Part shown: positions 1 through 64,000 of the stretch, in pieces
Layout of the letters: each line of letters begins with the position of its first letter
Position numbering within the stretch: the stretch's first letter is position 1
NCBI RefSeq assembly: GCF_910592395.1
Contig: NC_088318.1
Span: forward strand, 186,001-250,000
Reading direction: 5' to 3'
Length of the DNA stretch: 64,000 nt
Origin: Lineus longissimus
Taxonomy: Eukaryota; Nemertea; Pilidiophora; Heteronemertea; Lineidae
The notes under the pieces: generated by a model
The model's database searches: none
What the model was told of the DNA's origin: nothing
What the model saw: the letters and a program-made list of their open reading frames with translations, nothing else
Program-made: the position numbers and the translations under genes

Positions 1-698
1 GTATGAATAGAAGGTACATTTAGTCTGTCCAACCTGATCAATTCTCTAATGCATTCATGCACTACTGACCTACTGACCTAGATACATGTACACCTGAGAT
101 TGCATGCTCATGATACCATCACACGGACCACAAGTTGTTTAAGCAGGTTTCACAGAGAATTGCAGTGTTTCCAGTGGCATTCCAGTAGCATTCCAGTAGC
201 ATTCCAGTAGCATTCCAGTAGCATTCCAGTAGCATTCCAGTAGCATTCCAGTAGCATTCCAGTAGCATTCCAGTAGCATTCCAGTAGCATTCCAGTAGCA
301 TTCCAGTAGCATTCCAGTAGCATTCCAGTAGCATTCCAGTAGCATTCCAGTAGCATTCCAGTAGCATTCCAGTAGCATTCCAGTAGCATTCCAGTAGCAT
401 TCCAGTAGCATTCCAGTACTTGAGTGCCTTACTTTGAATTCCAGTTGAAGTAATGGACACAAAGGCTTCACTATAGTAGACAGGGAGCAAAACAGTTTGA
501 GATGAGTGTAAGAGAACCTGTAAGGAGAAGGGGGAGAACACCAGAAATCCAGTCATGTTTTTGTGAGGTTTTAGTCCAATCGAATGGAATAGCTGGGCTG
601 ACTTTCATGACAATGTCAGTACAAAACTACAACCCCGGAGTTATTTACATGTATATCCCTGGTCGATACCATTCTGATGGGTTCATCTCTGTTTACAG
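1..698. other. HNF4 intron (left part)
   Basis: This is non-coding sequence before the first visible HNF4 exon, ending in a clear acceptor (CTGTTTACAG). It holds the 11-bp minisatellite. Open frames here are repeat artefacts. Confidence 0.7.
171..418. repeat. 11-bp tandem repeat, about 22 copies
   Basis: Unit ccagtagcatt, almost perfect, in an HNF4 intron. The unit length is not a multiple of three, so it reads open in several frames. Confidence 0.95.
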
Positions 699-3403
699 CT
701 GTCCAGAACGAGCGCGATCGTATCAGTGTGCGGCGGACAAGTTATGACGACATCCAGCAGAACGGCTCACTCTCCGTCAACACATTGCTCAATGCTGAGA
801 TCCTGTCACGACAAGGGTGGGAGGTAAGGTCACGTTGGGGAGGAAGAGAGAAAGTGAAGGGAAGAAGGGGCAGACATGTTAAGGGAAGAAGGGGCAGACA
901 TGTTAAGGGAAGAAGGGGCAGATATGTTAAGAGAGGAAGGGGCAACTATTTACACCATTATGCGACAATTACCCTCATTCAGTCTGATCATGTGAGCATA
1001 ACAACCTGAAGTGAATTGTCTGTGTGTAGTCGGTGTTGATTGTGTGTGTCAGTCTCACTGGGCTTGCTGGTGCAGTGCCAGATAGCAGAGTGATTCGCCA
1101 CAATGCAAGAGATTAAATGTATACAAGCGTCACGAGTATCCTGGTATAAAATCAACCGTTCCATTATTCCAGATCACCCATAACGTGCAAGACATAGTCC
1201 AGAAGAAGATTGCCACCATCGTGGATGTAACGGAATCGATGAGACAACAACTCCTCATCCTCGTGGAGTGGGCCAAGTATATCCCGAGTTTCTGTGAGCT
1301 GCCACTCGATGATCAGGTATGTCACCGGCTGTTCATTCAAACAAAATGACTGACAAGTTGTTCATTGAGAAGCCATTCATTTAAGTTGTGACATAATTAA
1401 GGTGGACTACAACAAGTGGTCTTGTAACATCATTGCGCAACCCGCAAAGTTGGGAAGCTCTGTGAGACAAGTTGGGTGACTCTATGAGTCCAACCCTAAA
1501 GACAGTCTCAAGATATGATCACTTTCAACCAGTTGTTTTTCCAGCAGCAATCTCTCTCCCTCTCGTAGGTAACCTGGTGTCTTGCATGTTCCTCCATTGG
1601 CCTACAGCAATAACTGTTTTCTCTCAATAGGTGGCACTCCTGCGAGCCCACGCTGGAGAACATCTTCTCCTCGGCGTAGCAAGACGATCAATCCCCCTGA
1701 AAGACATCCTTCTCCTTGGCAATGATTACATCATTCCTCGACACACGACCGACATGGAAATCAACCGTATCGCAAACCGCATCCTTGATGAACTAGTCAA
1801 ACCTCTGAGAGATGTTCAGATTGATGATTCAGAGTTCGCCTGTTTGAAGGCAATCGTATTTTTCGACCCAGGTAGCTATACTTACTGATCTACTACCCAT
1901 TTTGTTTGCATAATGGCAGCTTTTATATTATACGGCGCATTGCAACAGTCCACGCCAACACTCATTACAACAACTGTCATGTGGCATTGTGGGAGAGCAT
2001 TCATGATCATACATTGGCGTGGCATGGAGTCACAGCTACTATGAGATCTGGCCTGGATATGAGGTTGTTCTAGGTAAGATTTTATAGAACAACCTCATTA
2101 ACTGTCAAGGTCTTACAAAACAACCTTATTCACAGTCGTCAGGTCTTACAAAACAACCTTATTCACAGTGGTCAGGTCTTACAGAACAACCTTATTCACA
2201 GTCGTCAGGTCTTACAGAACAACCTTATTCACAGTCGTCAGGTCTTACAGAACAACCTTATTCACAGTCGTCAGGTCTTACAGAACAACCTTATTCACAG
2301 TCGTAAGGTCTAATTGAACAACATATGTGAATGAGGTTTCCACAAAAACCTAACCTGTTGATGAGGTTTCCATAGCAGGCTCAGCCTGTGTTCAAAAGAA
2401 GCCTAACCTTGTCTGAAAAACCTACCATAAATCATATTTCTCTGTTCTTGTGCAGCCAAAGGCATCAACGAGTCGCAGAAGATCAAGATGATGAGGTACC
2501 AGGTTCAGATCAACCTAGAAGACTACATCAACGACCGCCAGTACGACTCACGAGGACGGTTTGGCGAGTTGCTTCTACTGCTTCCGGCGCTCCAGAGTAT
2601 CACCTGGCAGATGATCGAACAGATCCAGTTCGCTAAGCTGTTTGGTGTGGCCAAGATCGACAGCCTCCTCCAGGAGATGTTATTAGGAGGTAAGACAGGC
2701 TACTTGATGTAACTTGAGTCAAGCCTGCTGCCATGTGGTGGTCATGAAGCAAGCTGTCTTTACTACGTCATCCTGCTCCCAACAACTCAGCCCACTCCAA
2801 GTGTTGCAGCCAGCCCACTGTGGGGAAACCATGGACCAGGCTGTAACTTACAGGAGGCCAACTCCTTCAGGCCAAGCCTGAGGCTACCGTGCCTTGGCTA
2901 TATGGTACAGATCTTGTCTAGTTTGAATAGATAGCCTTTAGCATTTTCTTATCATTTCAGGAGCACCAGCTGCAGAAGGCCAGTCAGGTCAGGGGTCACC
3001 ACCAGGCTCTGCCATTGGATCCATCATGGTGCAGAACTCACCGGTGTCAACTGATGGCCGCGGCTATTCTCCACCGATGCCGAACGGTATCCCTCAGGTT
3101 GAACACATCCCACTTACACGCCACGAGATGCATCTCCCACAAGCTCACCCGATGGACACCAGTCATCTGACCGGCATCAACAACCGATTATCACCTGTGG
3201 AGACACAGTTTATCCAACACCAGCGGACCCACCACCTCTCTGGCGATTCAGTTCGGTCACAACCAGCATCGCCAATCACGTACCTGTCATCACCGGGCAG
3301 CCACCACGACATCACACCAGTCCCTTCTCCCACAATGCCACGGGAGCAAGTCTACAAGTTACCACAGATGGGTGGCCATCACTTCAAGAAGGAGATACTG
3401 TGA
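699..3403 (+). CDS. HNF4: HNF4-type nuclear receptor, 3' part (partial)
   Basis: This is a ligand-binding transcription factor of the nuclear receptor NR2A family, which binds DNA as a homodimer. Five exons join in phase: 699-823, 1173-1316, 1631-1871, 2456-2689 and 2961-3403 (stop 3401-3403). They give about 395 residues. Visible landmarks are VQNERDRIS at the hinge, LVEWAKYIP and [20 protein letters not shown] in the ligand-binding domain, then [18 protein letters not shown] and [19 protein letters not shown], with the AF-2 helix [10 protein letters not shown] Pro/Ser-rich F domain follows, ending VYKL...KKEIL, which resembles the vertebrate HNF4 tail. The zinc-finger exons must lie left of position 1. 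Each exon has a clear AG acceptor and GT donor. Identity is very sure; the paralogue cannot be assigned beyond HNF4. Confidence 0.96.
853..945. repeat. 23-bp tandem repeat, about 4 copies
   Basis: Purine-rich units based on gaagaaggggcagacatgtt, just after the HNF4 donor at 824. Confidence 0.85.
2108..2313. repeat. 33-bp tandem repeat, about 6 copies
   Basis: Units around ggtcttacagaacaacctt in the HNF4 intron between 1871 and 2456. More diverged copies flank it on both sides. Confidence 0.92.
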
Positions 3404-6250
3404 ACGTAGGATTGCATTGACTTCTGTATGGATGAAACAATTTGTGATGAGTGAACTCAATGGGAGTGTTAGCTCAGCTAACGTTCCCTAGCTGTACTCA
3501 GTGTTAGGCCGCTGTGGCTTTATTGTTAGCTTGTCTGTATGACATGGGTGAGTGCCTCGTATGACTTCGTATCAATAGACTGTTTGCTTGTGCTGTTTCT
3601 CCTTGTTCCGTGGTCACTTGTGACCTTGTGACACCCCATACAGGAAATGAACCTTTGGTTGGCTTATTGGATGTCCCATTGGTTGTACCTGGGAATATGC
3701 AATGGAGACAAGGACTACTAGTTTACATGGTCACAAGGGAACAACCTATTGACAGACAGCCTGATAGTTCTCGGGGGGGGGGGGGGGGGTTGGGGAAGAG
3801 TTCATGGTCCAGTCGTTGACTTGTTGATAAAGTGGCCCGCTTAAAATGGTAGTGTACAGACTTCTACTGCACGCCTAGTCCCAGTGGCAGATTCATTGAC
3901 AACCATTTACAACTAGGGCCACTATGCATACAAGTCAACCAATGACTTTGCCTTTAAAGCTTGATGGCCAAATGGTCCAGCTTTGATAAGTACCGGTGGA
4001 TTTTTCGATCCCTTTGAATAGAGGGTCCAGTTGTCCAAACAAGGTACATCAATTGCTTGGAGGTGACTTTGAGTCTGATAGGGTTAAGTGAAGGAGACAA
4101 TGTCTAGTTAACATTAACACCAAGTTAGTGACCACCTTGTTTTGACAGCTGCCCCCAGTAGCTTCCTCTCTGGCAAGTAGCTATCCTTGATAGCTGAATA
4201 TTACAGCAATTGGTGAGCGCATCCTTTGTATAGGACTGAAGGGCTGAACAGATGAATAGTCGTGAGGTTCATTTGCAACCAGCGAAAACTGAAGCTGGTC
4301 CTGTGTATATTTCAATGACGTCAGATTCTCTGTCTGGGAAAATCTAAATGAATAATGCTTCTAGTTAGGTTAATAATCATGTATTATCAGTTCATCAAAA
4401 TAGACAGACTGGTTCCAAATCCCACCATTGATTTTGTGGTTAGAACTAGGAACCAGTCTAAATGCACACTGCTATTGTGGCGGCCCATATGGCTCAAAGT
4501 GTTGTCTTCTTTGAGAAACTTTCTTTGCTGGCGCAGGCTTGGAGATTTGTCGTTGATCAATGCTTGCCACCAAGTAGGCTCAGTGACCTGCTCAAGGTCA
4601 CACTATAGCAAGCTGGAGACTTGGGAGGTGTGATATGATGACATCAAGAGCCAATGAAATCAATGCTGGCGGCCCAGTTCCTCATTCGGTGTAAGAGGTG
4701 TGCCTTGTCTGCTTAGCGTTAGGAATACCACAGTTACCTCTTATGCCAATTGATCCACCAGGCCCGGAGTGCCTGAGATGTTTACCATGACGGCTGTTGA
4801 CCCCTTGTCATCATCTTACCACCTCAAGACTATAATTAGCTGACACGACAGCATGCATTGCTTTTTCTTGTGATTTATATGAATAATACTGCTGAATATA
4901 TTATGTTAATCAATCATGTCATCCATCCACGATTCAGCGCTGCCGGTCAGTGTCTGTGACACATAATTAATCGTCATTTAATCAGTATAGCAATTATAAG
5001 TACATATGTAACAACGCACAAGAATTTCACAAATCTTGTATTCCTATCAATTGGTGGTATTTATTGTGAAAACCTCCTGTAAGACAAACAAAGGGCAACT
5101 TGATTGATATCCTTGTCAATCTAGAGCTTATATTATAATGCAATGATTCTTTTTGGATTTACCCTGTATATTGATTACATTTATATAAAACTAATTGTTC
5201 TTAAAGGAGGAGACCTGTAAGAGACAGGCGAGCACTATTGTAAACATCATGGTTTCTGTTTCATGATTGTTAAGGGTTGCAAGTGTATGGGTAACATAGT
5301 TGGTGAAATGATGCACAGTGTTGGATCAGCATCCGAGAACCATCCTCAGGAATGTGCCCTGGTCTGCAGGTTGTGAATAAAGCTCCTCCTCCTTTAAGTT
5401 TGGGAGAACCTGTGGGGGCTTTTTGGAGTCAGCTGGTCTGACCTGTCTCTCGACTGATAGAATTGAAAGTTTAAATTGCGTTTGTGATCAATGAATTGAT
5501 AAAGTTCTGATTTAAAGCGTCAGGTTGAAATTTATCTTGTGTTTTTGCTGAGCATTTGTAATGTATTTAAACTTGCATAAAAATGCTGTGCATTTTGATA
5601 TACTCCTGGTATATGATGGTGCAATGTATATAACAATAGTTAGTTTTCTTATAGACTTAAGACTGAACCAGTAGTTTATTTGAATGTTCCGAATTCTAGG
5701 ACATTGTTGCAAATTAGGCTGTTGACAGAATAGAATTCTTCAGGCCCGTGTCTATGTACATAAGAACGGACTCATTTTCATTTTCGATTGTTGAATTAGG
5801 TTTTTCCCAAACCATTGCTCACCCTGTATAGAATGATAAGAATTAAATGAACTTTGTGGGAGAAGACAAAAGTAGGTAATTGATTGACAACTTGATTAAA
5901 GAAGGTGTGTCTTTGGCTGGAGATGTAATAAGCATGTTTGGAAGGTATCTGTGATAAGTAGTCCACATGCAGGAGGGGGGGGGGGGGGTTACTGTGATGA
6001 TGTCAGAGCAGGAGACCATAGAACTCCATATTCCATGTACATGCACTCACTATTGCCATACAGTCTGTGATATCATCACATGACCTACTCTGAGCCAGTC
6101 AGGCTTTGTGAACTGTCCTGTGTCGTTGGATGGTTTGATAGCTAACTTCATACCAGCCTTTAAGAGCTGCAGCAGACTAGCTAAACAGAAGACCAATCAC
6201 TCTCCATCTGTTCTTGTGTTCCTAAGGTTGGACGCTCAGTTACTACCACT

Positions 6251-6918
6251 GACTGGTACCAAGTCACCTCCGGGCTCAAGACAGCCGTCAGACTGACTGG
6301 TACCAAGTCACCTCCGGGCTCAAGACAGCCGTCAGACTGACTGGTACCAAGTCACCTCCGAGCTCAAGACAGCCGTCAGACTGACTGGTACCAAGTCACC
6401 TCTGGGCTCAAGACAGCCGTCAGACTGACTGGTACCAAGTCACCTCTGGGCTCAAGACAGCCGTCAGACTGACTGGTACCAAGTCACCTCTGGGCTCAAG
6501 ACAGCCGTCAGACTGACTGGTACCAAGTCACCTCTGGGCTCAAGACAGCCGTCAGACTGACTGGTACCAAGTCACCTCCGGGCTCAAGACAGCCGTCAGA
6601 CTGACTGGTACCAAGTCACCTCTGGGCTCAAGACAGCCGTCAGACTGACTGGTACCAAGTCACCTCCAGGCTCAAGACAGCCGTCAGACTGACTGGTACC
6701 AAGTCACCTCTGGGCTCAAGACAGCCGTCAGACTGACTGGTACCAAGTCACCTCCGGGCTCAAGACAGCCGTCAGACTGACTGGTACCAAGTCACCTCCG
6801 GGCTCAAGACAGCCATCAGACTGACTGGTACCAAGTCACCTCCGGGCTCAAGACAGCCGTCAGACTGACTGGTACCAAGTCACCTCCGGGCTCAAGACAG
6901 CCGTCAGACTGACTGGTA
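6251..6918. repeat. 44-bp tandem repeat, about 15 copies
   Basis: Units start gactggtaccaagtcacctc. Most variation is at CpG dinucleotides (ccg/ctg, gccg/gcca), as expected from deamination of methylated C. Confidence 0.95.
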
Positions 6919-7219
6919 GATTGGTTAACAACGAGTTTAATTCAGTATCTTTCATTTCTCTCCCAGTAGTCTTAACTTGGTTGTCCATATAGTGTTTCAT
7001 TCATGGCGGAGAGGACTTCTTGTGAACCCCTCTAGATGGCGCTGTGAAGCAGATACCTTGTTCGTCGAAAATTCGTCAAGGACGACAGCACCAGGTGATG
7101 ACGTAATGTCATCTGTTGTTCATGTTACATGACGTCAAAGAACAACACAAATTGTTGTTGGACTTTCTTGGTTGTTTTGGAGTGATAAAAACAACCTTCT
7201 ATTGAACCTTAAAATAGTT

Positions 7220-7717
7220 GACAGATTGCACCTCCTGGTGGGTTCTTGGTCCACTACCGGTCAGGGGTGACAGATTGCACCTCCTGGTGGGTTCTTGGTC
7301 CACTACCCTGTCAGGGGTGACAGATTGCACCTCCTGGTGGGTTCTTGGTCCACTACCGGTCAGGGGTGACAGATTGCACCTCCTGGTGGGTTCTTGGTCC
7401 ACTACCGGTCAGGGGTGACAGATTGCACCTCCTGGTGGGTTCTTGGTCCACTACCCTGTCAGGGGTGACAGATTGCACCTCCTGGTGGGTTCTTGGTCCA
7501 CTACCCTGTCAGGGGTGACAGATTGCACCTCCTGGTGGGTTCTTGGTCCACTACCCTGTCAGGGGTGACAGATTGCACCTCCTGGTGGGTTCTTGGTCCA
7601 CTACCCTGTCAGGGGTGACAGATTGCACCTCCTGGTGGGTTCTTGGTCCACTACCCTGTCAGGGGTGACAGATTGCACCTCCTGGTGGGTTCTTGGTCCA
7701 CAACCCTGTCAGGGGTT
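7220..7717. repeat. 48-50-bp tandem repeat, about 10 copies
   Basis: Units start gacagattgcacctcctggt. Two length classes differ by ccctgt versus ccggt near the end of the unit. Confidence 0.95.
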
Positions 7718-7929
7718 ACTTGCAGCGGGTACTGAATGATTGATTTTTCGGTGTCCGAGAGAAACTGTTCAAGACTTGTACAATTCCATTTGTGAAATGA
7801 AAAACAAATATAACATGATTTCCCAATACCTGTGTATTTACAAATCTTCGTCATCTCATGACAATCTTATTTTTTGTACAACCATGATTATTGATATGCA
7901 ATAAATTTTACAGTTTGTCAGTTAAATGA

Positions 7930-8700
7930 GAACATGGTCTTATTTGTTGTGTGTCCCGTGTCGCGAGGTTGGAGATGATCAGAACATAGTGGCTGTGGAA
8001 TTGAAGGAAGAGGCCTCGGCAGCTCTACCGAATGGCCAACACGGTGATAGAGGTGAGGCAATCATAATCAGTCGGAATAGAGCTGGCAGATCCAACGTGT
8101 TACCAACATGGTGAGAGATAAGTCTATCATCAAATCAAGCTTAGCGAATCAACCGTGTCGCCAAAACGTGCGATCGAGAGATGACAGCCACAACCGGACC
8201 GAAATGAGCCCGCTCGCTCCACCATGTTTCCGATACAGTGAGAGGTTTGCGATAGACACAACCCGACCGAATCTATCCTGGTAGGTTCGCAGAGTTCTCA
8301 ATACTCAAAGCGACATAAAAGACTGTCACAACCTGCCCAAAACGGTGGGAAAGCCACAACCTGACAGAATCGGGCCGAGGGGCGATCAGGACAACCAGCC
8401 GAGACGGATCCCGATCCTTGGCGATGAGTAGAATCAAGGGAGGACGAGAACTGCCTTGAGGTGACAGGTGTCAAACATGATATATGTCTTCTATCTGTGT
8501 CTCGTCCAAGAGACAGACGGTAGAGACCGTCTGAAGGCTGTGACTGTCCCCTACGAGTGCATCTTGACCCTCAAGCCTTGGATCCACTCCGCCGACCCGG
8601 ACTCCGTTAAGGGAGGTAGTAGGGGAGGTAACGGACCGAATTACTCTGATGGTTTAGAATGGTGCGAGTGCAGACTATTACAACCTATAGAGACAAGTGA
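7930..8700. promoter_or_regulatory. CpG-richer stretch, possible tetraspanin promoter/5' UTR
   Basis: CpG is denser than in the flanking sequence (many cgcg, ccga, gacgg words) and no supported exon lies within it. It lies 0.4-1.1 kb upstream of the tetraspanin start codon. This is inference from composition only. Confidence 0.25.
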
Positions 8701-9084
8701 GTTACCAGTGACATCACCGAAATCAGCTCATTAGTTTCTACGTTATATGTCACCTAGTCATTATCAGCAATGCAGCCTGTCATTTGACCCAAATAGTGAA
8801 TCATACAAGGAAGTGAGGCCGGCTTCCCCATTTATCACTTAGTGAGAGGATACTTTGACTCAGTATAGACACAATAACAGACACTTTAGGGTGCGTTGTG
8901 GCAGTGCCGGTCTTTTGCAGACATAACTACCGTTTTGTCTAGTTGGCTTCCTTGATCTAAGGGGCTGGTTACTCTAAGCCTGGATCGTGTTGTGTTTGGA
9001 GACATACTGAGATAAAGAAGTTGTCGACAGCCCCCGCCTGGCAGGGACAACCTTCAAGACAGAAGACGGGCACATCTCAAGAGG

Positions 9085-12000
9085 ATGGATGAGCCATTGA
9101 GAAAGAGGGATGTTTTTTGCAAGTGTTTAACAAGTTTTGTCATCAAATGTTTTCTGATCTGCACGACTGCCATATGTGTTGTAAGTAATCATATTGGATA
9201 ATGTGTGAGCTGTTGCCATGTCTATTCATAGGCTTTGTCCAGCAAACTCGGATCATAGTACAATCTTGTTGTTTGATCGCTGGCCTTTTGACAGGAATTA
9301 CCAGGACCACAGCTGTCTGCTGTCCTCGGGCAATCAATGTGTGTCTCTGAGGAGTAGGGGAGACTGTCTAACCAATACCAGAGACTTCGAGAACCGTGTG
9401 GTCTCAAAGGCTTGGTCTTGATAGAGTACTACATGTAGATTCAAAGTAAAAGTTAGAGCGGACAGTATGGTCGCGAGAGTTCGGAGGCTAGAATGTGCCA
9501 TCTTGTCTTGGTGTTCTGTCTCTAGTCTTAAAGTTTGCAGGTCTGGCAGAGGTCGTTGAAGTAGGAGTGTTCGCTCATTTCAAAAGTTGCAACCCCACTA
9601 AGTAACATCGTGTCCCCATGGTCCCATATTTGGTGGCACTGGTCTGTCTCTAGTCTTACAGTCTGTATGCAAGGTGGTGACACTAGGAGCATTAGACCAT
9701 TTTTTCATTAAAGGTACAACCCCAGCAAGTCACATCTTGTCCCGGCGTACAACCGACCCTAATCTTTCAGTCAAGCTGCCTCTAGTATTACAGTCTTAAT
9801 AGGTTTGCCAGAGGTTGTGAATAGGCCATTTTTATCAGAGGTACAGCCTGCACTGGTCACATACTGTCCCCTTGGTCCTTAAGGCCATCGACTTCCTAAA
9901 GTCTAACAGTTTTCAGGCATGACAGAGATTGCGGAGTGTCAAGCTACTCACCTAGAATGTCACATCCTGTCTGATTGCATGTTTTCAGGTTGGCGGCTTG
10001 GTGATCATTATTGGTTCCATATGGCTGATGACAGACTCATCAGCAGCGGAGGATGTCGAGGACCAGGAGGGCATCCAGGGGATCCGGAATGGTGCCGCTG
10101 TCTTCTTATGTGGAGGGATTGCTGTTTTCCTTATCAATGGTACAGGATGTCTCGGTGCAATCTTAAAGAACCCTAAACTACCACTTGCAGTAAGTACAGG
10201 GGTATTGGAGATTGTATTGGTGTGAGTTAGATTCCTGTGTGAAACTTTTTCTGAGAATAGATCATTTTTTAAGATAACAACCTGGCCCCCAAGGGTTCAA
10301 GACAAGTCTGTCACACACTTCACATTAATGAGTAACTGCTGCCTACTACAATTTCCTTTAAGAATTATTTGTAATTTGAACACAGCAGTTGTCTTTGTGA
10401 ATCGTGAATGATGGGGAAACTCACTAATAACTTGCGTTAGGCTTTGACACATCATAACGCCAAGATAAGCTGACAACAAGCTTGTGGTTTCTAACTTCAA
10501 ACACATCTTGAAGAACTGCTTCTTCGATCGCTGATATGAATAAACCGACAACACTGATAACAGAGCACAACATAAGACTTGTACATTTTCCTTGCAGTTC
10601 ATCATCCTGGTTGGCTTCATACTCGTCATCCCGGAGATCATCCTGATCATCTGGTTCATTGTGAACCAAGGCCAGGTGGTGGCGCTCACAGATGAGGTGG
10701 TCTCGAGGAACATCCAGGGATTCATCATTTACAACCGGACGGACTCCAGGATATTCATGACCAACATACAAAAAACGGTAGAGTACCAAGCCTCGAATTT
10801 GAAGGACTTTTTGTTGGTGAGCCCGAGGCACATAAAACAAACTTGAAACACTTTATGCAGCATATCTAAGCATAGTCTGGTCTTATCTAAGCCCCCCTCT
10901 TCTATTGCAGCTGAAGTGCTGTGGCTTTCAAGGCATAAGTGATTATATGACCGACCCACAGCGGGACACCTGCAAGAAACCCCGTCCACAGGTAAAACAT
11001 TCACACCGTCTTTTATTTTTGATTCAAGAATCTCTTTTCAGCAAAAGGCATAATACTGGGAAGCTTGAAAAGGCTAACTTGCTCTGCTCAACAGCCTGAA
11101 CTTCTAAACACTGAATGACTGATACAACAGGCTCAAGCTTGACCTCAGCAGTATCAATGACTGATACAACAGGCTCAAGCTTGACCTCAGCAGTATCAAT
11201 GACTGATACAACAGGCTCAAGCTTCACCTCAGCAGTATCAATGACTGATACAACAGGCTCCAGCTTGACCTCAGCAGTATCAATGACTGATACAACAGGC
11301 TCCAGCTTCACCTCAGCAGTACCAATGACTGATACAACAGGCTCAAGCTTGACCTCAGCAGTATCAATGACTGATACAACAGGCTCAAGCTTGACCTCAG
11401 CAGTATCAATGACTGATACAACAGGCTCAAGCTTGACCTCAGCAGTATCAATGACTGATACAACAGGCTCAAGCTTGACCTCAGCAGTATCAATGACTGA
11501 TACAACAGGCTCAAGCTTCACCTCAGCAGTATCAATGACTGATACAACAGGCTCAAGCTTCACCTCAGCAGTATCAATGACTGATACAACAGGCTCAAGC
11601 TTCACCTCAGCAGTATCAATGACTGATACAACAGGCTCAAGCTTCACCTCAGCAGTATCAATGCCACCTAATAACAAATACACACAAAACGTATTTTCAC
11701 CTTAGTTTGCAGCAAGCCCATGCTATAATGATCAGATATTAACCTAGACTTTTGAATGCCCTGTGCCCAGATGATTTTAGTCTACCATATGACTCGGTGG
11801 TGGATGGATCCTTTTATCTCCCCATCCCTCCATCTTGCAGACAGGGTATTACATCACAGGATGCAAGCACAGCCTCGCCAAAATGTTCCGGGAGAATCTC
11901 GCAATCATTGGCTCAATCGAAATCTTACATCTCATAATAAGCGTAAGTTTGAAACACTTTCAATATCAATCGATTCACTTCCCTCGAACCAAAGACCTTT

Positions 12001-12246
12001 TGTTACACCGAATCACCTGCTAAATTAAGGTGCAGTATCAGTGTTCAGTGTCAATTGGTCCACTTCTATATGCAACTGATAAAAGCTCATTGCTGAAAGA
12101 TGACACCAAATCATTCCTTATTTCAGATATTCGCGATGATTGCCGCTTGGAAACTTCGAAAGCAAATCTTGAAGGTGGCTTCAAAGGTTACAGATGATGT
12201 AACATTGGAGGCAATGACTCCACGTGAGAAGTCTTCGGACCATTAG
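9085..12246 (+). CDS. tetraspanin, complete, 6 exons, 259 aa
   Basis: This is a four-pass membrane organiser of the tetraspanin family. Exons are 9085-9180, 9989-10189, 10598-10777, 10911-10991, 11841-11942 and 12127-12246 (stop 12244-12246), all phase 0. Exon 1 starts MDEPLRKRDVFCKC and supplies the first half of TM1, which continues as VGGLVIIIGSIWLM in exon 2. TM2 ends GTGCLGAIL, the usual tetraspanin G-C-x-G-A motif. TM3 begins FIILVGFILVIPEI. The large extracellular loop carries CCG (about residues 162-164), C180 and C194, so it is a four-cysteine loop. TM4 spans the last two exons. The exon 3 donor at 10778 (GTAGAG) is preferred over a later one at about 10817 because it gives the family spacing NIQKT-LKCCG. 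Cys12 and Cys14 could be palmitoylated. The gene converges on KIF15. Confidence 0.9.
9516..9985. repeat. degenerate 120-130-bp tandem repeat, about 4 copies
   Basis: Each copy starts near tctctagtctta(c)agt, contains a ggtacaaccccagcaagt-like block, and ends with cacat-tgtcc. Copies are well diverged, so this array is older than the near-identical ones. It fills tetraspanin intron 1 up to the acceptor at 9988. Confidence 0.65.
11115..11660. repeat. 42-bp tandem repeat, 13 copies
   Basis: Unit begins atgactgatacaacaggctc. It is in tetraspanin intron 4 (between 10991 and 11841). Because 42 is a multiple of three and the unit lacks stops it reads open on both strands, but it is intronic. Confidence 0.95.
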
Positions 12247-13609
12247 GTGTAATTCAAGGCCTAATTTCGGTGCAGTTCTGGACATTTTGCAGCCCTTTTG
12301 TCCTGATCAAGCTCCAAGGATGTTGGCAAAACAGATCCAAAGGACAACATCACAGTTGGGAATACCATTCATGGACTTAAGGACATTCCAGATCAGGAAG
12401 TTTAGTAGTATGATATCATATTCCAGAAGTCTTCAAATGTAGGAAGCCAGGGTTTGTTTGGACAGCACACATCCCTCACCACTACATCAATACAGCATGT
12501 GAACCATGCGGGGTCACTTCTCAAATAACCACTGGTGCCAAGTGGAGTTTCCCTGCAGCCGGAAAATACTCCTGTAGATTCATAGATTGATACACGATCA
12601 TTCCACATCATGACAGCATGACCAATGAGATGATTCATTATGCCTGCCATTTTAAGGATGACGTCACACACTCGTGTTGGTGCAATGAAGACATCATGCG
12701 CAGTGACAAACTCTCTAAGCCAATCAGCGCTTGATGCTATAACATGTGACCTGGATGATGAGACCTTGACCGTCCAAGGAGAAGACGCATCGAATAAGCA
12801 CACAGACATGAACACATGGCCTACATGAGCGACATTCCTCTGTGCTGCCACCTTGTGAGTTACTTGGTACCAATCAAGTGGAATCACTCCTTGACATCTC
12901 TTTAAAATCAACAAAGGAAGAGAGTGATTATCATTCATTTAGATTAAAATTGTTTATTGACAAAGCCTTTCATCAATCTGCAATATATATTTACACAGAT
13001 GGGCTGACCGTTATTCTTACAATACAACATCAGAGTCCCTGACAGATCTACAGCGGAGCCAAATAAAGCACACCTCCTCTACAAATAGCTTCCGCTCTGA
13101 GTCATTGGCAGTTTTTAGAAAATATGGAAACTGGAAAAACTTCCATTCACATTTTTAACCGAATAACTTAGTTCTGAGGGAAAGAACTTGAATCTCTTAT
13201 ATAAGACTGCTTATATCTTAGACTTACTAACCAACAATATACGAACAGTTCCATTTTAAATACATGTATATACAAAGGAGAAATGCATCTGAATTGAATA
13301 AATCATATTATAAAATATATTGTTTATATCTTCCTGAACTACGGCTGTATTTCTAATGTATAAGAGGAGGAAATGTGAGTGTAGACCATCTATTCACAAT
13401 TACTGAGCCACAATAGTCTGTGACTGCTTATACACCAATCACATCTCTTAACAGCCTATTTCATTGGTTTCATGTTCAAAAGGAAGCTAAGCAGGGATCA
13501 TTTGACCACCTTTAAGCAGTGACACCCTCAGCACCTGTTAACTCATTCAGAAACTGTCTCTAAATATGAATGCATGCATGATATGGCAATCTGACCTCTT
13601 CGCCTCCTC
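12247..13609. other. convergent 3' UTRs of tetraspanin and KIF15
   Basis: This lies between the two stop codons. A 178-codon minus-strand frame at 12938-12402 is antisense to the tetraspanin 3' UTR and shows no recognisable domain. No repeat array is present. Confidence 0.5.
12953..12958 (-). terminator. KIF15: poly(A) signal, KIF15
   Basis: AATAAA on the minus strand (TTTATT on plus), about 650 nt past the KIF15 stop at 13610. It would place cleavage near 12935, about 690 nt from the tetraspanin stop, so the two 3' UTRs may meet or overlap. Confidence 0.55.
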
Positions 13610-16600
13610 CTAACACTTGACGTTACTCTGATCGTTGACCTTGGGCTTGAAGTTCTCCTTCAAGGTCGACTCTACTGGCTTCTTGACCTTGAACTTGGCA
13701 AGTTCTGACGTCAGACGTACGATATCCTGGAAGATATAATATGGATATAGAGAGTTATGGGCACAGGGCGACTGGGAAGTTCATTTATGGAATCTGGAGA
13801 TCCCATACCAGTAGAAATATCGAGGGAAAGTGATTCCATAGCAGTGGGAGTAATCCTTCTCCAATTCTCCTGCCGTCTGCGTACTGATAACCTGGTGTCC
13901 AGGTGATTGATCAAGCTCACGTGTCGTCCAAAAGAGAAACCATACGTCCAGCAAAACACCATCTTGGAGACGAAGGCAGTCTCCTCGGTGACGTCCAGCA
14001 AGTCAACTAGACATGGCTCATTGCGATGCCTGTGAGCAGGCAGCATAAAACACCTCATATACAGTAAACGTTGCATGTCGGCACTTTCATCAATTATAGA
14101 TCAAGTTTGTCACACACATCACCAATTGTATTAGGAAGACTGCTCTGTGAGTATCCACTCTAGTGAGTCCAATACATGCAAGGTTTACTGTAGTTCTCCC
14201 TGATGAGTATGTCATAGGCAATGCTCGCAACGCAACTGTTGGAAAGTTTCACCAGCTGAGATACTTTCCCAATTTGCCTTCGTCTGTGCAGAAGGTCTGT
14301 TACTTGTTAACTGTGTCGGATTAGTAAACTTTGCCAAAATCAACCAAGTAAAGGTAACATATCAGGGGAGATTTTAGTGGACCAGCTGAACCTATCAACC
14401 AAGTAAAGGTAACATATCAGGGGAGATTTTAGTGGACCAGCTGAACCTATCAACCAAGTAAAGGTAACATATCAGGGGAGATTTTAGTGGACCAGCTGAA
14501 CCTATGAATGATGTTGCCATGTCAAGATGGTGAGGACATGTGTGTTTACTTGCACCAGACTCAGGCAAAGTTTACTTCTGAGAGTGTAAAGTTGTTGAAA
14601 AGTTATCAGTTAGTGCAAGACACTCAAAGCACACCAGAATGTACAAATAAGTGGTTTATTTTTAGCTCTCATCCATGTAGAATAAGCACAGGTGGTCACC
14701 TATTAAACCATTGCAATAGCGCACTGGTCCACTTTACCTGAGCCTGGTGGACACGAGACACGACATGCACGGACATGCTGGACATGATTTTTGATCGACA
14801 GAAACACCTGATTGTCACCTTCATCAACACAACTTAAGTGGCAGTGTTTTTTTCAATATTCAATTGACAACTTTACTGCGCCACCGTTGCCAAGAGTTAC
14901 GAGTTCCAAGCCGATGATAAGATGATAAACAAGATATTCCGCCTCAATCAACTTCAGTTTAACATGTTTCAAACCTAACTACTGTGAATGAATAATACAG
15001 AAGAACTGATAGCTAATCACTTTCACCATGCCAACTAAAGTACATGTATGCAGAGTTTCCTATCGTATCAGCTCATACAATGTGATTGGTTGCAAAGTCA
15101 TAACATATGATGGCCAACAAGTAGATCTGAGGAGCATGACCTCCATCTAATTAGATCTGAGGAGCATGACCTCCATCTAATTAGATCTGAGGAGCATGAC
15201 CTCCATCTAATTAGATCTGAGGAGCATGACCTCCATCTAATTAGATCTGAGGAGCATGACCTCCATCTAATTAGATCTGAGGAGCATGACCTCCATCTAA
15301 TTAGATCTGAGGAGCATGACCTCCATCTAATTAGATCTGAGGAGCATGACCTCCATCTAATTAGATCTGAGGAGCATGACCTCCATCTAATTAGATCTGA
15401 GGAGCATGACCTCCATCTAATTAGATCTGAGGAGCATGACCTCCATCTAATTAGATCTGAGGAGCATGACCTCCATCTAACCGTTCACAATGACTGACAC
15501 AGGTCAGAGCTATATATAAACCGACAACACACGAGTCTCATGGTCTCCATCAAGGACTCAAATGACAGATAGAGAGGTATCCAGATTAGAGAGGACACAT
15601 CACTTTAGGACTGAAATCAGTCCTTCAGAATGCCCCATGGCAGGTGTATAGTAAGGGAGGTTCCACTGTTTTATATAATATGTTCATTCTGGCAATTAGC
15701 CAACCTTTCCCAGGTTTTCTGGAATGTGGTCGTGCTCTAAGCTTCATAACAACAACAAATAAGTGAGGAACAAATACAATACAAAAGCTCAGCACAAACA
15801 ATGGCAAAACAGAACAGAGCAAGTAGCACAAAGGACAGAACTTTAAACATAGCTTGGTGTGTAAACATGCTGTGGATGTAACTGGTGCTTGGTCTACATG
15901 TACAGTGTAGCAGTTCCTCTTAATATTACATGTACAGTGTAGCAGTTCCTCTCAATATTACATGTACAGTGTAGCAGTTCCTCTCAATATTACATGTACA
16001 GTGTAGCAGTTCCTCTCAATATTACATGTACAGTGTAGCAGTTCCTCTCAATATTACATGTACAGTGTAGCAGTTCCTCTCAATATTACATGTACAGTGT
16101 AGCAGTTCCTCTCAATATTACATGTACAGTGTAGCAGTTCCTCTCAATATTACATGTACAGTGTAGCAGTTCCTCTCAATATTACATGTACAGTGTAGCA
16201 GTTCCTCTCAATATTACATGTACAACAATCATCACAGACAATACAGACAGGGTTTTTTTAAATAACGCATAAAGCAGAAATGAAATAGTTTTGATTAGTT
16301 TAATCGAGGGAAAGTTTGTATGGCAGTTGGACTAGGACTAGAAATCTGGTCTCGTTTGCAACAGAAGTTCATAAAGGTGCAAGCTTTCCAGACCTACAAA
16401 AGAGATAACAAACTCCAGCACATGAACAAAGCTACTGAAAACAGACACAAACAAATGAAGAGTATTCACAGGCAAATGTGGTGCACATAGTTAGCAATGC
16501 CCGGAGGTCTTGTCTATGTCTCTTACTGGACAAACAAAGGTGCCAGACTTGTGCATCAGCCATTTACCTGTCTACTAAAGTCCATTCGCAAATGTTTCGT

Positions 16601-19600
16601 CTGCATTGCTTCAGGCTCTGGAGCACAAACTACAGGTTGGATTATTCTCAAGGTTGGTTTCTTGTATGTCTCTGTGTACATTGATGAAGTGACTTCGGAC
16701 ATTTAGACATCTTTGGTCAACAGAACCCAAATCCAAAGAAATCCAACCAGTATTTTATGCTGGAGAGCGGCGAGCCCCAAATGATGCTGACCTAATGTTA
16801 CCAATGGACTATAGAGATGCATATTCACAAGTTAGTACACATCAGCACAGGCAGAATTGATAAAGCCAAGGCTAACAATGATAAGAGGCTAGCCACCATA
16901 CCAAAGCTAACAATGATAGTACCTCCTGGAAGAGGTGGGCGACTTGAAGAGAGACGCGCTAACTGCCGATTCTTCTTTGGGGCTACGAAACAGCGTTGAA
17001 TTAGCCGTTTGGAAAATACTGGAATTATCGCGAGGTGTTTGGTACAGAGTCATATTAGCTCTCAAATCAGCCTTTGGCATTCGGAAAGACCCAGCTAGAG
17101 GAGTTTGGAAAAAAGTTGCATTAACCCCTGGTTCTGCATAAGCATTCCGCGTATGAGAGAAGGCAGAGCTAGCAGACGACTCATCCAATGAAAGTGGTGT
17201 GTGGTAGACAGACACGGAGCGCCTCGCCACATCAGGGGTGGAGCCTGGAGTATCTCTACTCACTTCTTTTAGACGGTGATTCTCTTGTTTGATGTTCATG
17301 TGATACTGTATCTTCTGGTGATGATTCTGGTGACCAACTAGCTTGGCGTTCTCATCTTGGACCTCACCAAGCTTCTCTTGTAATTCCTTGGTTTCCTGCA
17401 GTGAAACAGAGATGCTATCAGTTGAGAGATTACTTAAGAGAGGTTGTCGCAAACTCAGAATCTTGTCGTTTCTTGCACAACAGGAAGCTGTCTGACAGAG
17501 AATTGTAACCAAGGCATAGCCAGGCCGTGCGATAGAGAAATGGTTTCCTGGCGCAGTTAGAGACGCACCCTTAGCATTTTAGCCCTCTCCTCTTTTAGTT
17601 GCTCAACCTCAGATTTCAATCTTGTCGTCTCGGCTTGATCCTTTTCTGCCAAGGCCTTGAGTCTGAAAGAAGATTGAAATTGATCAGAATTTTGAAAGTC
17701 CAACCTTTTTGATAGGTTTGTTGATGCCGGATATGCACTGGCTACATGTTTACGCTTGCCTTCCTATAAACAATGTCTTATCTTCGCACTCATCCTGTAG
17801 CGCTGGCAAAGTGGGGTTGATTGAAAACCACACCCTCAATCTGTACTTCCATTTCTTATCAACTTCTCCACAACTGACCAAACCTCGTCCCCTTACCTTT
17901 CCACGTCTTCATACTTTTCATTGAGGATATCTTCGTTCATTTCCAGATTACACTCTGACTGCCGCAATCTGAAACAGATGCAGAAGACCACCATAAGTCA
18001 CGCTTCACATGTGAAAACTGAAGCCATGGATATGAAGCACAACAAAGCAAGATGGCCGAATGACCTTCTGTTAGGAGGGTGACGTGGTCAAGATAGCAGC
18101 CTGCAGAACCTGAATGACCTTCTGTTAGGAGGGTGATGTGGTCAAGATAGCAGCCTGAAGAACCTGAATGACCTTCTGTTAGGAGGGTGACGTGGTCAAG
18201 ATAGCAGCCTGCAGAACCTGAATGACCTTCTGTTAGGAGGGTGACGTGGTCAAGATAGCAGCCTGCAGAACCTGAATGACCTTCTGTTAGGAGGGTGATG
18301 TGGTCAAGATAGCAGCCTGCAGAACCTGAATGACCTTCTGTTAGGAGGGTGATGTGGTCAAGATAGCAGCCTGCAGAACCTGAATGACCTTCTGTTAGGA
18401 GGGTGATGTGGTCAAGATAGCAGCCTGAAGAACCTGAATGACCTTCTGTTAGGAGGGTGATGTGGTCAAGATAGCAGCCTGCAGAACCTGAATGACCTTC
18501 TGTTAGGAGGGTGACGTGGTCAAGATAGCAGCCTGAAGAACCTGAATGACCTTCTGTTAGGAGGGTGATGTGGTCAAGATAGCAGCCTGAAGAACCCGAA
18601 TGACCTTCTGTTAGGAGGGTGACGTGGTCAAGATAGCAGCCTGCAGAACCCGAATGACCTTCTGTTAGGAGGGTGACGTGGTCAAGATAGCAGCCTGAAG
18701 AACCTGAATGACCTTCTGTTAGGAGGGTGATGTGGTCAAGATAGCAGCCTGCAGAACCTGAATGACCTTCTGTTAGGAGGGTGACGTGGTCAAGATAGCA
18801 GCCTGCAGAACCTGAATGACCTTCTGTTAGGAGGGTGACATGGTCAAGATAGCAGCCTGAAGAACCTGAATGACCTTCTGTTAGGAGGGTGATGTGGTCA
18901 AGATAGCAGCCTGCAGAACCTGAATGACCTTCTGTTAGGAGGGTGACGTGGTCAAGATAGCAGCCTGCAGAACCTGAATGACCTTCTGTTAGGAGGGTGA
19001 CATGGTCAAGATAGCAGCCTGAAGAACCTGAATGACCTTCTGTTAGGAGGGTGACGTGGTCAAGATAGCAGCCTGCAGAACCTGAATGACCTTCTGTTAG
19101 GAGGGTGATGTGGTCAAGATAGCAGCCTGAAGAACCTGAATGACCTTCTGTCAGGAGGGTGATGTGGTCAAGATAGCAGCCTGCAGAACCCGAATGACCT
19201 TCTGTTAGGAGGGTGACGTGGTCAAGATAGCAGCCTGAAGAACCTGAATGACCTTCTGTTAGGAGGGTGACGTGGTCAAGATAGCAGCCTGCAGAACCTG
19301 AATGACCTTCTGTTAGGAGGGTGACGTGGTCAAGATAGCAGCCTGCAGAACCTGAATGACCTTCTGTTAGGAGGGTGATGTGGTCAAGATAGCAGCCTGC
19401 AGAACCTGAATGACCTTCTGTTAGGAGGGTGATGTGGTCAAGATAGCAGCCTGCAGAACCTGAATGACCTTCTGTTAGGAGGGTGATGTGGTCAAGATAG
19501 CAGCCTGCAGAACCTGAATGACCTTCTGTTAGGAGGGTGATGTGGTCAAGATAGCAGCCTGAAGAACCTGAATGACCTTCTGTTAGGAGGGTGATGTGGT

Positions 19601-22600
19601 CAAGATAGCAGCCTGCAGAACCTGAATGACCTTCTGTTAGGAGGGTGACGTGGTCAAGATAGCAGCCTGAAGAACCTGAATGACCTTCTGTTAGGAGGGT
19701 GATGTGGTCAAGATAGCAGCCTGAAGAACCCGAATGACCTTCTGTTAGGAGGGTGACGTGGTCAAGATAGCAGCCTGCAGAACCCGAATGACCTTCTGTT
19801 AGGAGGGTGACGTGGTCAAGATAGCAGCCTGCAGAACCTGAATGACCTTCTGTTAGGAGGGTGACATGGTCAAGATAGCAGCCTGAAGAACCTGAATGAC
19901 CTTCTGTTAGGAGGGTGACGTGGTCAAGATAGCAGCCTGCAGAACCTGAATGACCTTCTGTTAGGAGGGTGATGTGGTCAAGATAGCAGCCTGAAGAACC
20001 TGAATGACCTTCTGTCAGGAGGGTGATGTGGTCAAGATAGCAGCCTGCAGAACCCGAATGACCTTCTGTTAGGAGGGTGACGTGGTCAAGATAGCAGCCT
20101 GCAGAACCTGAATGACCTTCTGTTAGGAGGGTGACGTGGTCAAGATAGCAGCCTGCAGAACCCGAATGACCTTCTGTTAGGAGGGTGACGTGGTCAAGAT
20201 AGCAGCCTGCAGAACCTGAATGACCTTCTGTTAGGAGGGTGATGTGGTCAAGATAGCAGCCTGCAGAACCCGAATGACCTTCTGTTAGGAGGGTGATGTG
20301 GTCAAGATAGCAGCCTGCAGAACCTGAATGACCTTCTGTTAGGAGGGTGACATGGTCAAGATAGCAGCCTGCAGAACCTGAATGACCTTCTGTTAGGAGG
20401 GTGATGTGGTCAAGATAGCAGCCTGAAGAACCCGAATGACCTTCTGTTAGGAGGGTGATGTGGTCAAGATAGCAGCCTGCAGAACCTGAATGACCTTCTG
20501 TTAGGAGGGTGACGTGGTCAAGATAGCAGCCTGCAGAACCTGAATGACCTTCTGTCAGGAGGGTGACGTGGTCAAGATAGCAGCCTGAAGAACCCGAATG
20601 ACCTTCTGTCAGGAGGGTGACGTGGTCAAGATAGCAGCCTGAAGAACCCGAATGACCTTCTGTCAGGAGGGTGACGTGGTCAAGATAGCAGCCTGAAGAA
20701 CCCGAATGACCTTCTGTTAGGAGGGTGACGTGGTCAAGATAGCAGCCTGCAGAACCTGAATGACCTTCTGTTAGGAGGGTGACATGGTCAAGATAGCAGC
20801 CTGCAGAACCCGAATGACCTTCTGTTAGGAGGGTGACGTGGTCAAGATAGCAGCCTGCAGAACCTGAATGACCTTCTGTTAGGAGGGTGACATGGTCAAG
20901 ATAGCAGCCTGAAGAACCCGAATGACCTTCTGTTAGGAGGGTGACGTGGTCAAGATAGCAGCCTGCAGAACCTGAATGACCTTCTGTTAGGAGGGTGACA
21001 TGGTCAAGATAGCAGCCTGAAGAACCTGAATGACCTTCTGTTAGGAGGGTGATGTGGTCAAGATAGCAGCCTGCAGAACCTGAATGACCTTCTGTTAGGA
21101 GGGTGATGTGGTCAAGATAGCAGCCTGCAGAACCTGAATGACCTTCTGTTAGGAGGGTGATGTGGTCAAGATAGCAGCCTGCAGAACCCGAATGACCTTC
21201 TGTTAGGAGGGTGACATGGTCAAGATAGCAGCCTGCAGAACCTGAATGACCTTCTGTTAGGAGGGTGATGTGGTCAAGATAGCAGCCTGAAGAACCCGAA
21301 TGACCTTCTGTTAGGAGGGTGACGTGGTCAAGATATATATATTCTAATACTTACGCATTCTCAAGTCTTTCCTTCTCAGTCAAGAGTTCTTCCAGCTTGT
21401 CTGTTCGCTTCTTGAGGTTGTCACAAACGCGCCCCAGTGCCTCAGACACATTTTTACTGTTCTCTTGAACTTGTTTCAGCCTGCAACAGATGAACAGAAG
21501 ATGAATCAGTAACTCCACCTATCAATGATAACAATGTTCACACTGGCTCTTTTCCATACTATGTTGAATCTCGCTAAAAGTGCAGTTAGGAAATATCACC
21601 AGGCTAGTCTCAATGAAATCTTTCTACGGTTTCAAGGACCAGTTCTAAAGTTCTCATGTGAAGCCAGAGCCTTTCATCATTTGCCCTGTATGATGTCAGC
21701 ACTGCCGCATCCCAACAGCTGATGACCACTTGATACACTGATCTCACAAGTATCTGTTGATTTTCAGCCCAGCACATGTTTACTTACTCAAGTTCCTTGT
21801 TCCTCAACTCAATATCTAGCTCAGAAAAGCGGTTTTCTTGTCGACTTGCTTCATCTGTGGCATCTTGCAGCAGAGTCTGAAATAATGAAAGTTGAACTCA
21901 CTTTAACCCCACTTGAAAACACTTCTCCTCACCTCTTGAGCAGCTGCTGGTGACAAGCTAACAACCTCTACTCCACCACCTCTTGGAGTAGGGGAAGGGT
22001 TGCAGTAACCACATCATATTGAAGGCCCGGCCCAGGATAGGAGCCTCCTGCCCAGTCACCTCTTGGGCAACTGCTGGTGACAAGCTAACAGCCTCTACTC
22101 CACCACCTCTTGGAGTAGGGGAAGGGTTGCAGTAACCACATCATATTGAAGGCCTGGCCCAGGATAGGAGCCTTCTGCCCAGTCACCTGATGGGCAGATG
22201 ACAGCTACCACCATGATATCCTCCATGAACCATGTGCGCAATGCGTCTTCTTAACCGTGAAAAGATGAATGATGAATTAGTACTTAACTTACTTTTAACT
22301 GTTTAATCTCTTCGTTCTTTGCCATACGTCTGTCCTCACTCTCCTCAATAAAGCCTTTCAAAGAAACTCGCTCTTCCTTTACTGTGACCACTGTTAAGGA
22401 CCCGACATACAGCGTGAACAGGTAGGGGTTCAGAGTCTGATATCAACAATGGTCGAGAATAGCATGTGACGAGACCGGGTCAGTAGAACAGATGAGTGAC
22501 TCACTCAAAGCTACAACCCACAAGTGTGTAACTGTAGAACAGATGAGTGACTCACTCAAAGCTACAACCCACAAGTGTGTAACTGTAGAACAGATGAGTG

Positions 22601-25600
22601 ACTCACTCAAAGCTACAACCCACAAGTGTGTAACTGTAGAACAGATGAGTGACTCACTCAAAGCTACAACCCACAAGTGTGTAACTGTAGAACAGATGAG
22701 TGACTCACTCAAAGCTACAACCCACAAGTGTGTAACTGTAGAACAGATGAGTGACTCACTCAAAGCTACAACCCACAAGTGTGTAACTGTAGAACAGATG
22801 AGTGACTCACTCAAAGCTACAACCCACAAGTGTGTAACTGTACGGTGTAAGAGCAGTGGAAACAAGAAATGACTCATCTTATTCAAAAAGGATATTTCTT
22901 CAGCTCTTCTTGAAGTCGACAGACTTTCTCGCTCAGGTCCTCCTTTTCTTTCCCTTCGACCTCGACCTCTTTCACCTTTGTTTCATAGTTGGAATGGACT
23001 TGGTTCAGCTGCTCGATCTTGGACTGGAGCTGAAGGGAAAACATTGGTGCTGGACTGAGATGATGGTCAAACAAACTACCAGTCAACTGGAGCTTTATCA
23101 GCAACCCAGATGGAGAGGGCAGTGGTCAACGTTATCAAACATAACTACATGTACACTAGCAGGCCACACTCCTCCTAACATGGCTCAAGAAAGGTGCAAT
23201 GGCCCAGCCTGCAGGTGGTTAGATAACTTTAAACGCCAAACAACCAACAAATTCATCTCCTGGACGCCCTGGCAAAGGCCCAAGTCTGGGCCACGATGCC
23301 TAAGGTCCTGATGATCATATCTCACCTCCTTTTTGAGTGTTTCCACTCTGCAGGCCTTGCTCTCCAGTTCAGTCTGGGTCTGTTGTAGCAAGCCTTGGGT
23401 CTGGTTGAGCTGGTCGCTTAGCTGATCATTCTCATCAATAACACCATCAAGCTGAAAGTAGTAACGATTAACATTACAACACCTGACTCGGGCTCCAATG
23501 AAGGGGTGTGCAAAACATCCACCTTTGTAGTGAGTTCGAGGAAATGGTCGAGGTTCCACTCGGCTCACCTCTCTCTTCATTTCAACTCTCTGCTCCTCCT
23601 TGCTTCCTGTCATTGCTGCTAACTGCTGCTTGGCCTCAGCCAGGTTCTTATGGAGGTCATTGACGACCTCCTGATGGATCAGACGACTGTTCTGCTCCGC
23701 TTGGATCTTGGAGATCGCGGCTGACAACTCTTCTTGTAACACCTGCATCTTGTTCTTCTCATCCTGGACCCGAGACATCAACATGTTGATGGCATCCTGA
23801 AAATATCAACGTCGTCAAGTTAACTAGGAAGAATGCCCTGCCTCTCTGACATATCAATGAATGAATAATGCTTGGGCCAACCTCTTTCATTGCATGGAAG
23901 ACAACCACGACATTACAACACTTTGTCCAGGAGGTTTTAATCAACTTTGCCATCAGTCTAACTCACTCAGATGATCTACATGAGATCCAGTAGCTGTCAC
24001 ATTTCTCATATCTTACCTTATCCTCCGTCTTCTGCTTCTGCAGCTGTGTCACCTTGGCAACCAGGTCATCTCTCTCCAATGTGAGCTGCGAGAACTTCTC
24101 TATCAGACCGACATACAAGTTATGTTTCGATTCTAACTGCTGTAGCAGGAGTTGATTCTCCTCGAGAGCGCGTACCAGAGCATTCTCTTTGTCTTGTCCC
24201 TTCTGCATGAACTCTTCCTGGAGTTTGTGGTTTCTCTCCTGCTCCTGCTGAAGCTTCTCGTGGAGTGCCTGCAGCTCAATGTCAGACTCCTGAAGTGTGT
24301 TGCGGTCAATCATCATCATGTGCTCCAACTGCCGGATACGATCCTCATTAAAGTCATTCGTATTGTAAGCAGTCTCGAGCGACTCTTGCAGCATGTCTTT
24401 CTCCTCAAGCAACACATCATAGTCTTTCTGGAGACGGTTTACCTCAAACTCAACTTGGAGGGACTGAAAGATTAGACGTTTAGTAGGTCAACATACAATG
24501 ATTGCTTTTTCGTCAAACTCTGTTTAATATAACCAAAGACAAACATTAGCGGAACATAATCAGATCGAAGCAACACAGGACCAGTCAAATTGAGCAATAC
24601 TTATTTCAAGTGTCAGCTGCATGAAACTCTCTGGACAAATGGCCACATGATAGCCACCAGCTGTGACTGCATCAGGATAGTGCTGGGCCGAGTGCACTGA
24701 GTGGAGTCCCTCCCTCGTTGAGTGGAGTCCCTCCCTTGTTGAGTGGAGTCCCTCCCTCGTTGAGAGCAATCACTCCCACACCGAGTGAAGGTGAAGAAAG
24801 AAGACGAGAAAGACTAGTTCCCTACCTTCGTCCTCATCCCATCCACCTCCTTCTCAAATCTTGATTTACTCTCCCGATCTCTGTTCCGACTGGCTTCCAG
24901 TTCACGGTCAGCAGATGACATGAGCACCTTCAGATCATTGTTTTCTTCCTGTAGCACTGCCAGAGAAAAACAGACATACAGTGGAACCTTCCTTGGTGGC
25001 AAGCTCTCTAATAAAGACACCCTCTCTATAGCCTGAGCTTAACCCTAGTGGCACGCTCATCCTGCCTTGGAGGAGAAACACTCAGGAAGCTGTGGACAAG
25101 GAACAGTGAAGAGCAAAGTGAAATATCTTACTTGATTTGATGGACGTTACCTCCTGGAGTTCTTCTGTGAGTTTCGTTACTTGTTTTGTGAGATCGCTCC
25201 GTGTCGCATTCCATTCGTTTCGTTCTTTATTGATTATCTGAAAGGAACATGAGACTCTTGATTCACATGTAAGCACAGGTACGGATCGTGACATCTATGC
25301 ATGCAATATCTCCTTCCTCAATCCCCAATCTCAGCAATCACAAAACTATCACATGAAATATAATATTGAAGCTTCGAGTAGCTTATCAGCAAGTTGGTAA
25401 AATCATGGAGTAGGGTGGAAACTGTCCTGGCTCTCGGCCCTGGCCATAACGACGTTTACCTCATCAAGTTGCTGGGTCTGATGATCCAACTTTGAATTGT
25501 TCTGCTTCAACTTGCGCATCTGGGATTCCTGTTCCGCCAGCTTTTCATTCAGTTCATTATTCTGATTCTGTAGGATGATAGAAAACAAAGTTTGGCAAAA

Positions 25601-28600
25601 CTTGCACAAGTAGTTTCATACAGGTAAGTAAGACACAACCTATAGCCTTGTTACAAGAGCTGCCACTAGAGCATAGCAGGAAGCCTAGCTAACATCTTGC
25701 GTTTACATTTTATCATCTTTGCAGAGACACTGTAGTGAAAAGAAACCACTGTGAGCTCAGTAGCAAGGCATGTGTCATTACACGACAGACCAGAATATCA
25801 GCCTGACAGAGTTAAGTAGTCATTCCTATGAGCTTACCTGCAATTGTTTAATCTCTTCAGTGAGTGCTTCCTGCGCCTGTTCCGTCATCTGGACTGGTTC
25901 TGACTCGTCCATAAGGTCAAGCCCTGGCTCCTCTTCTTCGTCCAGTGGCATCGGCTGACCAAGACTATTCTGTACAATGTCACGGTTACGGAGTGTGTAT
26001 GCAACTTTGGTTGGCGTGGTGATGGTCTGCAATGCAAGAGGTGAAGAATTATAGAAACTAAGGACAGTAACCAAACCAATAGAACGTCATGTGACTACCT
26101 TAATAGCTTGCATGGTGTCCAGTTGAGTGGACGGCAGTGACTACCTTAATAGCTTGCATGGTGTCCAGTTGAGTGGACGGCAGTGAATACCTTAATAGCT
26201 TGCATGGTGTCCAGTTGAGTGGACGGCAGTGACTACCTTAATAGCTTGCATGGTGTCCAGTTGAGTGGACGGCAGTGACTACCTTAATAGTTTGCATGGT
26301 GTCCAGTTGAGTGGACGGCAGTGACTACCTTAATAGCTTGCATGGTGTCCAGTTGAGTGGACGGCAGTGACTACCTTAATAGTTTGCATGGTGTCCAGTT
26401 GAGTGGACGGCAGTGACTACCTTAATAGCTTGCATGGTGTCCAGTTTAGTGGACGGCAGTGACTACCTTAATAGCTTGCATGGTGTCCAGTTGAGTGGAC
26501 GGCAGTGACTACCTTAATAGCTTGCATGGTGTCCAGTTGAGTGGACGGCAGTGACTACCTTAATAGCTTGCATGGTGTCCAGTTGAGTGGACGGCAGTGA
26601 CTACCTTAATAGCTTGCATGGTGTCCAGTTGAGTGGACGGCAGTGAATACCTTAATAGCTTGCATGGTGTCCAGTTGAGTGGACGGCAGTGACTACCTTA
26701 ATAGCTTGCATGGTGTCCAGTTGAGTGGACGGCAGTGACTACCTTAATAGCTTGCATGGTGTCCAGTTGAGTGGACGGCAGTGACTACCTTAATAGCTTG
26801 CATGGTGTCCAGTTGAGTGGACGGCAGTGACTACCTTAATAGCTTGCATGGTGTCCAGTTGAGTGGACGGCAGTGAATACCTTAATAGCTTGCATGGTGT
26901 CCAGTTGAGTGGACGGCAGTGAATACCTTAATAGCTTGCATGGTGTCCAGTTGAGTGGACGGCAGTGACTACCTTAATAGCTTGCATGGTGTCCAGTTGA
27001 GTGGACGGCAGTGAATACCTTAATAGCTTGCATGGTGTCCAGTTGAGTGGACGGCAGTGACTACCTTAATAGCTTGCATGGTGTCCAGTTGAGTGGACGG
27101 CAGTGACTACCTTAATAGCTTGCATGGTGTCCAGTTGAGTGGACGGCAGTGAATACCTTAATAGCTTGCATGGTGTCCAGTTGAGTGGACGGCAGTGACT
27201 ACCTTAATAGCTTGCATGGTGTCCAGTTGAGTGGACGGCAGTGAATACCTTAATAGCTTGCATGGTGTCCAGTTGAGTGGACGGCAGTGAATACCTTAAT
27301 AGCTTGCATGGTGTCCAGTTGAGTGGACGGCAGTGACTACCTTAATAGCTTGCATGGTGTCCAGTTGAGTGGACGGCAGTGACTACCTTAATAGCTTGCA
27401 TGGTGTCCAGTTGAGTGGACGGCAGTGACTACCTTAATAGCTTGCATGTGCATGTCATTCATCGTCTCACGCTCTATCTTGCTCTTGATATGATGAGCCT
27501 CAAGGACCTGCTCCAGTTCCCTCACAGATCTCTGCTGCGATGCCAACTCAGCCTGAAGCTCCAATGCCTGTTTCTCAGCGACATTCTTCTGTTCTTGGAG
27601 CTCTTGTTTCAACTGAAACGGGAGAAGCGATTAGTCCATTGCCTTCGACAACAATGTGCCATTTCCTATAAAGCTCATTTGTAAAGATTGCTACACATTC
27701 AAATCTTACATCCAACTGCCACATGTTGTATGTCTCTCTTTACACTACACATTAATGTAGGTAATGTACAGGGGCCGATCTTACATCCATCAAATTTCAC
27801 AACTCCAATTTTTCAGAGATTTCGCAAAAATGATTTTTGAGAAATATTCAAAAAGTCCAAAAGCACTCACCGTTTCCACTTGTCCCTGGAGGGATGTGAT
27901 CTGTGACTTATACTTCTCAACTGTTGCCACGGCAACCTGACTTTCTAACATCTGTGGGGTGCAAGCAGGGGTAGTCGATGTCTGACGATTATCTGGAATG
28001 AACGAGAATTTTACCACTAGTCTACCTTTCCTAGAGTGAGGCAAAGGCACTGTTGAAAATCAGAGTTGACTGACCTCTAACCCAATCAGGATTGTGTTGA
28101 CTTCTGTTCACTAAACTAATGAACCTCCTCGGACTGCTCCCAAAACAAGAATTCAAAATGGCCAATCTCACTGGCAAAAGGAGAAGATCAACTTACCATC
28201 GCTGGCCTGACTTTCTGTCAAAAGATCCTGGTAGGTTTTCTCGAGCTCTTGAATGCGCTGTTCCTGGTATCGCATGTTATTCACAACCAAGTCCTGCGAT
28301 CGCAGCTGCTTGATCTCTCGACGCAAATTCTGGTTTTCTACGGCATATTTTGTGATCTGTGGATTGTGTTCCAACTGGTCTTTCAAGACAGCAATCTCAT
28401 CTTTCAGCAGTTTCTGTAAGAATGATGTGAAATAAAAGGACCTTGGTGAAGACAAGAGAGATCATTCTGCTTCATTGAACTTGGCCCGGTTGCTCAACCA
28501 GCATCAGTAGTAACATTCTCATGCTTCTATTGTTGTAGTTGTTGAGCATAGGCAGGTCTCTGACACTACAGTATGAAATCCAAATACAACCACCCACATA

Positions 28601-31600
28601 TCTCTATATCACCAACCAAGTCCACCTCTTTCAACTGTCTCCAGCCGGGAAGTGTGCGTCACTCTATACCCGACAAACATTAGCTCAGCGACACAGAGAT
28701 ATATGGCAACAAGAAAACAACATAGAACATAGCTGTACCTTCTCATTATCAACATCAGCCACGAGCTCCTTTTCCTTCAGCTGTTTCTCCAGCCTCACTA
28801 TGTGTGTCTCTCTGAACTTGACAATCATCTTGGTCGACTGTAGGAACTTCTCTCTCTTATTGCACTGGTCCTCGAGCTTAGACATCTTGTCGTGAAGAAG
28901 CTGCAAATAAAGATGGCTTTGAAATAGCTGACTGAAAACTTGGGACATCCTGGGCTCAGTGTCTGCTAGCAACTATATTATTATAATAGGATTTCCCCAC
29001 TATCATGAACCAACATTTTCATCTGGTGCACCATTATGTACACTGCGCCTCATACCCTACACGGGCCCTGTGTTTGACGTTTCTCTCTCGCCTCATACCC
29101 TACACGGGCCCTGTGTTTGACGTTTCTCTCTCGCCTCATACCCTACACGGGCCCTGTGTTTGACGTTTCTCTCTCGCCTCATACCCTACACGGGCCCTGT
29201 GTTTGACGTTTCTCTCTCGCCTCATACCCTACACGGGCCGTGTTTGACGTTTCTCTCTCGCCTCATACCCTACACGGGCCCTGTGTTTGACGTTTCTCTC
29301 TCGCCTCATACCCTACACGGGCCGTGTTTGACGTTTCTCTCTCGCCTCATACCCTACACGGGCCCTGTGTTTGACGTTTCTCTCTCGCCTCATACCCTAC
29401 ACAGGCCCTGTGTTTGACGTTTCTCTCCCGCCTCATACCCTACACAGGCCCTGTGTTTGACGTTTCTCTCCCGCCTCATACCCTACACGGGCCCTGTGTT
29501 TGACGTTTCTCTCCCGCCTCATACCCTACACAGGCCCTGTGTTTGACGTTTCTCTCTCGCCCCATACCCTACACTGGCCCTGTGTTTGACGTTTCTCTCC
29601 CGCCTCATACCCTACACGGGCCCTGTGTTTGACGTTTCTCTCTCGCCTCATACCCTACACGGGCCCTGTGTTTGACGTTTCTCTCTCGCCTCATACCCTA
29701 CACGGGCCCTGTGTTTGACGTTTCTCTCTCGCCTCATACCCTACACGGGCCCTGTGTTTGACGTTTCTCTCTCGCCTCATACTCTACACGGGCCCTGTGT
29801 TTGACGTTTCTCTCTCGCCTCATACCCTACACGGGCCCTGTGTTTGACGTTTCTCTCTCGCCTCATACCCTACACGGGCCCTGTGTTTGACGTTTCTCTC
29901 TCGCCTCATACCCTACACGGGCCCTGTGTTTGACGTTTCTCTCTCGCCTCATACCCTACACGGGCCCTGTGTTTGACGTTTCTCTCTCGCCTCATACCCT
30001 ACACGGGCCCTGTGTTTGACGTTTCTCTCTCGCCTCATACCCTACACTGGCCCTGTGTTTGACGTTTCTCTCTCGCCTCTTACCCTGTTATCCTGGATAG
30101 ACTTCTCCCTGAACACCATCGCATCCAGAAACTTCTTTCTAATCTCCTTATCAACAGTATTGATGACGTCTGCTAACCGTGGGGGTTGGTCCCCTGATTC
30201 ACCAGGCACTGCAAATAGGATTGAAATAGTGACTTGAGCAAGCAGGACCAGGTGAAGGAGATTTGAAGTGAATCGTCCTTCATTCAAACCAAACTGTCCA
30301 AATTCATGCTGATCATTTATGATTTGTACAACGCCATAGACTACATCGATGACATCTTCAATGGCAGATTTGCTCTTAAGTTTGTGTCGTCAACAGCAGG
30401 TCAAAACTTACAACTTGCGGTTAGTTCCCTTGGCATCGATTGTGCTAACATTTCTTTCAGTCTCTTGATCTCGGCTTGGAGATGGAGCACATTGCCTTGT
30501 GTGTCTTCATTCACCACCGCCTAGAAATGAATACAACTCATGAGGACACATGTATCTACAAACATTCTTATCATCCACAACGTGAGCAACATTTTGAGTT
30601 CTATCTGTAATACAGACTATTCAACAAGCAGTGTCAGTCTTAAGAAGGTGCACTCCTGATCACCAAGGCCTTGTTTTCTTACCACAACACTGATGTGAAC
30701 ACTCGTAACTCAAATGCACCTACTTTATTCTTGATCATCTTCGCTCGGCGTGCAAACTGTAACGTGGATAATGTCTCACTAAAACATCTGTAATGAAATA
30801 AGGAAACTGTAGGTTGAGCATGTTGATTGAGCGCTTTATAAATCAAGTGAAACGGATCTTCAATTCAGTGCTATTAAAGCCTGTGTAAGGTAGACATGCT
30901 ATGACGAGAAGCTGAGAGAGCATTGTTAACTTACTTTGATCCAGGATGTACACAGGCTATTAGACAGGTTTTGGCATTGCCTCCCAGTGAGTCCTGAAAA
31001 CATCAAGAGGAATACATGATTCATTATCAAACATTCACCAGTCACGTTCCAGTAGAGAACCTAGGTGGTAGCAGAGTCATTATGGTATGACTTTAAGTCA
31101 CTACACAATACAGCAGCAATCTGGCTGAACCAGGCAGATCATCATACATACCCGTAGAAGAAAGCTCAGCTTCGAGTCCCTATACGGGACATAACGACTC
31201 TTGCCGTGGGCAATATCCACGAGCGCCATGATCACATGACCGAGAATGGACAATGACTTGTTGATACTGCCAGCCTCCTGTCAAATAGAAATGTTAAACC
31301 AATCAACTGACGAGAAATGACTGCATCGAGATTCAGGGATCAGCTCTACTGATTCTTTGATGTACCATGTGACTGAATGAACGAGTCCCAAGTCATCAAA
31401 ATAGAACTTCACGTTCAAGATGGCAGTGTGCCAGCTTTATTGACAGTCATCTTGACAGTGCGTTGGCCAGAGCATATCATACACACAATCAACAAACTTG
31501 ACCGTTTTCATCATCACCAGTCACCCTACCTTTAATCGCACTCCCGTCGTGTGTGTGTCTTTTTGTCTCTCGCTTCCCGCCAAGTCAACCAGATGTAGTT

Positions 31601-34600
31601 GTGACATCTTCACATTCTGCACGCCCTCTTTCTTTTGCTGTAAAACAAGTAGATTTGATTGAAATGAAACATAATGTGAATACTCACCGTCGCTGAAGAG
31701 GGACACATGGAGCGAGTCAAAAAGTTGGCCAAACAATCTTACTGATATCATTTTGTTTTCATCACTTCCCGTGGTCATGAATCGAGGTGTTGATAACCAG
31801 CACAGAGTATTCTCTCTCATCAGAGATCAAACATAAGATGAATAACACCACCTACCTTTGTCTCGATGGACACAGTAAAGACTGCATGGCTGCGAGAACT
31901 CTCTCTGTTCATGGACGTGGCCGCAACCCGACGGTTCAACCAACCTTGATTTAGCACCTGAAATGAGTGAGGATCAGTACCACTTCTACCTTCTAAGTCA
32001 TGCTAAGCCCAGAGATAACGCCAACCGAGGAGTTGATGAACCACCAGATGAGATGTCCAAGAACCAGTCCAGTCCAGTCCGGTCCAGTCCAGTCCAGTCC
32101 AGTCCAGTCCAGTCCAGTCCAGTCCAGTCCAGTCCAGTCCGGTCCAGTCCAGTCCAGTCCAGTCCAGTCCAGTCCAGTCCAGTCCAGTCCAGTCCGGTCA
32201 AGTACCGTTACTTCAAATGTGGTGACTCTGCCGTAAACAACTTTGCAACAGAATGTTCATAAGATGCTACCCAGTTGTCAATGACCTTTACAGCGACATT
32301 CACAGCTGTTACATCATACATAGAGTCATGCATCGTAGATCACTGCATTGAAAGACCAGGTAGGCAACGTAAAAATGGTGTGCAAAAACTGCTTTACTGA
32401 GCCAGCGCTGAAGACGAACTCACCTCATAAGCATCTGCAGCACTACTTGCTACTTTTTCTGTCAAACCTTCAACAAAAACACCATTCTTCATATTCTCCC
32501 TCAACTGAAGTATTGACGATGTCGCGTCGAGCAAATCAAACACCTGTTCATTGTATATTTCCAAGAACGAACACTTGCAAAGGAACTCGTAGGTTTCACC
32601 ATACTGGAAAAGAACATTTAGAATGTTTGAAATCATTCAAGACAAATGGCTCTTTTGAGGCAATTTCCTAAGATACGACATGAAGACTAACACATAACAG
32701 GTTATCATGAGAGTGCTCATTGAGACCATTCCAACTCATGGTCATGTCTAACAACATAACAGGTTATCATGAGAGTGCTCATTGAGACCATTCCAACTCA
32801 TGGTCATGTCTAACAACATAACAGGTTATCATGAGAGTGCTCATTGAGACCATTCCAACTCATGGTCATGTCTAACAACATAACAGGTTATCATGAGAGT
32901 GCTCATTGAGACCATTCCAACTCATGGTCATGTCTAACAACATAACAGGTTATCATGAGAGTGCTCATTGAGACCATTTCAACTCATGGTCATGTCTAAC
33001 AACATAACAGGTTATCATGAGAGTGCTCATAGCAAGTAACTAAATAGACCTGATACAACCAACTCATTCAACCTCATCATTAACACGCTTTCTTACCATT
33101 TCTCTGTTCCTCTGGACGAGGTTGAATAAATATTCAAAGCCTCGAGGTATGACTCCTCTCTTTGGATGCTGAAAGTCTTCGTATTCCTCAGAGGGTCCAA
33201 CCATGGTGAAAGTCTTTCCTGACCCTGTCTGACCGCTACAATATAGAGTTAGTGTTCATGTGGCTGACGAACTAGCAACATCCACAAGATCAGAATGATC
33301 AGCATCTAACAAAATGAAACCCGACAAAAATGCCGTCATTATCTCCAAACCCCTTCCTTTTTGTTATGGATGGATCTGTCGATCAGGATACTATTTACAG
33401 TGTGGACGTACCAACAGTAGAACCTGGTTCCCGAGAAACAGATATCCAAGAACACATCTATACTTACTAAGCAAATATTGTGCCATTGTATCCTGCCACA
33501 GCACTCTCTATGATCCGCTTCCCGACACTTGCAAAGACCGTCTCCTGAAACATCACAACATGACACTTGTGACGAGAATTCTGTACTGAAGAATGATCTC
33601 ATGTTCTCAAATGTTGCGATTTTGCGACTGTCGATTCATCATAGGCTCAGAGATGAATATCCACATCCTTCTGGGCCGCAGTGTGACAACTACTGGGCTA
33701 GTTTCTCCATAAGGATGTACACATGTCGACACTCCTGAAAAGCCTATATATCTGTCTAAAGGCTACTTGTTCCATTGATGTGATGAATGATGAAGATACA
33801 AGCTGAAAGCAACCCTTTGTCAATACCTTTCTCATGGCCTTATAATACATGAACATATTTAAAAACTACTTGTCTCAAATATCTTAATTCAACATGTATT
33901 CATGTCTATATTGAGGTGGTGCATACTATACATCTACATACCTGTGTCACATCCTTGTCTATATTGAGGTGGTGCATACTATACATCTACATACCTGTGT
34001 CACATCCTTGTCTATATTGAGGTGGTGCATACTATACATCTACATACCTGTGTCACATCCTTGTCGACGACCTGGTCAAACGTAAAGACTTTAGCATCAG
34101 GCTTACAGTGCATGATGATAGCGTTCTTATCTTCATCGGTGTGGAGACAAGCGTCTGAACTGATGACACCGGCGGTCGCACTGTCAGGTGGGCGCACTCG
34201 AACAAACACACGAATCGCATCGCCTTCGCTGAAAAACAGAATGTTTAAATGTTTGTGATTGATGGTAAGGTGTGCTTACTGACACTGACGAAAGCACTCA
34301 AGCAACATGACCAGTGTCGTACAGTCATATTCCTGATGAAACAGCATGGTCAACAGTTGGCTTCTGTTCCTGTTACTTCCTTCAGAGATTAAATGGTTTT
34401 TGGCAGTTCTCCAGCACCCCTCCTGTGCTCCAATATCCTCTGCAGCATGTTCAGTCAAACAACTCCTATTTAGAGCCAGTAGTGGATGGTGAAAGTCCTT
34501 TTCCCGAGCTATAAACAGAACAACAGCCATATCAACTGATGACCGGATTCTGACCCTGAATGTTGCAGTCATTGTACGTAGCCCCAAAAGACCAATGAAC

Positions 34601-35346
34601 GGGGAACCAGTCAATCAAATCAAATGCCAATATTAAACTTACCCTCCATTCTTTCCAACGGCCGAGCCTAAAAACAGAAATAAGAGACTGAAATTGGACT
34701 GCAGACTGTCAGACAACTCTGGTTTCCTATCTGTGAACAGCTTAAAGCTACTGCTCTACAAAGCAATAAACTCAGCCTTGCTTTACATCCGAGCTCCTCT
34801 CGTCCAACAACAACCCTTGAGTTGAGGTTCGAGGACAAATGTTTTGTATGTTTCCTGTGGATCCCCATACTCACCGAGGCCCTCGGGCTCCGCAGCTAGA
34901 TCGAGGTCAGCTATTCTAGTAAACACGGCAGATGAACCGCGCAGGACCTATCCTGGATCGTCTGACTCAGTCAGAGTCACCAGTGTCAGTGACTGTGTCT
35001 GGCTGTGCCCGAGGTAAAGTCAAAGTTATCTAGTAGCAAGTAGGCCTACCACGGAAGAAAGTCACTGTAGGCTGTAGGTCATGCATGTATGTACATGACT
35101 TGTTGCTGTATGTACATGACTTGCATGACATGTACATACATACATGCACGCTCATAGGCCTATAGTATACATAAGTGATAAGATAGCAATAGCATAGACA
35201 AATCATTATCATATATCAATCATCATCATGCTTTGCTGTAACTTAAACTTCGCATACACAAAAAAGTCACAACAAAACCGAAGAATAAGTGCGGCAGATC
35301 ACGCCTAAACACGTCTTGAAAACGTACTCATCAGTGAATCAGACAT
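13610..35346 (-). CDS. KIF15: kinesin-12 KIF15, complete, 32 exons, 1394 aa
   Basis: This is a plus-end-directed spindle kinesin that works beside kinesin-5 in bipolar spindle assembly. Exons (high to low): 35346-35328, 34667-34643, 34228-34048, 33544-33468, 33235-33097, 32603-32424, 31957-31856, 31637-31530, 31277-31152, 30993-30935, 30787-30724, 30520-30412, 30208-30084, 28900-28739, 28413-28197, 27992-27871, 27612-27433, 26026-25838, 25567-25460, 25237-25132, 24956-24826, 24463-24017, 23796-23569, 23451-23326, 23029-22896, 22383-22293, 21876-21788, 21480-21355, 17968-17897, 17662-17569, 17395-17264, 13726-13610. All phases close and the total is 1,395 codons with stop. Motor motifs are [13 protein letters not shown], Walker A GQTGSGKT (about 102-109), SSRSH (about 227) and DLAGSE (about 259). 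The stalk is a long coiled coil with KIF15-specific ITTPTK, SADREL and KLVGHQN, then LKENFKPK near the end. The first two exons (19 coding nt and 25 nt) are the least certain. A donor at 34874 could mark an alternative 5' noncoding exon. Confidence 0.95.
14341..14505. repeat. 55-bp tandem repeat, 3 copies
   Basis: Near-perfect units starting caaccaagtaaaggtaacat, in the last KIF15 intron. Confidence 0.93.
15121..15480. repeat. 30-bp tandem repeat, 12 near-perfect copies
   Basis: Unit ttagatctgaggagcatgac plus ten bases, twelve copies with almost no differences. It lies in the last KIF15 intron. Confidence 0.97.
15895..16224. repeat. 32-bp tandem repeat, about 10 copies
   Basis: Unit tacatgtacagtgtagcagt plus twelve bases; nearly perfect. 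It lies in the last KIF15 intron. Confidence 0.96.
16907..17395 (-). CDS. KIF15: alternative KIF15 C-terminal exon (read-through form)
   Basis: KIF15 exon 31 (17395-17264) ends at a strong donor (GTGAGT) that splices in phase to the terminal exon at 13726. The frame nevertheless stays open through that donor for about 118 more codons to a stop at 16907-16909. The extra peptide is rich in Ser/Thr-Pro sites: [31 protein letters not shown] and LFKSP. The last five share a spaced aromatic/Leu-x-S/T-P pattern, which non-coding intron would not be expected to show. It may be a retained-intron isoform with CDK-type phosphorylation sites. There is also a possible donor at about 16922 (AGGAG then GTACTA). 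It could still be chance; only transcripts can decide. Confidence 0.45.
   Translation of the reverse strand, partial: ETKELQEKLGEVQDENAKLVGHQNHHQKIQYHMNIKQENHRLKEVSRDTPGSTPDVARRSVSVYHTPLSLDESSASSAFSHTRNAYAEPGVNATFFQTPLAGSFRMPKADLRANMTLYQTPRDNSSIFQTANSTLFRSPKEESAVSASLFKSPTSSRRYYHC
18058..21335. repeat. 54-bp minisatellite, about 61 copies
   Basis: This is the largest array in the window, in the KIF15 intron between exons 28 and 29. Units start cagcctgcagaacctgaatg. Differences fall mostly at a few sites, two of which are CpGs (gacg to gatg or gaca; cccg to cctg). Others are gcag/gaag and tta/tca. Blocks of the same variant order recur 16 units (864 bp) apart. Confidence 0.97.
21926..22185. 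repeat. direct duplication of about 125 bp
   Basis: Two copies of a block with ctcttgggcaactgctggtg and, later, agtaaccacatcatattgaa, differing at a few bases. It lies in a KIF15 intron. Confidence 0.85.
22384..22895 (-). other. KIF15: U12-type AT-AC intron in KIF15
   Basis: On the minus strand the intron begins ATATCCTTT right after ...CTGAAGAA (exon end 22896). It ends with the branch-site sequence TCCTTAAC (plus 22393-22400) about 10 nt before ...CAC, followed by the next exon at 22383. These match the U12-type AT-AC consensus at the 5' splice site and branch site and give the short branch-to-acceptor distance typical of that class. Splicing here joins phase 2 to phase 2 and gives [16 protein letters not shown]. 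No usable GT-AG alternative was seen: the frame hits a stop right after the junction. The 512-nt intron also holds a seven-copy 51-bp minisatellite. Confidence 0.88.
22483..22839. repeat. 51-bp tandem repeat, 7 exact-length copies
   Basis: Unit starts gtagaacagatgagtgactc; 357 bp in total, inside the U12-type intron. It is open on both strands only because 51 is a multiple of three. Confidence 0.97.
24696..24765. repeat. 21-bp tandem repeat, about 3 copies
   Basis: Units of gagtggagtccctccctcgt(t) in a KIF15 intron. Confidence 0.85.
26093..27448. repeat. 46-bp minisatellite, 29 units, each containing a splice donor
   Basis: On the minus strand each unit carries atgcaagctattaag|gtagtc. This is the last 15 nt of KIF15 exon 17 plus its 5' splice site; some units have gtattc. 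The exon-proximal partial unit is the real junction (exon end 27433), so about 30 donor copies stand in a row. Confidence 0.97.
29048..30083. repeat. 43-bp minisatellite, about 24 copies, beginning at a splice donor
   Basis: The KIF15 exon 13 donor region (minus strand) reads AGG|gtaagaggcgagag. The array starts right there, with each unit carrying gggtatgaggcgagag. So every unit repeats a weaker version of the donor. Two units are 2 bp shorter. Confidence 0.96.
32066..32195. repeat. 5-bp tandem repeat (agtcc)n
   Basis: About 26 units with a few cggtcc variants, in the KIF15 intron between exons 6 and 7. Confidence 0.96.
32693..33030. repeat. 62-bp tandem repeat, about 5.5 copies
   Basis: Units start aacataacaggttatcatga, almost identical, in the KIF15 intron between exons 5 and 6. 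Confidence 0.96.
33903..34065. repeat. 53-bp tandem repeat, 3 copies, duplicating exon end plus donor
   Basis: On the minus strand each unit contains gacaaggatgtgacacag|gtatgt, or nearly so. This is the last 18 nt of KIF15 exon 3 and its donor. Donors follow 34048 (real), 33995 and 33942. Skipping to the distal ones adds 53 or 106 nt and an early stop. Confidence 0.95.
35082..35150. repeat. imperfect palindrome
   Basis: catgcatgtatgtacatgac is mirrored by catgtacatacatacatgca about 30 bp later, so the strand could fold on itself. It lies in KIF15 intron 1. Confidence 0.6.
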
Positions 35347-36509
35347 CGTTCGATCTGTGACAAGACAGAAGCCTTTTATCCGTGAAAAAGATACATTTAT
35401 GAGAGTAAAAACAAAATAATGAAATGATTCGAATTCAAAAATGGTGGCAATTATTTTTAATTTGATCATGTTGAAAGGGGTTATTTCCACGACCGCCGTG
35501 GACCGACCTTGCGCGTTCGTCTTCACTCATTAGGTCTCATTAGGGAGTTTTTTTGTATTCATGCGCGGCCAACCCGTAATCGTAGTTCCTAAAATATCAT
35601 TAATTTCTTGGTACTCACGGTATGCTAGTGTTGATTTAGCAGTTGTTTTGGCAAAGAATTGTTTTTCTAGAGTTTCTAAAACCTAGAGCATACTCAATAG
35701 GCGGCTAACAAGAAACTACGCATGTTACTGTTGTTGCCGACGTATGTGTACACTGAACTTCGGATGTGCGTCGGCTCCGTTTGTGCGTTTTTCGCCGATT
35801 TGTGCAAAATTCAACATATCTCAAAAGTTCAATAGTTGACCCTCAATTTTCTTTTGCTTTTTATGTAGCGTAAGCAACTATCTTCGCGGGAGAATGATCA
35901 CTGTAGGAATTATTAAGGAAGAAATGTATAATATTTGGGGTTTTTCGTGATTGTCCGGCCCAATTGGCAATATTGCCATTTGGGATGGTGAACAGAGCTA
36001 TAGGAGCAAATGCGACGTTTATGATTTATTTAAACAAATAAAATGCCCGATTTAACATCCTGCGGAATCAGGGGAATCGGGCGTTTCCAGTGATATACTA
36101 CACAAATGGGTTGTCCTCATGCAATTACTTTGGAAACGCATTTTTAAATAAATGTTACGTCCTGTTAACGGGACACGTCATCATCGTGTACATTCGGGTA
36201 AAAACTTCCTAACGAGACGTTACAGAGACTGGTACTTGACGGCAATTCACTCGTCATGAACTTGATTCGAAGTGAGCGACCCTGCGATCGGGTTACTTCG
36301 ACATGAAATGGCCGCCGCACTGACGGCTTTGCGAAATACACGAAATGTGTTTATTACATTAGACTGCATTTTAAGTTCAGTCTGGTCGCGCTGTGCACAC
36401 AAGTCTGTCACTTCCTTAGAGTCTGACGCATGTCTCAAGTAGCCTACTACGGAGGACAACCATGTGTCACTATTTTTATCACGAAAATATCTAGCTAGTG
36501 GTTGTGCCG
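35347..36509. other. spacer between KIF15 start and SLC23 stop
   Basis: KIF15 5' UTR/promoter and SLC23 3' UTR. No exon is seen. It contains one copy of the dispersed 440-bp element (35533-35970), less than 200 bp upstream of the KIF15 start codon. Confidence 0.6.
35533..35970 (+). repeat. dispersed 440-bp element, copy 1
   Basis: Starts ggtctcattaggg and ends cccaattggcaa. It is about 85-90% identical by eye to the reverse complement of 53863-54312. It has a gap of about 25 bases relative to copy 2. It has no ORF, and no terminal inverted repeat or target duplication was found. It is probably a non-autonomous mobile element. Confidence 0.85.
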
Positions 36510-39500
36510 TCACATCACTGTGTCTATCTCTACGACATTGGTGAAGGCAGGATTATCGGCCCCTTCCTCTTCCTCGGGCTTCCTCTTCGACCTCCTGCAC
36601 TGATCACAACAGCCACATCTCATCTTGAATGGAGGACAGAAAGGCAGGAAAGAGAAACAACGCACCCGCCGGATGCATATCGAGCACTTCGGGATTTCGT
36701 AACAGAGGTAAGCCTTGGTGTCGATCTCGCCGCTCGGTGTCGAGTGTTGTTTTTTCCAGGCTTTCAAGCCTCTCTCCTCAGACGTCCCTTAAAGTAATAT
36801 CACATGAGGTAAGAAATAAATCATCATGGCGATGGCCGATATATGGTAACTTATCACGTGACTTGGTTTGATCAAGTTGCTTCCTCTGTCTCCGTTTATC
36901 TCACAGTCATTACCTCACACAGAGGACGTGGACGAGTTCATCTTCACCCAGAAAAAGACATAACCACCATGGCCACTTATTTACCTGGAATAGTGTTGTC
37001 AAGGAAGGCTGCCACCACTCCTCCTAGGAACATGCTGGTCGTCATGAGAACATTCAGGATTTGGTTCAGCTCGAAAACCCCTGCCGATAACAATAACAGT
37101 ACAGGTTATTGAAGACAAAATATTACTGTGCAAGGTTGTCAGTGCCCATACTTTGGTAACATCTGATCCGTGGACAATGGGCAAATTATGCTGTGATTGG
37201 CCCAAAAGCATTTCGTCATCCCGGAATCGTTTGGTTGATGTAAAAAAGAAACTTGGTAGCGTTCACTTATTCGATCTTCGATTAGAAAGAGTTGGCCGGG
37301 AAGGATTCGAACCCCTGACCTTAGGGTTCTCCGTCAGGATTCCAGCATTCTAGCCAGTTCACATCTGTTCTCATCTTACCAGTCTCAATGATCCCGGGAT
37401 TTGCTGTCAGCCATCTTGGAATACTCAAGCCGGTTAAGAGGGAGAAACCCAAAATAAAGACATTCCGGGAAACGTTCATATTCACATAGGAAAGGTTGGA
37501 GAGACCAACACCCACGATCATACCTGCAAAGAAACAGTCCCTCTTCATGGTCCAATATGGCCACCAGAATTGGTGGCCATTTTGAATTTCATTTCAGCGC
37601 ACACATATGTCAGTCAAAGTGGGGAAGTCTATGTCTCGGCAGCCGCATGGTTCCTTCACTTGTCGGGATCGGAGGCTATACCGGTCGGTAGTAGCAGCAC
37701 CGTCGAGGTAATGAACCAATATTGTGGAGACCATGCGAGACAATTCATGGGGTTTACACTTTGCATATCGGTGGAACATGGTCGGATTGCATATACATGT
37801 AGCTTGTCAGGTGGTTTTTGGAACATATTCAAATAGGGGCGTTTCTAAGCCTTACCGAAGGAGACGAAGAACAGTCCTCCTGTGATTGGATCAGGCATAC
37901 AGACAAACAAAGCACCGAACTTGCCCACGAGGCTAAACAGGATGATGATGAGAGCGCCCACTACTACCACCATGCGACTCCCCACCTAGAAGGAAAACAG
38001 TGCGATTAAGATTACATGTACTACCATCATTATCATACTAGCAGTGATTATCCGTGAGCAGACAACTTTAATCATTGATCATGGATTTCAAGAGATTTCT
38101 TTCAGGGGAGGAAGAAGGCTGTATGGTCTTCACTCCGGACGCAGATGACGTGCCTCGTCCTGTCACCCGTAAGGAGATCCAAAATAGGATGACTAAATGG
38201 ACTACCCCTAGAGATCAATTCTACATGGTCATCAACCCCACTCGGTCAAAGTCGGGATGGAGGAGGATGTGCCTTCGTCTTTGATGCAGCAAAACACCTA
38301 CCCTCGTGAGACCAATGGCTCCGACGTTTTCACTATAGGATGTGACAGCATTGCCAGTTCCTATCAGACCAGCCCATAAACATCCAAGGCCTTCCATACC
38401 GATGCCTGAAAAACAAGAACAATCGCCATAGTGACAATATTATGGGTCGCCCTTGTAACCCCGATCCTATATGTAGAGAGTTCGTGTTGGAGGAGATGGA
38501 CGACAAGAACCAAGCATGCCGTCTGTTCCATCCACTCTGACTTGGCGCCACAACAAGGTATCAAGTCACGTGAATCCATGGCGTAATTGAGGTCAAGGTT
38601 AAATACACTCCGGACGAAGTGGATCGGCCTCGTCTTTTTCCATGGAAGACTACATTTAGGGCAAATTATGGCTTGCCTCGGGGTCCAGAGTTCATGGGCT
38701 TGCAAGATTCGGCCTTGAGACATCACAATACAACTGAGCTGTCATTTCCAAACGTGCGCTTACCTCGATTGATAGCGTGTACGGGAGGTGGAGGCGCGCC
38801 GGACACCCTGGCGCATGCGTAGTAGTCTCCCACAGATTCTATAATTCCCGCCAAGACACCTGCCAACATGCCGAAGACGGATGATGCGCTCACTGTTGGT
38901 GTGCCCCATTGCACTGGAAAATACAAAGAGTCAGCCTGCTATTGCTGAACTGCGACAAGCCAGGACCTATTAGGTGAAAAGGGCCCCAGACGACTGAAAA
39001 CCAGGTTGTTTGTGAGACTGTGGGGCCTTCTGTTTCTATAGCTATCCATCTCAGAATAATTGGGTGGACTTTTTACAGGGGGAACAAAAATACTGTTCCC
39101 GGCATTTCATTCGTTCGGGTTGTACTCGAGTGGACACACTCCAATGTCACATGCGCGGAACAACTATTTCTTGCGGATCATTCGTGGGTGACTTACACGG
39201 TCGCGGAAACCTGAACCACTGCGCGTCCGTCAAAACCCTTGTGCGGATGTCTGTCCTAGCTTTGTAGCCCACGGCATTGCAGTCGGTCGGGAAGACATCG
39301 GTGATGGTGAGAACGTAACACAGCAGCCACGCTAATCCTACACTCAGCACAACCTGTGGAAGAGATTAGAACTATTTGTCACACAATTGACATGGGGTGC
39401 ACAATCTATAATAACGCCAGTTTGTATACTAGTTGCATAGTAGTAAGTGTCTGAATCTCTCAATTTTTCTAAACCTCTCTAATGAGTGTTTTGCAGTTTG

Positions 39501-42500
39501 CACTGAGTTGCCCTACCATTCCCAAGCCTTGCTCCCAGAACCTCAGAACCATGTAAGGAGTTTTTCACCAAAATACCAACAAAGACTGTCACAGCGGTCG
39601 CCTGTTGGTGGGTTTCTTCGCTGTCGTGAAAATATCTGAATGCTGCGATCTCAGTCGACAGTCGAAACGGCCCTTGATTGGTTTTACAGTATTGGCATTG
39701 TTTGGTCACCTGTGACAGAACACGTGTGTCAGTGTCTCTCAGTACATCGTCAGCAGTTAGCAGTAGCTTTAGAACTGTTATCATAGGCTGACCTGCATGA
39801 GAACTCACCGGAAAGAGCTGGAAGAGTCGGTAACTGACCCTCCGACATCCGCCCTTACGGGTCCAACCCAAACAGGGCACCTCGATTTTGGCCAGATACT
39901 GTGAAAATAACACAACCAGCCCAACCACACTGAAACAAAATACCGTAGAATACAGGTGTAGCAGTTGGAAATGTCCCATAGATAGAATTTCCGGTAAACA
40001 AAACATTCTTTAATGTGCTTTTAATCTGAGCAATTGCCAATCGATCATTATATAGATCTACATACCATAATTCGTCAGAAGTACGACAGTGACGGACACT
40101 TTTCGAGGGGGACATTTTCTACTTCTACACCGGTGGCCTGGACTCTGTCCTGTCCTCACGAGATTTAAGCGTGGGGCGTTCCCTCTTTTTTTTTAAATGT
40201 CAACCGGGGCAGATTCTGAGTTATGCGTTCTCAATCATAGATTTCTCTCAATCTGTCTTGCAAAGACATTCCATGATTAAGCTATGATTTCCATGTGTCC
40301 CAAATTGATCTTCTGATAACAAAGTCACAAGCATAATGCAGGGAGAAGTTCACCAGGCTGTCACCCGGGCATGGCCATTCAACCTCAATAATTATACACC
40401 TCAATCGCGCGAGGTCACCTGAGCCCAAATCAAACCATAGGCCTAATCCTCCGTATCCCTCTCAAGAACAATGCCATGATTACTCTAACTCACATGGTTA
40501 CCTCCTCAAGAGTGAATAATGGCCCCCTTAATAAAAGCCTAACGTAATTATACGCTCTTCGTTGAATTAAAAAGGGACAAAATAAGGCCCTAATACTTTT
40601 GTATACTTAGATTTCGACCCTTCATTGAAGTATTATGACACCAGTTGTAGACTACATGTCGGTGTCCTCCGTGGTGTTGGACATGAACAACTGGTCGTGC
40701 CCTCTCATGATTTCAGCGCGACCATGGGGACTGTCCTTACCACTCTCCGGCGCTGCAGAGGATGTTACGGGGCTAATGATGATGTACCTCTGTGCAAGGA
40801 CACGGAACTATCTGTCTCGGGATTGAACATGGATATCCAGAATACCACAGGTAAGCAGGTCCTCCTGACTAAGCATATATCGCCGTGAGGGTGTCCAGCC
40901 ATAACAAAGATGCTGAGTGTGTTTGTCTGCAGAGTCAGAAAAGCCAAGTCGTTCTCGACTATGTGTGGTGATTGACAGATTCAGACCCTCAAACCTCTGT
41001 CTGATATAAATTAGCCGTACCAATGGCCACATTCTGGTGTAGCGAATGGAATAGCCTAGTGTCTCCTATTTCTTGGACTGCCCGTGGCAGGGGACAGACG
41101 CACCAGTGAATCGGCCTGAGTTAGGGTGGGTTCAAAGTAATTTTTACTAAAAATCATGACACCGTTTTCTTGCAGTGGACAACAGCGAATTGCAAGAGAG
41201 GCCACATTCTGGGGATATTTCAGTAAAGTCAACCGGCAAACCTCACGCTGCATCACGCGCGCCATCTATTGAGGAAAACGATGTCTTCAGCGATGAAGTT
41301 CATAGTCATGTCGTCTCACAAACGTCGTCAGGAAGGACAAACATTACGAAGTTAGGTGGCGAAACCAGCAACACCTACATTGCCGAGGTGCACTCGCCAA
41401 TTTCTCCTCAAGGAGAGACAAAAACCACCTTATGTGTTCCAGAAAAAAAGCGCGAAAACAGAGTCAGCACGGAAAGCATCGAAAGAGTTCGGACAATGTC
41501 GGGAAATTTCAGCTTCGGCAGAACTCGGCTAACTTCGTCAACGACTTCGGAACTATACGTGCCTGAATTCAACGTTGATACGTACGAGGAGTTTGAAAAT
41601 CCGTTTTATGAGTTTCTGGACGGAAGTGATGACACGCGCAGTCCCGGCGACGTCAAGTCTCACGAGGGCGACTCGGGTTTCTTCACAGAAATCAATCTGA
41701 CATGATACACTGCGCGTGCGTTGCCCTAAAACCAGAGCGGGCGACGCTTGGGTGGAAATATTGCAGTGTGCGTTCTTGGATGTGACTAAGAAAGCGTGGT
41801 GACTACCGAATCAACAGACCCGAAGCATCAGCTCAGTCCCCACCAACACATAATCTAGTCATGGACCAAAGACTGACCGACTGCATGACTGCGCATGAGC
41901 TATCTAGTAGTTCAGTATTTGATTTTGCGATAAAACTGTGCGCTGTGAAACAGTTGAGACGCCTATCGGTGATATCGTGCAATTCAATTTGGCCTACCTG
42001 AGTCCTACCAATAATTGTGGTCTCCAACTTACGTCATAGCAATGCCCCAGTGCCCGGATGAGAAGTCTGAGGCCACCGTCAAACAGCGATAACCCCACCA
42101 GGGTGATTACGACAGTGACCACCAGGGGGCTGATGAACCTGAGGATGAGACCGAACAAGCCAGTGAAGCCGATCACTATTTGGAAGAGAGAGGAGACGAT
42201 GACGGCTCCCTGGATCTGAAACAAAATCAATCATATTAGGAAAACACCATAGGTAGTTCCCTGTTCGCCACCATGCGCCGCCACGTCTTGTAGCATCACA
42301 ACAGCCATGGTCCTATTTGGCGAAGTGACGGCCCAGCTGGAAGCAACATTTAAATGATAAACCAACAACACGTCTCCTACCCAACTTGTCCCCGGCTTTT
42401 AAGTTTTAGACGCATATATAAGTTTCACAGGTACCTGATGTTGCCGGAGGGCTCAAGGGTGAGTCCAGGGCTCTTCCAACTTTTCAAGGTCTTAAAGCAT

Positions 42501-45130
42501 GGTGAATACCAATAAATGATATAATATTGACATGCATGAAGGAATAAATTCAAAAGTTACATAACATTTTGCGTCCAATTTTGTTTGTTAGTCGCTGCGC
42601 ATATACATCTAGATGTCATGATCTGCATGAAGTGAGCTCGCATTAGCAAGTACCAGCAGTGTATGACCGGCCATACACTGCTGCAAATACATGTACCCAA
42701 AAGCCAGGTGAAACCTTAACGCGTTATTCATTTATGGTATGATGAAGAAGGATAGCGAAAGTGCATCACATCAGAAACCTGCGGATAGCAAAGTGATGAT
42801 TTTAGACCGGATGTATAGGTGGTGTATAAAGTTCGACATGATGAATTATATGGAAGTTCTCCAACTATAGTTTAGAGCAGTTTTCATCCGCTCTAACAAT
42901 AACAAACTACCAGCTTCAAAAGAGTGACACCATGAAGAGTAATCACCAAACCGGAAGTGATGCATCTCATCCGCTACCCTCCTTGCGGTTCGAGCCTAAG
43001 AATGGTTACCTCTCTCATCCTAACCTGCCAAACCTCGCGATCAAAGGTGACGTTTTCGGTGCTGTTTCTCATGAGAACAGCGGTACAATTGGTCTCTAGG
43101 ATTAAAGGGATAAGACAGTTAAACAGCATGCAAAGTTGGAACAGAAAACGGGCATCCAACTTCCCTTTAAATGGGCTGTAACGCGCTGGCGAGCACTAAC
43201 GTTTCACATCGGATGACTTTCAATGCCAATATCAATTCAAGACCAAGATGCAAACGGTTTGACAAAGATTACTGATACAGCTAGCCCACAGACAGACTAC
43301 TGATACAGCTAGCCCACAGACAGACTACTGATACAGCTAGCCCACAGACAGACTACTGATACAGCTAGCCCACAGACAGACTACTGATACAGCTAGCCCA
43401 CAGACAGACTACTGATACAGCTAGCCCACAGACAGACTACTGATACAGCTAGCCCACAGACAGACTACTGATACAGCTAGCCCACAGACAGACTACTGAT
43501 ACAGCTAGCCCACAGACAGACTACTGATACAGCTAGCCCACAGACAGACTACTGATACAGCTAGCCCACAGACAGACTCCTTTTTTTCTCAATTCAAATA
43601 CGGTCTCTCTTTTCAGACGGTCTCACAATTCAAAAACGGTCTCTCAATTCAAAGACGGTCTCTCTTTTCAGACGGTCTCACAATTCAAAAACGGTCTCTC
43701 AATTCAAAGACGGTCTCAATCTCATTTGAGACGGTCTCTCATTAAAAGGGCAATCTTCCATATCTTTGAAAGAACGCTTGCAGGTGATCTGGTGAACGCT
43801 TACCTGGTACCTCTGGACACTTCCATTTTTCCAAGGAGAGAATGGCGAAAGTGGGGACGAGGTAACTGAAGGTTCCGCCCTGGACGATGGGTAATCTGTA
43901 AGAGGTGATGCTTTTAGCGACATCGTTTTAATTACCTAATTAAAGGATCAGGGGATAACTCGAGGTACATGCTCATGTACATTGTAACTCCTTGTCACCC
44001 TGGTGTGCCAGGGTTGGTAAGACCTAGTGATACTGAGTCCATGCAAATAAATTGGTCCATCATCGTATGACGTGGTCTCTCTCGTGAACAAGCATTGACA
44101 ATATAGGAGGACAATCTACTGAAGACTTAATTTACTGTTACACCAATGTACCTTGTTCCGAACTGAGACTGCCACAGTGTGGTGAGGCCGGATGCGAAGA
44201 ATGCCGTGTTGAGTATCTCACTTTTCGAGAGGACATCATCCCCGACACATATCCACGTGGTGACGAGGACGGGCACAAGATAGTTGGAACCAAACATGGT
44301 CAGGTAATGCTGCAAAGAAAGTCTCTGGTTAGTGCAAGCTCAAGTTGCAAAATGGCCGCAGACCTAGTTAAGTAGTAGATGCAAAACGGAGGCCAATGAT
44401 CCACTGCTCTCCGTCCTCCCTTTGGTCTGAAACGGAGAGACCTAGTAAATGCAAAACAGAGGCCAATGACTGCTCTCCGTCCTCTCTTTGGTTCGAAACG
44501 GAGGCCAAAGACCTAGTTGTAGATACAAATGGAGGCCACGGAGTGTTCTACGTTAGGCCTGAAACGGAGACCAGATACCAATTTTTAAGCTGCACGTAGA
44601 TGTCCAGTGTGAAAGAGCAATCCCAGACGTGAGGGAAAGCCGTTAAGGACCAGATCTAGCTAGATAGGGCTCTCATTACCTGTTTACCTGAAATCCGAAT
44701 AGGATGCACATATACCAGGGTGGTATCTCGTTAATGGTGAAATAGGCAAGACCTTCCTTGTCTCGCTGGAGCCTCTTCTCCTTCTCTCCCATCTCAACAT
44801 CATCAGCTGTCGTCTGCTCAAAGGAAAGATGAGAAATATGCTAAAACTATGTCGCCAAAGAGGGGTTTTCTTTCAAATTTGATCAGGACTTTGTAACAGG
44901 GTCGTTTACTCGGTACCAAACCATACCAGACCAGTCTATTATATCGCTCACGAAGTCAGAAATGACGTCATAGGTATGTACATCGAGCCATACCAGAGAC
45001 CAGACCATGCAGATCACATCCGGGTCTAGAACAGTTTGATCCCTTGGGCTTCAAGCAAGATATGAAGTCAGAGGTTACGTACGGTGTCCTCTTCGCCATC
45101 TCCTTCTCCAGCTCGCCGTCTTTTGCCCAT
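36510..45130 (-). CDS. SLC23: SLC23 nucleobase-ascorbate transporter, 14 exons, about 635 aa
   Basis: This is a multi-pass membrane symporter of the NAT/SLC23 family. Exons (high to low): 45130-45083, 44813-44688, 44309-44152, 43895-43804, 43095-43010, 42215-41998, 39929-39809, 39353-39197, 38913-38764, 38405-38302, 37985-37856, 37523-37380, 37080-36985, 36787-36510. Landmarks are [70 protein letters not shown], the NAT motif [26 protein letters not shown] and SEERGLKAW, then a Cys-rich cytoplasmic tail. The animal vitamin C transporters have P at the first motif position; E here hints at a nucleobase substrate. The 42215 exon closes phase only with the donor at 41997, giving about 12 residues more than the human alignment; a donor at 42032 fits length but not phase. 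The frame is open upstream of Met45130 to an acceptor at 45282, so an extra 5' exon (perhaps 45490-45475) is possible. Confidence 0.93.
37290..37360 (-). mobile_element. tRNA-like sequence, probable SINE head
   Basis: On the minus strand there is a perfect RNA polymerase III B box, GGTTCGAATCC (plus 37303-37313), and an A-box-like TGGCTAGAATGCTGG (plus 37342-37356) about 28 bp before it. The 64-nt span is too short and its arms pair too poorly for a working tRNA. It sits about 20 bp from the SLC23 donor at 37379. Confidence 0.5.
40651..41705 (+). CDS. unrecognised two-exon gene nested in an SLC23 intron
   Basis: A 176-codon open frame (41176-41705, stop 41703-41705) begins at a good acceptor (TTTTCTTGCAG). 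A preceding exon ending at 40850 before GTAAGC joins it in phase ([12 protein letters not shown]). The upstream limit is unsure; an acceptor-like TTGTAG ends at 40650 and an in-frame Met lies at 40723. The product is hydrophilic and Ser/Thr-rich, with no membrane segment. It has an acidic-aromatic tail including [20 protein letters not shown] and ends [11 protein letters not shown] do not recognise a family. It lies on the strand opposite SLC23, inside the intron between 41998 and 39929, so it would be a nested antisense gene. More 5' exons are possible. Confidence 0.45.
43275..43578. repeat. 28-bp tandem repeat, about 11 copies
   Basis: Unit gatacagctagcccacagac plus eight bases; near-perfect, in an SLC23 intron. 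Confidence 0.96.
43590..43740. repeat. short interleaved repeat with acggtctc core
   Basis: acggtctc recurs every 15-20 bp with alternating spacers (tcaattcaaag, ttttcag). It adjoins the 28-bp array and stops next to the SLC23 exon at 43804. Confidence 0.85.
44380..44580. repeat. degenerate repeat of about 75 bp, 2-3 copies
   Basis: Blocks with gaggccaatga, ctgctctccgtcctc and gaaacggag-gacctagt recur in an SLC23 intron with clear divergence. Confidence 0.65.
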
Positions 45131-45281
45131 CTCGCACAGGTCAGAGTGCGCCGCGGTTTCCGACTTGAATTCTTCACCACATGACGAACCCAAGAAACTG
45201 CAGTCAAAGCTTTTACCAGTGAATGTTTGGAGATGTGATAGATCAGCTGAATTCAGGCCGAGGCGAACTCCCTCAATGATC

Positions 45282-46523
45282 TGACAAGAAAGATGATATA
45301 TCGATCATAATAGAAGTTATTTGAACCATGACTTGAACCATCAAACGAGTCAAAGGGCTTTAACGAGGACTAACTTTCTATGCACTGATAATCAATGAAC
45401 TGAGATTATCGGATATTTGACCGTGAACCCGGAATAATGGGTTTCTTAGATTCTTAGAGTGTATATATGATTTACCCGGCCAATAAACATTAGAATCCCC
45501 AGACAATGCATTCTTCATCCTTTATTGAGAGATAAGGCCGAACCACCACGTCCAGAGTGTAATGACCATCTGCAGACGGGCGAGTTTTGATATGCGGTGA
45601 GTGCAAGGAAAGGACCCGGGGCACTCAAAATCCGATTTAAATTGAATATAGGTCTTACCACGATAAGAAGACAGCAAGCAAAAAAGGAATTTACGGGAAT
45701 TTTGGGTTGTTGTTTTTTTAAAAGCTGCCATGTCATCGTAACTCCTAGCCTTATCAAATATGGTTAATTTCTCTTTCTCTAAGCCTCGCCAAATGGTACT
45801 TTGCAATAAATGATGAAATACGAACATTCTTGACAATTGACTAAAAGAAGCTTACTTCATGTTCAGTCTATTTTAGGAGTAGAAACGGTCATATTGCACC
45901 GCATCCTGTTTCCGAATCGCCCCAAGCTCTCCCGTTTTAAAACGGACAAATTCAGCTAACATGCCCCTGGCGACTGTTATTTTTATTCGATGAAATTACT
46001 GATATGCATTCGTCAGTCCTTTGATGAGATGGCAGTTTTGAAAGTTAGCTGGCATGTCGAAACCTCACAACCTGAAAGACGGTGGTCGTCATGCCATCAA
46101 ACCACGTGAAGAAGGGTGCAGCAGAGTAACTTGGAGGTGAAAGGGTGACCTGATCAATGTCACTTTAGCCCAGCGAGGAATATTGACCGCATCCGTTTCT
46201 TAGCTTTGCCAACACGACAAAACAAATGTTGGATGTGACGCGGCGGCAGACTCAACGCAGGACATGTCCTCTTCGGACTGGTTCATTGAGATTTCTCGCC
46301 GTATTAGCGCCGATTTCTCATAGGCAATGAACCAATATCCTTGCGGACTATTTTGAAACGACTTCCTGCAGACTTCTTTGGTACCACTTCTTTGGAGTTC
46401 ATCGTATTGTAGTGCTCCTCACCTTCGCTGTACGATCTTCTTGACCGGTGGGCCTCCGCTCACAAAATGTAGCATGAATAATTATCTCTCCGATCTTACG
46501 CCGGCTTCGGTTTACCAATCTTA
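45282..46523. other. head-to-head spacer between SLC23 and GPCR genes
   Basis: I see no firm exon. A minus-strand ATG at 45490 followed by five codons and a donor (GTAAAT at 45474) would join in phase to the open frame before Met45130; this is a weak candidate for the true SLC23 first exon. Confidence 0.4.
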
Positions 46524-47570
46524 ATGGCCTTTCCAGTACCAGGAGTCCTGATATTTGCAGTTTGCATTTTACGTTCGATGGCCAATGTTGTGACAGGCAC
46601 AACAGAAGAAGAAGTATCTGATTTTGCATCTAAGCTCTTCGGTGCCATCCTGCTGACTGTCAACCTCATCTTGCCTCCTGGGATCATAGCATTCGGCCTG
46701 CTCGGCAACCTGTTGGCTTTCTTTGTCCTCCGCCAGCCGCAATACGCCCAGCAGACGACCTGTTTCTACATGAGGATGTTGTCCCTTTTTGACAACTCGT
46801 GCCTGCTCACGCACGTGCTGCTGCGCACGATCATCAACTACCATGGTGACGCCATGTTTTGGAGGACCGCTGGGCCAATCATGTGTCCCGCTATCACTAT
46901 CGCATTTAGCTCTTACGGCCTCTCAAATTGGACCATTGCCGCCATGACCCTAGACAGATTCCTTGCCGTAAGATTCCCACTAAAGGCTGCATCCCTCTGT
47001 ACCCTGAGGCGCTGCAGAATCACCACCATTTCTATTTTCATCTTCTGCGCGTGCATCTCGGTTCCGTTTGGATTCCGTGGCGTCAATCCGTCAGCAATCG
47101 TCCTCAAAGACGTCTGCCAGTTTAATCCAGATATTTTCCCGCCAAATTTCCAAAGTAAATTCCTACAGGCACATAAATTCTGTATTTTTTCCGCTCCGTT
47201 TGTAATAGTATTGGTACTAAATGTTCTCATTATAATATCGCTGAAACTCCGGCATTCGAAGACAATTCGCGCAACCAAGGACGCGTCGCGGAAAGACGGT
47301 CATGTGACCGTCCTGTTGCTACTGGTGACAGCTGTGTTTCTCGTGACTAATATTCCCGTTACCGTGGATACCTGGATCTGGGGACACGTCCTGTCCAATT
47401 TGAACATGACCCCAAGAATCAGTATAATCAGGAAAGTCGCCTATGAGTGTTTGACGTTCGTCCTCTTCTTTAGCCCCGCTGTCAATTTTTACACCTACTG
47501 TTTGGGATGTAAGAAGTTCCGTCACGATGTTCTATTGATGATCCGTAAATGTCTTCGAATCGGTCATTGA
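46524..47570 (+). CDS. rhodopsin-class G-protein-coupled receptor, intronless, 348 aa
   Basis: This is a seven-helix receptor in one exon. TM1 holds GLLGNLLAFFVL (the class A G-N). TM2 is around MRMLSLFDNSCLLTHV. A Cys begins TM3, which ends LDRFLAVRFPLK (DRF in place of DRY). ECL2 has the partner Cys in KDVCQFNP. TM5 is FVIVLVLNVLIIISL and TM6 is VLLLLVTAVFLVTNIPVTV. TM7 ends SPAVNFYTYCLGCKKFR, so the usual NPxxY reads NFYTY. A short helix 8 with cysteines follows. Start at 46524 gives a hydrophobic N-terminus; a second Met (MANVV, 46578) is an alternative. The overall look is of invertebrate peptide receptors of the FMRFamide/TRH-receptor type, but the ligand cannot be told. It sits head-to-head with SLC23. 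Confidence 0.88.
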   Translation: MAFPVPGVLIFAVCILRSMANVVTGTTEEEVSDFASKLFGAILLTVNLILPPGIIAFGLLGNLLAFFVLRQPQYAQQTTCFYMRMLSLFDNSCLLTHVLLRTIINYHGDAMFWRTAGPIMCPAITIAFSSYGLSNWTIAAMTLDRFLAVRFPLKAASLCTLRRCRITTISIFIFCACISVPFGFRGVNPSAIVLKDVCQFNPDIFPPNFQSKFLQAHKFCIFSAPFVIVLVLNVLIIISLKLRHSKTIRATKDASRKDGHVTVLLLLVTAVFLVTNIPVTVDTWIWGHVLSNLNMTPRISIIRKVAYECLTFVLFFSPAVNFYTYCLGCKKFRHDVLLMIRKCLRIGH

Positions 47571-49850
47571 TGACGTAATACGGAAAATACACGTATTCCT
47601 TCAGAATATCAATGCACAAAAGCCACTGAAACAGCTTTTCTACCCAATCGAAATTACAAGGCGAAATACAGCTGCACACTCCTGAGACCCCATGTGTTCC
47701 TGGGGCCTTTCCCCTCCATCATCGTTGTTAGATCAGTGGTGTCCTCTAATTGACATATGGCATTTTGATTGACCGACCGACGCGAACATCTGAATGCAAG
47801 GTGAGTACGACGGTGCAGTCGCACCCGGACGGCGATTAGTGGGTGAGTCGTAATCTGCCAAAGCCTGAGGTCCAAGGTTGTGACACCGATCTCCAGGTTC
47901 AGGTTCCGAATAGCCATGGTAACCCAAAAAGGGTGCTTTGAATAATATCATACGACTCGCTCGAACTATTTTTGATACAAGTCATGCGAATGTTTCCCTT
48001 GAAATCACGCGTCACAATCGGAAGGCCGTTGTGTTATCCTCCCTAACTAGAATCAAGACTCTGAATACTAAAATTTGAAATGTTCAGTCTTCGTGGTTCT
48101 AGGCTTGTTGGAGAGCATCGCGGTTTGCAGGATCATTTACCATGCTGAGCCTGTGTCAAGTTCAGCCATGACCAGATGACGAAAAGACAGTTTGACAACC
48201 CAACCATGGTCTTCGACGAATGAGGACAGGAAGCGGGCGCATGGATGTACACTACTGTCTGTGGTTTAAATTTGCTCGTTTGGGTACATCTTTGAGTCCG
48301 AGTTTAGAGATACTGTTTCTCGCCATGAAAGTGTTCCTCAAAAGAAATTAGGACAAAGGTACAACACGATGCAGGTCCGGATGAGAGTACTGTTTTTCTG
48401 ATGCAATGAATGAGTGTACAGCCCTTGGTGTGCAGAAACCTGAATACCAGAACAGGATGCTTTACAACATAATTCAGATTGTCACAATCATGTGTCTTTA
48501 CGGTTTTTGCCAGTCCTGGCCGTTCCTAAATTCGACAACAGCCCTAAATGTAGAGGTTTCAACCAGTCATTGCCAGTCCTCCTGGTCAATCTCAAATTCA
48601 AGAACGTCCATAAACCAGGACTGGATACAGTGGTCTATCTGCTTGGAGTTCATAGATTGTTTGTTGGTCGGTGAGAGTACTCGGTATTTATTGCACTAAG
48701 TATTGTCTCCGAATAGTTATTGCTACACTCCCGAGACAGCCCGATTTCGCTGCGGAAGGGATTTGGCCTACCCAACTGTGTCCAGAGTGTAGTCATGACA
48801 TGTCGTTGTAGCTGCAGGAAGTATGTTCATGTTCCGCATCTACCACAAATGGATCTGAAGAGCTGGTCCGTAATGCTGTGTGGTCGATGCTGTTGCCATC
48901 ACTTTGAATCTCTGTTTTGCTGTGAGTTATGAAACGCAGGCAGAGGCCCGAAGTGACCGCCAGCCAATACACTCCGGACGGAGTGGACCGGCTTCGACTT
49001 CGGATCAATTTGCATGCAAAGGCCAGACGGCTCACCTTACTTGGCACGGCGAGGATGGATCAGGATGACGAGGTGGACTGCATAGGGGTCTCTTAGCCAT
49101 TTACGCAGAAACCTTCTCGCTATAAGGGACACATTTTATGTCTTACATGTCTGATCCAAGCGTGTCCATTATAGAGAAGTTTTACTGTTAAAAGGAACAA
49201 CTGGGGGGATTTACCTGGCCGGAGTACCCCTGCTTACCACCATGTGCCGCCACCTGTAGTATCACGGCGGCACTATCGCAGATCTCCTACATGATTTCCG
49301 AGAGAGTTGCGAGGTAGTTTTGGACATGGTTTGTGAATTTTAGGCAAGCCTATACAGCTATACACCGTTCTAATTCTCAAGCGTTGTTCATAACGATCTA
49401 AGAGATAACAGTAACACCTATGTTCTATGTTTATCAGATATCGCAGCCAGCACAAGCCGGCTTGGTCCCCCAGTTCGGTCGACAGCCCGCCGTTGCCCAT
49501 AGCCTGTGTTCCGTCCGGACATTAGGCAGGTATGCAAACTCCACTAATGCTCGGTGTTTACACCCATGCCCATGCCTCAATTAGTTTTTTAAACAGTCAT
49601 ATAGGCTTACATTCAGAATAACAACATCCAGCAGTCCCCACAACCGCAATGACTGGAATAGCTCAGCCGCAACAACCCTTGGCCGTTTTACAGTACAGCA
49701 CCGACTACTGAATTCACCTGGTGTGATTTGTTAGAACTAAAGGCGGCCATGTTGTTGCCAGGAAAGCTGAAGTGACAGTTCAATTTGGTTTTTGGTGCTC
49801 AATAAATATCATATTTACCGAATTTTGGTTTGTCGGAAATTGCCACAAAG
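47571..49850. other. spacer between GPCR and DUF4476 genes
   Basis: No supported gene. It holds short dispersed-repeat pieces at about 48968-48996 and 49225-49275 that match places near 38131, 38606 and 42250. Confidence 0.5.
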
Positions 49851-52010
49851 ATGGCTAAATATCCAATGGATGACCGAGAATTCGATGATCTCCTTGCGAG
49901 GATAAGACAGGTATTGGTTTGGTAGATTTTGGCCCGTTTCTAGGGACAATTTGATCTGATGTCTGATGTCTGATGGTCTGAGAGGCCACAGCTAGCTGGA
50001 TACAATGTATCTGCATACATACACATCGTACATGGGCTATGGTTTTCCGTAGTAGAGTTTCACTTTTGCTTGTCTGTTGGAATGAGATCAAATTAAAGAT
50101 GAACTTTGGTTGTTGGTGAGAACAGTTGTATATTTGAACTTGTTCTAAAGTGCGAGTTAAATCCACCTCAACTAGTCGAAGTCGTCCTTTGGAACAATTA
50201 CCAACCATTTCTCTTCTAAATATGTCTGGTGTGTCTTTTCCCCTCACACAACACCAGCCCCTGACAGGACCACAGTATGGGTCAAATCAAATCCTCAGTT
50301 CATGTTCGTCCCTTTTATGTATTAATTGGCCTGTGTATTGACTATTTGTTAATGTTATTACACACTTGGCAACATCCGCATGGACTTTTTTCCTCACAGA
50401 TTTCAGTTTTCAAATGGGTATTTTCACATCCTTGCAGGAGACAACTCATGCTGCCAAAAAGTTAGAGATCCTTTACGCATCGCGAGGAAGTTTCAGTGGT
50501 CTTCAGGCTGCCAGGATCCTGGAGGCCATCGCGATATCCTCACACAAGGTCACAGCCTGTCAGATGATGGAGCCAGTGAGTATGAAATAGGCTAGAACCC
50601 TGCTAAAAGGAAAGTGTACTATTCCTATAAGAGAGAGTGTTAGGGATTTCTTATTCTGCTCCTCTCAAATACAGGATAATATCAAATGCAGCCATTTCTT
50701 GGTGAATTTGAAACCCGATCTGTCTTTTAACTTCAGAGGTTGTGTCCCATGAGTTGTGACGAATCAAGAATGGTCCTGTCGTGTGTGAGTCTCCACAATG
50801 ACAAGGTGGCTGTACTGAACAGTTTGAAAAGGTAGGAATGAGGAGAAACTTGTTACAGTGATGGAGTCTGCAATTGTCTTCTGTCTGTGTTCTTTAATTG
50901 TAAGAATCTTTTTGCTTTTTGCTGACAATGCAAATGATAAGATGTGGAAAGACGCCTGGAAAGATGCCCGTCACAAGCAGGAGGTGGTTGGGGGGGGGGG
51001 GGATAGGCAATTCAATGTCGTCAGTCTGCAGTGGAGTACCCACATAAAAATTAGCAAGCATTAGTTCAAATCTCAGAGGCAAAGATAAAGAACATGGCAG
51101 ACAGCCAGGAAAGGATTCCCAACTTGGAGGAGACTTTCCTCAATTAAGGGTTGCCTCTGGGAGCTGGAGGAGCCGACACAAATGTCCTAAACTGTGTGTT
51201 TGATTTGCAGGGTCCTCTGCGACTGTCACACCAATCTCGGCAAAGAGTATGTGATGAGTAGTTACCCCTACGAAACAGACAAATACCGAGCGCTACGCAT
51301 CTTACAAACTGTCCAGTCAGACACGACACAGAAAACTCCAGCTGGGGGCCATCAGGGCTATGCACCTCTCGGCTGTCTCTACACACAAGCAAGGCCACTC
51401 GAACCGCATCTGTACGGGGCAGTTTCGCAACAACAAAACCGGGCAGCAGTAAGTCTTCCATGATGATACCTGCTTGGAGTGATGTCTCATCTGGTGTAAC
51501 AGCAAGTGTGCTTAACGTTAGACCCCTCTTGGATCCTTCATTGCAATTGAGCATAACATTAAGTTGTCTCAGCAATAGTCCCACAACATGTCGACTTGGC
51601 AGTACTCCTTTGAAACTGTGAGTAGTTTGATCAGCTTTAAAGATGTTGTTAGTCTGGCAGCCAAGAGGATGGGTTGTATTTAGACGACATCCAATACGTT
51701 TCCGACAGTTTCTAAATGGAACGTTAGTTTTATCTGAGGCATTACATCTAATATCTTACTCTTCTTACAGGGTCATGGACCAATCGCCCTTCCTCCCGCT
51801 GCTGACCCTGGCATCCTGCCATCAAGGTACACAAGCCACCCATCCTACTCCTACCCACGTGATAAGACGTACTTGGAGACGAAAAACTACCCCGCACCTA
51901 GAGTACTAATGGATCAAGATGAACCTGGATACAAATTGTACCCGACTGGAGCGCCACCTGTGGGCTACGATCAGAGGAGTCCTGCACAAGTAGGCTTCCC
52001 GGGATTATAA
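49851..52010 (+). CDS. DUF4476-type protein, 5 exons, 256 aa
   Basis: Exons 49851-49910, 50438-50575, 50737-50831, 51211-51448 and 51771-52010 join in phase. The start MAKYPMDDREFDDLLARIRQ is followed by a helical domain of about 95 residues. That domain has two similar halves: LEILYASRGSFSGLQAARIL...HKVTACQMMEP, then DESRMVLSCVSL...DKVAVLNSLKRVL. This pattern (small helical repeats with conserved D/K-V-x-x-L) fits Pfam DUF4476 from memory. The second half of the protein is Pro/Tyr/Gln-rich and probably disordered (SRYTSHPSYSYPRD, YKLYPTGAPPVGYDQ). No signal peptide or membrane segment is seen. Function is unknown. Confidence 0.82.
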
Positions 52011-53326
52011 TGGACAGATGTCTTTAGTGCTGACAAATTGTAAGGTTGTGATTGTGAACTCTTGGACAATCTTTCCAAACCTGAGTTTGGTGCAATTGTG
52101 TGCATCTAAATTGCAGTGTGTCGACATAGTTATAAGACAATTTGTACCCAATGATGTTTAACCCCTGACAAGTTGCACCAAGGACAGCGGGCCGGGATGA
52201 ATTGTCCTGCAGGAGGAGGAGACAGATTGTCCCTTCTCCCACAGCCAAACAGGATACAACGATAAATCTGTGACCCATGCTGGTGAATTGTGTTGCAATT
52301 AGTAGAAGATTAAGCAGCAAATTTGATCAGAAACTACACATTTCCTCCTTATACCGTGATCCCTGATGCTTTGTTAAAGTCAGAATTCACATGGCGGTGA
52401 TGTGTTGGAAAGTTTAGTAAAGATTGAAACTATTTGGTTCCGGTTTCTGCCGTAGCCGTTTACTCAAAAAGAATGTCTGCTTATTGCGACTCATATTTCC
52501 AGCTCTGGTCATATTTTGAGCATTGTCATTGTCATGTCAAAAGGTCCCTTTGACTCATCATTTGTAACAAAGGTACAAAGTGCATTCACGTTTTAAAGGA
52601 GATATTCCCAATCTTTACCAACGTATGTGAAGGTGTGGCATGTACACCTGTTGATGTTTTTTGCTGTTGCTTTTTGTTCAGTATTTGAAAATCTAATATT
52701 TATATTGTTGACTGATCTGTTTGTGTGAATAGAGTGCCACCCGTACATGTGAAAGCCAGCTGTGATAGATGGTATATTGCCGGTAACTGTCATTGTGTGA
52801 TCATGTAATATTGTTAAGCTTAGTGTTTTACCAGTGTTGATTTTGACTGCTTTTTTCTTGACTGATCCTACACTCGAACTGAACTCATTTCAGCCAAAAT
52901 CTGTCCCTCTGACTTTATTATACAATGTACATCTTTCTGTTGTAAACAATGAATTTCTGCAAATGATGTGCAGAGCTTTTGGTGAAGAACATATTGTTTG
53001 CCACTTGAATTCTCGGGTGCTGACCAATTAGTACATACATGTACATGTGTAGAGCATACTTATCTATAAAATCTAACATGGTCCTTTGAAACTCTGATGA
53101 AGAAACATGTATAACCGAAACCTTTTTTTTATCCCCTACTTGGGTGTCTTTATTTGGGTTTAAAGCTGGAACCCACACTAAGCTAGATAATGACAAGGTA
53201 TTGATTTGTGCATAATGTAGTTTATTGCCAAGTATGTTTTTGTGTGTCCAGGCCTACTTGTGGTTTGTCTAGACAGACACCAGTGTTTTTGTAAATTGTA
53301 AATTGAAATTTATCCTCAACATGCCA

Positions 53327-53332
53327 AATAAA
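53327..53332 (+). terminator. poly(A) signal, DUF4476 gene
   Basis: AATAAA about 1.3 kb beyond the DUF4476 stop, in AT-rich sequence and followed by GT-rich sequence (GATGTGTGTTCC). It is the best 3' end candidate for that gene. Confidence 0.5.
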
Positions 53333-53627
53333 ATACTGATATTTGACGATGTGTGTTCCAGTTGTTCCTTTGGGTGTATTATGATGTATTGCCGTCCCCA
53401 CTTCTTTTCTAAACATGAAAAGACAAATATATATGTTCAAATAGACACCACATGATGTCTCCTCTTTAGGTGAGGTCTACTGCATGAAATGATGGTGTCT
53501 TGCTGAGGAGGCCTGGACCCCTTGAAAAGGCTGTCACCAAGTCAAATAGAAATATCGAGAGGGGCCGGGGTTATTGAACATCAATGGTACCATCAGATTG
53601 GTTGTGACATGGTCTCTACAGGGACCC

Positions 53628-53850
53628 TTTGAAAGTTGTGTCAATGTCTTCCCAACCTGACCAGATAACCAGCTGGAAGAGGTTGGTTGTTACGTGGGCT
53701 GTCCTGTCGTCTCCCAAGTTTATTAGTGGTAACCTTGGTGTAATTTTTAAGTTGTGTCAAGGTCTTCCCAACCTGACCAAATAACCAGCTAGCAGAGGGT
53801 AGTTGTTTCAGAGTTTTTAGGTTGTGTCAAGGCCTTCACAATCTCACTGA
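53628..53850. repeat. degenerate tandem repeat, about 3 copies
   Basis: gttgtgtcaaggtcttccca, followed by acctgaccaaataaccagct and agaggttggttgtt, recurs with divergence at a spacing of about 65-115 bp. Confidence 0.6.
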
Positions 53851-53862
53851 ATAGATTCTATC

Positions 53863-54312
53863 TTGCCAATTGGGCTGGACAATCACAGAAAACTCCAAAT
53901 ATTATACATTTCTTCCTGAATAATTCTTACAGCCACCATTCTCCCGTGAAAGACAGTTACTTACGCTACACAAAAATCGAGGGTCAACCATTGAACTTTT
54001 GAGATATGTGGAATTTTGCACAAATCGGCGAAAAACGCACCAACTGGCACTGGACGGCATTTCAACACGGGGCCGACGCACATCCCAAGTTCATTGTACA
54101 CATACGTTGGCAACAACAGTAAAATGGGTAGTTTCTTGTTAGCCGCCTATTGAGTAGAGCTGTAGGTTTCAGAAACTCAAAAAACAAGTTTTTGCCAAAA
54201 CAACTGCTAAATCAACACTGGCATACTGTGAGAACCAAGAAATCAATGATTTTTTAGGAACTACGATTACGGGTTGGCCGCGCATGAATAGAAAAAATTC
54301 CCTAATGAGACC
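53863..54312 (-). repeat. dispersed 440-bp element, copy 2 (inverted)
   Basis: Reverse-complement partner of 35533-35970. The shared blocks include catgcgcggccaacccgtaa, aataggcggctaacaagaaa and tttttcgccgatttgtgcaa in the copy 1 sense. It lies between the DUF4476 and hydrolase genes. Confidence 0.85.
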
Positions 54313-55289
54313 AAAGTCCAAGGGAGCGAAACGAATGGGGCGAAAGGGTAAAGGTGCGAAACAACCGCAATTGTTTGCTGTATTTTATAGCCTAATACCA
54401 TTAGGCCCCACGGGTGGCGCTGAATTGACAAGCGAGTGGTTGAGTCCGGTCATCCTTAACAGTGTCCACCAGCGCCCACCAGGTTTAAAGTCAGGTATTA
54501 AGTCATCAAAATAAAATTTAGAAGCCATGAACGAAATAAGTACACAATAAAGAACATTTCCTGAAAATTTCATGACATTTGCGTTACCAGTTTAGTCGAC
54601 AAGTCGATCGTGCCCACAGGGCCTACCTCTGACCTTAGTTGTAGGCCTAAATGGTATTTTATTTGAACACATTTTTGTCTCGGGCTCGGCATTGGAAAAG
54701 TGAAATTGTAGGCCCTATACACGATTTCCATGCACAATCACATAATAGCCTAGGCATACACTACAGTCACCAGTGTGGGGGTGTACCATCATTTTGGCTC
54801 AAACTTGAAATTGTATTGTCTAGCTGACTGGTGTGTCAATGCTTGCCATGGCGACCAGAACAGGATTGACAGCTTAGAGTGAACTAGCATCCATTTGCAG
54901 CAGACAATCGCCGCGCCGTTGCGGCATTGATAATTGATTATCCTCAACCTCTCCAATTTACTGTGTCACAAGCTGTATGTAACCCGTGACATTAGGAATA
55001 ACGAACAATTACTTGCAGGGGATTCCAACAGCCAGAGCAAGGTGCTTCGATGAAACGGAGGGATTTACACACAAAAACAACAACCTCGCCCTCTGCTCTG
55101 TCTGGCGTATGGCTGATGTTTTATGAGGCTGTCTCTAAACATTCAGGAACCAATGATGTGGTATATTAGTTATTATTACTTTTCAGGAAGAATTGACGAG
55201 ATAGTGTTAAGAAAGGCATCTCATTCGCCTTGCTGGACAGATGTCAAATGAACCTTATTTATATGGAAGCGTGCGCGTGAGGATCCATC

Positions 55290-58200
55290 ATGCTGAGATT
55301 AACTCGAAGACTTTACCAACAAATCCGTCATTCTGGCCATATCCAGCATTGGCAGAAGTGTGTGTCTCCCACTCGATCTTGCCACACTGAGTTTAAGAAA
55401 ACAAGTGTTACATCTTCAGGCCTTGAGTACATGGTAATTTAAAAACATCATTACTTCAAATTCCCAAGCATAGTTTCTAGTTAGTTGAATGATACTGAAG
55501 TTATCACAAAAGCGATATTGGCGATTACCAATGAGTTCTTAATTCTATAGTTCAGAGATTTGTCAAACTAGTATTATAAGATATCTGAGATCCTGAATTT
55601 TTTGCTAATCTATATATGGTATGGATTGCACATTTTGAGATTAAGAATGATGTGTTTACTATCAACCATAATATCTATAAATATATTATTTTCTAGGTTT
55701 ATTACGAGGAGTATGGTCCGGCTGAACCTGCTGGAGTGGTCATGTGTTTCCATGGTGATCCTGGCGCATCCAGCAATTTCCAGGAGTTGCTTCAACCTCT
55801 TGTTGATCGAAACTTGCGCATTATAATCCCCAACTTCCCAGGTAAGACATTGGACAGCAGCAGAATGTGGGGTTAGTTCCAGTGGTGAAGTGTTATCCAA
55901 TCAAAAGTTGAATTTTACTTCCCCCTTCCCCTTATGCTTATTTCAATCAGGCAGTAAGAAGGCTTGATTCAGGGTTGTGCAAGTCCATTTGCTTTCCGAT
56001 ATCGATGAGAGAATGCAAACCATGAAATGACTTCTCCAGCCAAATACTGATCGTGTTTCCAGGTTATGGGACGACACATGCGACTAAAGATAGCAGCGGG
56101 AAGAGTGACAGTTTGGATCGCGATGGGAGGAGTCAACTTATGTCTGACTTCATCGATTCACTCCAATTAAAAAGGTAAACCTACTGCTCTGTCTCTATCT
56201 GCAATAAGATTGTTTCTAATGTCAGACCTGATGTAAATTAGAAGATGTATTTCTACTCCTCAAGCCATACCCAATGCCCAGAGATAGTCAGTTGGCATTT
56301 TAATGTCAAAGGCAAGCAGTTTCTTTATGACCCGGTGTGCATCAGTTTCTTTATGACCCGGTGTGCATCAGTTTCTTTATGACCCGGTGTGCATCAGTTT
56401 CTTTATGACCCGGTGTGCATCAGTTTCTTTATGACCCGGTGTGCATCAATTTCTTTATGACCCGGTGTGCATCAGTTTCTTTATGACCCGGTGTGCATCA
56501 GTTGTTTTTAAGCCAAGGGATATCGACCCTGCTCCAATATTTCATGTTTCTACTCTCTTGCTTGCAGACTGGATGTGGTGGTGAGTCACAGTGCAGGCAC
56601 ATGGTCAGGTATCACTGTGTCAGCTCATCATCCTGCTGTCAAGTCCGTCTGCTTCATGAATCCTTGTGCACACAGACCTCATAGGTAAGCAACATAGATG
56701 TTGTATTCTTCATCTTCTTTATACGTGATGGGAATGAGATGCATGCTCGGCAGATGTAGTGCAATTATGATCATACAGACGAAAGCCTCTCGTCATCATA
56801 TTGTCATGCCTTAAAAAACCCAAAAGGATCTTGATAAAGGCTGATATTCTTTTCATCTAACCATATTACGATTATCTTTTCAGAGCTTTGCGGCCATTCA
56901 AATTCAAGAGGTGGTGTTGTGGATTACTACATACACCTCTAAAGATTGTAGTGCAACCTCTGCTCCTGACGATTTATAAACTCATTGGCTTCACGTCAAG
57001 TTTTGATATTCGACAGCTTGTGACATCTGCCTTGGTCTCATTCGCGTTGGACTTTAAGAAGGTGTGTTAATGTCTCTTTTTGTCCTGTCGCACATCAGCT
57101 TGTCAGCATTAACGCATGAGCCTACTTGTCTGTGATCTGAACCAGCGTGTTGGTGGCCCATTGATCACCAGCCTCTCTCTATGATCCAAACCAGCGTGTT
57201 GGTGGCCCATTGATCACCAGCCTCTCTCTATGATCCAAACCAGCGTGTTGGTGGCCCATTGATCACCAGCCTCTCTCTATGATCCAAACCAGCGTGTTGG
57301 TGGCCCATTGATCACCAGCCTCTCTCTATGATCCAAACCAGCGTGTTGGTGGCTCATATATAACCAGGATACGAAGATTCAAGTGGTGACTGCCTCGATT
57401 GTAAAGCAATCAAGTCTTGGTTATTTAGGGTAGGATTTAGTATCGAGTTTTCACAACGCAATCTTTATGAAATGCAAGTTATGGCAAGCGTTAGTTGACT
57501 TTGCTTCTGTCTGTCCAATCAGTTGTAAAGTGAACCATCCATCTTTCTTCTTTACTGCAGATAAATGAGGACATACGATTACTGAAGGCAAGGAATCTCC
57601 CATCTGTCGTAGTTATGACAAAGAACGATAAAATAGTTGAGTGGAGTGTTCAGTACGAGTTAGGATCTCTGATCGGGATTCCACATGAACACTGCGTGGA
57701 ATATAACCGGGATGGCGGGGCCACTCAAGGGGAAAAGAACAAAGGTAACGGGTCATTCAATCTGAATCGGTCAGGTGGTTGTAGCGAAGCCCCATGAAGG
57801 TAACGGGTCATTCAATCTCCATCGGCCAGGTGGTTGTAGTGAAGCCCCACGAAGGTAACGGGTCATTCAATCTCCATCGGTCAGGTGGTTGTAGTGAAGC
57901 CCCATGAAGGTAACGGGTCATTCAATCTCCATCGGCCAGGTGGTTGTAGTGAAGCCCCATGAAGGTAACGGGTCATTCAATCTCCATCGGTCAGGTGGTT
58001 GTAGTGAAGCCCCATGAAGGTAACGGGTCATTCAATCTCCATCGGCCAGGTGGTTGTAGTGAAGCCACATGAAGGTTCTCCTGCTGAAAAAGACCAAAGA
58101 GAAAGCTGGTTCCACTTATTTATCTCTTGGGGGCGTTGATGGAGGATAGATTTCAGTGTGTTGCCCCGCCTCTCTCCATAACATCACAATAACCCACCTT

Positions 58201-58409
58201 ATCAATAAGATATTCGGCCACCTCCCAGACCTATTGAGCTGTCACATCCTGTCAGGCATTGCTCTTTCTTTCCAGACTTCCTAGTTTATGGGACGTTCAA
58301 GAAAGCACTGAGTTTTGCACGCGGCGGCCACTACGTACAGCGATCATACAAGGAAGAGATCTCCAGGCATATAGTCCAGCTGATAGAGAATGCAAAGAAC
58401 CCTGTGTAG
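55290..58409 (+). CDS. alpha/beta hydrolase (DUF1057-like), 7 exons, 337 aa
   Basis: Exons 55290-55433, 55697-55841, 56063-56174, 56568-56684, 56884-57061, 57561-57744 and 58276-58409 join in phase. The core shows the oxyanion strand VVMCFHGDPGASSNF, then PNFPGYGTTHAT. The nucleophile elbow SHSAGTWSG (central Ser) departs from the usual GxSxG. A late acid-region strand reads PSVVVMTKNDKIVEW, and the likely catalytic His is in ARGGHYVQRS. The N-terminus (MLRLTRRLYQQIRHSGHIQ) is basic and amphipathic, which suggests a mitochondrial presequence. The layout resembles the invertebrate DUF1057 hydrolases. The substrate is unknown. The intron after 57744 starts with an array that repeats the splice donor. 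Confidence 0.88.
56318..56503. repeat. 26-bp tandem repeat, about 7 copies
   Basis: Unit cagtttctttatgacccggt plus six bases, in hydrolase intron 3. Confidence 0.95.
57133..57355. repeat. 49-bp tandem repeat, about 4.5 copies
   Basis: Units start gatccaaaccagcgtgttgg, in hydrolase intron 5. Confidence 0.95.
57741..58073. repeat. 55-bp tandem repeat, 6 copies, each with the splice donor
   Basis: Hydrolase exon 6 ends AAAG|gtaacggg at 57744. The unit gaag|gtaacgggtcattc recurs every 55 bp exactly, with donor GTs at 57745, 57800, 57855, 57910, 57965 and 58020. Confidence 0.96.
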
Positions 58410-58504
58410 AATACTTCTAAACTGTGAACCTCAAGGTCATCTAACCTCAAGGTCATCTTGGACTTCCTCTGCCAAGAGAAGAACTAACAAAATCCCTCCA
58501 ATCG

Positions 58505-58780
58505 TTGCCGAGGGTGGAGACGAATGTCCACATTACCAGGTTGTCCCACTCAGAGCACTTTGTCCCTTGCAGATCAGAAACAAAGTATGGAGATCAGACT
58601 TGTACAAATGTTGCCCCTGCACTGTGGAACAAGCTGCCCAGTAACACCAAGGCAGCCAATACATGTACAATGAACCAGTCCAAAACACGTCTCCAGTCGT
58701 GGATGTTAAAACCTATTACAATCATTTGTCCGAGTGAGGAGAACCGTGCTTTGTGCAGTGCAACTTGGAGAGATTTGTAA
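58505..58780 (+). mobile_element. non-LTR retrotransposon reverse-transcriptase tail, decayed
   Basis: The translated frame contains HFVPCRSETKYGDQ, then NVAPALWNKLPSNTKAA and a following SKTRLQSWML. This matches the C-terminal end of CR1/Jockey/L2-type reverse transcriptases (P-R-x-R-T-x-x-Y-G, A-P-x-L-W-N-x-L-P, F-K-x-x-L-K-T-x-L). No start, catalytic domain or endonuclease is present, so only the 3' tail of the protein survives, as expected for 5'-truncated copies. It lies directly after the hydrolase stop. Confidence 0.68.
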
Positions 58781-59013
58781 CTTTATCAGTGATTATCAAC
58801 TATGCACCTCTGGTGATTTTAATGTATTATTTTGTCAATTTGCACATCAAGAACTATGATTAATGACATATCCCTTTGCTCCATCTCTTCTCAAGTTTTG
58901 TGTAAGAGCCGGTAAACTTGAGCCTCATCCATGGAACTGCTGCTGGTTATCAAAGTGGATTTGATGCCCTTTCAATGTTTTTTATAAGATTTTATGCCAG
59001 TCTAGCCTTGTGT

Positions 59014-59019
59014 AATAAA
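59014..59019 (+). terminator. poly(A) signal, alpha/beta hydrolase gene
   Basis: AATAAA about 600 nt after the hydrolase stop. If used, the retrotransposon fragment at about 58505-58780 sits in the 3' UTR. Confidence 0.45.
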
Positions 59020-60521
59020 TACTTTGGGTTATCAAAGTGTATTTGATAACCATTGCTTGTTTTTTACAAGCTTTTTATGTACCAGCTAGTCTTTGCCTAA
59101 GACACTGCATCAGACTTCACCTGAAGCAGAAGGGAGGAGTGGAATTCATGTAGTGTAGTTTACAACTGTTAACAGATTATATATCCTGGTCAGTATTGAA
59201 TATTTCACCACAACAGATTATACTGTATACATGAGATTCTTATCTGTACAGCCAAAGGCTCGGAATATATCCCTTGGACGACTTGGTCATTTACAAGACC
59301 TTGTTAGTCAGTGTGTCTTAAGTGATCACTCACAGCTGATAGTCTTGTTGTAGATATTAATACTTTTACAATGGTTGCAGCATCTCTTGACAATATTGAT
59401 ATTAATGTATGTTTCAAATCTGTATTCATCAGATTGAATTGTACTCTTGGCTGAATACTTTCACAGCAGTTGCATGCAATGGTTTTGGTATCCCAATATT
59501 CATGTGAATGTTGTGGCTATTATATGCATTTATGAAAATTAAAAGATTTGGTTTCATATTCGAGTTTTCTTGGGTTTATTTGTCAGATTGAGAAGGGCAG
59601 ATCAGAAAAAATCCAAGTCATATGGCTAATGCGTATGACTTGACGATGCTCAAAGTCAGGTCAGGCTGTGACCTCATCTTCTCTTTCATGAGGTAGCGAC
59701 ATTATAGATGGTGATGATGATAATGTGATGAAGTGTCAGCCAATTTGACATCTCTGACAGGAAGACAACCCTCTCGTCAGATGCACAGTACATTTTAAGC
59801 CACAAAGAACAAGATTCATTCTTTACCTTTCAGGAGAATTTACTTCAGTTTTATCTACAAGAAATATAGCGATTACTACATGTAACTATCATTTTTGCAT
59901 TCAAAAGCTAGAAATGAGTTTACCTCATTCACACATAATACCAATAAATATGCATATTGTTCGAGTTCAAGATTACTTGTTTACCCCAAATCGGATATGT
60001 TGGACACCCTACTTGACAGTCTCTGGACACTAAAGACTACACTGACAACACATTTACCAATTCAACACACAATTTCATTAGGTATTTAACTCGAGCAACA
60101 GCACAACTGCATAAGAGATTTGAATGAACATCTACAACGCTTATGGCTGAAGTGGAGACGAACATCCAACAAACAACAACAATTGAGATACTGATGTGAG
60201 TTTCCAGCAAATAGCCAGTCTCAGCCAAACAGGTGGTTTCATTCTGAATATTTAAACATACATATGTAAATATAGCTCAACACTTAATCACACACAAGCG
60301 AGTATTTAGCGGCCTCCACGAGAAGCGAAATATCTCATATCAAGTCTCTTTCTAGTTGAACTTGGTTATTCAGTGGTTAATCTACTTACAGTATAAAGAA
60401 TAACAGGTTATATTTAAGACATGTAGTAACACAAAATCTAATTGCAGATAAAGTAATGATAACAAAATGTTCCATTTATATGAACTCTGCTTTGTTACTT
60501 GGCTTGTTGATCATTCAATCA

Positions 60522-60527
60522 TTTATT
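60522..60527 (-). terminator. poly(A) signal, NOV-MLLE gene
   Basis: AATAAA on the minus strand (TTTATT on plus) about 185 nt past the stop of the DUF3883-MLLE gene. Confidence 0.45.
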
Positions 60528-60710
60528 AAAATCGGTAACAATTCCTATCTGGCAAATCAAACCACACCAATGTTCAATGTCATACATGTGACCTTGACAT
60601 GTCATGACTGTGACCTTGACATGTCATGACTGTGACTCAGCAATACTGACATGCTCTTTGTAGACAATATTTCCACAGGTTACGAGATGGTGGGAATTCA
60701 CCAGGTTTCA

Positions 60711-63700
60711 TCACTGATACTTGGCTTGGTACGCCTTCAACATGCTCACAGCTTCCTCCACTTTAACCCTGAGCGATCCCCGGTCCTCTAACATCTGCAG
60801 CAACATGGCATTATCCAACTCGAGCAACATGCCCGTGATCTTTGTGGCTAGTTCTGGCTGCATACCAGAAATAAGTGGGAATAGATGTTCCCCCAGAACC
60901 TGTTTCAGTTCCTGTGGAGGTATCGCGGCAAGCATAGCTCTACCAGGCAGTCTCTGACCTTGACCTTGGCTTCCCATTGACGACTCTAACTTCTGGAAGG
61001 ATAACGTTTCTAATTTGTTGCTATGACCTCCAGTCGACAGATTCTCGTTCCCAGAGAAAGCAGCGTCTCCATTCACAGCCCCAACCTGGTACCCATGACC
61101 CAGGGCAATCTGAGCTGGGCAGATCATACACAAGTGAATAACCTTGCGGTCGAGTTTCTCCTTGATGTTATTGATGCTGACCAACTTGGGCTTCTTCTTC
61201 TCACCGATATTGAAAACGCGGTACAGATAGTATCGCTCCTGTTTCTCTGAAGCGAAGTCAAGTTCTCGTAAAGACATCCCCATCGTGACCTTGTGCTCTG
61301 TTTTTGTAGCCTTGACCTCAATAAAAACTTCATTCAAATTTCCACAATCATCTTTCAACTTCAACAGAATGTCAAACGGATCACCAGTTTCATGATGCCG
61401 GTTTATCCACACAACTTCTACGATGATCAAACCGTTGAAAGTTTCTCGTTTTTTCAAGAAATTGTAGACAAGCTGTTCACCGATTCGGCCGACTTCCTCT
61501 GCATCCTCACTCGCTTCGATCCTGATCTCATGAGGCAGGTTTGACATTGAAAGGTCGCCAAGGTCATCAAAGATGATTTCTTCCTCAATCCCTTCACCCA
61601 CTGAAAACAGAAATCATCCATTGGACAACTCAATAAGATGCACCTCAAATCAAACTTACTGCAATCCAATGACTTTCCTTTCGTCACTATTTCTCGTTAG
61701 ATCAGGCAAATGAACAGCCCTTAGAAATGCAATTAATGGTGCACTTTTGAAAAGACTGTTCATTAAATCACCAACCCACACTGGCAGATACCAATCTCGT
61801 TTCTCCCGGCATTCAACTAGACACAGAAACCACGACAGTTTACTCCCACAACATCTATTTCAAGTACTTACTCTTCACGAAGCCTCGCGACGGTGTCCCC
61901 TCATGACTACTTCTGACATCACGCGGAGGTGTCGCAAAGGCACCAGTGCTTGTCGTCCTTGCTCGCCTCGTCTCCATTTCTTGGCCAGCCTCCTCAGCCT
62001 CCGTCTGCTTGGGAGATTGGCTTCCAGCAGACGTCTCCTCAACGTTTGTTGATTCACTTTCTTTCAGGTTTTCTTCAGCTGTTTCGGACGATGTGGTATC
62101 CTGTGTCTGGTTGATCGCCTCAGTGATGTAGTCACCGAGGTTACGACCAGAATGCTCTGGTTTCCCATGACCTGTAAGACGAAATGATCGCCACATTGTA
62201 AGACAACAACGGACAAATCTTCACACATGATTCAGGCATGAATCATGGCTATTGTATATCGGGTTAGGAAGTTCTGTGAATGATGCCATCATAAACTTTT
62301 CAGGGGACCTTCCCACTACTTACTTGTCACAGCAACAAGGTTGTAACAAGTCTCTACAGAATGTCTCACTTACCCAGCACGCTGTCTGAAGACGGACGTC
62401 CATCTCCCTCTCCCCTCCTTGGACCTACCCCACCGCCCAGTCCATGTCCACCACCCAGGTCGTGTTCACCAACCTGGTCTCCAGGTGGATGATCATCGCG
62501 TGGTCGCCTCATATCACCACCTCCAACACCAGGCTGTGGAAGAAACCAACACTCATCAGACGGGGAGAAGAACCAATGTGGAGAGACAACCTGCCACATT
62601 TAGAGTGACACGTCGAGCCCAGAACACTCATAGAACGTCAAGAGTGCTTCCCTTAACTCTCTATGTTCAGGCACGTTACACTCCATTGAGGACATCAGTG
62701 CCTGGCTCAACAAGTCAGAAGTTGTAACTATATTTTCAGAGGTTGTATCAGCTAATGCATGCCAGGCACTGCTCCGAAGAGAATTGGAACACACTGAACA
62801 TACCCAGACTCTGTCATTTCAATTGTGAAGTCGAATGGCGGTGACGAAAATTCCAGGATTATAATCCAGATCTCTATACTCACAGTTCCTCCAGACTGGA
62901 CACTCTGGCTCCGGGTGAACACTGCCCCCTCTTGGCAGTCGCCGGAACCAGGTTCACGACCACCTGGCTCTCTTGGTCCATCAGCGGTTGGAGGCCGAGC
63001 AAAGGGCGGGATCTCATCAGAATGTTTCGGAGGAGGCCACATGCTCATTAAGCCGCCACCAGTCTGTGAATCACCTGAAATATTCCAATAATCAATAAAC
63101 AACTTGATACACATGCGTGTAGATACTCTTAACCAAACCTGGTTTCTCTCAGTTTCAGGGATTGCATGTAAAGGGGGATCCTTATATTCACAGGGCAGTC
63201 TTGTTCATTGACCTGTTGGGCAAGAAAAGGTATCGATACACGAACTTGATAATCAACTTCAAACAATGTCCTGCACAGGACCGAGTTGCCAAATGTTGCT
63301 GTAAGGAAAGCCAGCAAGACAGCCTCGCCATCAAGTGCTACCTGTTTTCCTGCCAGAGGGAGCTGGTGGTGGCCACTGAGACAGAAACGGTCCATCTATC
63401 TTCATCTTATTCTCCTTCCCCTCCTCGACCGCAGGCGTCACCTCAGGTTCCTGCGGCTTTACCTTGGGTACCGGAGGTAACCTCCTCTTGGGCTCCTCCA
63501 CCTCCCATCGTTCCTCCATGTCAGGCAGTGCCTCCCAGTCCTTCATCTGGCAGATCATCTCTGACGTGGGAACGCCACGCTCCTTGATCATCTGGTTAAT
63601 ATCAGTCAGGAACGTCCTGAAACAAGAGGCACATCTCTTTCATGCTGCACAACTTCTCAAAGCTCTTTACATTCATTTCCAAGCCTGACTTAGAAACATT

Positions 63701-64000
63701 TCTAAAGAAACCAAGAAGCACACATTCTACTCGACTCTTGGTCATTTCATTCTGCTAAAACACCTTGCCATGTCTACAGTCACCTATCATACGTAATATC
63801 AAACTGATGAAGCAATTCGTTCTGCCAGGTTTACCTGATGCCATTCCTAATCATCTGGTCCTCGTCACTGAACACGCGGGCAATCTCCTTCTGAATCTCC
63901 AGGACGGCAGGGATGTGATCTTTATGGATGTAGAACGTGCTCCACTCATCCATCGCACATGCCTCACTCTGGATGTGGACAGCCGTGTTGCTGTGTTTCA
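60711..64000 (-). CDS. NOV/DUF3883 domain protein with C-terminal PABC/MLLE domain (partial)
   Basis: Exons (high to low): 64000-63835, 63616-63342, 63074-62884, 62533-62374, 62171-61872, 61600-60711; phases close throughout. The 5' end is outside the window. The first exons are helical ([20 protein letters not shown]), then come long Pro/Gly- and Glu/Ser/Thr-rich linkers. The last exon holds a DUF3883 domain as in plant [58 protein letters not shown]. It keeps a PD-(D/E)xK-like core (E42, D77, E95, K97 counting from the exon start). After about 60 residues of linker the same frame continues into a PABC/MLLE domain (60938-60714): [46 protein letters not shown]. That domain normally binds PAM2 peptides at the end of poly(A)-binding proteins or in UBR5. 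NO VEIN proteins usually start with a GHKL ATPase domain, which would be off-window. Confidence 0.9.

What the first reader, a model, noticed from the sequence alone, without database searches (positions are those of the whole stretch)
60711..61600. DUF3883/NO VEIN nuclease-like domain fused in one exon to a poly(A)-binding-protein MLLE domain
Seen: one uninterrupted minus-strand frame encodes a DUF3883 domain with a PD-(D/E)xK-like core (PFDIL...FIEVKAT). About 60 residues later it encodes a full MLLE/PABC domain with GEHLFPLI and KITGMLLE. Known: MLLE domains bind PAM2 peptides and are otherwise familiar from cytoplasmic poly(A)-binding proteins and UBR5; DUF3883 is known from plant NO VEIN and related large ATPases. 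Inference: a predicted nuclease-like protein that could dock onto PAM2-bearing RNA-regulation factors, which would tie it to mRNA tails or RNA surveillance. I do not know of a described protein with this pairing.
Basis: partly seen in the sequence, partly recalled or inferred. Interest (0 to 1): 0.9.

Follow-up and report, generated by a model that had tools for sequence, protein, structure and literature searches.

The report
Nuclease-like protein fused to poly(A)-binding-protein dock
In a genome that looks like a ribbon worm's, a giant protein related to a bacterial anti-phage protein carries at its very end the small docking module that poly(A)-binding proteins use to recruit messenger-RNA factors, a pairing for which no description was found.

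Summary
Confirmed. Exon 61600..60711 (minus) encodes NOV_C/DUF3883 (PF13020, 71.8 bits) and a complete MLLE domain (PF00658, 86.7 bits) in one frame and splices in frame with five upstream exons. It is the 3' end of a NO VEIN gene ("gene A") that runs on outside the window, with a sacsin-type ATPase exon and exons in the order of a paralog. Paralogs B and C stop right after NOV_C and show no MLLE in the 30 kb fetched around each. An independent JGI contig carries the fusion with two MLLE domains (P0002, 67% identical). The MLLE is PABPC-type and lacks the intron that interrupts the worm's own PABPC MLLE, which suggests, but does not prove, capture of a spliced transcript. The NOV_C model matches mostly PD-(D/E)xK-type nucleases, with E, D, E, K present. 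The MLLE model overlays human PABPC1 MLLE; 14 of 18 PAM2-contact residues are identical. Gene A is also partly colinear with bacterial TmtA (Tiamat). Best reading: an ATPase-gated, nuclease-fold protein with an acquired PAM2 dock. Catalysis, binding, RNA target and transcripts are untested.

The parts
60711..61600 (-). Terminal exon of gene A (NO VEIN family): NOV_C + linker + MLLE + stop codon
   Evidence: acceptor ttttcag before 61600, stop 60713-60711; Pfam
61185..61481 (-). NOV_C (DUF3883, PF13020) domain, PD-(D/E)xK-type fold; candidate active-site residues E46, D81, E99, K101 of P0001
   Evidence: 71.8 bits; fold matches; residue counts E 25, D 23, E 23, K 25 of 25 rows in alignment A5
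60939..61067 (-). Variable linker between NOV_C block and MLLE
   Evidence: 9 of 40 aligned residues identical to P0002
60738..60935 (-). Complete MLLE (PABC) domain of PABPC type
   Evidence: 86.7 bits, profile 1-66/66; 89.7 bits in the genome scan; NCBIfam PABP-1234 positions 520-595/595; model vs 3pkn_A rmsd 0.9, TMt 0.93
61872..62171 (-). Penultimate exon, acidic/polar linker
   Evidence: AG and GT at its ends, in frame; codon score 0.06 in its frame
62374..62533 (-). Exon, Gly/Asp-rich linker
   Evidence: AG and GT at its ends, in frame
62884..63074 (-). Exon with a WPPP motif
   Evidence: AG and GT at its ends, in frame; a WPPP-rich segment also lies upstream of NOV_C in paralog B (L002)
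63342..63616 (-). Exon
   Evidence: AG and GT at its ends, in frame
63835..64000 (-). Exon cut by the window edge; its open frame runs on to L006:4028
   Evidence: matches paralog B
60522..60527 (-). AATAAA, candidate polyadenylation signal downstream of the MLLE stop

Best explanation
Gene A encodes a NO VEIN-type protein related to TmtA: a GHKL (sacsin/HSP90-like) ATPase, a long body, and a C-terminal restriction-endonuclease-fold domain (NOV_C) with an intact candidate active site. In this lineage the last exon was extended past the usual stop by a PABPC-derived piece that includes the MLLE domain. The ATPase is inferred to sense or clamp a target and to gate the nuclease. The MLLE is inferred to bind PAM2 peptides, so that the enzyme is tethered to mRNP factors (eRF3, PAIP, PAN3, ataxin-2, GW182, LARP4 and the like) and acts near translated or polyadenylated RNA, for example in RNA surveillance or antiviral defence. 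Shown by computation: the fusion, its open frame, its occurrence in a second sequence, the two folds, conserved active-site and pocket residues, and partial colinearity with TmtA. Inferred: retro-origin, ATP gating, cleavage, PAM2 binding, RNA target.
Against: No transcript, protein or binding data. Position 579 is Thr instead of Gly, and 588, 613 and 617 also differ. No PAM2 motif was found in A, B or C that would show a built-in partner. A fold match shows a fold, not activity. Over the same 68 columns gene A's MLLE is closer to human PABPC1 (44 identical) than to the worm's own PABPC (38), so the donor cannot be named as this gene; intron loss after a DNA-level fusion would also give an intronless MLLE. 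The MLLE tree is unresolved (bootstrap 9 to 71), so one or two acquisitions cannot be told apart. My crude gene finder placed a 105-nt intron inside the last exon; I reject it because it would delete half of a conserved domain, but only transcripts can settle it. The linker has no coding-like codon signal.
Confidence: 0.53

Rival explanations
1. Decoy or scaffold: the MLLE competes with PABPC for PAM2 proteins, or only localises the protein, and NOV_C is a non-cutting nucleic-acid-binding domain.
For: MLLE pocket mostly intact. NOV is known as a developmental factor in plants (passage in PMC12289216), and PMC12690905 (passage) says no homolog has been characterised in metazoans.
Against: All four candidate active-site residues are kept in gene A and in P0002; the corresponding motifs are visible by eye in B and C.
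Confidence: 0.2
2. Self-regulation: as proposed for UBR5, the MLLE binds a PAM2-like segment inside the same protein or a paralog and keeps the ATPase or nuclease shut.
For: UBR5 precedent (PMC9249222 passage).
Against: No strict PAM2 in the ORFs scanned of A, B or C (12 loose matches in those ORFs, none with the full consensus) and no acidic PAM2-like motif in the draft gene A.
Confidence: 0.1
3. A passenger tail: the MLLE is an acquired tail without a role.
For: Paralogs lack it; copy number differs, one in gene A and two in P0002.
Against: The MLLE stays intact in two diverged sequences while the linker has fallen to 22.5% identity; MLLE codon use is exon-like.
Confidence: 0.1
4. Assembly or gene-model artefact that joins two genes.
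For: None beyond the lack of transcripts.
Against: One exon, one frame, no N in the stretch; same order in an independent contig.
Confidence: 0.02

Closest known systems
NO VEIN family (plant NOV; animal NO VEIN-like proteins)
   Same: Sacsin-type ATPase followed by NOV_C in one gene; two such paralogs in the same genome
   Different: Gene A continues 135 residues past the point where paralog B stops, with a PABPC-type MLLE
TmtA (PADLOC models; taken from recall to be the Tiamat anti-phage protein)
   Same: ATPase, middle and NOV_C segments match one TmtA profile in the same order
   Different: Gene A has a long N-terminal part conserved with paralog B upstream of the ATPase and a C-terminal MLLE; defence activity untested
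PABPC, UBR5/HYD, fungal Rrm4 (described MLLE proteins)
   Same: Complete MLLE; the PABPC type is closest
   Different: A nuclease-fold domain in these is not known to me. PMC9249222 (2022; passage) names, besides PABPC1, only UBR5 and Rrm4-type proteins as described MLLE proteins
Sacsin
   Same: Related ATPase domain (SACS; P_loop_sacsin 71.8 bits for paralog B)
   Different: No other sacsin domain matched at E 0.01 in the minus-strand frames of L006-L008 that I scanned; gene A has NOV_C and MLLE

Membership tests
NO VEIN family (NOV_C, PF13020) | NOV_C domain over the curated cut-off | tested here: met
   71.8 bits vs cut-off 22.1
NO VEIN family (NOV_C, PF13020) | GHKL/sacsin-type ATPase upstream in the same gene | tested here: met
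   SACS 40.1 bits vs cut-off 32.8 in an L007 minus frame; same gene inferred from 23 ORFs in the same order as paralog B; no transcript
PD-(D/E)xK (restriction-endonuclease-like) fold | alpha-beta-beta-beta-alpha-beta core | tested here: met
PD-(D/E)xK (restriction-endonuclease-like) fold | acidic and lysine active-site residues | tested here: met
   E46, D81, E99, K101 present; 25, 23, 23 and 25 of 25 aligned rows
PD-(D/E)xK (restriction-endonuclease-like) fold | nucleic-acid cleavage | not testable with these tools
   needs an assay
MLLE domain, PABPC type | full-length PF00658 match with the KITGMLLE signature | tested here: met
   86.7 bits, 1-66/66; KITGMLLE present
MLLE domain, PABPC type | PAM2-contact residues | tested here: inconclusive
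   14 of 18 identical to human PABPC1; G579T, I588L, V613M, H617Y
Poly(A)-binding protein (PABPC) | PABP-1234 model over its cut-off (whole protein with RRMs) | tested here: not met
   81 bits vs cut-off 497.1, only positions 520-595; only the last exon was given to that model
TmtA (Tiamat) | profile matches along the length in order | tested here: met
   7 gene A pieces hit PDLC03972 at 4-159, 168-208, 286-345, 473-526, 648-688, 736-885, 1176-1292; three are weak (E 0.014, 0.0015, 0.0061); 8 of 13 pieces hit any TmtA model, 5 none
TmtA (Tiamat) | defence activity | not testable with these tools
   needs an experiment

The most novel reading that the evidence does not exclude
An animal relative of a bacterial anti-phage ATPase-nuclease (Tiamat-like NO VEIN) captured a spliced PABPC mRNA fragment and thereby became an RNA-directed immune or surveillance effector that is guided to, or competes at, poly(A)-mRNP complexes through PAM2 peptides.
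Probability: 0.25. Interest if true: 0.85.

Novelty: new variant of a known kind. Interest (0 to 1): 0.63.

Why it matters
As of 2022, MLLE domains had been described in only two kinds of protein besides PABPC (PMC9249222, passage), and a 2025 paper says no NO VEIN homolog has been characterised in metazoans (PMC12690905, passage). A natural fusion ties this uncharacterised family to mRNP biology and gives concrete tests: does the tail bind PAM2, and does NOV_C cut RNA or DNA? The match to a bacterial anti-phage protein makes an immune role of animal NO VEIN proteins directly testable.

Tried and rejected
Artefact: rejected because of P0002. UBR5 origin of the MLLE: rejected, since PABPC matches are far stronger (best E 7.3e-24 vs 8.2e-13 for the best UBR5 chain) and PABPC linker residues are kept, although [11 protein letters not shown] is shared with P0011. 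Recent retrocopy: no support; identity to own PABPC is 55.9% (38 of 68), to human PABPC1 64.7% (44 of 68), and no second MLLE lies downstream. A weak match of a PABPC MLLE query to another gene A-strand stretch (novA 25692-25513 = L008 minus, E 0.004) was checked: Pfam gives no MLLE there. A Pfam DUF717 hit at 27.8 bits in a read-through frame looks like low complexity. PAM2 motif inside gene A or paralogs: none. MLLE tree: unresolved. Relatives in viral contigs and a first scan of prokaryote contigs: none. A second scan gave 25 NOV_C loci, of which I aligned 21 (left out L031, L042, L043, L044). Padded-frame searches for mid-length and long proteins: nothing at E 1e-6 and 1, so they say nothing firm about taxonomic spread; beyond P0002 the spread is unknown. 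PDB by sequence with the NOV_C alignment: only a chance hit. Two paralog B pieces and five gene A pieces gave no TmtA hit. Literature: 10 searches. One search, the direct one, gave one irrelevant ant paper; one search showed 20 of 90 papers, none with 'no vein'; others (40 of 321 shown; 15 of 666 shown) were swamped by unrelated words; others (4 papers; 18) listed none that holds both Tiamat and NO VEIN or DUF3883. So no paper joining NO VEIN/DUF3883 with MLLE or Tiamat was seen in that open-access library, which misses most subscription journals. Papers were seen as passages (PMC3710099, PMC8593623, PMC2854688, PMC9249222, PMC12690905, PMC12289216, PMC12629846, PMC4574140); no paper was read whole.

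Full report
What is there. The minus-strand exon 61600..60711 carries NOV_C (71.8 bits) and a complete MLLE (86.7 bits) in one open frame. Five upstream exons with AG/GT borders join it in one frame of 659 residues plus stop. The window edge cuts the gene.

The rest of the gene. The host assembly is held (391,118,348 bases, 30 contigs; window = C11:186001-250000). Stretches upstream of the window contain a sacsin-type ATPase exon (PF25794, 40.1 bits). Two further NOV_C loci, at C11:14.27 Mb and 15.68 Mb, are paralogs B and C (NOV_C 55.7 and 66.8 bits). Open frames of A and B match in 23 A ORFs in the same order (28 hit rows; two rows from overlapping wrong frames left out). Gene A thus spans about 18 kb or more. 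A draft full protein is crude and is used only for motif scans.

The MLLE was added, or lost twice. B ends with TAA and C with TGA directly after NOV_C, and MLLE queries find nothing better than E 0.15 and 0.32 in the 30 kb fetched around each; an intron-split MLLE could be missed. The genome scan finds MLLE at four loci: PABPC, gene A, a multi-MLLE gene on C17, and a gene on C20:13.46 Mb that I read by eye as UBR5-like from its ORFs (6 matches, 5 over the cut-off; counts are lower bounds). Gene A's MLLE matches the PABP model from position 520 to its last position 595, so it also carries PABPC linker residues. In the worm's PABPC the MLLE is split by an intron (exon end L015 5234, next exon at 4478, minus); gene A covers both sides in one exon. 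The simplest reading is capture of spliced PABPC RNA. Later intron loss is not excluded, and the MLLE is closer to human PABPC1 (44 of 68) than to the worm's own (38 of 68), so the event is old and the donor gene is not identified.

Independent support. P0002 (JGI, 382 aa) has NOV_C and two MLLE domains (150.8 bits over two stretches). Identity to gene A is 83.7% in the NOV_C block, 22.5% in the linker, 53.4% to MLLE 1 and 46.5% to MLLE 2. Better conservation of MLLE than of the linker argues for use. The organism of P0002 is unknown.

The bacterial link. PADLOC TmtA models match gene A and gene B: 272.6 bits for the B ATPase ORF, 154.6 bits for the A ATPase exon, 31.5 bits in the middle, 73.1 bits for NOV_C. 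With, 8 of 13 gene A pieces hit some TmtA model, and the seven hits to PDLC03972 lie in order from 4 to 1292 of 1302; three are weak (E 0.014, 0.0015, 0.0061). Five gene A pieces and two gene B pieces had no hit. I read animal NO VEIN proteins as eukaryotic relatives of TmtA. Function in animals does not follow from this. That TmtA is the Tiamat protein is recalled.

Mechanism and limits. Best reading: ATPase-gated nuclease-fold protein tethered by MLLE to PAM2 proteins. Rough confidences: fusion real 0.97, REase fold 0.9, catalytic 0.55, PAM2 binding 0.7, RNA-linked role 0.4, immune role 0.3. No wet data exist here.

Noticed in passing
L006 (C11:246001-256000) 8105-8931, gene A: A 75-bp unit repeated 11 times (96%) whose copies stay in frame. 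By eye each unit holds a splice-acceptor-like tract plus the first 25 codons of a NO VEIN exon: eleven tandem acceptors or an in-frame repeat.
   Followed up: partly
L006 6626-7273: A 60-bp tandem repeat, 10.8 copies, 98%, between exons of gene A.
   Followed up: no
L005/L017, C17:10.325 Mb (minus): A separate gene with two MLLE domains over the cut-off and a third, weaker piece (129.5 bits; 23.2 bits for the piece). A fish protein, Polymixia lowei P0007, has three (155.4 bits). Possibly an undescribed animal multi-MLLE family.
   Followed up: partly
C11:14.25-14.27 Mb and 15.66-15.68 Mb: Two NO VEIN paralogs on the same contig as gene A, with no MLLE found nearby.
   Followed up: yes
L008, minus 1-2367 and plus 8290-9742: By eye, a repeated module of about 75 residues at the N-terminal side of gene A and in the neighbouring plus-strand gene; no Pfam match over a cut-off in the pieces scanned there.
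   Followed up: no
P0008 (ENA, 220 aa): A short protein with a Lys/Glu-rich N-terminus and one MLLE (96 bits) and no other Pfam match.
   Followed up: no
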